This document shows positions 1-37,803 of a stretch of DNA of 37,803 nucleotides, piece after piece (the first letter of the stretch is position 1; each line of letters begins with the position of its first letter). A model generated the notes under the pieces. The model saw only the letters and a list, made by a program, of their open reading frames with translations, was not told where the DNA came from and ran no database searches. The DNA comes from a virus. The translations under genes and the position numbers were made by a program. Location of the stretch: positions 1 to 37,803 of IMG/VR virus record IMGVR_UViG_3300036846_000471. One strand, given 5' to 3'.

Positions 1-30
1 GGACCGGGGGGGGGAGGGTCCGGGGGCCTT
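1..30. repeat. Terminal direct repeat (contig-closing overlap)
   Basis: The first 30 bases and bases 37775-37803 are the same G-rich sequence. They differ only in the length of one G run (nine here, eight at the right end). The simplest reading is an assembly overlap of a circular or circularly permuted molecule, with the single-base difference being a homopolymer error. A true short terminal redundancy is the alternative. Joined across the ends, the repeat forms the second half of a perfect hairpin described at 37768. Confidence 0.8.
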
Positions 31-104
31 GGGTGTGCACGCTATGACAGATCACAGGCTAACCCGCGGGACCCGCCGCCGCGCGGCTTATCGAGTTAGC
101 CGGG

Positions 105-245
105 TCAGCTCGCGGCGGCGGCGGCGAGCACGAGCACGTACGCGACGACGGCTAGCTCGAGGAGAGCCCAGCCGACGAGCACGAGCGTCACGACCCACGG
201 CGGCACGTGCGCGGCGGCGTCGCCGCCGAGCTGCACCCGGACCAC
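105..245 (-). CDS. Small single-span membrane protein, holin-like candidate
   Basis: This 46-residue ORF starts with GTG one base after the amidase stop (TAG, C, GTG). After a short polar head (MVRVQLGGDAAAHVPPW) there is one long hydrophobic stretch, about residues 17-45 (VVTLVLVGWALLELAVVAYV and on), and it ends AAAAAS. It is the last leftward gene before the terminal hairpin. A small membrane protein directly after an endolysin gene fits a holin or lysis-accessory role, but one-helix proteins of this size have no diagnostic motif, so function is inferred from position only. There is no strong Shine-Dalgarno; translation is probably coupled to the amidase gene. It is too short for routine gene finders. 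Confidence 0.55.
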   Translation of the reverse strand: MVRVQLGGDAAAHVPPWVVTLVLVGWALLELAVVAYVLVLAAAAAS

Positions 246-246
246 G

Positions 247-1101
247 CTACTTGCCGAGATTGAACCCGACAGGCGCCCATGTCTCGGCGTCGGGGCTGGT
301 GCGGTGCACTGAAAAGCCGTCGCACGCGTCGCCGAGGTCGGCGGTCGCCTTCTGGTTGTCGTTCGACACGGTGAGGGTGCTCACCTGGTAGCCGCCGCCG
401 GACTGGTGCGCGGCGACGCGGATCGTCTGCGGCGGCCAGCCCATCACGCCGTCGTCGCAGAAAAACGCGACCCACTTGTAAGCGCCGCGCCCAAACGACG
501 CCATGTAGGTTCGCTCGCCTTGATACAGCTCGGGCATCTGGTCCTCCAGATCGAACGGGTCAGGCTCGGGCGCTGGCTGGGTGCCGCCGCCGAGCGCCCA
601 CTTGATTACCTCGTCGAGCGGGTAGCCGTCGCCGGGGTCGGCATGTCCGCATCCGTCGTAATCGAGGTGGCTGTGATAGGTGACCCCGGCCGCGCCGCCC
701 TGCGCCTCAGAACTGGTCAGCGCCCGGATGGGAATGCCGAGCGCCCGCGATTCCTCGGCGATCCACTGGGCGGTTACGTGCAAGAGCGTGCTCTGCTCGT
801 TGAGCCAGTAGCCGCGCGACCAGGACGCGTATCCGGCCTGCTCGCCCGACACCGCTACCCCGTTGTAGGCGCATTGCGTCCACGAGGCGTCGTGACGGCT
901 GACGCCCTCCCACAGCTTGCCGGGATGGTAGTTGTCGATACAGACCTGCGAGCTAGCGCCTACGTCGCCTTGGAAGTACCGCGCGCAGTCCTGCGCCCCG
1001 TTCGGGCCGGTGAACCCCTCCATCGTGTGAAGGACGATCAGCCGCTTTTTGCCGCCATCGGAATTGTTGCCGGTCGGGGTCCAGACTCTAACGAGGCTCA
1101 T
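247..1101 (-). CDS. Endolysin, N-acetylmuramoyl-L-alanine amidase (Amidase_2/PGRP fold)
   Basis: Predicted peptidoglycan amidase of 284 residues that cleaves the MurNAc-L-Ala bond at the end of infection. The catalytic domain spans about residues 18-170. LIVLHTMEG carries the first zinc His (H25), then the substrate-groove region, then HSHLDYDGCGHADPGDGYP with a second His (about H145) and the H153/D155 area typical of Amidase_2 proteins. After a Pro/Asp linker (about 173-186) there is a C-terminal beta-type domain of about 95 residues, probably the wall-binding part, which I do not recognise. The frame is open further upstream, but the start at 1101 makes an ATGA overlap with the preceding gene and begins MSLVRVWTPTG. 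No signal peptide is seen, so export should need a holin. Confidence 0.9.
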   Translation of the reverse strand: MSLVRVWTPTGNNSDGGKKRLIVLHTMEGFTGPNGAQDCARYFQGDVGASSQVCIDNYHPGKLWEGVSRHDASWTQCAYNGVAVSGEQAGYASWSRGYWLNEQSTLLHVTAQWIAEESRALGIPIRALTSSEAQGGAAGVTYHSHLDYDGCGHADPGDGYPLDEVIKWALGGGTQPAPEPDPFDLEDQMPELYQGERTYMASFGRGAYKWVAFFCDDGVMGWPPQTIRVAAHQSGGGYQVSTLTVSNDNQKATADLGDACDGFSVHRTSPDAETWAPVGFNLGK

Positions 1102-1370
1102 TCGGGCCACCTGCCGTCGAGCGGGCCGGGGCCGTCGCGGTCCTCGCCGTACCGGCCGTCCTCCCGCCAGCCCTTCGGCCGGGGTCCGGGCTTGGTCCAT
1201 CCCCACGGCTCGCCCTGGACCTCGACGGGCGGCTCGGGGCGGCGCTCGGCGTGCTCTAGCTCGATCTCGTCGCGTTGCAGCTCGTCGTCGGTGTACTCGT
1301 CGCCGTCGCCTACCAGCCGCCGGCGCATGTCGGGCTGGTCTGGCCGTCGTCGGAATCTCGGCATGGGCAT
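1098..1370 (-). CDS. Small acidic/basic hypothetical protein upstream of endolysin
   Basis: A 90-residue, highly charged protein with no recognised domain. It begins MPMPRFRRRPDQPDMRR, has an acidic middle (GDEYTDDELQRDEIELEHAE) and a Gly/Pro/Trp-rich end. It overlaps the amidase start by ATGA and follows the fibre gene by about 20 nt, with a purine-rich stretch (AGGGGGATGATGG) before the start. Its place between tail fibre and lysin suggests a lysis or tail accessory protein, but nothing in the sequence shows this. A possible second start is the ATG two codons in. Confidence 0.7.
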   Translation of the reverse strand: MPMPRFRRRPDQPDMRRRLVGDGDEYTDDELQRDEIELEHAERRPEPPVEVQGEPWGWTKPGPRPKGWREDGRYGEDRDGPGPLDGRWPE

Positions 1371-1391
1371 GGGTCCATCATCCCCCTGTTG

Positions 1392-2495
1392 TTAGTCGAG
1401 CGGGTAGAAGACGGTGGCCTTGATTCCGGTCGTGCTGGCCGGGAGCGCGAACGTCGTGCAGAAGTTGCCCGAGGCGTTGATGCTGCACCGCTGGTTGGAG
1501 TTGCCCGGCGCGGTATTCGAGGTGATCGCCAGCGGGTAGTCCCTGGTCGAGGTCGGGTAGTACCCGGCGGGCACGGACGTGATCACGTTCACGTTGCCGC
1601 TGGTGGCCGCGCTGCTGAGCTGGAAGTCAACGACCCCCCATCCGTCGAGCGGCCCGGCCAGCGACTTATACCGGCAGACCCCCGACCAGCCAGAGGGCGG
1701 GGTGACGTTGTGCCAGCCCTCGGCGGTGCCGCCCGCCGGTCCCTGCGGTCCGGTCGCGCCGGTCGGTCCGGCCGGTCCCTGCGGTCCGGTGTTGCCGATC
1801 GGCCCCTGCGCGCCCGTCGTGCCCGTCGCGCCGGGGTCGCCCTTCGGTCCCTGCGCCCCGGTGTTGCCGATCGGCCCCTGCGCGCCCGTCGTGCCGGTCG
1901 CGCCCTGCGCCCCGGTGTCGCCCTTCGGTCCCTGCGGTCCGGCCGGTCCAGTCGCCCCGGCGGTCCCGGTCGCGCCGGTCGCGCCCGTGGGTCCCGCGGG
2001 TCCCTGCGGTCCGGCCGGTCCGGGCGGTCCCTGCGGTCCGGTGCCGCCGCCGCCGCCGACGCTGTAGCTCGGCGGGGCCGGTGTCAGCGTCAACTGGGAC
2101 GAGTTGGTCGCGTTCACCGGGACGCCGATGTGGCCGAGCAGGATTCCGCTCGTGCTCGCCCCGGCGGGCAGTACCGACACGGTGAACAGGCCGGAATCGG
2201 GATCGGTGATCTCGGCGCGCAGTTCGTCGGTACGCGCCGCCGCGCCGCCCGGTGCGGCGTCGACCTGCATAGCCGTGCTGGAGGTCAGCACGGCGTTAGT
2301 CCCGTCGCCGCAGTCGGCGACGGCGAGCCACCCGGCGTCGATGATCACGGCGAGACCCTGCCCCGCGCTGAGCAGGGCCGAGGTCACGATGCCGGTGTTG
2401 CCGCCCGATAGCGCGGTGATCACCTGCCGGTCATCCCACGCCGAGTAGCGGCCCGCCTGTCCCCAGCGCAGCAGTCCCGAGGTCGGCGTCGTCAT
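1392..2495 (-). CDS. Collagen-like tail fibre / receptor-binding protein
   Basis: A 367-residue protein in three parts. Residues 1-145 form a domain shared with the next gene upstream ([14 protein letters not shown], then CGDGTNAV). Residues about 151-256 are an almost unbroken collagen-like Gly-X-Y run ([29 protein letters not shown] and so on). Residues 257-367 form a C-terminal beta-rich head ([19 protein letters not shown]). Collagen-like stalks ending in a globular tip are known in phage fibres, where they trimerise. It is the last of the tail genes, overlaps its upstream neighbour by ATGA, and is the best candidate for host receptor binding. The repeat DNA is prone to slippage in multiples of nine bases. 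Confidence 0.85.
1730..2045. repeat. Collagen-like Gly-X-Y coding repeat
   Basis: About 35 consecutive Gly-X-Y triplets are encoded on the minus strand by degenerate 9-nt units (for example repeated GGACCGCAGGGACC-type blocks). Two longer sub-repeats both encode [14 protein letters not shown], indicating internal duplication. The opposite-strand open frames over this stretch (PCGPVAP repeats) are shadows of the repeat. Confidence 0.9.
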
Positions 2496-3391
2496 GACCC
2501 CATGTCCTCAACCGTGAGGGTCTGGAGGTTGCCCGGATCGCCGGTCGGGTTGCCGGCCTTGTACGACGAGTTGCCGAGCGTCGACCAGATACGGCCGGTG
2601 AACACCCGGTAGAGCAGCACGTCGGTAGGCGCGTGGCGGAACACGTAGGTTATTTCAGCCGGATATGACAGGCCGGTCTGCACCCACGGGATCGCGGCGG
2701 TGCGCTGTAGCGCGGCGCTCGACGCGGGCTGGCCCTGGGTGCGGTACCCGATGCCGATGCGGCCCTCGACGTACAGCGCGCCGGACGGCCCGGATACGAG
2801 CTGCGTGGCCGTGGAGCTGTAGCGGACCCGGTACCAGTTGCCCGGCGTCATGAGCACGGCCTTGGAGTCGAGCGAGCTGCCCGTCGCGGTCGCCCACGTG
2901 GTCGCGTTGAACGTGGCCGTATTCGATGCGGCGTCGAGCGTCAGCAGCCGCCGCTCTAGCAGCGGGTCGGCCGGAACGATCGTCATCTGAGAGGCCAGCG
3001 TCGCGTTAGCCGGAACGGTCAGCGTCGCGAGCAGCAGCCCCGTACGCCCCGAGGTCGCCGACTGCGCAATGACCGACACAGACCAGGTGCCGCTGTCCGG
3101 CTGAACGTCGACCCAGATCACGTCGGTACGGGTGCCGGTGGCCGGTCCGGCGGTCCCGGTCACGGTCAGGTCGAGCGCCGAGCCGACGACGGCGCTCGTG
3201 CCGTCGCCACACGAGACGACCCCGAGCCACCCGGCCGAGACCTGGAGGTTGAGCCCCGATAGCGCGGTGATCGTCGGCAAGGCGGTCAGCCCGGTGCGGT
3301 TACGGGTGACGGCGGCGATCACCCGGCGGTCGTCGACGGCATCGTAAGTTGCGGCCTGTCCCCAGGCCAGTTTCCCGCTTGGCGTCGTCAT
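2492..3391 (-). CDS. Minor tail / baseplate-associated protein, paralogue of the fibre N-terminus
   Basis: A 299-residue protein whose first about 145 residues follow the same plan as the collagen-like fibre: MTTP..G.L.WGQA..Y.A.DDR.VI at the start, GWL.V..CGDGT.AV.. near residue 65, then R.D....V..DSG..SVSV and a VPANAT..SQ motif near 135. The C-terminal half (from about residue 150) is different and beta-rich. It overlaps the fibre gene by ATGA and has a good ribosome site (GGAGG) 8-9 nt before its ATG. The shared N-domain probably anchors both proteins to the same tail-tip partner. Confidence 0.8.
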
Positions 3392-3406
3392 CGTGTGTGC
3401 CTCCGA

Positions 3407-4591
3407 TCAGGGCAGGATTGTCAGCGGGCCGCCATGGAACACGCCGCGCAGCTTGGCGTCGATACGGTCGAGACGGCCGAGCAGCGTCTCGCGGGCGACC
3501 GGCGGCGGCGACGGCACGTTCACGGTCCACGCGGCGGTCCCGGCGGCGGCGTCGATACTGAGCTGGGTGAGCCGTCCGGCCACGGTGAGACCGCCGGGCA
3601 GCAGCGGCGTCGTGGCGCGCACGGTCACGTCGTCGCCGACTTGGTAGGTGCCCAGCGGCGGCAGCGCTTCGGAGGGCGTCACGGTCAGCGTGAGCGCGGG
3701 CGCGGCCTGCTGCTGGCTGGCCGTCGCCGATCGCTCGTTCAGCGTCGACGCCACGGTGACGCCCGTCCAGTCGTCGGCGGCGTCGAGCCGGGGCAGATCG
3801 GCTTGCGGCGCGTCGACGACGGACACCGGGGCGGGCGTGCCGGGCGCGGCGGCGGGGTCCGCCTGGCCGACTGCGAACGTGTGCGTCCTGAGCTGGTCGG
3901 CGTCCCATGCCGCCGAGTAGGCGAACGCGTCGCCGGGGATCGCCACGGCGAGCCCGGCCGCGCTGGACCCGACGCGCGGGTACGCGATCCGCAGCGTGCA
4001 TTGCGGCGAGCCGCCCGGCGGCATCACGTACTCGGTTCTGAACTCGGGACCGGAGAGGACCCCGGCCAGGTTGGTCAGCAGCGCGGCGCGGTTGTCTTCG
4101 AGGTAGGCATATGTGCGGTCGCGCAGGAACCCGCCGCCCGCGCTGGTCACCAGGGCCACGCCCACGTCGCCGACCGGCCCGGCGAGGTCGGCGGCGATCA
4201 CGGTCTGCTCGATCTGGGTGTAGACCTTGCTCGGCGATACGTCGAACTGCCGCTTGATCAGGTAGCCGGGCAGCTCGGTCAGCGTGAGCTGTACCTGAGT
4301 GCTGCCGGTGTCGGCGATGCCGGTCGGCACGCCGCACCAGATCGGGAGCCCGCCGTAGAAGGCCCAGAGCCGCCAGGACCACAACGCGCGTAGCCGCGCC
4401 TCGTCGATCCCGCATGGCAGGCTGACGGTCACGCTGCCGGTGCCGAACCCGGACAGGACCGACGCGCACGTGAACGCGGACACGTCGACCGGCCCCAGCG
4501 GGACGGCACCGATGACCAGGTCGGCCCAGAATGACCACAGGCCCGGCACCGGGACCAGGGGCCGGGGCAGCAGCTCGCCGGTAACGGTCAT
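3407..4591 (-). CDS. Tail protein, siphovirus ReqiPepy6 Gp37-like
   Basis: A 394-residue protein beginning MTVTGELLPRPLVPVPGLWSF. The middle, with WSWRLWAFYGGLPIWCGVPTGI and a following beta-rich stretch LTLTELPGYLIKRQFDV, resembles the Gp37-like tail proteins of actinobacterial siphoviruses, which act as tail-hub or tail-tip proteins. It lies directly downstream of the Dit-like gene, the usual place for such a protein. The frame is open far upstream in the window, but the ATG at 4591 overlaps the preceding stop by ATGA, which fixes the start. The C-terminus (LLGRLDRIDAKLRGVFHGG) has a short helical heptad region. Confidence 0.75.
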   Translation of the reverse strand: MTVTGELLPRPLVPVPGLWSFWADLVIGAVPLGPVDVSAFTCASVLSGFGTGSVTVSLPCGIDEARLRALWSWRLWAFYGGLPIWCGVPTGIADTGSTQVQLTLTELPGYLIKRQFDVSPSKVYTQIEQTVIAADLAGPVGDVGVALVTSAGGGFLRDRTYAYLEDNRAALLTNLAGVLSGPEFRTEYVMPPGGSPQCTLRIAYPRVGSSAAGLAVAIPGDAFAYSAAWDADQLRTHTFAVGQADPAAAPGTPAPVSVVDAPQADLPRLDAADDWTGVTVASTLNERSATASQQQAAPALTLTVTPSEALPPLGTYQVGDDVTVRATTPLLPGGLTVAGRLTQLSIDAAAGTAAWTVNVPSPPPVARETLLGRLDRIDAKLRGVFHGGPLTILP

Positions 4592-5523
4592 ACCCACGCT
4601 GACCGCCATGCCAGCGTGACCGAGCCGAGGCCCGCGCCGTACAGGTGCCACCGTGCCGTCGACTCGGCGGCGAGGACCATCGGCACCGACCCGGCGAGCA
4701 CGTACGACGCGCGCGATAGCCCGCCGCTCGTGACGGCGGCGAGCGTCGCCGTGTAAACGAGGATCTGCTGCCCGGCGGTGATCGCGGCCAGGTTGATCAC
4801 GCCGCCCTGATCGTCGGATAGCTGGGACTGCGCGAGGTCGCCCTGATAGAGCGCGAACACGGGGGACGGCCAGTTGCCGTCGTTCACGAGGAGCTGCGAG
4901 TTCGGCAGGTAGCTCGCGGCGTACTGCCACGTGTAGATCCGTTTGTAAGGCCGTCCGGTCGTGCCGCCGGAACCGTTCGACAGGACCGCCTGCTGCCACT
5001 CGGCGTCGTACAGCGCCGGGTCGGCGGCGAGCATGGTTGCTTGCCATCGGTAGGCGTACCGGCTCAGCCACGTGAGTTTGAACTGGTCGGTCCCGCGAAC
5101 GCTGGCGGTCAGCGCGCGGTCGAGCGCCCCGGCGTCAGTGATGGTCAGGTCGGCGGGCTGCTTACCGGCGGCGCGTACGGCGAGCTGGTCGCGCAGCCGT
5201 CCGAGCTGGTCGCGCGGGCCGACTGCCGCGCCGGATAGCGTGATGGTCCTCGGCCCCAGCGTCTTGACGCCCCATCCCGCGCCATCGGCGAGCACTAGCT
5301 CGGCGTCGTGGCCGTTCAGCGGCGGCGAGTCGAGCCAGCCGTCGACGTTCTCGATCACGCTGCACAGCCCCGTCGCCGGGTCGTCGCCGGTGTTCAGCGC
5401 CAGGCCGTCCCAGTAGACGCTGATCAGCCCCGGCGTCGACGGCGGGACCGCCGACGCGTCCGGCCCATAGATCCGGTCGTATAGCTGGTCGTAGCCGCGT
5501 GTCAGCGCGTACGGCGTCGTCAT
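4588..5523 (-). CDS. Distal tail (Dit-like) / minor tail protein
   Basis: A 311-residue protein right after the tape measure gene, as expected for the distal tail protein that caps the tube and opens the tail tip. It begins MTTPYALTRGYDQLYDRIYG and contains WGVKTLGPRTITLSG and TWLSRYAYRWQATMLAADPALYD, which match the arrangement of siphovirus tail family proteins (an N-domain split by a loop, then 'adp..y' near the middle). The C-terminal half is a beta-rich domain of the galectin/carbohydrate-module size. It has ATGA overlaps at both ends. The Dit assignment rests on order and pattern, not on invariant residues. Confidence 0.75.
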   Translation of the reverse strand: MTTPYALTRGYDQLYDRIYGPDASAVPPSTPGLISVYWDGLALNTGDDPATGLCSVIENVDGWLDSPPLNGHDAELVLADGAGWGVKTLGPRTITLSGAAVGPRDQLGRLRDQLAVRAAGKQPADLTITDAGALDRALTASVRGTDQFKLTWLSRYAYRWQATMLAADPALYDAEWQQAVLSNGSGGTTGRPYKRIYTWQYAASYLPNSQLLVNDGNWPSPVFALYQGDLAQSQLSDDQGGVINLAAITAGQQILVYTATLAAVTSGGLSRASYVLAGSVPMVLAAESTARWHLYGAGLGSVTLAWRSAWV

Positions 5524-8138
5524 TGCGCACCCCCTGCGCCCGCCCAGGCGAGTTCACGTGAGACCATCGCGGCGATGGTCCGCTCGTCCTGGCCGGGCTG
5601 CGGGTAGACGTTGATCACGGTCGGCGTCCTGCCGAGCCCGGCCATCTGGGCGGGGCTGCCGGTCAGCGGTGAGACCAGCTCGGGGCCGCGCTCGGCGAAC
5701 TGGTACACGGTGCCGGTCCGGTGTCCGAATCCGGTCACGGGCTCGGGGATGATGCCGCCCCCGGCGAATCCGAGCACCCCGCCGATCTTCCGCAGCGCGC
5801 CCGTCACCAGGTGCGCCGCCGAGCCGCCGAGGGCCTTGACGGCGCTGAGGGCCTTGGCGGGCAGCGCGGACACGGCGACGACGCCGCGCCGCAGCAGCGC
5901 GGCGAGGGCCTGCGGGAACCCGCCGAACACCTGGCCGATCAGGTGCGGCAGGTTGGCGCGCAGCATGCCGACGATCAGGCCGCGTATCAGGTTGATCCCG
6001 ATCGGGATCATCACCGTGGCCGGGGAGCCGATGCCGAAGAACGATTTGACGGCCCCGATGATCGGGTCGACGATCGCGCCCTTTACCCAGCCGCCGATTC
6101 CCGAGATCGCGCCGAGGATGCCGGACTTGAGCCCGCCGACGATCGCGCCTCCGGCGTTGGCGGCGGCGCTGGTGATGTTGTGCCAGGCCCCGGCGAACCG
6201 CGCGCCGAGCTGACCGAGCAGGTTGGACGCCGAGCCGAGCATCGAGGACAGCCCGCCGCGTATGGCGTTCAGGATCGCCCCGGCGGCGTGCTGGGCCGCG
6301 CCGACGATCTGCGACCAGTGTTTCGAGATCGTCGACGCGACGAGCGACATGCCGCCGGTCGCGATCGCGAGCAGCACAGTCATGGTCGTGCGCAAGATGC
6401 TCTGCCAGTGCGACGCGGCGAACTCGATGGCGTGCGAGATCCCGGTGATGATCGGCGTTACTACCGACCGGATCGCCTGCCAGGTGCCGATGACGATGTT
6501 TCGGAAGGTCGCGCTGCGGGTCCACGCGATGTAGATGGCCCCGGCCAGCGCGGCGAGGGCGACGACGACGATACCGATCGGGTTGGCGGCGAGGACGACG
6601 TTGAGGGCCTCTTGCGCGGCGGTCCATATCAGGGTGGCGTTGCGGATCGCGAACATGGCGACGCGGGTCACGACGAGCGCGGCCTCGTACGCCTTCAGCG
6701 CGAGCGTCCACGCGTACCAGGCGGCGACGAGCGGCACGACGTACGGCAGCAGCGCGGCGAGGATGTTGGCAAGCGCGGTGATCGCGGGTGTCAGCGGCAG
6801 CACGACATGAAGCGCGGCGAGCAGGACCACGGTCAGCGCGGGCACCAGCGGCAGCACGGCGCGGAGCCCGGCGGCGAGCAGCACGGCGAGCGCCTGGCCG
6901 AGCTGACCGACTGCGGGCATGATCATTTTCATCACGGGCACGACTGCGCCGCCGATGGTGGCGGCGAGCTGCCCGAGCGCCTGCCGCGCTTGGGGGCTGG
7001 TCAGCGCGAGCGTGGTAAGGCCGGTGACGACGACGCCGATCGGGCCGCCGAGCCCGCCGAACATCTCGCCGATAAGCGGGATCTTGGTGAGGTACTGGCC
7101 CCCGGCGAACGCGCCGAGCGCCGTTCCGATTGAGGCGATCTCGGGCGCAAACTTGCCGATGGCGTCGGTCATCCCCTTGAGCTGGCCGGGCTTGAGCGTC
7201 GCCATCCACTGAGCTGACAGGTTAATGACCTGGGTGAACGGGGCGAGGATCTTGGCCGACGCGGTGCCGATCGCGGCGAGCACGGGACCGAGCGCGCCGC
7301 CCGGCACGAGCGCGTCTTTCAGGCCGCGCGCCACCCCGCCGATGGAGACGATCAGCGGCCCGAAGCTCTTGAGTAGCTGCTCGCCGAGGGCGACCTGAAT
7401 GTCATGCGCGAGCCGGGGGAACGACGCGAGCACCCGCGCCGGATCGTTCAGCGTCGCCGCCCACGCCCCGGCCATGTGCTGACCGGATTCCATCACGGCG
7501 TTGACGATCGCCTGCGAGCGCTGCGCCTCGTCGAGTTTGCCCGCCGTCGTGCCGATCGACTCGGCGTAGGTCTTGAATGCCTCCTTGGAATTGATCACGA
7601 TGCCGGACTGCCGCAAGATCCGCGTGTTGCCGGTCGACACGGCGCGGGTGATGCCCTCCATCACGTCGCTGACCGACTTGCCCGAGACGACGGCGGCATT
7701 CTGCGCGACGGTCGACAGCTTGGTCGCGTTCGCTAGGCCGAGATGTTCCTTGGCGAAATCGGTCGTGACGCCGATCGCGGCCTCGACGGTCAGGCCCTGC
7801 TTTTGCAGCGCGGCGACGGTGCCCTCTACGGCGGACTTGGACAGCCCGTTCGCCTTGGCTACCGCGTCGAGCGCGGTCCGCATCTTGTCGACCCCGGCGG
7901 CGACATACAGCGATTTGACGCCGAACGCGGTAGCGGCGAGCGTCGCCGTGCCGAGCGCGGTCGCGAGCCCCTTGCCCATCGAGCCGCCCGCCTTGGCGAG
8001 CCCCGAGCCGATGCGCTGGCTCAGGCTCTTGGAGGCTTCCTCGCCCGCCTTGGTCGCGCTCGACGCGACCTGGGCAGTGAGCGGCTTGGTGTCAGCGGTG
8101 ACGCGGACCTCAAGCCCGGCGTAGGAGTAGCTAGCCAC
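5520..8138 (-). CDS. Tape measure protein
   Basis: At 872 residues this is the longest protein of the window and lies between the tail chaperones and the Dit-like gene, the classical place for the protein that sets tail length. It is Ala/Gly-rich and helical. The N-terminus (MASYSYAGLEVRVTADTKPLTAQV) is typical of actinophage tape measures, followed by a coiled region. The middle carries several strongly hydrophobic segments (about residues 395-545) suited to membrane passage during DNA entry. The C-terminal part has repeated Gly/Ile helices. The start is GTG, overlapping the chaperone ORF by 8 nt. The stop overlaps the next gene by ATGA. Confidence 0.92.
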   Translation of the reverse strand: MASYSYAGLEVRVTADTKPLTAQVASSATKAGEEASKSLSQRIGSGLAKAGGSMGKGLATALGTATLAATAFGVKSLYVAAGVDKMRTALDAVAKANGLSKSAVEGTVAALQKQGLTVEAAIGVTTDFAKEHLGLANATKLSTVAQNAAVVSGKSVSDVMEGITRAVSTGNTRILRQSGIVINSKEAFKTYAESIGTTAGKLDEAQRSQAIVNAVMESGQHMAGAWAATLNDPARVLASFPRLAHDIQVALGEQLLKSFGPLIVSIGGVARGLKDALVPGGALGPVLAAIGTASAKILAPFTQVINLSAQWMATLKPGQLKGMTDAIGKFAPEIASIGTALGAFAGGQYLTKIPLIGEMFGGLGGPIGVVVTGLTTLALTSPQARQALGQLAATIGGAVVPVMKMIMPAVGQLGQALAVLLAAGLRAVLPLVPALTVVLLAALHVVLPLTPAITALANILAALLPYVVPLVAAWYAWTLALKAYEAALVVTRVAMFAIRNATLIWTAAQEALNVVLAANPIGIVVVALAALAGAIYIAWTRSATFRNIVIGTWQAIRSVVTPIITGISHAIEFAASHWQSILRTTMTVLLAIATGGMSLVASTISKHWSQIVGAAQHAAGAILNAIRGGLSSMLGSASNLLGQLGARFAGAWHNITSAAANAGGAIVGGLKSGILGAISGIGGWVKGAIVDPIIGAVKSFFGIGSPATVMIPIGINLIRGLIVGMLRANLPHLIGQVFGGFPQALAALLRRGVVAVSALPAKALSAVKALGGSAAHLVTGALRKIGGVLGFAGGGIIPEPVTGFGHRTGTVYQFAERGPELVSPLTGSPAQMAGLGRTPTVINVYPQPGQDERTIAAMVSRELAWAGAGGAQ

Positions 8139-8541
8139 GGGTCGTCACCACGCCCGGCATGCCGGCGAGCATCCGCCCGGCGTCGATCCACGTCGACGCC
8201 TTGCCCTCGGGTCCCGCGGGACCCGCTGCCGGGGCGGCGGCGTGCTGCTGCCGACGACGCCGGGGCGGCCGGTCGATCGGCCGGGGCCGGGACACGTTCC
8301 GCGCGCCGTGCGCTTGGAGCGTGATCCATGTGAGCTGGGCCACGTGGTCGACGAGCACGGCGAGCAGCTCGGCCTCAGTCGACCACTGCTCACCGGGCGC
8401 GCGGAACTGCGGCGGGAGCCGCTCTAGCAGCACGTGAACCCGCCGCGTACTCACCTGCGGGTCGAGCACGTCGACCCCGTACGCCGCAAGCATGGCGGCC
8501 TCTACGTCGGGATCGAAACGCGCCGCGCAGGCGGCCCGGAG
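8131..8541 (-). CDS. Tail assembly chaperone, frameshift extension (gpT-like)
   Basis: Reading frame -1 relative to the preceding chaperone ORF. It is open from 8541, just after the slippery heptamer, and the first in-frame ATG is at 8493. Translation after a -1 slip gives LRAACAARFDPDVEAAMLAA and on through a helical domain to RMLAGMPGVVTTRG. The segment before the ATG (ARFDPDVEAAMLAAYGVD) looks like genuine coding sequence of actinophage chaperones, so the main product is probably the 238-residue fusion of both frames rather than a free protein from 8493. Such proteins bind the tape measure during tail assembly and are absent from virions. Confidence 0.8.
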   Translation of the reverse strand, partial: LRAACAARFDPDVEAAMLAAYGVDVLDPQVSTRRVHVLLERLPPQFRAPGEQWSTEAELLAVLVDHVAQLTWITLQAHGARNVSRPRPIDRPPRRRRQQHAAAPAAGPAGPEGKASTWIDAGRMLAGMPGVVTTRG

Positions 8542-8846
8542 TTTGGGAGGCTGCCCAGGCCCGACGCGGCGGCGATCTTGTCGAACAGCACCTCAAGCTC
8601 GCCGATCGTCAGCCCGGCACCGACGAGCCCGGCGTATCCGTCTGCGCCGAGCAGCATCGTCAGCGCCGACGCTAGGTCACCCTCGCGCAGCGCGGCCAGC
8701 GCGGCGGCTGGCCACCGTTTCATCGCCGGGACCGAGTAGGACGCGCCTTTGTAAGCGAACGTGAAAGGGACGCTGTCCGCCTCCGCTTCGGCGGCGGCGG
8801 CGGCGGCCTCCAGATCCCATTGCCCGTTCGCCTTGCCGCCGGTCAC
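8502..8846 (-). CDS. Tail assembly chaperone, short form (gpG-like)
   Basis: A 114-residue protein starting at GTG with a GTGA overlap to the tail tube gene. Contents: an Ala/Glu-rich N-terminus, then FTFAYKGASYSVPAMKRWPAAALAALREGD and GLTIGELEVLFDKIAAASGLG, a pattern usual in actinophage first tail chaperones. The shift site lies at residues 101-102. The zero-frame tail after it is only SGPPARRVSIPT. It works with the longer frameshifted form in building the tail around the tape measure protein. Confidence 0.85.
   Translation of the reverse strand: MTGGKANGQWDLEAAAAAAEAEADSVPFTFAYKGASYSVPAMKRWPAAALAALREGDLASALTMLLGADGYAGLVGAGLTIGELEVLFDKIAAASGLGSLPNSGPPARRVSIPT
8541..8547 (-). promoter_or_regulatory. 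Slippery heptamer for programmed -1 ribosomal frameshift
   Basis: The minus strand reads CCCAAAC with zero-frame phasing C CCA AAC (codons 101-102 of the upstream chaperone), the canonical X XXY YYZ arrangement. Slipping one base back continues into an open frame for 136 codons up to the tape measure start. The zero frame stops 12 codons later. This matches the conserved frameshift between the two tail assembly chaperone genes of tailed phages. Confidence 0.85.
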
Positions 8847-9454
8847 TTCCCGGCCTTGATCGTCGTCTCGGTCGTCGCGGTGAGCAGCCCGCCCGCCGTG
8901 GTCGGGCCGAGCATGACGTGAGCGAGTATGCCCGCGTCGTCGAGCCCGGTGAGCGTGACCTCAAGCGGCACGGCCTCGCCGCGCTTGATCGCCATGTCGC
9001 CCGCGTCGGTCAGCGACGCGCGGGTGAACCCGATTCGCATCGTCTGTTCGGCGTCGGCGGCGTCGATCCCCACGGCGTAGAGGTGCTGCGGGGTGTCGCT
9101 GCGCACCTCCAGGTCGAACGAGCCATCGGCGGCCGGGGTCGGCACGTCGGCGTCGAAGTACAGCGCGAGCGTGGCGTCGTTGAGCTGCCACATGGTGAAT
9201 TTGAGGGTGATCTGCCGCGCGGTGATCACGCTCCTGAGCGGGACGACACTCTGCCACGGGGTGATGTCGTTGTGGCTGGTGTTCTGGCCGACCGTGGGGC
9301 CGTCCGCGCTGAGGTAGCCCAGGATGAGCCAGGGCGTGGCCCACGGCGTTACGGTGTCGGCGGGCATCGGCGTTCCGGCCGGTGCCAGGTACAGTCCGGG
9401 TCCGTTCGCGGTGCCGACCTGCACTTCGGTCGGGTCGAGAGTCGGGGTCGTCAT
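8843..9454 (-). CDS. Major tail (tube) protein
   Basis: A 203-residue protein directly before the tail chaperones, the normal place for the tail tube subunit. It is beta-rich, with PGLYLAPAGTPMPADTVTPW near the start, and a central ITLKFTMWQLNDATLALYFDAD, a pattern seen in siphovirus tube proteins (ITL.....e.....l..yfg). The C-terminal part includes a TLTGLDDAG loop. A strong ribosome site (AAGGAG) lies 8 nt before the ATG. No Ig-like extension is present. Confidence 0.82.
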   Translation of the reverse strand: MTTPTLDPTEVQVGTANGPGLYLAPAGTPMPADTVTPWATPWLILGYLSADGPTVGQNTSHNDITPWQSVVPLRSVITARQITLKFTMWQLNDATLALYFDADVPTPAADGSFDLEVRSDTPQHLYAVGIDAADAEQTMRIGFTRASLTDAGDMAIKRGEAVPLEVTLTGLDDAGILAHVMLGPTTAGGLLTATTETTIKAGK

Positions 9455-9466
9455 GATCGGCGCTCC

Positions 9467-9886
9467 TTATCGGGTGGATGCCGCCTTCCGGCGGGGGGGA
9501 TGGGCCGCTGCTGCGGCCGGGGGAATGACGCCCGTCGAGCGGGCGGGATGCACGCGGATCTCATACCGCGCGACGTAGCGGGGCAGCCCGTCGTCGTCGG
9601 GCAGCCAGAACGGCCCCTCGGTCACGTCGACGGTCGCGACGGTGCCCTCGGCCCACGGCGCGTCGGGCAGCGCGACGACGATCTGCCGCACCTGCTCGGC
9701 GAGATCGCGCGCGGCCTGCTTGCGGCGGGCGCGGGCGTCGACCTGGACGTGATGCGCGTAGACCCAGCCGGGGTAAAGCTGCTCGGCGGCGTACGCGAAC
9801 GAGGTCACGCCCGCGAGCCCGCCGATCTGGGCCCAGACGTGCGCCTCGATGTCCGGCTGCGCGATCACGGGCGCGGGGCTGGTCAT
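9467..9886 (-). CDS. Tail terminator-like protein
   Basis: A 139-residue protein between the HK97 gp10-like gene and the tube gene, where tail terminators sit in HK97-type morphogenesis clusters. It begins MTSPAPVIAQPDIEAHVWAQIGG and contains a beta-alpha pattern with VYAHHVQVDARARRKQAARDLAEQVRQIVVALPD, reminiscent of terminator proteins that cap the tail tube. The tail (PPAAAAAHPPRRKAASTR) is low complexity. It overlaps the upstream gene by ATGA. The family call is from order and general pattern. Confidence 0.65.
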   Translation of the reverse strand: MTSPAPVIAQPDIEAHVWAQIGGLAGVTSFAYAAEQLYPGWVYAHHVQVDARARRKQAARDLAEQVRQIVVALPDAPWAEGTVATVDVTEGPFWLPDDDGLPRYVARYEIRVHPARSTGVIPPAAAAAHPPRRKAASTR

Positions 9887-10176
9887 CGGCTGCTCGCACG
9901 GGCGGCGGCGACGGCGCGGCCGAGGGGCGCGTCGGCGCGCATGTACCGGGTGCCGTACTCCACGTAACGGGCGTACGGCGCGTCGTTGGTCACGATCGAC
10001 GTGCCGGGCTCGTGGCCGGGCTCGACGCGGTACGACGCGGCCATGCGGCCGGTGTCGTGCGGGGTGAGCTGCTCGGCGGCGGCGGCGAGCTGCTCGGCGG
10101 CGTCGCGTATGTCCTGCTCGACGGCGAGCCGCTTGGCTTCGGGGTTGGTCACGCGGTAGGTCGCGCCGCTAGCCAT
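9883..10176 (-). CDS. HK97 gp10-like head-tail joining / tail completion protein
   Basis: A 97-residue protein with the family hallmarks: a helical N-half (AKRLAVEQDIRDAAEQLAAAAEQLTPHDTGRMAASYRVEP) in which TP.DTG.M..SY is the typical gp10 signature, followed by APYARYVEYGTRYM, matching the usual 'YA.yvE.GT..m'. It joins head and tail during assembly. The start ATG at 10176 lies 8 nt inside the preceding gene. The longer open frame upstream is out-of-frame noise over the neighbour. Confidence 0.85.
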   Translation of the reverse strand: MASGATYRVTNPEAKRLAVEQDIRDAAEQLAAAAEQLTPHDTGRMAASYRVEPGHEPGTSIVTNDAPYARYVEYGTRYMRADAPLGRAVAAARASSR

Positions 10177-10561
10177 CGGCGGTCGTCCCCTCGGGTGGCC
10201 ACCTGCTGAGGCCGGACGCGGCGGCGACGTAGCAGTCGATCCCGCCGCCGGTCGGGTCGACGACGAGCCGCACGTTAGCCAGCGCGAACGGGCGGCCGCG
10301 CACGACGGCGACGGTGCCCTCGGCGGGCGCGGCGTCGACGGGCAGGAACAGCGATCCGATCTCGACGGCGGCCGGGGCGAACGGTCCCGCGCCGCCCCGG
10401 TCGGCGGCGCGGGGGTCCGAGGTGCCGGGGCCGAGCTGGAGGCTGCCCATGCCCGACCAGCTCGGGGCCGCGCCGGGCTGCGCGACCCAGCCGTGCGCGT
10501 CGTCGGCGGCCGGGTCGGGCGGGTACAGCTCGACGGCATCGGCGGCTAGCAGCACGGTCAC
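10169..10561 (-). CDS. Head-tail connector (stopper-like) protein
   Basis: A 130-residue protein starting with GTG in a GTGA overlap with the upstream gene. It begins VTVLLAADAVELYPPDPAADDAHGWV and has a beta-rich body (FLPVDAAPAEGTVAVVRGRPFALANVRLVVDPTGGGIDCYVAAA). Position between an adaptor-like gene and the gp10-like gene fits a head completion or stopper protein. It lacks recognised invariant motifs, so the exact role is inferred from gene order. Confidence 0.65.
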   Translation of the reverse strand: MTVLLAADAVELYPPDPAADDAHGWVAQPGAAPSWSGMGSLQLGPGTSDPRAADRGGAGPFAPAAVEIGSLFLPVDAAPAEGTVAVVRGRPFALANVRLVVDPTGGGIDCYVAAASGLSRWPPEGTTADG

Positions 10562-11214
10562 GTCGTGATCACCTGCGTTAGCTGCGCGGTCTGCTGCGCG
10601 TCGTCGGTCACGATCAGCCGCACGAAATACGAGCCGTGCCCGCTGGGCGTGGTCCACGTCGCGACCGGCCCGGCGTCGGGCAACTGCTCGTAGGTGTCGA
10701 ACAGCCAGTCGAACCGTGTGAGCGCCGCCGCCGCGCTGCCGGGCTGCGATGCCGAGCCGTCGAACGTGACGGCGGTATCCGGTCCGGGGCTGAGCGGCGA
10801 CCAGGTGAACGCGACGACGGGCGGCTCGCCCTCCACGTCGACGCCCCACCACCCGCCGTAGGCCCATTCGGCGGGCAGGACCGGCGGCGGCGCGACGACG
10901 AGCGGCACCGACACGAGCTGACCCGTGACGAAAGAGCGGTGCCAGTCGGCGCGCGCGATCGCGAGCCCCGCGTCGCCGACCGGCGCGGCCGGGCTGTAGC
11001 TGACCGACTGCGCGCCCGTGCTGACCGCCGACACGACGGGCGTCGGCGGCAGCATCGCGGCGTAGCTTTCCCACATCAGCGCCGCGCACAGGTGCGGGTC
11101 GTCGTCCCATACCGCCTCCGCGATGGCCTGCGCCTGGTCGAGCGGCAGCCCGCCGCTCGTGGGCGGGTCGAGCGGCGGTGCCCACGCTTGCCACGGCGGC
11201 GGCGGCGTCGTCAC
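10558..11214 (-). CDS. Head-tail adaptor-like protein fused to a PKD-type Ig domain
   Basis: 218 residues, GTG start in a GTGA overlap with the capsid gene. The N-terminal half (LPLDQAQAIAEAVWDDDPHLCAALMWESYAAML) is a helical segment such as found in short connector/adaptor proteins. From about residue 130 it turns into a PKD-like beta domain: PPVVAFTWSPLSPGPDTAVTFDGSAS, then FDWLFDTYEQ and SYFVRLIVTDD, the usual PKD series (FD.S.S, W.FD, G.Y.V.L.V.D). A connector gene carrying an exposed Ig-fold tail is unusual; such domains in phages often decorate the virion and bind weakly to carbohydrates. Confidence 0.7.
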   Translation of the reverse strand: MTTPPPPWQAWAPPLDPPTSGGLPLDQAQAIAEAVWDDDPHLCAALMWESYAAMLPPTPVVSAVSTGAQSVSYSPAAPVGDAGLAIARADWHRSFVTGQLVSVPLVVAPPPVLPAEWAYGGWWGVDVEGEPPVVAFTWSPLSPGPDTAVTFDGSASQPGSAAAALTRFDWLFDTYEQLPDAGPVATWTTPSGHGSYFVRLIVTDDAQQTAQLTQVITT

Positions 11215-12161
11215 TTGGTCGACTTGGCCTCTCGTCCGCTCGCCTCGGTCGGCGTGACCTTGGCCTTGAGCGCGGCCTTGGCGAACGGGTTGGCCCCGGC
11301 CGGTACGCGCGTCGTGACGGGCTTGACGATCGCGCAGCCGAACCGCGCCCAGACCTTGAGCGGGGTCTGGTTGTCCTGGAAGCCCGAGATCAGCACCTTG
11401 CCGGTCGAGTCGGCGACGACGGCGCTCGGGTCCAGCGCGTAACGGATGTCCTGCCGCACGCCGATGATCAGGTTACGGAAATCGCCCGTGAAAAAGTCGG
11501 CGTTCGTGCCGCCGGTCTGGGTGAACGACGCGTAGCTGATCGGCACGCCGTACAGGCTCGGAATGACCGAATCGCCCGCCTGGGTGGTGCCGAGCAGCAG
11601 CTCGCCGGTATTGGCGCGGACACCGCGCAGCACGCCCCGCACGACCAGATCGGCGGCGTGCCCGGTGACGGGTAGGCCCTGGCCTTCTACGGCCTCCATC
11701 GCCTGGTTGACGGTCTCTAGCGCGTCGCTCGTCGCGGCGGCGATCGGCGCGGCCACGGCGTTGAGCCCGCCCGCCGGATACGTCGCGGGAGCGCCGACGC
11801 CCCACAGCACGGCGGCGTCGAGCGCGAGCGCGATAGCTTCGGCGATGCGGGGCCGCACCCAGGCCCACAGGTTGATCGTCGCATCTTCGAGGTAGCTGTC
11901 GGGAATCGCGGTGATCGCGGCGACTTCCTCGGCGTGCAGGTTCGCGGTCTGGAGCGCTAGGTCGGTCCACGGCTTACGCCCGCCGACCGTGACGAACCCG
12001 GCCGTAGGCAGGGTCTTGGGGATGGGCAGCTCGGTGATCGTGGTGCCCATCGGCATGAGGTTCGCGATCTGGAGGACGGCCGACGCCCGGACGGCCTCCT
12101 CAATGATCTGGGTGGAGAACTCAGGCGGGATTACCCCGCTGAAATCGAGCGGAGGAGCCAT
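11211..12161 (-). CDS. Major capsid protein (HK97 fold)
   Basis: A 316-residue protein in the place of the HK97-type coat: FSTQIIEEAVRASAVLQIANLMPMGTTITELPI (N-arm and strand), a spine-helix region around ALETVNQAMEAVEGQGLPVTG, then LLGTTQAGDSVIPSLYGVPISY, FFTGDFRNLIIGVRQDIRYALD, and a late VWARFGCAIVKP strand. These are the usual landmarks of phage major capsid proteins of this class (short, no long delta domain in frame). The start has AAAGG 8-9 nt upstream of ATG. An independent 211-nt leader separates it from the scaffold gene, hinting at separate control of this most abundant protein. Confidence 0.9.
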   Translation of the reverse strand: MAPPLDFSGVIPPEFSTQIIEEAVRASAVLQIANLMPMGTTITELPIPKTLPTAGFVTVGGRKPWTDLALQTANLHAEEVAAITAIPDSYLEDATINLWAWVRPRIAEAIALALDAAVLWGVGAPATYPAGGLNAVAAPIAAATSDALETVNQAMEAVEGQGLPVTGHAADLVVRGVLRGVRANTGELLLGTTQAGDSVIPSLYGVPISYASFTQTGGTNADFFTGDFRNLIIGVRQDIRYALDPSAVVADSTGKVLISGFQDNQTPLKVWARFGCAIVKPVTTRVPAGANPFAKAALKAKVTPTEASGREAKSTK

Positions 12162-12372
12162 GGCGGCGCGCGCCTTTCAGCGTGACGGAACTGGTCACGC
12201 CGCTTTGCGCGTCACCCGCCGGGCGCTGGCATCGCGCCGCGCGTCCGGCCGGGCCTCAGCGTCGCACCTTGTGAAACGCCCGGATTCGGCTACCGGCTGC
12301 CGGGGGCGTCGCGCCGCCCGGCATCGGGGCCAGTATGCGCCCGGGCGGCGGCCGGTGTCGAGCGCCAGGCGG
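12162..12372 (-). other. Leader between scaffold and capsid genes with two hairpins
   Basis: This is the longest gap among the late genes and holds no convincing gene. On the minus transcript there is first a hairpin at 12299-12322 (GCCGGG/CCCGGC outer stem with a GGCG/CGCC inner stem), then one just before the capsid start at 12180-12200 (GCGTGAC/GTCACGC). They may set relative levels of scaffold and capsid or hold a promoter; no clear -10/-35 pair is visible. Confidence 0.5.
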
Positions 12373-12900
12373 TCAGCGGCGGGGCCGCTGAATCTCGCGC
12401 AGCCAGTCGCGGGTGCCGTTCGGCGCTTGCTCGCGCGCGCCCGGCGGTACGTGGCCGGGCTGCGGCGGCACGGCGGCGAGCTGCTCGACGAGCCGGCCAA
12501 TCGCGGTCTTGTCCGGCTTGCCGTCCTTCAGCAGCTTGTCCAGCGCGAGCACGGCGAGCGCGGCGTCGGGATCCTTGATCCGCCCGGCGGCCTGCGCGCG
12601 GAACTCGGCGGCGGCCAGCTCGCGCGCGTGCTCGGCGGCGGCCTCGGCTTTGCCCTCGGCGCGCGCGTCGGCGATGGCCTTCTCGGCGTCGGTCATGCCT
12701 TGCTGTTGCAGCTTGACGAGCGCCGCCTCGGCCTCTTTGCGTAGCCGCCGCTCGTCGGCGAGCGTGGCCTCTAGCCTGCTGGTGTCCGGCTCGGGCGGCG
12801 CTGGTGCCGGGGGCGCTGGTGCCGGGGGCGCTGGTGCGGGCGGCGCTGGTGCGGGCGGCGCTGGCGGGGCGGGCGCTGGCGGGGCGGGGGGTGTGGTCAT
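12373..12900 (-). CDS. Capsid scaffolding protein
   Basis: A 175-residue protein between portal and capsid genes. Residues 4-37 are a Pro/Ala tract (repeated PAPPAPAPP) encoded by short GC repeats. Residues about 40-110 are a charged, helix/coiled-coil stretch (LEATLADERRLRKEAEAALVKLQQQGMTDAEKAIADARAEGKAEAAAEHARELAAAEFRAQ), the hallmark of phage scaffolds. The C-terminal part is basic (WLREIQRPRR), as expected for coat binding. No protease gene is seen, so the scaffold is probably released whole or cut by the host. Confidence 0.8.
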   Translation of the reverse strand: MTTPPAPPAPAPPAPPAPAPPAPAPPAPAPPAPAPPEPDTSRLEATLADERRLRKEAEAALVKLQQQGMTDAEKAIADARAEGKAEAAAEHARELAAAEFRAQAAGRIKDPDAALAVLALDKLLKDGKPDKTAIGRLVEQLAAVPPQPGHVPPGAREQAPNGTRDWLREIQRPRR

Positions 12901-12915
12901 GTCTCTCTCTCGGGG

Positions 12916-14361
12916 TTAGGCGTCGGCGGGCACGCCGTCGTCGGCGGGCTCGGGTTCGGGGGCGGGTTCCGCGGGAGCCGGGCCGCCCGGCGCGGGCGGC
13001 GGGGCCGGGGTCAGCGCGGCAGGCTCGGCGGCGAGCATGGCGGGCCACTGCTCGATCTGCTGCGGCGTCGCGCCCCAGCGTTCCCACAGGACCACGGTCG
13101 GGACCTTGAGCGTAGCCATCTTCACGAGCGCGTCGACGAGCTGCCCCTCGGAGCGGGTCTCCATGTCGGCCCACCGGACCTCGGCGGCGGTGTCGGTCGC
13201 GGCCGGGTTCCCGATCGCCGACAGTGCGAGCCGGGCGACTTCCTCCCAGCCTTCGCCGAGGTGCGTCGAGCGGCGGCGGCACTTGCACACGAGGCCGGCC
13301 TCGGCGGCGCGGATCGCGTCGGCGGCCAGGTTGACCATCTTGCCGGGGAAGTAGTGCATCGGGGTCTGGGTGATCGCGGCGAGCGAGTGCATGTCCTGCT
13401 CGACGCTGGCCAGGTAACCCGTGAGCTGCGATTCGGGGATCGAGCCGAATCTCGTCGCCGGGTCCTCGCTCGCGAGCAATCTGTTCGCCCCGATATCGAA
13501 CGGCCGGACGACCTGCACGGCGTCGGTTCCGTCCGGCTGGCGGATGATGTTTCGGCCGATCTTGACCCCGGCGGCGGTGATCGTGCGGAACGCGCCGTAG
13601 TCCGTGGCGACGAGCCTGTTAAAGATCGTCGTGTTGATCCGGTCCTGAATGCTCATAGCCGGGGCCAGCTCGGACCGGGGCGGCTTGAGGGTGCGCGGCT
13701 GCGGCACCAGCTCGACGAGGCCCACGGCCCCCAGCGGGTTCGGCTCGATCTGCGGCGCGTCGCGGTCCGAGCCCGGCCACCATGTCACGATCTGGTCGGG
13801 CAGAATCAAGATCTCGACGGCGGCCCCGGACTGCTGCGCGAGGACCGACTGACCCGTGATCAGCCACTCATAGTCGGTGCCGTAGCACTTATATCCGGCG
13901 ACGCGCTTACGGCGGTTGCCGGGCTCGTAAAGGACGGTCGCCTGTAGCGGCGACTCCACGCTGATGCACACCCCGGTCGGGTTGTCGTCGTCGGGCTGAA
14001 CGAGCACGAACGAGCTGCCCATCGTGAGGGCGTCGGTCTGCGCTAGCTCACTGTCAGCGTCGAGCCCGTTTGCCTGCCAGATCTCCCACACGGCGTCGGC
14101 GGCGTCCTCGTCGTCGAACCGGAACCCGACGACCTGGAGGCGCTCGGCTACGGCGTTCACGATCAGCTCGCACCAGTTCGACGACGATTCGGCAAGGAAC
14201 GTCTTGAAGACGCGGCGCTGCTCGGTGTCGAGCAGCGCCACGATCGGAAACTCGCCGTCGTAATACTGCTGATACTCGATCGAGCGGGCCGATTGGATGA
14301 TCAGCTTGGCGGCGGCCGCCTCACGTAGCCGGTTGAGATCGGCGATGTCTGGTAGTGCCAC
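12916..14361 (-). CDS. Portal protein (SPP1 Gp6-like family)
   Basis: A 481-residue portal, the dodecameric channel for DNA packaging. It begins with GTG (MALPDIADLNRLREAAAAKLIIQSARSIEYQQYYDGEFPI), followed by WCELIVNAVAERLQVVGFRF, ISVESPLQATVLYEP and the late helix/tunnel region SRLTGY-type segment QLTGYLASVEQDMHSLAAITQTPMHYFPGKMVNLAADAIRAAEAGL, all typical of the phage_prot_Gp6 portal group. The last about 45 residues are a Pro/Ala/Glu tail. The ribosome site GAAAGGGGCACCC ends directly before GTG and looks like a diverged form of the start-associated motif of this phage. Confidence 0.9.
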   Translation of the reverse strand: MALPDIADLNRLREAAAAKLIIQSARSIEYQQYYDGEFPIVALLDTEQRRVFKTFLAESSSNWCELIVNAVAERLQVVGFRFDDEDAADAVWEIWQANGLDADSELAQTDALTMGSSFVLVQPDDDNPTGVCISVESPLQATVLYEPGNRRKRVAGYKCYGTDYEWLITGQSVLAQQSGAAVEILILPDQIVTWWPGSDRDAPQIEPNPLGAVGLVELVPQPRTLKPPRSELAPAMSIQDRINTTIFNRLVATDYGAFRTITAAGVKIGRNIIRQPDGTDAVQVVRPFDIGANRLLASEDPATRFGSIPESQLTGYLASVEQDMHSLAAITQTPMHYFPGKMVNLAADAIRAAEAGLVCKCRRRSTHLGEGWEEVARLALSAIGNPAATDTAAEVRWADMETRSEGQLVDALVKMATLKVPTVVLWERWGATPQQIEQWPAMLAAEPAALTPAPPPAPGGPAPAEPAPEPEPADDGVPADA

Positions 14362-14372
14362 GGGTGCCCCTT

Positions 14373-16004
14373 TCAGAACCCGGCAGCGACGTAATCGTGC
14401 TGCTGCTCGGCGGCGTGCCGGATAGCCCGGTCAAGCGCCATGATCGCGGCGACGATGCTGTCGATCTTGTCTCCGCTGCGCTCCTTGTCAGGCTTGATGT
14501 TCCCGGCCGGGTCGGTCCGGGTCACGAGGTTGTCGGCCTGCCAGCGCACGACGGGGTTATGCCGGTGCCGGTACCGCCGTCCGGCGACGAGCCGCAGGAA
14601 CTCTTTCGTCGGGCCGGACATCGAGCTGAACCCCTGGCCCATCTGTATCAGCGGCCAGCCCTCGTCGAGCAGGTCCGTGCTCAACTGGGTGGCGCCCCAT
14701 CGGTCGAACGCGACCTCGCGTATGTCGTACCGCTCGCGGTCGGCGTTCATCGCGGCGACGATCGCGCCGTAGTCGATCACGTCGCCCTCGGTCAGCGTCA
14801 GCTCGCCGGACGCGGCCCACACCGACGCCTTGCCGCCGGTCCGGCGGTCCAGCTCGCGCAGCCGCTCGGCAGGCGTGAACACCCGCCAGATCACGGCGTG
14901 CTCGCCGCCGCCGAGCGGGAAGTCGAGCGCGTAGGACGCGAGGTCGATTGTGCTCGCGAGGTCGAGCCCGGCGTAACACTCGCGGCCGAGCAGCTCGTCG
15001 TCGCCGGGTCCCGCGGGAGCGGCGTTCCACGTCGGCAGGTCGATCGCGCGGCCAGCCCGCGAGCCCTGCTGATTGCACCGGAACTGCCGGAAAGCCCGCT
15101 CGGCGGCGGGGTTGCTGATCGTCTTGGCGTACTCGCCGCGCAGCGTCGCGAGCGACAGGTAATCGCCCAGCGCCGGATTCGCGAGATACCAATTCCGCTC
15201 GTCGGTCCAGTCGGCGTCAGGCGGTACGGCATGCAACACGACGAGCCGCCCGTGATCTAGCTCGGGGTCCGCCTGCACCTTCTCAGACCACGCCCGTTCG
15301 GACGCGGCGAACCCGCTGGGGTCGTTGTCGGCGGTCGTCGTGAGGATCATGAGCGGCTGCGCGCGGGTGCCGAACCCGGTCCGCAGCGCGTCGTACAGCT
15401 CACGCGACGGCTGCGCGAGCAGCTCGTCGATATAGGCGGCGTGCGGATTCTCCCCCAGGTTGCCCATCGCGTCGCCTGCGGTCACGGCCCAGAACGACGC
15501 GCTGTGCTCGTCGACGATCCGGCGCGCGGCGCGCGCGACCATGAGCCGCGCGGCGAGCACGGGCGACAGGGCGACCATCCGCGCGGCGACGTTGAACGCG
15601 AGCGACGCCTGGTCCTTGTCGAGCGCCAGGCCGTACAGCTCGGCACCCTCCTCGTCGTCGCCGACGAGCAGGTACAGCATGAGCCCGGCGACGATCTCGG
15701 TTTTGCCGTTCTTGCGGCCCGTGCTGAGGTACAGCTCGCGGTACCGCCGGACGTACCGCAGCCGGGTCGGGTCCCACTCGACGGTGCCGAGCAGCGGCAC
15801 AACGATCTCGTCGCGTTCCCAGTCGGCGAGCACGAACGGACGGCGCGCCCAGTCGCCTTTGGTGTGCACGAGCAGCTCGCGGAAGAACGCGACGGCGTGC
15901 GCGGCCCGAGGGGCGCACAGGTGCTCACCCCGGCGGCGGCATTCCTCGCCGTCGAACACCCTGCCGCACGGCGGGAATCTGCGCCGGTCGGGTGTTCGGG
16001 TCAT
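14373..16004 (-). CDS. Terminase large subunit
   Basis: A 543-residue packaging motor. The ATPase half has a Walker A variant GRKNGKT (residues 96-102 from this start), a Walker B/catalytic pair in AAYIDEL (D193, E194), and LMILTTTA as the coupling motif. The nuclease half begins at CYAGLDLASTIDLASYALDF (first acidic residue of the RNase H-like site), with VAFDRWGA and later SGDKIDSIVAAIMALD. A start at 16013 (MGAMTRTP) is possible; 16004 is preferred for its GGGGG four bases upstream. The gene stands about 4 kb from the small subunit, which is unusual. Confidence 0.93.
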   Translation of the reverse strand: MTRTPDRRRFPPCGRVFDGEECRRRGEHLCAPRAAHAVAFFRELLVHTKGDWARRPFVLADWERDEIVVPLLGTVEWDPTRLRYVRRYRELYLSTGRKNGKTEIVAGLMLYLLVGDDEEGAELYGLALDKDQASLAFNVAARMVALSPVLAARLMVARAARRIVDEHSASFWAVTAGDAMGNLGENPHAAYIDELLAQPSRELYDALRTGFGTRAQPLMILTTTADNDPSGFAASERAWSEKVQADPELDHGRLVVLHAVPPDADWTDERNWYLANPALGDYLSLATLRGEYAKTISNPAAERAFRQFRCNQQGSRAGRAIDLPTWNAAPAGPGDDELLGRECYAGLDLASTIDLASYALDFPLGGGEHAVIWRVFTPAERLRELDRRTGGKASVWAASGELTLTEGDVIDYGAIVAAMNADRERYDIREVAFDRWGATQLSTDLLDEGWPLIQMGQGFSSMSGPTKEFLRLVAGRRYRHRHNPVVRWQADNLVTRTDPAGNIKPDKERSGDKIDSIVAAIMALDRAIRHAAEQQHDYVAAGF

Positions 16005-16039
16005 GGCCCCCATAATGCGCCGTCGCGGATCTCCCGTCA

Positions 16040-16062
16040 CGCGGCGCTGTAGCGGGAGCTGA
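16040..16062 (-). repeat. Dispersed intergenic repeat, copy B (before large terminase)
   Basis: A 23-nt stretch on the minus strand is identical to part of copy A at 37705-37739 on the plus strand, and similar to copy C at 17580-17614. The shared core contains CCCGCTACAGCGCCGCG. Here the repeat lies in the 135-nt leader between a terminator (16140) and the large terminase start, and its flank CTCCCG/CGGGAG can form a short hairpin. Function unknown. Confidence 0.7.
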
Positions 16063-16139
16063 GCGGGTGCCGGGGATGAGTGCTTGTGAGCGGACACGGC
16101 CGGTACGCGACGCCGCTGCGGCGATCTCAGAGACGCGAA

Positions 16140-16164
16140 AGCCCCCGCCGGTCTGGCGGGGGCT
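16140..16164 (-). terminator. Hairpin terminator ending the insert region
   Basis: A perfect 10-bp stem AGCCCCCGCC/GGCGGGGGCT with loop GGTCT stands 14 nt after the stop of the membrane-anchored small protein gene. There is no U-tract, as usual for high-GC hosts. The same hairpin with the same loop recurs at 17681-17707. Confidence 0.75.
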
Positions 16165-16178
16165 CGTGCGCGGCCGGA

Positions 16179-16463
16179 TTACGCGGTCTGCGCGGCGGCG
16201 GCGCTGTGGCTGACCTCGCCGCCGCCCTTGATCACGGTGACCGGCGGCTTGCCGAAGATGATCGCGACGACGACGAGCACGAACAGCGCGGCACCGATGA
16301 CGGCGAACGTGTTGCGGACGGGATGCCGGCGCTTGCGCTCGGCGGCGCGGCTGGGCGCGGTCGGCGCGTACCGGGGCCACGTCTCGGCGTAGTGCTGCGG
16401 ACCCCACGGGGCCTCGCACGGGCGGGTCGGGGCGTCGGGGGTGACAGCGGGCTTGGTGCTCAT
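16179..16463 (-). CDS. Small membrane-anchored protein of unknown function
   Basis: A 94-residue protein: cytoplasmic, Pro/Arg-rich N-part (MSTKPAVTPDAPTRPCEAPWG, then AERKRRHPVRN) followed by a clear transmembrane helix (TFAVIGAALFVLVVVAIIFG, about residues 52-71) and a short outside tail, giving an N-in topology by the positive-inside rule. The start is fixed by the start-associated motif directly upstream and by an ATGA overlap with the preceding gene. It is the last gene of its cassette, before a terminator. Role unknown; a membrane protein near the packaging genes could be a lysis or superinfection-exclusion factor. Confidence 0.75.
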   Translation of the reverse strand: MSTKPAVTPDAPTRPCEAPWGPQHYAETWPRYAPTAPSRAAERKRRHPVRNTFAVIGAALFVLVVVAIIFGKPPVTVIKGGGEVSHSAAAAQTA

Positions 16464-16771
16464 GGGTTGGTGGTCCCTTCCAGATCGGATTGGTTGGCGG
16501 GTTGGGGGTCGGGGGGGCCGATGTACGGCACGGCGTCGACGGCGGCAAGCGCGGCGGTCAGCTCGCCGAGCGCGGCATGCCGCGCGGCCGGATCGCGCGA
16601 GTCGAGACCGCGCAGCCATGTCGAGCTGGTGACGACGCCGCTCGCGGCGTGCCGCACGGTCAGGTACCAGCCGTCAGGCTCGCCGCCGCTGCGGTACGTC
16701 GAGTGACCGAGGCTGAGCCGCGCGCCGTTCGGCGCGACCCAGCGGCGCGCGCGGACACGCACGGCGCTCAC
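16460..16771 (-). CDS. Hypothetical protein with one compact beta-rich domain
   Basis: 103 residues, GTG start in a GTGA overlap with the preceding gene. The first 55 residues are beta-like (VRARRWVAPNGARLSLGHSTYRSGGEPDGWYLTVRHAASGVV), the second half helical (DPAARHAALGELTAALAAVD). Not recognised. The last residues (SDLEGTTNP) are encoded by the start-associated motif of the next gene, so this C-terminus is constrained by regulation rather than protein function. Confidence 0.65.
   Translation of the reverse strand: MSAVRVRARRWVAPNGARLSLGHSTYRSGGEPDGWYLTVRHAASGVVTSSTWLRGLDSRDPAARHAALGELTAALAAVDAVPYIGPPDPQPANQSDLEGTTNP
16467..16481 (-). promoter_or_regulatory. Start-associated motif GGAAGGGACCACCAA (copy 1)
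   Basis: The minus strand reads GGAAGGGACCACCAA then CCC and the ATG of the 94-residue membrane protein. The GGAAGGG part can act as a ribosome-binding site, but the conserved ACCACC spacer goes beyond what a ribosome site needs. This copy lies inside the end of the preceding gene. Confidence 0.8.
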
Positions 16772-17244
16772 GGCTGCGGCTCGGCGTCGCGGTGCCAGGA
16801 CCACGGCTCGCCGCAGAATGGGCACTTGTCCCAGCGCTCCGACTCGGCGTACCAGGTCGAGTCGCACTTGCAAGCGCGCGCCTTGGCCATCTGCGCGTCT
16901 GTCTCGGCGTACTCGGCGCGCTTGCGCGCGGCGAGCCGGTCAAACTGGCCGGCCAGCGTGCGGCAGTGCAGCGAACGCGCGGTCTCGCGGAACGACGCGC
17001 GCAGAAACGAGTCGCCGACGCGGGCCAGCTCGCGCGCGTACTCGTCCCAGCGCGCCGGATACTCGTCGGCGGTCCAGAGATCAGCGCGGCGGGTCAACCA
17101 TGCGGCCTGCTGCCGAGCGCCGCGCGCTTGCGCGTAGTAGCTGGCGGCAGTATTGGCGTCGCGGCGGGCGCGGCGGTATTCGCGCTTGGCCTCCAGCCGG
17201 TAAGCGTGCGCGTCGCGCTCGTACTCGGTCGCGGTGCCGGTCAT
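16768..17244 (-). CDS. Coiled-coil protein with C-terminal zinc-binding cysteines
   Basis: 158 residues. Most of it is helical and rich in Arg/Ala/Glu (EYERDAHAYRLEAKREYRRARRDANTAASYYAQARGARQQAAW), and the end holds CKCDSTWYAESERWDKCPFCGEPWSW, with C.C and CPFC pairs that suggest a small zinc ribbon. The ATG at 17244 overlaps the preceding stop by ATGA; an in-frame ATG five codons upstream is less likely because of that overlap. Unknown function; a nucleic-acid-binding role is plausible from the zinc site and charge. Confidence 0.7.
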   Translation of the reverse strand: MTGTATEYERDAHAYRLEAKREYRRARRDANTAASYYAQARGARQQAAWLTRRADLWTADEYPARWDEYARELARVGDSFLRASFRETARSLHCRTLAGQFDRLAARKRAEYAETDAQMAKARACKCDSTWYAESERWDKCPFCGEPWSWHRDAEPQP

Positions 17245-17414
17245 GCAATCGCCATCCAACCCCGGCCGGGGGCCAGCAGCGCGGCGGCGTTAGCGGCAGC
17301 CTTGGCCTTGATCGGGGCGAACTGCCGGTTGATCCGGCCCGCCTCATGCTCGCGGATCGCGGTCACGCGCGCGGCGTCGGTCGCCCTGGTCAGGCTCTCG
17401 GAAAACTTGCTCAC
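17241..17414 (-). CDS. Small helical hypothetical protein
   Basis: 57 residues, too short for many gene callers: MSKFSESLTRATDAARVTAI and on to RGWMAIA. It is mainly helical and mildly basic. The start is GTG, directly preceded by the start-associated motif, and the stop overlaps the next gene by ATGA, so the gene is well supported by context. It is first in a four-gene cassette (57, 158, 103 and 94 residues) that ends at the 16140 terminator. Unrecognised. Confidence 0.72.
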   Translation of the reverse strand: MSKFSESLTRATDAARVTAIREHEAGRINRQFAPIKAKAAANAAALLAPGRGWMAIA

Positions 17415-17430
17415 TTCGGTGGTCCCTTCC
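17415..17430 (-). promoter_or_regulatory. Start-associated motif (copy 2)
   Basis: GGAAGGGACCACCGAA runs directly into the GTG start of the 57-residue gene on the minus strand. This copy is truly intergenic, so its conservation is not explained by coding. Confidence 0.82.
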
Positions 17431-17455
17431 GGCGGGGCTCGCGGTGTTGCGTGCC

Positions 17456-17470
17456 CTGCACTAAGTGCAG
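17456..17470. promoter_or_regulatory. Palindrome CTGCACTAAGTGCAG, operator candidate
   Basis: Seven-base arms around a single central base (CTGCACT-A-AGTGCAG), 41 nt before the GTG start of the cassette. A CACTAAG half-site recurs at 19979-19985 before the 454-residue gene, and a related palindrome GTCACTAGTGAC lies at 35281 before integrase. All three are next to start-associated motifs. Confidence 0.5.
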
Positions 17471-17550
17471 CGGGTTCGTGCCCAGGTTTTATGCCCGGTC
17501 CGGGGGTCTGACCTGGGCAAACTTCGGCGGCGCTCGGCGGCGCGCGTCAT

Positions 17551-17580
17551 CGGTAGACATCGGTTGACACAGATTGACGG
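17551..17580 (+). repeat. Three 10-nt direct repeats (TTGAC iterons)
   Basis: Consecutive units CGGTAGACAT, CGGTTGACAC and AGATTGACGG repeat at exactly one helical turn. They may be sites for a protein binding one DNA face. TTGACA also matches a -35 element on the plus strand, but no gene follows in that direction. Confidence 0.5.
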
Positions 17581-17614
17581 CTGCGCGGCGCTGTACGGGG
17601 GACTGACGGGGCAG
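17580..17614 (-). repeat. Dispersed intergenic repeat, copy C
   Basis: A 35-nt element matching copy A (37705-37739) with about five mismatches when read on the minus strand. Both contain CTGCCCCGTCAG and TACAGCGCCGCGC. Copy B is at 16040. All three are outside genes. Confidence 0.65.
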
Positions 17615-17680
17615 CGCGGCGCGGCCGGTGTGAGCGCACGGCGGCGGCGGCCGGTGCCGCAGCGTCGCGTACAACGCGAC

Positions 17681-17707
17681 GAGCCCCCGCCGGTCTGGCG
17701 GGGGCTC
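17681..17707 (-). terminator. Hairpin terminator, twin of 16140
   Basis: An 11-bp stem GAGCCCCCGCC/GGCGGGGGCTC with loop GGTCT lies 24 nt after the stop of the 116-residue gene. Stem core and loop are identical to the terminator at 16140-16164. Confidence 0.75.
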
Positions 17708-17709
17708 GG

Positions 17710-17725
17710 TTAAGCGTGCGCTTAA
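17710..17725. promoter_or_regulatory. Palindrome TTAAGCG-TG-CGCTTAA
   Basis: A 16-nt near-perfect inverted repeat between a stop codon and the terminator hairpin, notably AT-containing for this genome. It could be a second part of the terminator or a protein-binding site. Confidence 0.4.
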
Positions 17726-17730
17726 TCGCG

Positions 17731-18081
17731 TCACGGCATCATGTCCGGCAGCGGCGGCGGCGGCTCGGACGGCGGCGGCTCCCAGTACGGCCGGTTTTTC
17801 TCGACGAGCCATCGGCGGCGGTCGGCGGCCTGGTGATCGCGGGCGCAGGCTAGCCCGGCCTCCGGGTCGATCTTGGTTCCGTCGATCACGCACCGTCCGG
17901 CGGTCGCCGCCGGGCGAGCCGTGACCGCGATCCGCACGCCCCAGATCACGTCGACGAGACCGAGATCCTCTAGCCGTTCGATCGACTGCGACACGCGGCT
18001 GTCGAACTCGCGTGATCCGGTCTGGCGGACCATGGCGAGCAACGCGAGCTGTCGGCGGGTCGGGCCGTACCGTCCGCTCAT
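17731..18081 (-). CDS. Winged-helix-like hypothetical protein
   Basis: 116 residues. The N-terminal part (RYGPTRRQLALLAMVRQTGSREFDSRVSQSIERLEDLGLVDVIWG) has the helix-turn-helix-strand rhythm of a winged-helix DNA-binding domain. A CVIDGTKIDPEAGLACARDHQAADRRRW segment with two cysteines follows, and then a Pro-rich tail ending PPPPLPDMMP. It overlaps the preceding gene by ATGA and is last in its cassette. A regulator role is possible but unproven. Confidence 0.65.
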   Translation of the reverse strand: MSGRYGPTRRQLALLAMVRQTGSREFDSRVSQSIERLEDLGLVDVIWGVRIAVTARPAATAGRCVIDGTKIDPEAGLACARDHQAADRRRWLVEKNRPYWEPPPSEPPPPLPDMMP

Positions 18082-18260
18082 GGCGTGCTCACCTCGCCCG
18101 GCGGCGGCTCGGCGTCGTGCTCGGCGCAGGCCACCATGATCAGCGTCGTTCCGAGCGCGGCGGCGTGCTCGGCTAGCTCGCCGAGGGGGATCGAGTGCAC
18201 CCACTCGCGCGACGGCGTGAGCGCGCACACGAGCGGCAGGCTGTCGTCGTATTCCGGCAT
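18078..18260 (-). CDS. Small hypothetical protein
   Basis: 60 residues (MPEYDDSLPLVCALTPSREW to PPPGEVSTP) with a single compact alpha/beta pattern (WVHSIPLGELAEHAAALGTTLIMVACAEHD). The start ATG shares bases with the preceding stop (TGATG) and the stop overlaps the next start (ATGA). Not recognised. Confidence 0.65.
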   Translation of the reverse strand: MPEYDDSLPLVCALTPSREWVHSIPLGELAEHAAALGTTLIMVACAEHDAEPPPGEVSTP

Positions 18261-18484
18261 CACGTCGCGCTCGCCCCCTCGTGCGGGTCGAGCCGGTCGG
18301 CGACGGCGGCGAGCAGCGCGGCGCGCTCGGTCCATCGCAAGACCTCGGGCGCGATCGCGTACTGCCGCAGCGCCGACGCGAGCGCGGCGTCGTCGTATGT
18401 GGCGTACAGCCGTAGCGCCTCTGTCATGTGCTTAACGTCGTCGTCGCCCGGCGTGTCGTTCGGCGAGCCGTGAATATCAGTCAT
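18260..18484 (-). CDS. Small acidic helical hypothetical protein
   Basis: 74 residues, acidic N-terminus (MTDIHGSPNDTPGDDDVKH) then helical repeats with LRLYATYDDAALASALRQYAIAP and LRWTERAALLAAVADRLDPHEG. It heads a three-gene cassette (74, 60 and 116 residues) that runs from the start-associated motif to the terminator at 17681. A GTACGATCT stretch 10-20 nt before the motif could contain a -10 box. Unrecognised. Confidence 0.7.
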   Translation of the reverse strand: MTDIHGSPNDTPGDDDVKHMTEALRLYATYDDAALASALRQYAIAPEVLRWTERAALLAAVADRLDPHEGASAT

Positions 18485-18499
18485 TTGGTGGTCCCTTCC
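18485..18499 (-). promoter_or_regulatory. Start-associated motif (copy 3)
   Basis: GGAAGGGACCACCAA directly abuts the ATG of the 74-residue gene on the minus strand. The copy is intergenic, lying between the start and the upstream terminator hairpin. Confidence 0.85.
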
Positions 18500-18524
18500 A
18501 AGGGTTCAGATCGTACAGACGCCG

Positions 18525-18559
18525 CAGCCGCCGCACGCATGGATCGCGTGCGGCGGCTG
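18525..18559 (-). terminator. Hairpin terminator after the 454-residue gene
   Basis: A perfect 14-bp stem CAGCCGCCGCACGC/GCGTGCGGCGGCTG with a 7-nt loop ATGGATC begins 8 nt after the stop at 18568. Together with the start-associated motif that follows, it separates two leftward transcription units. Confidence 0.75.
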
Positions 18560-18567
18560 TCGGCCGG

Positions 18568-19932
18568 TCATTCGGCGGCGGCGTCGCCGGTCGGCTCGGT
18601 CGCAGTCGGCTCGGTCGCAGTCGGCTCGGTCGCAGTCGGCTCGGTCGCAGTCGGCTCGGTCGCGTCGCTCTTGGCGGCGCGCTTGCAGCCAGAGCACCAG
18701 CCAGCGCGCGCGCCGATCGCGCCGAGCGCACGGCCGGCCTTGCGGTCCGGCGCGGTCGTCGTCTTGCCGTGCACGTTGCACCGGGTCAGCCACTCGGGCC
18801 GGTCGGCGGCGGGCGCGTCCGGCGCGGCGTCGCCGAGCACGTTACGCGACGGGTCGCCGCCGAGGTCGGACCGCTTGAGCTGGTCGAAACCCGGCGTCGA
18901 CTTGACGACGACGTAACCGGCGATCGAGTCGAGCGTGCCGAGGTCGGCGCGGAACTTCGGCTCGGCCTTCGGCGCGCGCGGCGCGCGCGTCCGGCGCGGC
19001 GTCGGCTCGGCGTCGCCGATCTGCGGCAGCGCGGTCAGCTTGCGCGCGATGCACGGCAGCACGTCGACCGTTCCGACGAACGAGTGGTCGGCGAGATATT
19101 CGAGCGACGGCTCGCCCTGGGCGTAGTCCCAGTTGTCGCCGATCTGGTCAGACCACAGGTCGCGAACGGCCTGCTCGACGGAGACGTACGCGGTGTCGTG
19201 CGCCGAATCGGCGTCGACGTGCGGGTCGGCCAGCGCCTTCGCGATGTCACGGCAGCCCGGCTTGTGGATCTTGAAATTGCCGTCAGCGCCAACGAACACG
19301 GTCACGGCGACGGCGGTCGGCTCGCCGGTCTTGGCGGCGTCGGCGCGCTCGGCGTCGGCGATCGCGTGCTGCTCGTCGAGCGCGTCTTTCCAGCAGCGCG
19401 CGACGGTACGGCTACCGTCGTACAGCGCGGCGGCGCGCACGCGGATCGCCACGCGCGCGTCGTCGTCGGCGAGCGCGGCGAACCGCTCGCGGTCGCGCTT
19501 GTTTCCGGGGCCGTCGCCGATCGCGTCGAGCGCGTTAGCGGGCTCGGCGGCGATCTCGTCTTGCGCGCGGCGTGCTGCGGTACCGCGCGGCGCGCGGCGA
19601 TCGCGGCGGCGGCGCGCGGTCTCGGTCGTCTTGGTCTCGTCGGCGCGCTGGGCGGCGTCGTCGGCGTCGCGGACGGCCTTAGCGGCGTGCCGCTCGTCGC
19701 GCTGCTCGTCGGTCTCGCCGGTCGGCTCGGCGTCGAGCTGCTCGGGGTCGATACCGGCGGCGGCGTCGATCAGCGCCTCGCCGGTCAGCTCGGCGAGCGG
19801 CACAAGGCCGGTACGCGCGGTCAAGTCGGCGGCGGTCTCGGCGTCGTGCTGCGGCTCGGCGGCGACGGTCGCGCCGTCGTTAGCGGCGTCGGCGGCGAGC
19901 TGCGCGGCGGCGGCGGTCTTGCGTGCGGTCAT
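18568..19932 (-). CDS. Large unrecognised protein with C-terminal (TEPTA)n repeat
   Basis: 454 residues. The N-terminal 160 residues are charged, Ala-rich and probably helical/disordered (DETKTTETARRRRDRRAPRGTA). The middle (about 205-300) looks folded: VAVTVFVGADGNFKIHKPGCRDIAKAL, VSVEQAVRDLWSDQIGDNWDY, VLPCIARKL. After a basic linker, a second Cys region, RCNVHGKTTT and AGWCSGCKRA, may bind metal. The end is five TEPTA/TEPTG repeats. Acidic, repetitive and well translated (own start-associated motif, own terminator), it may be a structural or DNA-binding accessory protein; I do not recognise the family. Confidence 0.72.
   Translation of the reverse strand: MTARKTAAAAQLAADAANDGATVAAEPQHDAETAADLTARTGLVPLAELTGEALIDAAAGIDPEQLDAEPTGETDEQRDERHAAKAVRDADDAAQRADETKTTETARRRRDRRAPRGTAARRAQDEIAAEPANALDAIGDGPGNKRDRERFAALADDDARVAIRVRAAALYDGSRTVARCWKDALDEQHAIADAERADAAKTGEPTAVAVTVFVGADGNFKIHKPGCRDIAKALADPHVDADSAHDTAYVSVEQAVRDLWSDQIGDNWDYAQGEPSLEYLADHSFVGTVDVLPCIARKLTALPQIGDAEPTPRRTRAPRAPKAEPKFRADLGTLDSIAGYVVVKSTPGFDQLKRSDLGGDPSRNVLGDAAPDAPAADRPEWLTRCNVHGKTTTAPDRKAGRALGAIGARAGWCSGCKRAAKSDATEPTATEPTATEPTATEPTATEPTGDAAAE
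18590..18664. repeat. Five tandem 15-nt repeats
   Basis: The unit GTCGGCTCGGTCGCA (plus strand) is repeated five times with only the last base of the final copy changed, encoding the TEPTA repeats of the 454-residue protein. Near identity at the DNA level implies recent expansion. Confidence 0.95.
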
Positions 19933-19936
19933 CTCA

Positions 19937-19949
19937 GGTGGTCCCTTCC
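19937..19949 (-). promoter_or_regulatory. Start-associated motif (copy 4)
   Basis: GGAAGGGACCACC, then TGAG and the ATG of the 454-residue gene. Upstream on the minus strand are a GGCTCG/CGAGCC hairpin (about 19959-19975) and a TATGCTTAGTG stretch that may hold the promoter -10 and a CACTAAG operator half-site. Confidence 0.82.
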
Positions 19950-20196
19950 GGTGTGTCCGGCTCGCCTGTCGAGCCGAACACTAAGCATAACGGGCGGTCA
20001 CGGGCCGGTCATTCCCGGTTACGGGCTGTGTCCTGTACGCTTTTCATGCGCGGCCGGTCTCCCCTGCTCGTCGCGGGTTGGTGGTCCCTTCCCGTCGAGC
20101 CTGCGGGGGGCCGGTCCGCCTACGGGGGCCGGAAACGATCACCCGCGTCCGGCTGCGGTCGGGTTGCGCTGAACGGTGCGCTCGCGTCCGGTCCCC
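19950..20196 (-). other. Intergenic region between small terminase and the 454-residue gene
   Basis: About 250 nt without a convincing gene. It contains an orphan start-associated motif (20078-20092) and a minimal ORF of 12 codons (20047 to 20009, MKSVQDTARNRE) that could be a leader peptide or chance. Being next to the small terminase gene, it is one of the few non-coding places where a packaging (cos/pac) site could lie. Confidence 0.45.
20078..20092 (-). promoter_or_regulatory. Start-associated motif without a start codon (orphan copy)
   Basis: A perfect GGAAGGGACCACCAA on the minus strand followed by CCCGCGACG. No ATG, GTG or TTG occurs within the next eight bases. It resembles copy 1 (AACCC before ATG) with the start replaced by GCG, suggesting loss of a gene start or a role not tied to translation. 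Confidence 0.7.
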
Positions 20197-20655
20197 TTAG
20201 CTCGTCAGCAGCCGCTCGGCGCGCAGCCCGTGATGCCCGACCTCGACCTTGAGAGGCTGCCGCGCGGCCGGGGTGAACCCGAACTCGCGCGCCCACATGC
20301 GGACGGCAGCACTAGCGTCGCGTAGCTGCGCGACGGCCGGGTTCTTGTGCGCGAGCCCGTCACGGCCGACGAGCAGCGGCCCCGACTGGGCGACGACCTC
20401 GGCCAGCGTCACCATGAGCGCGACGGCCTCGCAGTACGCGGCCAGGCCCATCGCGTCGACGGCTTTAGCCGTGCCCATCACGGCCAGATCGGGCGCCACC
20501 CGATCCCACTCGGCGGCGGCCTTCGGCGACAACCAGGACGGCTTGCCGGGCGGCTCGTCGCGCGGCCGGGGCTCGGCGGTGTTGATCCGGTACGGCTTGT
20601 CACCCTTCAGCACCCGCAGCGCGGTCGGGGTCGGCGCTGGCCCCCGGCGGCCCAC
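20197..20655 (-). CDS. Terminase small subunit (P27 family)
   Basis: 152 residues, GTG start 2 nt inside the end of the preceding intergenic gap (TGA C GTG). The N-terminus GRRGPAPTPTALRVLKGDKPYRINTAEPRPRDEPPGKPSWLSPKAAAEWDRVAPDLAVMG is diagnostic for P27-type small terminases, followed by AYCEAVALMVTLAEVVAQSG and a C-terminal helix WAREFGFTPAARQPLKVEV. It recognises phage DNA for packaging and loads the large subunit. The large subunit is about 4 kb further along, behind an insert of unknown genes. Confidence 0.92.
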   Translation of the reverse strand: MGRRGPAPTPTALRVLKGDKPYRINTAEPRPRDEPPGKPSWLSPKAAAEWDRVAPDLAVMGTAKAVDAMGLAAYCEAVALMVTLAEVVAQSGPLLVGRDGLAHKNPAVAQLRDASAAVRMWAREFGFTPAARQPLKVEVGHHGLRAERLLTS

Positions 20656-20656
20656 G

Positions 20657-21400
20657 TCAGCCCCTCGCAGCGAACGCGCCGACGAGCGCCCACTGATGCC
20701 AGCGGAACAGAACCTCGGGGGAGCTCCACCCGGCGGCGCGGATGATCGCGGCGAGCTGGTCGCCGGTCGACGGCACGAGCACGCCGCGCAGCGCGCGCGC
20801 CTTGGCGCGGATCGCGGCATCGGATACGCCGTGCTCGGCTTTCCAGTCGTGCGAGCAGTCGGCGGCGATCTCGGCCCAGCGCGGATCGCGCGGCCGGATC
20901 TTCTCAGCGACGATCAGCGCCCCGCCCGCCGCCGCGTGCTGCCGGGCCAGCCGCAGCGCGGCGATCCGCTGCTCGGCGGCGGGCAGGAATTGCAGCACGA
21001 ACAACGCGAGCGTCAAGTCGGCCGGGTTGTGCTGGTAGGGGCCTTTCTCGACGCGTACGGCATGCGTGATGCAACGGTGGCCGGCCAGATCGGGCAACGC
21101 CCGCATGTTGGTCGCCGCGTGCTTGAGCATCGCCTCTGACTCGTCGTACAGGTCAAAGCAGATCTCGCGCTCGGGATGCCGCGCGGCGATCGCGCAGCAC
21201 GTGACGCCGGTAGCCGCGCCGAGGTCGGCGACGCGGCCCCCGGCGGGCACGAGCCAGTCGGCGGCCTCGGCAACGAGGGCCTGCATGGTGTCGTACATCG
21301 GCACCGACGCGCGCACGTGCTCGCCGAACACGTCGGCGACCTCGGGCGTGAACTGCCACGCGCCGGGGCCGAATCCCTCGGCCACGTCGGCGGCGCTCAC
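20657..21400 (-). CDS. CmoA-like class I SAM-dependent enzyme (possible carboxy-SAM synthase)
   Basis: 247 residues, the same length as E. coli CmoA, which converts SAM and prephenate to carboxy-SAM (CxSAM). By-eye alignment runs nearly ungapped: W.FTPEVADVF and ASVPMYD (CmoA: DERVAEVF, RSVPGYS), the SAM-loop ADLGAATG (YDLGCSLG), FVLQFLP..EQ (FTLQFLEPSERQ), GGALIVAEK (GGALVLSEK), HDWKAEHGVS (HDFKRANGYS), AAGW and the final HQWALVGAFA (FNFGSLVALK). CmoA Arg199, which holds the carboxylate, faces Ala201 ungapped, but Arg202 and Arg198 are adjacent. The GTG start overlaps the preceding stop by GTGA. It lies in one operon with a C5-methyltransferase. A plain methyltransferase is the alternative. 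Confidence 0.75.
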   Translation of the reverse strand: MSAADVAEGFGPGAWQFTPEVADVFGEHVRASVPMYDTMQALVAEAADWLVPAGGRVADLGAATGVTCCAIAARHPEREICFDLYDESEAMLKHAATNMRALPDLAGHRCITHAVRVEKGPYQHNPADLTLALFVLQFLPAAEQRIAALRLARQHAAAGGALIVAEKIRPRDPRWAEIAADCSHDWKAEHGVSDAAIRAKARALRGVLVPSTGDQLAAIIRAAGWSSPEVLFRWHQWALVGAFAARG

Positions 21401-21528
21401 GGCGGCCCGGCCAGCCGGATCGCGCGCGCGAGCGCGTACCGGCGCGCGGCGGTCAGATCGTGCCGCTGCTCGGCGGCGTCGTCGTCGCGCTCGGGCGCGT
21501 CGAACGGTCGCGGCTCGCTCGTCGTCAT
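21397..21528 (-). CDS. Small charged hypothetical protein between SAM enzyme and IPT protein
   Basis: 43 residues (MTTSEPRPFDAPERDDDAAE to AIRLAGPP), acidic then basic and helical. Its start follows the IPT-domain stop by 2 nt and its stop overlaps the CmoA-like GTG by GTGA, so tight coupling supports a real gene although it is very short. No family is recognised. A translational-coupling role or a small partner of the SAM enzyme are possible. Confidence 0.6.
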   Translation of the reverse strand: MTTSEPRPFDAPERDDDAAEQRHDLTAARRYALARAIRLAGPP

Positions 21529-21530
21529 GA

Positions 21531-22013
21531 TCACGTGTAGGTGAACGCGGCACCCTTGACCACGTTGCCCGCCGGGTGCTGAACGATCACGTCGACGACC
21601 CCCGCCGGGCGCGACGGTGATGTCACGGTCAGCAGCGAATCGTTATTCGCCGTGAACGCCGTGCCCTGCGCGGTGCCGAACAGCACGCCCGTCGAGCCTG
21701 CCAGCCCGACGCCGTAGATCTGGACTACCGTGCCGCCCGCGACCGGACCCCCAGCCGGGGCGATCCGGTCGACCTGCCGGGGTCCGATCGTGACGCGGAC
21801 GGTGCCGCTGTCGCCGTTCGATGCCAGCGCCCGGACCGTGAACGTCCCGTCGCCCTCGTATCGGTGCGCCGCCGACGAGCCGCGCAGCATGACCCCGCCG
21901 CCGCTCCTGTCGGCGTCAAAGTCCCACGCGAGCGCATCGGACCGGCCCGTGGTGAAGTTGACCACCCGCCGGTCCTGCGGATCGCTGACCGCCGTAACCG
22001 CAAACGTGACCAT
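21531..22013 (-). CDS. Ig/PKD-like plus IPT/TIG domain protein
   Basis: 160 residues with two beta-sandwich modules. Residues 1-78 are PKD-like (ALAWDFDADRSGGGVM, HRYEGDGTFTVRALASNGDSGTVRVTI). Residues about 82-160 are IPT/TIG-like (VDRIAPAGGPVAGGTVVQIYGVGLAGSTGVLFGTAQGTAFTANNDSLLTVTSP, then VDVIVQHPAGNV...FTYT). Such proteins are usually virion decorations or tail Ig modules, so a place between a DNA methyltransferase and a SAM enzyme is odd. The start has the best ribosome site of the region (AGGAGGTG) 6-8 nt upstream, implying strong expression. There is no signal peptide. Confidence 0.78.
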   Translation of the reverse strand: MVTFAVTAVSDPQDRRVVNFTTGRSDALAWDFDADRSGGGVMLRGSSAAHRYEGDGTFTVRALASNGDSGTVRVTIGPRQVDRIAPAGGPVAGGTVVQIYGVGLAGSTGVLFGTAQGTAFTANNDSLLTVTSPSRPAGVVDVIVQHPAGNVVKGAAFTYT

Positions 22014-22017
22014 TCGC

Positions 22018-23100
22018 TCACACCTCCTGTACTGCCATGGTGCTCAGTATCCGGTCGCGTACCGTCGCGGCTATCCGGGCCATCATCACGGGCGGCACGG
22101 CGCGGCCGATGCGCTCCCATCGCTGATCGTAACTGCCGGTCAGGATGAAGTCAGGCGGGAACCCGGCCAGCGCGCGCAGCTCGCCGAGCGTCGCGCGCCG
22201 CAGATCGAGCCGGTACGCGTCGGGCACGTCGAGCGCGCCCCGAGCGCGCGCCGCGCGGAACGCCGGGCCGACGACCAGCCCGGCCCGGTGCAGATCGCGG
22301 CCGGTCTCGGGGTCGGTGTCGGTGCCGGACGGCGCGAGCACGGCCAGCTCAGAATGAGACCCGTACCACGTCTGTATCGTCGGGCACGGCCGGGTCGGGT
22401 CCGCGATTCCCCAGCGCCAGAGCAGCCCGCCGTAACCGGGGCCGAGCGCGTCGCCGATCGTGCGCCGGTACGGCAGCGGGTCGGGGAACGCGGGCGCGAG
22501 GTCCAGGTCGTCGCGCACGCCGATAAAGATGATCCGGCGGCGCTCCTGGGGCGCGTCGAGCCACGACGCGTCGAGCAGCCGCGCCTCGACGATGTACCCG
22601 GCCGATCGCAGCCGCCGCAAGATCCGCTTAAACGTGCCCTTGGAGACGCCGCGCACGAGCCCGTACACGTTCTCAGCAACGAACACCTTGGGCCGCAGCC
22701 CCTCGACGAGCCGCGCGTACTCGTCGAACAGATCGTCGGTGCGCTGGGTCGTGCCCGAGTAGGGAACCTCCTGGCCCCAGCCCGCCGACAGCTTGCCCTG
22801 GGAGCTGAACGCCGAGCACGGCGGCGAGCCGTCGAGCACGTCGACCTCGGCCAGCTCGTCGACGGCCAGCTCGCGGATATCCCCGGTGTGCAGCACGGTC
22901 GCCGGGTCGGCGTTCGCCTGGTACGTCTCGGCGGCGGCGGGCACGAACTCGCACGCCCACGCGACGCGGAACCCGGCGAGCCGGTAGCCGGTCGACGAGC
23001 CGCCGCACCCGGCGAACGCCGAGCCGACCGACCAGCCGTTCGGCTCGGTCGCGCGGACCTCGGCCATAGTCGGCGGCGCGTACGGCGGGCGGCCGGTCAC
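22018..23100 (-). CDS. DNA C5-cytosine methyltransferase with motif X Asn-to-Arg change
   Basis: 360 residues with all main C5-MTase motifs: I FAGCGGSSTG (29-38), II CEF (50-52), IV GSPPCSAFS with catalytic Cys95, VI AENV (142-145, Glu143), VIII QERRRIIFIG, a target-recognition region of about 110 residues, IX RATLGELRALAGFPPDF and X RIGRAVPP. Motif X is normally GNAVPP/GNSV; here Arg333 replaces Asn. The equivalent Asn in M.HhaI (N304) and M.MpeI (N374) lies beside the transferred methyl group, and a basic residue there lets M.MpeI use carboxy-SAM. The GTG start overlaps the ParB-like gene by GTGA. The likely product is modified cytosine in phage DNA, methyl or carboxymethyl; target sequence unknown. 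Confidence 0.93.
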   Translation of the reverse strand: MTGRPPYAPPTMAEVRATEPNGWSVGSAFAGCGGSSTGYRLAGFRVAWACEFVPAAAETYQANADPATVLHTGDIRELAVDELAEVDVLDGSPPCSAFSSQGKLSAGWGQEVPYSGTTQRTDDLFDEYARLVEGLRPKVFVAENVYGLVRGVSKGTFKRILRRLRSAGYIVEARLLDASWLDAPQERRRIIFIGVRDDLDLAPAFPDPLPYRRTIGDALGPGYGGLLWRWGIADPTRPCPTIQTWYGSHSELAVLAPSGTDTDPETGRDLHRAGLVVGPAFRAARARGALDVPDAYRLDLRRATLGELRALAGFPPDFILTGSYDQRWERIGRAVPPVMMARIAATVRDRILSTMAVQEV

Positions 23101-23642
23101 GGCGCGGCCTTGCCTGACCATTCGTAGCCGCACGAGGGACAGCGGTGCTCGGTCGGCAGATCCTCGTCGTAGGTGCGGAACGCGTCCGGCGGCGCGGGCG
23201 TCATCGTCGCGACCAGCTCGGCGAAACGCGCCTGGGTAAACCCCGTCGCGGTGAGCTGGGCCGGCGTCGCCGCCCGGTCGCGCAGCACGTCGACGAGCGC
23301 CGCCATGTCCCACCGCGCCCGCCGCGCCCACTCGTTGTCGCCGAGCATGATCCGCTCGGCGGTGTCCTCGTCGACCTCGTACACCAGCGCGGGCAGCTCG
23401 GCGTCGCCGCCGCCGCGCTCGCGGGCGACGACCCAGCGGTGCGATCCGGCGAGTATGTCGCCGGTCGGGCCGTTCACGATCAGCGCGCCGTAGAAACCGA
23501 GCGCGTCGACCGATTCGCCGATGCCGTCGACGTCCCCACGGTTCGGGTTGCGCGGATGCGGGTGCACGTCGGCGACGCGCACCAGCTCGTAACGGTGCGG
23601 CAGCACGACCAGCGGCGCGGCGTCCGGCTCGGCGGCGGTCAC
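23097..23642 (-). CDS. ParB-like nuclease-domain protein with C-terminal zinc knuckle
   Basis: 181 residues, GTG start in a GTGA overlap. The N-terminal ParB/Spo0J-type domain shows VRVADVHPHPRNPNRGDVDGIGESVDALGFYGALIVN and GDILAGSHRWVVARERG, the usual 'l.pnp.np' and 'G..R..Aa' motifs (here GSHRWVVA), followed by a helical domain. The end has HRCPSCGYEW, a single CPSC knuckle. ParB-domain proteins next to DNA methyltransferase genes are common in actinophages and prophages. Known members act as DNA-binding CTPases or nucleases. The direct coupling here suggests co-function with the C5-methyltransferase, for example as an accessory specificity or DNA-handling factor. Confidence 0.83.
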   Translation of the reverse strand: MTAAEPDAAPLVVLPHRYELVRVADVHPHPRNPNRGDVDGIGESVDALGFYGALIVNGPTGDILAGSHRWVVARERGGGDAELPALVYEVDEDTAERIMLGDNEWARRARWDMAALVDVLRDRAATPAQLTATGFTQARFAELVATMTPAPPDAFRTYDEDLPTEHRCPSCGYEWSGKAAP

Positions 23643-23857
23643 GGCGGCGGCTCGCCTATCGGCCCGTCGCCGGTCGGGTCGCCGCGCTCGGCGCGCACGC
23701 CGCGCGCGCCGTCGCCGACCAGTCCGGCGGCCCGTGCCAGCGCCGCGCCGACCTCGGACAGGTGCGCGGTCATGATCTCACCCATCCGGGCGGCGGCGGC
23801 GGTCAGCGCTGCGGTCAGGTCCAGCGACGGCGTGCGCTGCGGCGGACCGGCGGTCAC
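23639..23857 (-). CDS. Small hypothetical protein
   Basis: 72 residues from a GTG at 23857 that overlaps the HNH gene stop by GTGA; an ATG at 23911 would give a longer form but would run 58 nt into the HNH gene. Contents: a helical centre (LDLTAALTAAAARMGEIMTAHLSEVGAALARAAGLVGDG) and a loose Pro/Gly-rich end. Unrecognised. The N-terminal stretch of the longer form is encoded by a palindromic repeat and so is unlikely to be specific. Confidence 0.6.
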   Translation of the reverse strand: MTAGPPQRTPSLDLTAALTAAAARMGEIMTAHLSEVGAALARAAGLVGDGARGVRAERGDPTGDGPIGEPPP

Positions 23858-24657
23858 GGCCAGCCGCCCGAAGGACTGTTCGGGCCGATCGCGTCGCGAG
23901 CGCCCGAACATAGCCCCGAACGGGGCGCGAGCGGCCAGCCCGAACGCTCGTTCGGGCCGGGCAGGACGGCCGAGCAGCCCCGGCCGGGCGCTCGCGCCCC
24001 GCCGGGGGCATCGCCCCTGATCAGAGCCGGGCTCGCCCGGCTCCGAAAAGGGCGAAACCCGCGCGCTGGCGCGCGGCTACGGGCACCGCTCGTCTCCCCC
24101 GCGAAGCGGGGGAGGGGCTCCCCACCCCACCCGAACAGTCCTTCGGGTTTCAACCCGAAGGCGTGTTCGGGTCGCCCGCTCGCGGTCCGGGTGCCCGCGG
24201 CACCCGAACAGTCCTTCGGGCGTCGAGCTGTGCTCGGCGCTGCGGCCGAGCGCGGCGCGCTCGGCTGATCGTCTGCGCGTGACGGCTCGGGCCTCGTAGC
24301 GTTCCGCTGTGCGCCGAGCAGCGCGTCGTATGTGGGGGCCGCGCTGCTCGGCGCGCTCGCGTTCCGTCCGGCTGCGGCCTGGCGTTGTGTCTCGGGTGCG
24401 TGGCAGTCCGAGCACAGCGCGACGAGCAGCTCGTCGACCTCGGCACCGGGCACGAGGTGATGCACCTCGGTCGCGGGTGCGCCGCACCAGCGGCAGCGGT
24501 GCGCGTCGCGCCGCATGATGCGCGCGACGGTTGCCGACCAGCCGGGCGGCATGGTCCGGCCGTGCTGTCCTTCGGACCATGACGCCGGGTGAATCGCGCA
24601 GGGCCGGACGTTCGGGCAGCCGGTGTTTCCGCACGGGGTCGGCGCGCGGCGCGGCAT
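23854..24657 (-). CDS. HNH endonuclease with palindrome-encoded C-terminal tail
   Basis: 267 residues. A compact HNH nuclease lies in the first about 100 residues: an N-terminal CGNTGCPN..PC zinc region, then IMRRDAHRCRWCGAPATEVHHLVPGAEVDELLVALCSDCHAPET, with the CxxC...HH...N-less H pattern and second CxxC of HNH proteins. The remaining about 165 residues are low complexity with repeated RPKDCSG/PEGLFG/PNERSG words made by 18-nt palindromes in the DNA. The frame stays open up to a GTGA overlap with the next gene, so it is translated. Small HNH proteins near terminase genes often take part in DNA packaging or mobility; here it may also be a free-standing homing type. Confidence 0.8.
   Translation of the reverse strand: MPRRAPTPCGNTGCPNVRPCAIHPASWSEGQHGRTMPPGWSATVARIMRRDAHRCRWCGAPATEVHHLVPGAEVDELLVALCSDCHAPETQRQAAAGRNASAPSSAAPTYDALLGAQRNATRPEPSRADDQPSAPRSAAAPSTARRPKDCSGAAGTRTASGRPEHAFGLKPEGLFGWGGEPLPRFAGETSGARSRAPARGFRPFRSRASPALIRGDAPGGARAPGRGCSAVLPGPNERSGWPLAPRSGLCSGARDAIGPNSPSGGWP
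23867..24220. repeat. Cluster of 18-nt REP-like palindromes
   Basis: Five 18-nt inverted repeats of form CCCGAA-N6-TTCGGG: 23867-23884, 23939-23956 (perfect, CCCGAACG/CGTTCGGG), 24130-24147, 24154-24171 and 24203-24220. Those at 24130 and 24203 are identical (CCCGAACAGTCCTTCGGG) and the one at 23867 is their reverse complement. Copies at 24130 and 24154 are joined by a larger palindrome (24141-24160), and a CCCCCGC/GCGGGGG hairpin lies at 24096-24112. The cluster lies within the HNH coding frame. Confidence 0.85.
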
Positions 24658-24661
24658 GACC

Positions 24662-24859
24662 TCAGCCGGTCGGACGCCGCAGCCGTGCGGCGGCGGCGAT
24701 CGTGACCGTGCCGCCGCGCGCTCGGCGGGTGCGCGCGACGGGCGGCGGCGGCGCGGCGAACTGCCCGCTCGTGAGGTGCCGCGCTTGCATGCGCGAGCGG
24801 CCTGCGGCCTGCGGCACGATGACGGGGACGACGACGGGGATCGGACGGCGGGCGGTCAT
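24662..24859 (-). CDS. Small basic hypothetical protein
   Basis: 65 residues (MTARRPIPVVVPVIVPQAAG to RRPTG), basic, Val/Pro-rich near the start and Ala/Arg-rich at the end. The ATG has AGGAG 7 nt upstream and shares an ATGA overlap with the preceding gene. No family recognised. The basic charge suggests nucleic-acid contact, but this is weak. Confidence 0.55.
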   Translation of the reverse strand: MTARRPIPVVVPVIVPQAAGRSRMQARHLTSGQFAAPPPPVARTRRARGGTVTIAAAARLRRPTG

Positions 24860-25209
24860 CGTCGGCTCCTGGCGGTCGAGCGGCGCGTGGTCGAGCGGCG
24901 CGTGGTCGAGCGGCTCGCGGTCGAGCGGCTCGGCTGCGCTCGGCGTGCGGCGGCGAGCGCGGCGTCGACCGAGCCGTACCGTCTGCGCAGCGCCGACCGG
25001 ATCGCGGCCGGACTGCTCGCGGTGTTGCGTTGCGCCGAGCGTGACAGCGCGGCGCGGACATGGCGGGGGTCGATCGGGTAGCTGGGCCGCACGCCCCGGT
25101 CGGCACCGACGCCGCGCGGGTGCGCGTAGTTCGCGGTGCGCCATGTCGGCGTGACGGGGAGCCCGTACATGGCGCGGCCCCGGCGGGACAGCTCGGCTCG
25201 TGTTGCCAC
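24856..25209 (-). CDS. Basic DNA-binding-like hypothetical protein with Ser/Thr/Arg repeat tail
   Basis: 117 residues from a GTG at 25209 (MATRAELSRRGRAMYGLPVT). The middle (RHVRAALSRSAQRNTASSPAAIRSALRRRYGSVDAALAAARR) is a helical, strongly basic segment such as seen in small phage DNA-binding proteins. The end is a repeat of RSTTR units encoded by 15-nt DNA repeats around 24885-24925. The start is uncertain because the frame is open further upstream without a ribosome site; the ATGA overlap at the 3' end supports the frame. Confidence 0.55.
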   Translation of the reverse strand: MATRAELSRRGRAMYGLPVTPTWRTANYAHPRGVGADRGVRPSYPIDPRHVRAALSRSAQRNTASSPAAIRSALRRRYGSVDAALAAARRAQPSRSTASRSTTRRSTTRRSTARSRR

Positions 25210-25213
25210 GGCC

Positions 25214-25402
25214 TTAGTCTGCCTCGCCGGGGCCGTCCGGGTCCAGACCGAGACCGCCTCCCACGGCGTTACCGGACGCGTCCGGTCGTGGTGCTCTAGC
25301 GGCGGTCTCGGTCCGTTGCGGCGCGCGTGCCCGCCGGGTTCCCCTAGCGGCGCGGCTACTGCGGGGGAGCGCCGGGCCGCCGCCCTGACGGCCAGCGGGC
25401 AC
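25214..25402 (-). CDS. Weak candidate ORF in a 250-nt gap
   Basis: The gap 25210-25457 holds one reading frame with plausible codon use from a GTG at 25402 to a TAA at 25214, 62 residues, Ala/Arg/Gly-rich and without recognised features. No ribosome site is clear. TAA is a rare stop here, and the opposite strand and another minus frame are also open, as expected by chance at this GC content. It may be non-coding leader of the next gene. Confidence 0.25.
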   Translation of the reverse strand: MPAGRQGGGPALPRSSRAARGTRRARAPQRTETAARAPRPDASGNAVGGGLGLDPDGPGEAD

Positions 25403-25457
25403 GCGCGCGATCGTGGGCGCGCCCGCAACTGGCCGGTGTACGGACGCGCCCGGTCTG

Positions 25458-25664
25458 TTAGGCGGCGGGCTCGTCCGGCTCGGTCGGCTCGGTCGGCTCG
25501 GCGGCCTGTGCGTGGCATGCGTGCTCGCAGCCGGGGATGCGGCGGCGCTGGCATGTGCCGCACTCACCGCGATCACAGAACCCGGTGATCTTGCCCCGGC
25601 GCTTGGGCGGCGTCGACGGTGCGGCGATCTCGGGTTCGGGTGCTGCGGTCAGATGAGGATGCAT
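25458..25664 (-). CDS. Small cysteine-rich protein with acidic repeat tail
   Basis: 68 residues. A Cys cluster FCDRGECGTCQRRRIPGCEHACHA suggests a small metal-binding knuckle, and the end EPTEPTEPDEPAA resembles the TEPTA tail of the 454-residue protein. The upstream GGCAAGGACCCAC is a weak relative of the start-associated motif. It begins a leftward unit just after the 25721 terminator. Unrecognised. Confidence 0.6.
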   Translation of the reverse strand: MHPHLTAAPEPEIAAPSTPPKRRGKITGFCDRGECGTCQRRRIPGCEHACHAQAAEPTEPTEPDEPAA

Positions 25665-25720
25665 CGGAATGTGGGTCCTTGCCTGTACGATCTCGGGTGT
25701 TGGGTCTGAAGGCGAGCCGA

Positions 25721-25756
25721 GCCCGGCCCGGACGTGGTGAGGCGTCCGGGCCGGGC
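25721..25756 (-). terminator. Strong hairpin terminator after DUF3846 gene
   Basis: A perfect 14-bp stem GCCCGGCCCGGACG/CGTCCGGGCCGGGC with 8-nt loop begins 4 nt after the stop of the DUF3846 gene on the minus transcript. It marks the end of the Lsr2-DUF3846 unit. Confidence 0.82.
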
Positions 25757-25759
25757 GTT

Positions 25760-26440
25760 TCAGTTCGCGGTGTGCGGCGGCGGCCCGCCGCCGATCACGA
25801 CCTGCGCCGTCAGCGGCGAGCCGCTCACGATGACCGGCATTGTCATCATGCGCGTGTCGGTGCCCATGCGCCGGTAGGCGGCGGTCTCGTCTGGCTCGTC
25901 GGGGTCGTAGAACTCGATCAGCCAGAGTTTGCCGTCGCGCTCGGCGGCGTCGGTGATGGCCTTGTGCCGGTCGCCGACTTTCTTACCGCCGTCCGGGTTG
26001 TGCGGGTCGGGCAGCCACGTCTCGTCGGCTATGTCGCCGTCGACGTAGACCCGCAGCCGCAGCCGCGCCTTTTCCTGCGGCACGGCGTCGGCGTCGTCGG
26101 CGTCCATCCCGAAGCATCGCAGCAGCCGTTCGGGCACGTCGGTCTCGCGGTCGCGGGCGCGGCCGAGGAACACGACGACGCCGCATAGGTGATCTTCCGG
26201 GTAGGCGGGCTGCCAGCCGAGCGCGCGCGCGAGCGTGTCGGCGACGGCGTTGTCTGGCCGCTGGTGCCGCCGCCCTTCCTCGTCGAGATACGCGCACCAG
26301 TCGCCGCCGCCGATCGTTTCGAGGTCGCCGCCGATGATCTGGTGCAGTTCGGTGCTCGCGGCCCGCGCGTCGAGATCGAGCCGGGCCAGCATCGGCGGGG
26401 CGCCCGGTGCCAGGACGAGCGCGACCGGCCCGCGCTTCAT
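25760..26440 (-). CDS. DUF3846-domain protein
   Basis: 226 residues. The N-terminal 100 residues fit DUF3846: a short strand with a PG..P stretch (VALVLAPGAPPMLARLDLDA), LHQIIGGDLETIGGGDWCAYLDEEGRRHQRPDNAVADTLARALGW and a CGVVVFLGRARD end. The second half (RLRLRVYVDGDIADETWLPDP, then KLWLIEFYDPDEPDE and MTMPVIV) is a separate alpha/beta part. It overlaps the Lsr2 gene by ATGA, so both are made together. DUF3846 proteins are widespread in phages and plasmids; function unknown. Confidence 0.75.
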   Translation of the reverse strand: MKRGPVALVLAPGAPPMLARLDLDARAASTELHQIIGGDLETIGGGDWCAYLDEEGRRHQRPDNAVADTLARALGWQPAYPEDHLCGVVVFLGRARDRETDVPERLLRCFGMDADDADAVPQEKARLRLRVYVDGDIADETWLPDPHNPDGGKKVGDRHKAITDAAERDGKLWLIEFYDPDEPDETAAYRRMGTDTRMMTMPVIVSGSPLTAQVVIGGGPPPHTAN

Positions 26441-26778
26441 GATCCGTGCGCGCGGTCGTATGCGGCGATGATCTTCTTTGAGACCCGGCCCCGGTCATTG
26501 ACCGGACCGAGGTCGGGCTGGGTCTTGGCCCACTCGCGTATCTGGGCGTTGCGGGTGTCGCCGCTGACTGCGGCCCGCCAGGTTTGGCGGCGCGGCCGGG
26601 TGGCCGGAATCCGGCGGCCATGCTCGATGTACGGGCCGAGGACGGCCCGTAGCCGCTTGTCATTCTCGGCGGATAGTTCCATGGCGTAGCCCTGGCCGTC
26701 GAGCCCGAAGTCGACCGTTCCCTGAGCTGGTGAGCCGTCGATATCGTCGACGAGTAGCACCTGTGTGTGTTGTGCCAT
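26437..26778 (-). CDS. lsr2: Lsr2-like nucleoid-associated / xenogeneic silencer protein
   Basis: 113 residues, full length for the family. The N-terminal dimerisation domain is QVLLVDDIDGSPAQGTVDFGLDGQGYAMELSAENDKRLRAVLGPYIEHGRR. The C-terminal DNA-binding domain has NAQIREWAKTQPDLGPVNDRGRVSKKIIAAYDRAHG, where DRGR is the AT-hook-like core and IREWA the first helix. Lsr2 bridges AT-rich DNA and silences foreign genes in Actinobacteria. Phage copies may compete with host Lsr2 or control phage promoters. The start is the ATG at 26778, preceded by a diverged start-associated motif; an in-frame ATG seven codons earlier would place the motif inside the gene. Confidence 0.92.
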   Translation of the reverse strand: MAQHTQVLLVDDIDGSPAQGTVDFGLDGQGYAMELSAENDKRLRAVLGPYIEHGRRIPATRPRRQTWRAAVSGDTRNAQIREWAKTQPDLGPVNDRGRVSKKIIAAYDRAHGS

Positions 26779-26785
26779 TGTGCTT

Positions 26786-26797
26786 GTGGTCCCTTTC
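26786..26797 (-). promoter_or_regulatory. Start-associated motif, diverged (copy 5, lsr2)
   Basis: GAAAGGGACCAC, then AAGCACA and the lsr2 ATG on the minus strand. One base differs from the consensus in the first part and the spacing is longer than in the other copies. Confidence 0.65.
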
Positions 26798-26799
26798 AC

Positions 26800-26965
26800 G
26801 GTGGGTTACTGAGTCAAACCGTTTCATCATGCTAGTTGATCAGTCGCGGGGCGGTCAGTACGTCAGGCCCGATTTTGCGTGAGCGGACCGTGAAAGCAGG
26901 CCCCGCGGGAGCCGGGCTATTCGGCGGCGTTTTCCGGCGGCATTCCACAGCCTGTGGATAATCAT
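26800..26965. other. AT-richer intergenic region upstream of lsr2
   Basis: About 165 nt without a gene, the lsr2 leader. It contains an AT-rich part (26814-26845), an unusual feature in this genome and a typical Lsr2 target, plus a perfect DnaA box at 26953. A promoter for lsr2 must lie here; on the minus strand TAGCAT/CATGAT and TTGACT stretches are seen but not with standard spacing. Confidence 0.5.
26953..26961 (+). promoter_or_regulatory. DnaA box (TGTGGATAA)
   Basis: A perfect match to the consensus DnaA site (TTATCCACA on the minus strand). It is flanked on the left by CCACAG, so that CCACAG-C-CTGTGG also forms a small palindrome. A single box is not enough to call an origin, but it stands in the AT-richer gap of the early region. 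Confidence 0.55.
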
Positions 26966-27334
26966 TCATGCGCAGCCGCGCCGGAACGTGACCAGCTCGG
27001 GGTCCCACTGATACCAGCACACGAGCCGGTCGAGCGGCATCGGGTCGAGATCGGGCGTGAATCCGGTGGGCCGCTTGCAGTGCGTGCACTGCCCGCCGTC
27101 GAGCACCTGATCGCATAGCCGGAACACGGCCTCAAGCGGGGTCATCGCGGCGGCGGTCTCCCAGTGGCGGCCCCATAGCGCGGTCGCGATCCAGACGATT
27201 GGGCGGTCCTCGTCGCAGTAGCGGATCGCGAACTGTGCGGCCCCGGTGCGGCCGAGCAGCTCGACGGCGGGCGCGAGCCGGGGATCGTCGGCGACGCCGG
27301 TCGGCGTCGGCCTGGGCGGCGGCGGCTTGGGCAT
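26966..27334 (-). CDS. Hypothetical protein with CxxC knuckle
   Basis: 122 residues: Pro-rich start, then an alpha/beta domain (LAPAVELLGRTGAAQFAIRYCDEDRPIVWIATALWGRHWETAAAMTPLEAVFRLCDQVLDGGQCTHCKRPTGF) with a CTHC pair, ending in a Trp-rich segment LVCWYQWDPELVTFRRGCA. The layout (GG.C.HC.rp......D.....LD.lvCWY.yD.el.tFRRGC) is seen in small actinophage proteins of unknown function. The start shares bases with the preceding stop (TGATG). Confidence 0.72.
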   Translation of the reverse strand: MPKPPPPRPTPTGVADDPRLAPAVELLGRTGAAQFAIRYCDEDRPIVWIATALWGRHWETAAAMTPLEAVFRLCDQVLDGGQCTHCKRPTGFTPDLDPMPLDRLVCWYQWDPELVTFRRGCA

Positions 27335-27609
27335 CAGTGCTCCCCTCGGGGCGCGACGGCTCGCAGCGTGCGCCGGTCTGGCCGCAGGTCGTCGGCGGCG
27401 GGCACGTCGCAGTCGGGCACGAGCAGATCATGCACGGCGCTGAGGTAGGCGACGACCTGCTCGTTAGTCAGGTCGCCGGGATGGTGTTCGACCCACGCGC
27501 GGAACGTCTCGGTAAGCGCCGGGTACGACGCGACGAAGTGACACAGCACGCCGCCGGTCGCGAGGGCCTCGTCGTAATCCGGCGGCGGCAGCTCGGCGGC
27601 GGCGGGCAT
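27334..27609 (-). CDS. Hypothetical protein of the early operon
   Basis: 91 residues (MPAAAELPPPDYDEALATGG to APRGEH), helical, with YPALTETFRAWVEHHPGDLTNEQVVAYLSAVHDLLVPD in the middle. Both its start and its stop use TGATG coupling with the neighbours, which supports the frame. Not recognised. Confidence 0.65.
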   Translation of the reverse strand: MPAAAELPPPDYDEALATGGVLCHFVASYPALTETFRAWVEHHPGDLTNEQVVAYLSAVHDLLVPDCDVPAADDLRPDRRTLRAVAPRGEH

Positions 27610-27869
27610 CAGATCACCTCGCCGATGTCGCGGAGCCCGGCAAGCTGGGTCAGCTCGGCGTCGACCTGAGCGCCGAGCGCGACGAGCGCCTCGATCATCT
27701 GGCCGAACGCGCGGGGGGCCACGTCGTAACACTGCCGCAGCGTCGCGGGCTCGGTGCCCCCGTTCGCTGCGGTGATCTCGTCGAGCGCGTCGGCGACTTG
27801 CCGCGCCCACGCCGCGCGGGATTGCACGAGCACGAATTTGCCGGGGTCGTAGCCGCCGCCGCCGCTCAT
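27609..27869 (-). CDS. Hypothetical helical protein
   Basis: 86 residues (MSGGGGYDPGKFVLVQSRAA to DIGEVI). After a glycine-rich start the sequence is helical and amphipathic (WARQVADALDEITAANG; QMIEALVALGAQVDAELTQLAGLRDIG). An ATGA overlap fixes the start. Unknown function. Confidence 0.65.
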   Translation of the reverse strand: MSGGGGYDPGKFVLVQSRAAWARQVADALDEITAANGGTEPATLRQCYDVAPRAFGQMIEALVALGAQVDAELTQLAGLRDIGEVI

Positions 27870-28216
27870 GAGGTGCCGCCGAAACCGAGGTGACCGCCGG
27901 GCCGGCATCGCGGCGAGTGCGGCCCGGCGGGCCATCGGCAGTCGTTCGGCACGTCGGCCTCGGGGCAGTCGCCGAGACCGAGCAGGATCTCGCCGGGCGT
28001 CCCGGTGAACAGCGGGCGCAATTGATCGACTAGCCCGCCGATGAGCGCCCGGTGATCGTCGGAGAAATCGGGGTGCCGCATGGCGAGCTGCCACGCGCCG
28101 ATCGCCACGAACGCGGTAGCCGGTCCCATGAAGACGACGGCGCGCTCGTGGTCGGGGTCGGCCTCGATCTTGTATAGCCGGGCGATGTAGGCGATGCCCT
28201 CGCGTTCGGTGATCAC
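27866..28216 (-). CDS. Hypothetical protein
   Basis: 116 residues from a GTG (GTGA overlap). A first part REGIAYIARLYKIEADPDHERAVVFMGPATAFVAIGAWQLAMRHPDFSDDHRALIGGLVDQLRPLFTGTP looks folded and helical. The end contains CPEADVPNDCRWPAGPHSPRCRPGG with three Cys and several Pro/His, perhaps metal-binding. Not recognised. Confidence 0.65.
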   Translation of the reverse strand: MITEREGIAYIARLYKIEADPDHERAVVFMGPATAFVAIGAWQLAMRHPDFSDDHRALIGGLVDQLRPLFTGTPGEILLGLGDCPEADVPNDCRWPAGPHSPRCRPGGHLGFGGTS

Positions 28217-28515
28217 GGGTGTCCTCCGGTCGGCGGCGGCTCGTCGTCGCGGATGCGCGGCGGCAGCGGGTCGAGCATGACGCCGACGACGCGGTGCACG
28301 TCCTCGGCGATCGAGACGAGCGCGAGCTGTGCGGCGAGCTGCGCGGCGTTCGCCTGCCGTTCGCCGTAGCCGCGCACGTACGCCTGTAGCTCGGCGTCGG
28401 GGCCGCTGTCAAGGAAGCGGGCGTACCGCTCGACGGCGGCGATCAGGTTGCGGGCCATGTCGAGCGGGGTGAGCCGGGGCGGGTCGTCGCGCGCGGCGTC
28501 GGCGGCGGCGGTCAC
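28213..28515 (-). CDS. Hypothetical helical protein
   Basis: 100 residues from a GTG (GTGA overlap): PRLTPLDMARNLIAAVERYARFL and AELQAYVRGYGERQANAAQLAAQLALVSIAEDVHRVVGVMLDPLPPRIRDDEP, mostly helical with a Pro-rich end. Unknown; it belongs to the tightly packed early run between the replication gene and lsr2. Confidence 0.65.
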   Translation of the reverse strand: MTAAADAARDDPPRLTPLDMARNLIAAVERYARFLDSGPDAELQAYVRGYGERQANAAQLAAQLALVSIAEDVHRVVGVMLDPLPPRIRDDEPPPTGGHP

Positions 28516-28907
28516 TTCTTGCCCTCCTTCCCGCCCGGCGGCGGGTCGTCGGGGTCGATCGGGCTATCGGGGTCGCGCATCGAATCGAACGCCTTGCGTA
28601 TCTCGTCCTCTAGCTCAAGGTCGAGCGTGGTCTGCCCGGAGCGGGCCTCCAGTGCGCGGCGGATGAGTTTCTCGGCGGCGTCCAGGTCGGCGGTCAGCAG
28701 CACCTCGACGCGGCGGAACCGTACCGTCGCGGTCTCGTCGCCGGTGTCCGAGTCGGTATTGACGCGGCGGCAGTCGACGATCGCGAGCACGGCGCGTAGC
28801 CGCTGCGGCGCTTTGCCGAGCCCCTCGGCGACGAGCTGCGGCGCGATGTCGAGCAGCCCGTTTTGCTCGCCGTGCGGTAGCACGGCGTTGGTCTTGATAT
28901 CGGGCAT
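28512..28907 (-). CDS. Hypothetical protein conserved-looking in early operon
   Basis: 131 residues. MPDIKTNAVLPHGEQNGLLDIAPQLVAEGLGKAPQRLRAVLAIVDCRRVNTDSDTGDETATVRFRRVEVLLTADLDAAEKLIRRALEARSGQTTLDLELEDEI, then an acidic/lysine end (DDPPPGGKEGKK). The alpha/beta part with D..T.....RF.R.E.L is typical of a small actinophage early protein often found near replication genes; no function is known to me. GAGAGGACC lies upstream of the ATG. Confidence 0.68.
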   Translation of the reverse strand: MPDIKTNAVLPHGEQNGLLDIAPQLVAEGLGKAPQRLRAVLAIVDCRRVNTDSDTGDETATVRFRRVEVLLTADLDAAEKLIRRALEARSGQTTLDLELEDEIRKAFDSMRDPDSPIDPDDPPPGGKEGKK

Positions 28908-28927
28908 CGTCGGGTCGGTCCTCTCGG

Positions 28928-29938
28928 CTAGAACGGGTATTCGTCCGGCGCGGGTGCGCCGTCGTCGGTCGGGATGTGCCGCGCCGAGTCATCGGCGGCG
29001 GCGGTCTTGGCGAGCGCGGCGCGGACGGCGGCGGCACCCTCGGCGTACGTGTGGTCGCCGGGCTGCGGCCGGGCGCGCTGCGCGGCGATGATCTCGCGGG
29101 CCGAGCTGGGCGCGCGGTCGCCGCCTGCGCGCACGGCGTCGACGAGCCGCCGCGCGGCGGCCGGATCGCGGCGGATCGCGCCGAGCACGTACGCGGCCCG
29201 GTCGCGCGGGTGCCTGCCGTCGAGCATGGCGTCGGCGAGCGCGGCGGCCTGGGCGCGGGTGACCGGGTGGCCGAGCCCGTGCATGACGGCGACGACCCGG
29301 TGCGGGAGATCGTCATCCTCGCGCGCGGGCGCGTTACGGTCTGAGGTTTGGTTATCTACCTGTACCCTCCCCTCCCCTTCGGGTCGGGTCGGGCCGGTGT
29401 GACCGACGCCGTGACCGACGCCGTGACCTGGGGCCACATCCGCCACAGGTGACCGCTGCGGCTCACTACCGCCCGCAAGCCCCGGCAGCGTTGCCGGTAG
29501 TGGGTCGATCTCGTCGCTTGTCACGCCGTGACCGACGCCGTGACCGACGCCGTGACCGACGCCGTGACCGACGCCGTGACCACCCGCGCGGCCGGTGTCC
29601 GGGTCGCGCAGCCGCGCGAGGTAGCGGCGGCGGCGCTCGGCGGCGCGCGCGCGGTCGGCGAGCACCTGCGCGCGGCTCGGATTCCAGTCGAGCCAGTCAT
29701 GGAATTGGAACGCGCGCGCGGCGGGCTCCCACAGCCGCCGGTCGAGCAGATCGGCGGCGACGGCCTGGGGGTCGTCGGCGTCCCCGGCGAACTGGGCGAG
29801 CAGCCCCTCGGGCACGAGCCCGTCTGTTAGCTGCCAGCCGGACCAGATCCCGGCGCGCGCCCACGTGGCGAGGCTGTCATTGGACATGCCCGCCGTCTTG
29901 GGGTGGCCATAGAACGAATCGTCGACGCGGAACCACAT
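28928..29938 (-). CDS. Replication initiator / helicase-loader-like protein with GHGV repeats
   Basis: 336 residues. The N-terminal winged-helix-like part MWFRVDDSFYGHPKTAGMSNDSLATWARAGIWSGWQLTDGLVPEGLLAQFAG...LLDRRLWEPAARAFQFHDWLDWNPSRAQV is typical of phage replication proteins in Actinobacteria. The linker carries two blocks of GHGV repeats (about 180-200 and 232-242). The C-terminal half (about 265-336) is a helical domain (RVVAVMHGLGHPVTRAQAAALADAMLDG, then RDRAAYVLGAIRRDP), as in proteins that load a replicative helicase. No phage helicase or polymerase is present, so host machinery is probably recruited. The start uses TGATG coupling. Confidence 0.72.
   Translation of the reverse strand: MWFRVDDSFYGHPKTAGMSNDSLATWARAGIWSGWQLTDGLVPEGLLAQFAGDADDPQAVAADLLDRRLWEPAARAFQFHDWLDWNPSRAQVLADRARAAERRRRYLARLRDPDTGRAGGHGVGHGVGHGVGHGVGHGVTSDEIDPLPATLPGLAGGSEPQRSPVADVAPGHGVGHGVGHTGPTRPEGEGRVQVDNQTSDRNAPAREDDDLPHRVVAVMHGLGHPVTRAQAAALADAMLDGRHPRDRAAYVLGAIRRDPAAARRLVDAVRAGGDRAPSSAREIIAAQRARPQPGDHTYAEGAAAVRAALAKTAAADDSARHIPTDDGAPAPDEYPF
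29525..29580. repeat. Tandem 12-nt repeats coding GHGV
   Basis: GCCGTGACCGAC is repeated four times plus a partial copy, encoding (GHGV)n in the linker of the replication protein. A shorter block of the same unit lies at about 29399-29428. Confidence 0.92.
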
Positions 29939-30282
29939 CACGTCTCCTGGGCGGGTTCGGGGGCGTATCCGGCTGCGACGAGCAGCGGCATTCCGGCGCG
30001 CACGGGCAGCACCATCAGCGCGTCGTCGATACCGCGCTCGCCGCAGCCAGGGGGAAGATAGATGATCAGCGGCAGTTCGCCGGGTCCGGCGTACCCGGCG
30101 ACCTGGGAGACCCAGCGGTGCCGCCATTCAGCGCCGGTCTTGACCTCGATCGCGACGCCGGGCGTGCCGAGGATGTCGCGGCCCCGTAGCGAGCTGCTGC
30201 CGGGTGTCTCGGCGGACGGGTACCAGCGCCGCAGGTACGCGGCGACCCACGCGGCGGCGCGCTTGCCTTTGGCCTGGCTCAT
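29938..30282 (-). CDS. PD-(D/E)XK nuclease, Holliday-junction-resolvase-like
   Basis: 114 residues. The catalytic pattern is GRDILGTPGVAIEVKTG with D36, E46 and K48 (D-X9-E-X-K), followed by a conserved-looking WVSQVAGYAGPGELPLIIYLPPGCG helix/strand and MPLLVAAGY. The size and order match small phage resolvase-like nucleases that trim recombination or packaging intermediates. N-terminal KGKRAAAWVAAYLRRWYP forms the usual first helix. ATGA and TGATG overlaps on both sides. The exact substrate cannot be told from sequence. Confidence 0.75.
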   Translation of the reverse strand: MSQAKGKRAAAWVAAYLRRWYPSAETPGSSSLRGRDILGTPGVAIEVKTGAEWRHRWVSQVAGYAGPGELPLIIYLPPGCGERGIDDALMVLPVRAGMPLLVAAGYAPEPAQET

Positions 30283-30476
30283 TCCGGCAGCCCCTCGTCG
30301 AGCGCGGCGAACATCTCGCGGGCTGACTCGGCGAGCGCGCTGCCATGGGCGAACGGCGCGGCCTCGCCGGTCTCGTCCCACGCGGCCAGGTCGGCGCGCA
30401 TGGTGTCGAGCGCGACGCCGAGCCGGAACGCGCGCTGCGCGGTGACGATCACCCGGTGCGTGTCCTCGGGCGTCAT
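30279..30476 (-). CDS. Small helical hypothetical protein
   Basis: 65 residues (MTPEDTHRVIVTAQRAFRLG to EGLPE), predicted helical with an amphipathic first half. ATGA overlaps at both ends place it firmly in the operon between the DUF6166-like gene and the resolvase-like gene. Not recognised. Confidence 0.65.
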   Translation of the reverse strand: MTPEDTHRVIVTAQRAFRLGVALDTMRADLAAWDETGEAAPFAHGSALAESAREMFAALDEGLPE

Positions 30477-31042
30477 GACGGCTCGGGCAGCGGCACGTCG
30501 TCGACCCCGCACGCGTCGAGCAGCCAGCCGGGCACCTCGCCGAACTGGTAGCAGTCGAGCAGCCAGCGCAGCAGCTCGTCGCGGGTGATCTTCCAGTGAT
30601 CCGGCAGCGACGCCACCCAGGACAGCTTGAGATCTTGGTACGGCAGCGCGCGGAACCCGTCCGAGCACAGGCACGGGGTGATCCGGCCGGGGTCGGTCTC
30701 GGCGTGCCGCCTGGGATGGTAGGGCTCGGGGTCCTCGTCGGCGTCGGGGCCTTTCCACACGACGCGGCCCTGTCCGGCGCATGCCGGGCACAGCGCCGAG
30801 CCGCCGAGCGCGTCGATCAGCAGCGAGCGCGCGAGGTCGGCGGCCCCGGCCCCGGCGCGGCCCCAGGACAGGCCGCTGATCGGGGCGTGGGTCACGATGT
30901 GGACGAGCGGCGCGCGCCATCCCGTCGTCGCGTCGTGCGCGAACACCTCGCGGATCATGCGGCCTTCGGCCCAGCGCGTCAACCCGTGATAGCAGGTCGC
31001 GCGGCCGCCCTCGGGGCGGTCACCAGCGGCGGCGTTTTCCAT
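30473..31042 (-). CDS. DUF6166-like protein with CxxCxGxG zinc segment
   Basis: 189 residues. The first part has YHGLTRW... and, near residue 55, ISGLSWGRAGAGAADLARSLLIDALG, close to the 'f.WGygGsGPadLAlsiL.daLG' pattern of DUF6166 proteins. This is followed by CPACAGQGRVVWKG, a half zinc motif like those in DnaJ-type proteins, and a C-terminal HWKITRDELLRWLLDCYQF helix that many DUF6166 proteins carry after the LaLG motif. Unknown function. The first 22 nt overlap the preceding membrane protein gene. Confidence 0.68.
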   Translation of the reverse strand: MENAAAGDRPEGGRATCYHGLTRWAEGRMIREVFAHDATTGWRAPLVHIVTHAPISGLSWGRAGAGAADLARSLLIDALGGSALCPACAGQGRVVWKGPDADEDPEPYHPRRHAETDPGRITPCLCSDGFRALPYQDLKLSWVASLPDHWKITRDELLRWLLDCYQFGEVPGWLLDACGVDDVPLPEPS

Positions 31043-31361
31043 CGGGGAACCTCTCGGTCTCGGCGATCATGGTGCGTACCTCGCGCTCGTGCGCGTCGAG
31101 CGCGGCGGCGTGCTCGGACCACAGCAGCATGGGCACGGTGTCGAACACGTCGGGGTCGGCGGGCAGCCGCCCGGCGAGCGCGAGCGGCGACGGCTGCGCG
31201 GCGACGGTGATGCGGACCTCATGCACGACGGGCAGCAGCTCGCGCGCGAGCGCGGCGCGCAGCGACCGGCGGCCGACGTACCAGCCGACCCAGAATCCCG
31301 GCACGCCGAAGATCGCGAACGCGAACAGCGCCCACACGGCGGCGGTCTGCGCGGTGCTCAC
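31020..31361 (-). CDS. Small membrane protein
   Basis: 113 residues from a GTG (GTGA overlap). The N-terminal hydrophobic segment AAVWALFAFAIFGVPGFWVGWYVGRRS (about residues 8-33) is a single membrane helix ending in basic residues. The rest is soluble and helical (LPVVHEVRI, then LLWSEHAAALDAHEREVRTMIAETERF). Role unknown; early membrane proteins in phages often act in superinfection exclusion. Confidence 0.68.
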   Translation of the reverse strand: MSTAQTAAVWALFAFAIFGVPGFWVGWYVGRRSLRAALARELLPVVHEVRITVAAQPSPLALAGRLPADPDVFDTVPMLLWSEHAAALDAHEREVRTMIAETERFPDGKRRRW

Positions 31362-31600
31362 AGCGGCTCGCCGTCGTCGCCGAGCTGGTTATTGACGGCG
31401 CGGATCGCGAGCCGCTGCGCGGCCAGTAGCGCCCCGGTGCCGACGCCCTCGCCGCCCGCGTACGCGGTGTTGACCGTGCGCCGCAGCGCGGGCGGCACCA
31501 TCCGCCAGTGACGCCCGCAGAAAAGCAGGTGCATAGGCACGTCGCGCGGACAGGATCTAGCGGGGCATGCGTGCATCGCGGGGGCGCCGGTCGTCGTCAT
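31358..31600 (-). CDS. Small zinc-binding protein
   Basis: 80 residues. The N-terminus HACPARSCPRDVPMHLLFCGRHWRMVPPALRR is a knuckle seen in small actinophage proteins (C....C....p...l.C..HW..vP), with Cys and His positions fitting one zinc ion. The rest is helical. Function is unknown. It overlaps the next gene by GTGA. About 75 nt separate it from the preceding gene, with no strong ribosome site. Confidence 0.7.
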   Translation of the reverse strand: MTTTGAPAMHACPARSCPRDVPMHLLFCGRHWRMVPPALRRTVNTAYAGGEGVGTGALLAAQRLAIRAVNNQLGDDGEPL

Positions 31601-31676
31601 GCGGGGTCATCTCCGTTCGTGTCTGAGATTGGCGTACAGCGCGCGCTGGCGGGCATCAGCGGCCGGGGGTAGCCGT

Positions 31677-32015
31677 TCATACCGGCGCACCCCCGTTAGG
31701 GGCTGAGATTCCAGCCACCGAGCCGGGACGGCCCGGTTTACCGGGCCAGCCCCACAGCGCGAGATCGCGGCTATGCCGGACGATCACCAGGCCGCGCAGC
31801 GCGGGGTCGTAGCAGACGACGGCCTCGCCGCCGATCACCTGGTGCCGGTCGAACGCCGTAGGCGAGGTGAAGTTACGGTGACAGGCCGCGCAGTGGCACG
31901 AGCTGAGACCGCCGGGCCGGGGGCACATGCACCCGATCGCGGCGACGGCGAGCAGCTCGGCGCGCAGCCACGCGGCGATCGCGGCGGCGGCGGCGGGGAA
32001 CCTGCGGCGGATCAT
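31677..32015 (-). CDS. FDXHR-type putative zinc-binding protein
   Basis: 112 residues. The middle has CHCAACHRNFTSPTAFDRHQVIGG, matching the small phage zinc finger with an FDxH core (C.C..C.r.F.....fd.H), followed by a CYDPALRGL segment and later WGWPGKPGRPG, as in FDXHR-family proteins of actinophages. The N-terminal 38 residues form a hydrophobic helix plus CMCP, possibly part of the zinc site. ATGA overlap with the preceding gene. The family has no established function; regulation or nucleic-acid binding is assumed. Confidence 0.75.
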   Translation of the reverse strand: MIRRRFPAAAAAIAAWLRAELLAVAAIGCMCPRPGGLSSCHCAACHRNFTSPTAFDRHQVIGGEAVVCYDPALRGLVIVRHSRDLALWGWPGKPGRPGSVAGISAPNGGAPV

Positions 32016-32314
32016 GGCGGCTCGATCCCGGCCTCGGTCACATCTAGCGCCCACTGCTCGGTTTCGGCGGCGTCGTGAGCGCCGAGCGCGGCGAGCCGCG
32101 CGGCGAGGTCGGCCTCGCGCTCGGTCACGGCGGCGAGCTGCTCGCGGCACCGGGTCAGCAGCGCGACGGCCTGGCGGTGCTGGCGGCCGAGCTGCCGCAC
32201 GTCGGCGAGCAGCGCGAGCACGTCGTCGACGCGCAGCGCGAGCGGATCGCCGGTCTGCGCCCACGCGTCGACGCGCTCGGCGATCAGGTCGATATCGCGG
32301 TTAGTCAGCGTCAT
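32012..32314 (-). CDS. Coiled-coil hypothetical protein
   Basis: 100 residues (MTLTNRDIDLIAERVDAWAQ to EAGIEPP). Residues about 30-80 are a long helix with heptad pattern (LALLADVRQLGRQHRQAVALLTRCREQLAAVTEREADLAARLAAL). The ATG at 32314 lies inside the end of the RecT-like gene (14-nt overlap); an ATG 18 nt earlier is possible. Not recognised. Confidence 0.65.
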   Translation of the reverse strand: MTLTNRDIDLIAERVDAWAQTGDPLALRVDDVLALLADVRQLGRQHRQAVALLTRCREQLAAVTEREADLAARLAALGAHDAAETEQWALDVTEAGIEPP

Positions 32315-33377
32315 CACGCGGCGGCTCCTCATGCGGCGGCCCCTCGTCGGGCGGCGGCCCCTCGTCGGGCTTGCGCGCGACCGAGCGCAGCGCCTCCAGG
32401 CGGTCGAGCACGTTCCGCGCCTCGCTCGCGGTCAGGTCCGTGGTCTTGCTGATCGTGCGGCCAGCCCAGCCGGACACGAGCGCGAGCCCGCCCTCGCGGT
32501 CGGCTACGCCGATATCGCGCAGCCCGGCATGCAGCCGGTCGAGCTGTCCTTTGGCGATGCTGGGCTCGTTAACCGGCTCGGCGTCGGCGGCGGGTCCCGC
32601 GGGAGCTCCACCCGAGGGAAGCGGCATCGGCGGCGCGGCGGGCAGCGCCGGGGGCGCGGCGGGCCGCCTGCGCTGCGCGCGCCGCCTGACCGGGGTCTGG
32701 CCGTCGCCGTCGCCGTCAGCGGCGGCGGTCTCGATCGCGAGCGGCCCCTCGGGGTGCTCTAGCTCGTCGATCAGCTCCTCGGCGATGTAGGGAATGCCGA
32801 GCACGGCGTCGGCACCGACCCACCGCGCGGCCTCGGCGGTCGCGCGGGCGACGAGCATGTTCTGAGGCTGCCGTCGCCAGTTGCCGCGCTCGGTCCCCGG
32901 ATACAACCCGAGTAGCTTTGCCCGGTCGAGCGTCCATGTCGATTGCTGCACCTCGCCGTCGCCGCCGCGCCGGGCGCGCACGACGGCGCGTGTCGCGGTC
33001 GACTCGGCGACCCAGATGTCATGTCCGGCGTGCTGGAGGATCGCCCGCAGCGTGATCGCGTGCAACGCCGGGGTGTTGTTGATAACGGCGATCGAGCGGA
33101 GCGCCGCCATGGGCTTGAGGCCGATCTCCTGGCCGGCCAGGATCGCGGCGGCGGCGGTCGCCGTCGTGCTGTCGATATCGAGCTGCGCGGCCCGGCCGTC
33201 CTTGCCGTCGAGCGGCCGGCCCCGGTCGTCGACGACGTACCGTTTGAGGCTCTCGGGGATGAACGCGGTAGGCGCGAGCGTCCGCGCGATCTGCGCGGCG
33301 GCTTCCAGCTCGGCGGCCCACGCGCGCAGCGACAGTTCGCCGGACGGCTCGGGCGGCGGCCTGCGGGCCGGGCTCAT
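32301..33377 (-). CDS. RecT-family single-strand annealing protein
   Basis: 358 residues. The core (about 30-220) has the RecT pattern found in actinophages: AAAILAGQEIGLKPMAALRSIAVINNTPALHAITLRAILQHAGHDIWV, a WTLDRAKLLGLYP segment and WRRQPQNMLVARATAEAARWVGADAVLGIPYIAEEL. It anneals complementary strands coated by its oligomers and works with the exonuclease two genes upstream. A basic/Pro linker (RRRAQRRRPAAPPALPAAPP) leads to a C-terminal helical domain (PSIAKGQLDRLHAGLRDIG; LTASEARNVLDRLEAL), a host-partner-like extension, and a Pro/Glu tail. ATGA overlap fixes the start. The stop is TAA, rare here. Confidence 0.85.
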   Translation of the reverse strand: MSPARRPPPEPSGELSLRAWAAELEAAAQIARTLAPTAFIPESLKRYVVDDRGRPLDGKDGRAAQLDIDSTTATAAAAILAGQEIGLKPMAALRSIAVINNTPALHAITLRAILQHAGHDIWVAESTATRAVVRARRGGDGEVQQSTWTLDRAKLLGLYPGTERGNWRRQPQNMLVARATAEAARWVGADAVLGIPYIAEELIDELEHPEGPLAIETAAADGDGDGQTPVRRRAQRRRPAAPPALPAAPPMPLPSGGAPAGPAADAEPVNEPSIAKGQLDRLHAGLRDIGVADREGGLALVSGWAGRTISKTTDLTASEARNVLDRLEALRSVARKPDEGPPPDEGPPHEEPPRDDAD

Positions 33378-33631
33378 GCGGCATCGGTCCTGTCCCTGAT
33401 ACCGGGGTAGGCCCGGTCGAACACGGCGCACCAGGTCGCATGCAGCTCGCCGAGTAGCTCGGCCTGCTCGTTCCATAGCGGGCATAGCGGCTCGTGCACG
33501 ATCGCGGTCGCCCGCCATCCCGCGCGGATCTTGGCGAGCACGAGATCTAGCTCGGCGACGGTCAGCACGTCGAGCGGATCGCGCTCGGCGTCGGCGTCGC
33601 GGGTTTGCGCGGCGTCTTGTGTTACGGTCAT
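33374..33631 (-). CDS. Small hypothetical protein in recombination operon
   Basis: 85 residues (MTVTQDAAQTRDADAERDPL to RTDAA). A helical segment VAELDLVLAKIRAGWRATAIVHEPLCPLWNEQAELLGELHATWCAVFDRAYPGI follows an acidic start. Lying between exonuclease and annealing-protein genes it may assist recombination; no family is recognised. An 83-nt gap upstream holds an AT-rich TTTATAG stretch that might be a promoter -10. Confidence 0.65.
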   Translation of the reverse strand: MTVTQDAAQTRDADAERDPLDVLTVAELDLVLAKIRAGWRATAIVHEPLCPLWNEQAELLGELHATWCAVFDRAYPGIRDRTDAA

Positions 33632-33714
33632 TCCGGCCCCTATAAATGACGGTTGTGATCGGGGTCGCGCGCGGGGCCGGATCTGCGGATATCCGGCTCG
33701 CGCCCGATGTTCTC

Positions 33715-34578
33715 TTAGGAGGACTGCGCCGCCGGGTCTGCGAACGGCCCGGCGGCTGGGCCAACCCATTCTTTCTTTGCCTCCTGCGCGTGATACAGCC
33801 ACGCGAGCGACGTAAAGTACGTCCACGTGTCCGGGCCGGTGTCGAGCGGGTAAAGGTCCCAGCCATCGGCGCGGATATGCACAGCGCCGCACCGCTGGAT
33901 ACCGAGCCAATGCATCGGGCGCTCGTCGCCGTTTTCGGCGATGAATGCCTCGGCGTTCGCGTACGCGCATGTCTGCAATGCGGTCTCGCCGAATATGCCG
34001 CTTTTGGCGGTCTTGAGATCGAGCAGCCAGCGCGACGCCGGAATGACCGAGCCGTCCCACGGCACCGGGCCGAGATCGGCGATCAGGTCGAGCGTGCCAC
34101 AGTACCGATGTGTGCGGTTGCCGATGGCTAGCTCGGCGGCGATCACCTTCGGGTCGGTCGCGTCGAGAAACGCGACGCATGACTCGACGTAGCCGCCCAG
34201 CTCGGGCGGATACTCGGCGGCCTGGCCCTCGTGCAGCAGCCGCGCGATCTTGTGTACCTCGGTGCCGGTCGCGGCGGCGGCGCGCGCTTCGGCCCACCGC
34301 GCGGCGTAAAGCGCCTTGAGCCGGTCGGCGGGCGGCATGCCGTCGAGCGTCGCCCAGTTGTTCACGGCGTACTCGGCGGTCTGGTTGGCCGGGTAGTCGG
34401 CGAGCCCGCCTGACTTGAAATAGCCGGTAATCGTGGTGACGCCGGGCACCTTGGCCCCGTCGATCCGGTACGACCAGTAGCGGCCGGACCGGCGGCGCGC
34501 GATGCCAGCGCCCGCCGCTGCGGGTGCTGGTGCCGGTGCCGGTGCTGTCGTCGTCGTGTCGCTCGCCGGTCCGGCCAT
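33715..34578 (-). CDS. PD-(D/E)XK exonuclease (Cas4/RecB-like)
   Basis: 287 residues. After an Ala/Pro/Thr-rich start, the nuclease landmarks are GTEVHKIARLL (H109), YCGTLDLIADL (D164) and WLLDLKTAKSGIFGETALQTCAYANA (D187, K189, Q202, Y206), the complete H-D-(D)xK-QxxxY set of RecB-type nucleases. It is expected to resect double-strand ends to feed the RecT-like protein, as in lambda Red-like pairs. The stop is TAA. No iron-sulphur cysteines of Cas4 type are visible, so it is closer to the phage RecB/exonuclease VIII-like group. Confidence 0.87.
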   Translation of the reverse strand: MAGPASDTTTTAPAPAPAPAAAGAGIARRRSGRYWSYRIDGAKVPGVTTITGYFKSGGLADYPANQTAEYAVNNWATLDGMPPADRLKALYAARWAEARAAAATGTEVHKIARLLHEGQAAEYPPELGGYVESCVAFLDATDPKVIAAELAIGNRTHRYCGTLDLIADLGPVPWDGSVIPASRWLLDLKTAKSGIFGETALQTCAYANAEAFIAENGDERPMHWLGIQRCGAVHIRADGWDLYPLDTGPDTWTYFTSLAWLYHAQEAKKEWVGPAAGPFADPAAQSS

Positions 34579-34581
34579 CGG

Positions 34582-34818
34582 TCAGCCTGCCAGCTCGTCG
34601 GCAGCCCCGCCGGGAGGCGGCGCGGCGGGGATCGGCGCGCGCAGCCGGTCCACGTCGTCGAGATCGACCTGAATCCGGCGAGGGCCGACACGCTGCGCGG
34701 GCAGCCGCCCCTCGGAGATCCAGCGCCGCAGCGTGCGGCGCGGTACGCCGGAATAGGTCTCGGCCTCGGGCAGATACGCCCATCGCGGGTTGGCCGGTGC
34801 GGCAGTGCGCGCGGACAT
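34582..34818 (-). CDS. Excisionase / MerR-type helix-turn-helix DNA-binding protein
   Basis: 78 residues. WAYLPEAETYSGVPRRTLRRWISEGRLPAQRVGPRRIQVDLDDVDRL is a winged helix-turn-helix of the excisionase/HTH_17 group (a..lgvs..Tlrrwi..G.lpa.rvg.r...v...dv). It is the first gene of the long leftward operon and lies divergent to integrase across a 550-nt control region, so it is either the excisionase, an early regulator, or both. AGGAGG stands 7-8 nt before the ATG. It has a Pro/Gly-rich C-terminus. Confidence 0.8.
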   Translation of the reverse strand: MSARTAAPANPRWAYLPEAETYSGVPRRTLRRWISEGRLPAQRVGPRRIQVDLDDVDRLRAPIPAAPPPGGAADELAG

Positions 34819-35238
34819 AAACGTTCCTCCTGCGGGTGGTCTCCGGTCTCGGGGTTGCTGATACGGGGACCACACGCGGCGGGCGCGCTAGGCCGGTCCC
34901 GGCGAGCCCCGAGATCTAGCCATGATCTCGGCAGGGGGCGGGCGAGGGTGCCGTCGCTCGGGTCGGCCCGGCGATCTGACCGTGACCTCCGGCGAGGGGG
35001 CGAGCGCTATGCCGCGCTCGATCGGCGACGCTCCCAGGCCAGAACGTCACATAACACCCTAAGTCGACACAGCGTGACGGGCAAGGGGCAAATGTCCGCT
35101 GACGTGCGGGTGAACGTGCATCGGCGTCGTGCAGGTGCATGCGGGGGGCACGCGGCGTGCCTTACCCCGTCTGAGCTGCGATGTTACGTCATTGAGCAAG
35201 ACACCGCCTTGCCCGCCGTCCGCGCTGGTCAGCGGGGG

Positions 35239-35257
35239 GTTCCTGCTGCTCAGGAAC
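35239..35257. promoter_or_regulatory. Inverted repeat GTTCCTG-N5-CAGGAAC
   Basis: Perfect 7-bp arms with a CTGCT spacer, about 70 nt upstream of the predicted integrase -10 box. The size fits a dimeric regulator or excisionase/integrase arm site. Confidence 0.5.
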
Positions 35258-35280
35258 ACATCGTGCCCCCGTTCCCGTTG

Positions 35281-35292
35281 GTCACTAGTGAC
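35281..35292. promoter_or_regulatory. Perfect palindrome GTCACTAGTGAC
   Basis: A 12-bp perfect palindrome whose right half overlaps the likely -35 region of the integrase promoter. It shares the CACTA half-site with the palindrome at 17456 and the element at 19979. An operator for an unidentified regulator is the simplest idea. Confidence 0.5.
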
Positions 35293-35316
35293 GACAACCC
35301 CCCGCGAGATTACACT
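35288..35316 (+). promoter_or_regulatory. Predicted integrase promoter
   Basis: TACACT at 35311-35316 is a good actinobacterial -10 match, and GTGACG at 35288 (17-nt spacer) a weaker -35. The expected transcript would begin near 35323, about 45 nt before the integrase ATG. Confidence 0.45.
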
Positions 35317-35351
35317 GTGAAAGGCACGCGGGGGACACGCAAAAAAAGATC

Positions 35352-35366
35352 GGAAGGGACCACCAA
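35352..35366 (+). promoter_or_regulatory. Start-associated motif (copy 6, integrase)
   Basis: The plus strand reads GGAAGGGACCACCAA then ACC and the integrase ATG. This is the only rightward copy and is identical to the leftward intergenic copies, so the element follows the direction of the gene. Confidence 0.87.
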
Positions 35367-35369
35367 ACC

Positions 35370-36509
35370 ATGAGCACGCGTAGGGGCTTCGGCAAGATCC
35401 GGCGGCTACCGTCCGGCCGGCATCAGGCCAGCTACATCGGACCGGACGACGCGCGGCACAACGCGCCCGGCACATTCCAGACACGCGGCGACGCCGATCG
35501 GTGGCTCGCCGCGCAGCAGACAGCGATCGCTACCGGCACCTGGGGCCAGCCCGCCGCAGCGCCGCGCCGGTCGACGCTGCCGACGTTCGGCGAGTACGCC
35601 GAGCGCTGGCTCGCGCTGCGGACCGGCGAGGGGCTCGCGGTCGCGACCGTGGCCAGCTACCGGCGCGCGATACGCGGCCACCTGATCCCGGCGCTCGGCT
35701 CGCACCGCGTCGATCAGATCAGGGTCGCCACCGTCGCAGAGTGGTATGCGAGTTTCGGCTCGCAGCTCGGCAGCACGCGCGCCAAGGCGTACCGCGTGCT
35801 CATGGCGATCATGCACGCGGCGGTCGCCGAGGAGGTGATCGCGTCGAGCCCGTGCCAGATCAAGCGCGGCAGCGCCGAGCCGCGCCGCGCGCATCACGTG
35901 ACGGTCGCGACGGCCGAGCAGGTCGACACGGCGGCGGCGGCGATGCGGCCAGAGTGGCGGCTGACGGTGCTGCTCGCGGTGTACTGCCAGTTGCGGTTCG
36001 GCGAGATCGCCGAGCTGCGGCGGCACGACGTAGACCTCGATCGCGGCACCATCCGCGTCCGGCGCGCAATGTCGTACGTCGACGGCGAGATTACAGTCGG
36101 GCCGCCGAAGTCTGAGGCGGGCAAGCGGCTCGTGTTCTTGCCGCCGCACCTGGTCGGCGATCTGGCCGCGCACGTCGCGCAGCACGCGCGGCCGGGCCGT
36201 AACGGGCTGTTGTTCACGACCCGCGACGGCTCGCAGCTCGTAAACTCCAAGCTGCATCGCGACTGGAGCCGGGCGCGGACGGCGGCCGGGCTGCCGGACG
36301 CGCATTTTCACGATCTGCGGCATACCGGCGCGACGTGGCTAGCTCAGGAGGGCGCGACGACACGCGAGCTAATGCGGCGGCTCGGTCACTCGACGCCGCT
36401 CATGGCGATGCGGTACCAGCATCCCGAGGACGAGCGCGACGCGGCGCTCGCCGGTCGGCTGTCGCGGCGAGCCGGTGTGACGCCGCTGCGGACGGAGGGC
36501 GCGGCATGA
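35370..36509 (+). CDS. int: Tyrosine site-specific integrase
   Basis: 379 residues. An N-terminal arm-binding part (MSTRRGFGKIRRLPSGRHQASYIG, with FQTRGDADRWL) is followed by a SAM-like core-binding domain (PTFGEYAERWLALRTGEGLAVATVASYRRAIRGHLIPALG) and the catalytic domain. The catalytic residues are R209 (QLRFGEIAEL), a Lys at 247 or 252, H314-D-L-R317 (FHDLRHTGAT), H340 (LGHSTPLMAM) and the nucleophile Y349. It integrates and excises the phage genome at an attachment site. QLRFGE replaces the usual GLRxGE. It begins a rightward operon, and the next start overlaps its stop (ATGA). Confidence 0.95.
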   Translation: MSTRRGFGKIRRLPSGRHQASYIGPDDARHNAPGTFQTRGDADRWLAAQQTAIATGTWGQPAAAPRRSTLPTFGEYAERWLALRTGEGLAVATVASYRRAIRGHLIPALGSHRVDQIRVATVAEWYASFGSQLGSTRAKAYRVLMAIMHAAVAEEVIASSPCQIKRGSAEPRRAHHVTVATAEQVDTAAAAMRPEWRLTVLLAVYCQLRFGEIAELRRHDVDLDRGTIRVRRAMSYVDGEITVGPPKSEAGKRLVFLPPHLVGDLAAHVAQHARPGRNGLLFTTRDGSQLVNSKLHRDWSRARTAAGLPDAHFHDLRHTGATWLAQEGATTRELMRRLGHSTPLMAMRYQHPEDERDAALAGRLSRRAGVTPLRTEGAA

Positions 36510-36658
36510 TGTCTGACGACCTATGGCCGGACGGCGGCAGTCCACGCGAGCGCGAGCGCGAGCGCGAGATCTGGCAACGGTGGTCAGCCGGGTGGGGCGC
36601 GGTGTTCGCGCTGCTCGCGGCCGAGAGTCGCGCCGACGACGACGGCGGCGAGACATGA
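36506..36658 (+). CDS. Small charged hypothetical protein after integrase
   Basis: 50 residues (MMSDDLWPDGGSPREREREREIW onward split by a Trp-rich helix WQRWSAGWGAVFALLAAE). The Arg-Glu repeat is encoded by GCGAGC repeats. It overlaps integrase by ATGA and the next gene by ATGA, giving good support despite its size. Unknown function; the second ATG, one codon later, is an equally possible start. Confidence 0.65.
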   Translation: MMSDDLWPDGGSPREREREREIWQRWSAGWGAVFALLAAESRADDDGGET

Positions 36659-37053
36659 GGGCGACGGGGAACGCCTGGCAGACCGCGCAAGGTGCCGCGC
36701 GCGCGGCCGAACGCGACGAGTACCGGCTCATGATCTGGAAGGCCGATCGAATCGAGCGGCTCGCTTACACCGATCCGGTCGACGCGATCGTCGCCGCGAT
36801 CGGCTATCTCAAGGCCGGGTACCAATGCCGGCTCGGCGGCGAGACGGTCGACGCGTTCAGGGCCGAGCCGGTCACCCGCGCGGCGTGGTTCCCGAGCGTG
36901 GCCGACTGGAAGCTGATTAACGGCGTCCTCGGCCGGGCTCTGACCATACCGGGGTTCTTTCATGCCGACGCGGCGACGGCGGCGCGTGCTCGCGTCGAGC
37001 GGCTGCGCGTGCAGATCGGCGACACGATCGACCGGATAGCGAGGCAGATGTGA
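36655..37053 (+). CDS. Hypothetical protein of the integrase operon
   Basis: 132 residues. It is helical with a central WKADRIERLAYTDPVDAIVAAIGYLKAGYQCRLGGETVDAFRAEPVTRAAWFPSVADWKLINGVLGRALTIPGFFHAD segment that looks folded. No family recognised. The ATG overlaps the preceding stop (ATGA). It is probably expressed in the lysogen together with integrase, so it could serve lysogeny or exclusion. Confidence 0.68.
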   Translation: MRATGNAWQTAQGAARAAERDEYRLMIWKADRIERLAYTDPVDAIVAAIGYLKAGYQCRLGGETVDAFRAEPVTRAAWFPSVADWKLINGVLGRALTIPGFFHADAATAARARVERLRVQIGDTIDRIARQM

Positions 37054-37301
37054 TGTCAGAACACGACGCCAGGCCAGCGACGGCGAACCCGGATTCCCCC
37101 TTAACGCCGTCGACGACGTGCCCGCTGTGCGGCACGACGATTACCGAGCTGGGCAAGGTCGCGGCCGGATACTGCGACACGTGCGGCGCGCGGACCTGCA
37201 TACCGTCCGAGGACGTGCGCGAGCCGCAGACGGTCGGCGAGGCGCGGCGTCGGATGATGCGCGCCCGGACGTTCCGCGCCCAAGATCGGAGGCAACCATG
37301 A
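37053..37301 (+). CDS. Zinc-ribbon hypothetical protein
   Basis: 82 residues from ATG 37053 (a GTG at 37050 is an alternative). TTCPLCGTTITELGKVAAGYCDTCGARTC contains CPLC and CDTC pairs spaced as in a small zinc ribbon. A basic helix follows (VGEARRRMMRARTFRAQDRRQP). Perhaps a DNA- or protein-binding regulator. The start shares bases with the preceding stop (TGATG). Confidence 0.7.
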   Translation: MSEHDARPATANPDSPLTPSTTCPLCGTTITELGKVAAGYCDTCGARTCIPSEDVREPQTVGEARRRMMRARTFRAQDRRQP

Positions 37302-37402
37302 GCGGCGTGCTGCTCGTGCTCGGCTTCGCCGCGCTCGGGGTGTTCCTCGGGCTGTGCTTCGCCGCGTATCTCGGCAGAAAGCGCCCGCCGCCGCCATCGT
37401 GA
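37298..37402 (+). CDS. 34-residue membrane peptide
   Basis: MSGVLLVLGFAALGVFLGLC begins a single hydrophobic helix (about residues 3-25) ending with a basic RKRPPPPS tail, so an N-out, C-in one-span protein. It overlaps the previous gene by ATGA and has GGAGG 7 nt before the ATG. Too short for automated calls, but coupling and ribosome site support it. In a lysogenic operon it may be an exclusion or toxin-like peptide; unproven. Confidence 0.6.
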   Translation: MSGVLLVLGFAALGVFLGLCFAAYLGRKRPPPPS

Positions 37403-37454
37403 GCGCGCGCCGGGCCGGGGAAGCTCCACTCGGAACCGAAATGGAGGTGATCAA

Positions 37455-37562
37455 GTGTGCGAGTTCTCAACTGACCGGAATCCGACCAAGATCCGCGACT
37501 GCGGCGATCCGACATGCGTCACGAGCACGGCTCGCCCGCCGCAGCCGCCGCCGAGCCGCTAG
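37455..37562 (+). CDS. 35-residue cysteine peptide with an ideal ribosome site
   Basis: GTG start, MCEFSTDRNPTKIRDCGDPT then a Pro-rich end. Cysteines at 2, 16 and 21. An unusually perfect Shine-Dalgarno, GGAGGTGATCA at 37443-37453, matches the 16S rRNA tail over eleven bases but ends only one base before the GTG. It is the last gene before the strong terminator at 37573. The spacing may be tight, so the peptide is likely but not certain. Unrecognised. Confidence 0.5.
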   Translation: MCEFSTDRNPTKIRDCGDPTCVTSTARPPQPPPSR

Positions 37563-37572
37563 CCGCGCATGT

Positions 37573-37609
37573 GAACGCCCGCCCCCGCCGAACTCGGGGG
37601 CGGGCGTTC
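37573..37609 (+). terminator. Strong hairpin terminator of the integrase operon
   Basis: AACGCCCGCCCCCG/CGGGGGCGGGCGTT forms a perfect 14-bp stem with a 7-nt loop, with one more G-C pair outside. It begins 11 nt after the stop of the last rightward gene. Confidence 0.85.
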
Positions 37610-37767
37610 GCGTGTTCCGAGCCTACCTGACCTGGCCGGACGCGCTGAGATCGTCTCTAAGCCGTCGCGGTCGCGCCGTATCTGATCACACGCGGCCGGT
37701 CGGTCTGCCCCGTCAGCTCCCGCTACAGCGCCGCGCGGCGGGAGGAACGGCGGGGACGACATAACGC
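37610..37767. other. Gap between operon terminator and contig end
   Basis: About 160 nt without a convincing gene or tRNA. It contains dispersed repeat copy A (37705-37739). With the first 104 bases of the contig it forms the space between the two convergent transcription units. Confidence 0.5.
37705..37739 (+). repeat. Dispersed intergenic repeat, copy A
   Basis: A 35-nt element with the core CCCGCTACAGCGCCGCGC. It matches copy C (17580-17614, other strand) at about 30 of 35 positions and copy B (16040-16062, other strand) at 23 of 23. CTCCCGC/GCGGGAG flank the core here and can pair. Confidence 0.7.
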
Positions 37768-37801
37768 GGCCCCCGGACCGGGGGGGGAGGGTCCGGGGGC
37801 C
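37768..37801. terminator. Bidirectional hairpin at the contig junction
   Basis: GGCCCCCGGACC/GGTCCGGGGGCC is a perfect 12-bp stem around a G-rich 10-nt loop. It stands where the rightward integrase operon and the leftward lysis genes would meet in a circular molecule. The right part is repeated as the first 30 bases of the contig. Confidence 0.75.
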
Positions 37802-37803
37802 TT

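Follow-up and report, generated by a model that had tools for sequence, protein, structure and literature searches.

A predicted CmoX carboxymethyltransferase and its CmoA partner in a temperate phage genome encoding no CmoY

Published CmoX systems and the motif X arginine of the window protein

The CmoX enzyme, its characteristic arginine, its partner CmoA and its spread through phages were all published in December 2025 (PMC12783734). The structure 8YF3, reported in Nat Commun, is that of SpCmoX from Synechococcus phage S-B43 bound to carboxy-SAM (Cx-SAM); its R350 stands where M.HhaI has N304 and touches the carboxyl group of Cx-SAM, which was the sole cofactor accepted by the wild-type enzyme, and the R350N variant accepted neither SAM nor Cx-SAM (PMC12783734). 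An SPPC motif combined with the arginine was used to gather 5,615 phage CmoX sequences, ParBc proteins were described as neighbours of CmoX, and analysis of S-B43 DNA detected a glycine amide but not 5-carboxymethylcytosine (5cxmC) itself (PMC12783734). A positive residue in place of the motif X asparagine likewise permits the use of carboxy-SAM by M.MpeI N374K (PMC12783734), although that is an engineered lysine in a CG methyltransferase whereas the residue considered here is an arginine in a natural phage enzyme.

The window, by which is meant the whole 37,803-base IMG/VR virus record that was analysed, encodes on its minus strand (22018..23100) a protein of 360 aa that is assigned here to the CmoX-type DNA cytosine C5-carboxymethyltransferases. 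The reading frame is open along its full length, the product matches Pfam DNA_methylase PF00145 (6.4e-46) and TIGR00675 dcm (1e-42), and the core motifs are kept, with motif IV (GSPPC), the ENV motif and the QERRR motif all intact. Read on the minus strand, the codon at 22104..22102 is CGC (context RWERIGRAVPPVMM) and gives the arginine of motif X, RIGRAVPP; it is residue 333 when the GTG at 23100..23098 is taken as the start, a codon that shares bases with the stop of the ParB-like gene upstream (GTGA). A reading of the sequence only had singled out this residue, observing that at least two base changes separate CGC from an asparagine codon (AAC/AAT), that a sequencing error was therefore unlikely and that the enzyme was not decaying, and each of these points was borne out. 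Arg333 is kept in relatives found in other metagenomes (L001, L002, L004 and L015, at 71-76% identity) and so is no sequencing accident; with the frame and catalytic motifs intact as well, both sequencing error and decay could be ruled out as its origin. All 16 aligned homologues but one carry the arginine, the exception (L014) having asparagine.

The best PDB match of the protein by sequence was 8YF3 (1.1e-46; the runner-up, M.HaeIII, gave 6.7e-26), and the same entry was the best fold match (1.6e-23) of its AlphaFold model (mean pLDDT 83.3). Identity to the characterised SpCmoX is only ~38% and the target-recognition region differs, yet the two share the C5-methyltransferase fold, the SPPC motif, the motif X arginine, the cofactor contacts that were tested and a CmoA neighbour. 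In the alignment R333 falls on SpCmoX R350, and the identical positions (SpCmoX/window) are F25/F29, E47/E51, F48/F52, D69/D74, C98/C95 and R350/R333; the first four of these are the residues that surround Cx-SAM. The arginine and the conserved pocket are matters of direct observation, as are the neighbouring CmoA, the tight association of the two and the absence of CmoY. The window protein thus has both the SPPC motif, with C95 in GSPPC, and an arginine at the R350 position, the two features by which the published CmoX sequences were gathered. The implication of the sequence-only reading that the arginine recruits carboxy-SAM over SAM is supported and equals the published SpCmoX mechanism, and in the solved homologue 8YF3 the arginine points at the cofactor rather than away from it, the alternative that had been raised. 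The replacement was real, but it had been presented as unexplained, which since December 2025 it is not (PMC12783734). The class is already published, and the window is a further case of it in a ligase-free, temperate setting.

CmoA and its co-occurrence with the arginine

The predicted carboxy-SAM synthase of the window is a CmoA homologue of 247 aa (20657..21400, minus strand), beginning at a GTG that shares bases with the stop codon of a small ORF (GTGA). It matches phrog_4752 (5.6e-51) and TIGR00740 (3.9e-27), the latter at 95.5 bits and so below the curated cut-off of 193.3 bits, where the further CmoA homologues tested, from phages and host genomes, also fell; its top PDB folds are 4IWN and 4GEK (TM 0.82-0.84), with 1IM8 also found. 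In fold and overall sequence it resembles E. coli CmoA (4GEK, 4IWN; PMC3663124), but no CmoB partner was seen in the window, and at the position of E. coli Arg199, a residue described as binding the carboxyl group through a salt bridge (PMC3663124), it has alanine, with an arginine four residues on (203 in that numbering), about one helical turn later. Since the demonstrably active SpCmoA combines Glu at 199 with Arg at 203, this shift need not count against activity. Most phage CmoAs (L001-L144, L281-L355 and the window) lack an arginine at the Arg199 position: in one group residue 203 is the Arg, and a second group shows KELSLxGxQRP, its Arg lying near 208. The carboxyl-binding arginine of phage CmoAs may have moved.

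Comparison of arginine enzymes with CmoA homologues had been proposed along with the sequence-only reading. IMG/VR was scanned for DNA encoding IGRAVPP and IGNAVPP, C5-enzymes were called with HMMs, and CmoA was sought in the fetched fragment. CmoA was present with 48 of 52 IGRAVPP enzymes and with none of 110 IGNAVPP enzymes (Fisher p 1.6e-31 for 48/52 vs 0/79), and after removal of near copies, among sequences recognised by the CmoX HMM, with 30/33 Arg vs 0/70 Asn. One of the four Arg exceptions has a CmoA elsewhere on its own contig. A further 39 of the 91 IGRAVPP ORFs in the pattern scan were not C5-enzymes; these chance motif matches were set aside and support no conclusion. GTDB bacterial genomes gave a similar picture, with CmoA within 8 kb of 34/38 Arg enzymes vs 0/36 Asn enzymes, counts in which four Arg and four Asn cases were read by eye and from which four Met enzymes and two truncated ones were left out. 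Two of the GTDB Arg exceptions stop at a contig edge (L290, L322), one lies on a 6-kb contig carrying CmoY (L292), and for the last CmoA is on another contig of the same MAG (L358). No CmoA was found in the two genomes with Asn homologues that were examined whole. In these samples, then, the arginine is nearly always accompanied by CmoA and the asparagine never, and the many GRAVPP enzymes lacking a source of carboxy-SAM that would have spoken against the earlier reading did not appear. These data back the published arginine rule and add an asparagine control to it.

A caveat is that the association, although very strong, rests on few evolutionary events. Parsimony on the tree requires only two changes between Arg and Asn, so that the co-occurrence does not represent many independent events; repeated switching between the two residues was considered and rejected, and a single Arg clade was not rejected (AU p 0.196). 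Close CmoX homologues with SPPC but a motif X Asn, and without CmoA, were found in Acidobacteriota and one Planctomycetota MAG (L289, L291, L296, L312, L315 and L317), most with a ParB neighbour. Four of these Asn-type homologues were placed in the tree and fall within the Arg clade, subject to the same AU result, which suggests a natural reversion to the use of SAM.

The window gene is very probably a CmoX that makes 5-carboxymethylcytosine in phage DNA from carboxy-SAM, with its partner CmoA supplying the cofactor. The phage CmoA would convert SAM and prephenate to carboxy-SAM, Cys95 would attack C6 of cytosine, and the C5 carbanion would take the carboxymethyl group from carboxy-SAM while Arg333 held its carboxylate; the product, 5cxmC, would shield phage DNA from host restriction. 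We infer this activity and biological role, as we do the target sequence and the final base, and if they are right then an unusual base in DNA can be predicted from a single residue of a protein. In overall fold and motifs the protein resembles C5-methyltransferases, which would suit an ordinary SAM-using enzyme in which a change from Asn to Arg is tolerated, but the whole clade keeps the arginine, whose occurrence follows that of CmoA, and SpCmoX with the same residue accepts Cx-SAM only, making this very improbable. Still less credible is a degenerate enzyme, inactivated by the arginine and encoded by a drifting gene: the position is sensitive, with the natural arginine of SpCmoX and the asparagine of R350N not interchangeable, but in the window the catalytic motifs and the pocket are intact, the arginine is kept in the relatives of 71-76% identity and the partner gene has been kept with it.

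The distribution of CmoA also bears on why a phage should carry it. Streptomyces and Nonomuraea genomes with CmoX have one CmoA-like gene genome-wide, except for G019, which has two, and none was found in the control genome of Corynebacterium glutamicum. This is in line with the CmoA beside CmoX being the sole source of carboxy-SAM in those Streptomyces and Nonomuraea genomes. Of seven Arg-type genomes searched in full, six held a single CmoA, so that the phage seems to supply its own copy. The probable hosts of the window phage would thus not supply carboxy-SAM, and their apparent lack of a CmoA of their own would explain why a phage carries a gene for the cofactor.

CmoY and the final base

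The published system comprises CmoA, CmoX and CmoY, the last an amide ligase of the asparagine synthetase family, and CmoY is present in S-B43, PaBG and TurkishDelight. None was found in the whole window record or in its syntenic relative G001 (Asn_synthase, PF00733), nor in the loci of other close relatives, and an HMM built from three CmoYs revealed none either; on these searches a missed CmoY was rejected. Among the 52 Arg loci from IMG/VR, 24 have CmoY in the fetched stretch and about half are without it.

In the absence of a CmoY gene, free 5cxmC is most likely the lasting base of the window phage, which is therefore a candidate for a genome with free 5cxmC, the known follow-on ligase being absent. 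More broadly, it is about an even call whether there is a branch of temperate actinobacterial phages with CmoA and CmoX but no amide ligase, in which free, negatively charged 5-carboxymethylcytosine would be the finished base and not an intermediate. Less likely, CmoX is genuine but some unrecognised enzyme of the phage or its host modifies the carboxyl group further, so that the final base would be an ester or amide of 5cxmC. Many phages carry CmoX together with CmoY ligases of several types and several genes of the window have no family match, both of which would allow for such a step; against it stand the lack of an Asn_synthase domain in the window and G001, the CmoY-free loci of the other close relatives and the restriction of CmoY to less than half of the Arg loci (24/52, fetched stretch). 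No other hypermodification gene emerged when the rest of the window ORFs were compared with PHROGs and Pfam, those ORFs being structural, replication, recombination, lysis, HNH or integrase genes or having no match.

The modification operon and its phage

The operon lies on the minus strand and begins with a ParB-like protein (23097..23642; phrog_723, 2e-28). CmoX follows, and between it and CmoA are a protein with TIG/IPT and PKD domains (21531..22013; PF01833 1.8e-08, PF00801 5.1e-05) and the small ORF of 43 aa, read from the sequence (21397..21528), whose stop overlaps the CmoA GTG. Directly downstream of CmoA is the terminase small subunit (20197..20745; PF05119 3.2e-21, phrog_83 2.2e-32). 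The TIG/PKD gene is absent from this position in close relatives and has no match in G001. CmoX is near CmoA in the relatives TurkishDelight, S-B43 and PaBG. Genes 122-125 of Streptomyces phage TurkishDelight have a similar order, ParB-CmoX-...-CmoA, with identities to the window of about 52% for CmoX and 60% for CmoA, but a CmoY of the glutamine-amidotransferase type stands between CmoX and CmoA where the window has the TIG-domain gene. From S-B43 the window phage differs in having ParB and TIG genes in its operon and no CmoY, and it is a small temperate phage where S-B43 is a large cyanophage, which places the CmoX system in small temperate phages.

The phage genes of the window comprise an integrase, a RecT-like protein, an exonuclease, portal, large terminase, major head and tail proteins, a tape measure and an endolysin, and together they mark the record as that of a temperate tailed phage, the temperate habit being shown by the integrase, which is of the tyrosine type (35370..36509, plus strand; PF00589 4.5e-23, phrog_1 2.2e-59). 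The relative G001 (37,801 bases) is syntenic with the window but circularly permuted, and both records are therefore probably near-complete genomes. The host is probably a member of the Actinomycetota, because the G+C content is 72% and the closest bacterial homologues are from Streptomyces and Nonomuraea.

Related CmoX-CmoA-ParB loci were also found repeatedly within single Verrucomicrobiota MAGs, six in one (L295, L298, L302, L303, L306 and L308) and five in a second (L299, L300, L309, L311 and L314). Exonuclease, DNA polymerase, primase/helicase, terminase and portal genes surround L308, and because of these the loci look like prophages. The order ParB, CmoX, CmoA, terminase small subunit is common to the window (20197-23642) and the Verrucomicrobiota prophages (L308:6951-10643), and may tie modification to the packaging stage.

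Composition did not reveal the target site of CmoX, GC dinucleotides not being depleted in the window (5568 seen vs 4914 expected from base composition). GATC is over-represented over the whole window, with 336 copies where dinucleotide shuffles predict 205 (sd 12), an excess that probably reflects codon usage. The protein encoded at 1392-2495 has a long collagen-like Gly-X-Y stretch and is probably a tail fibre.
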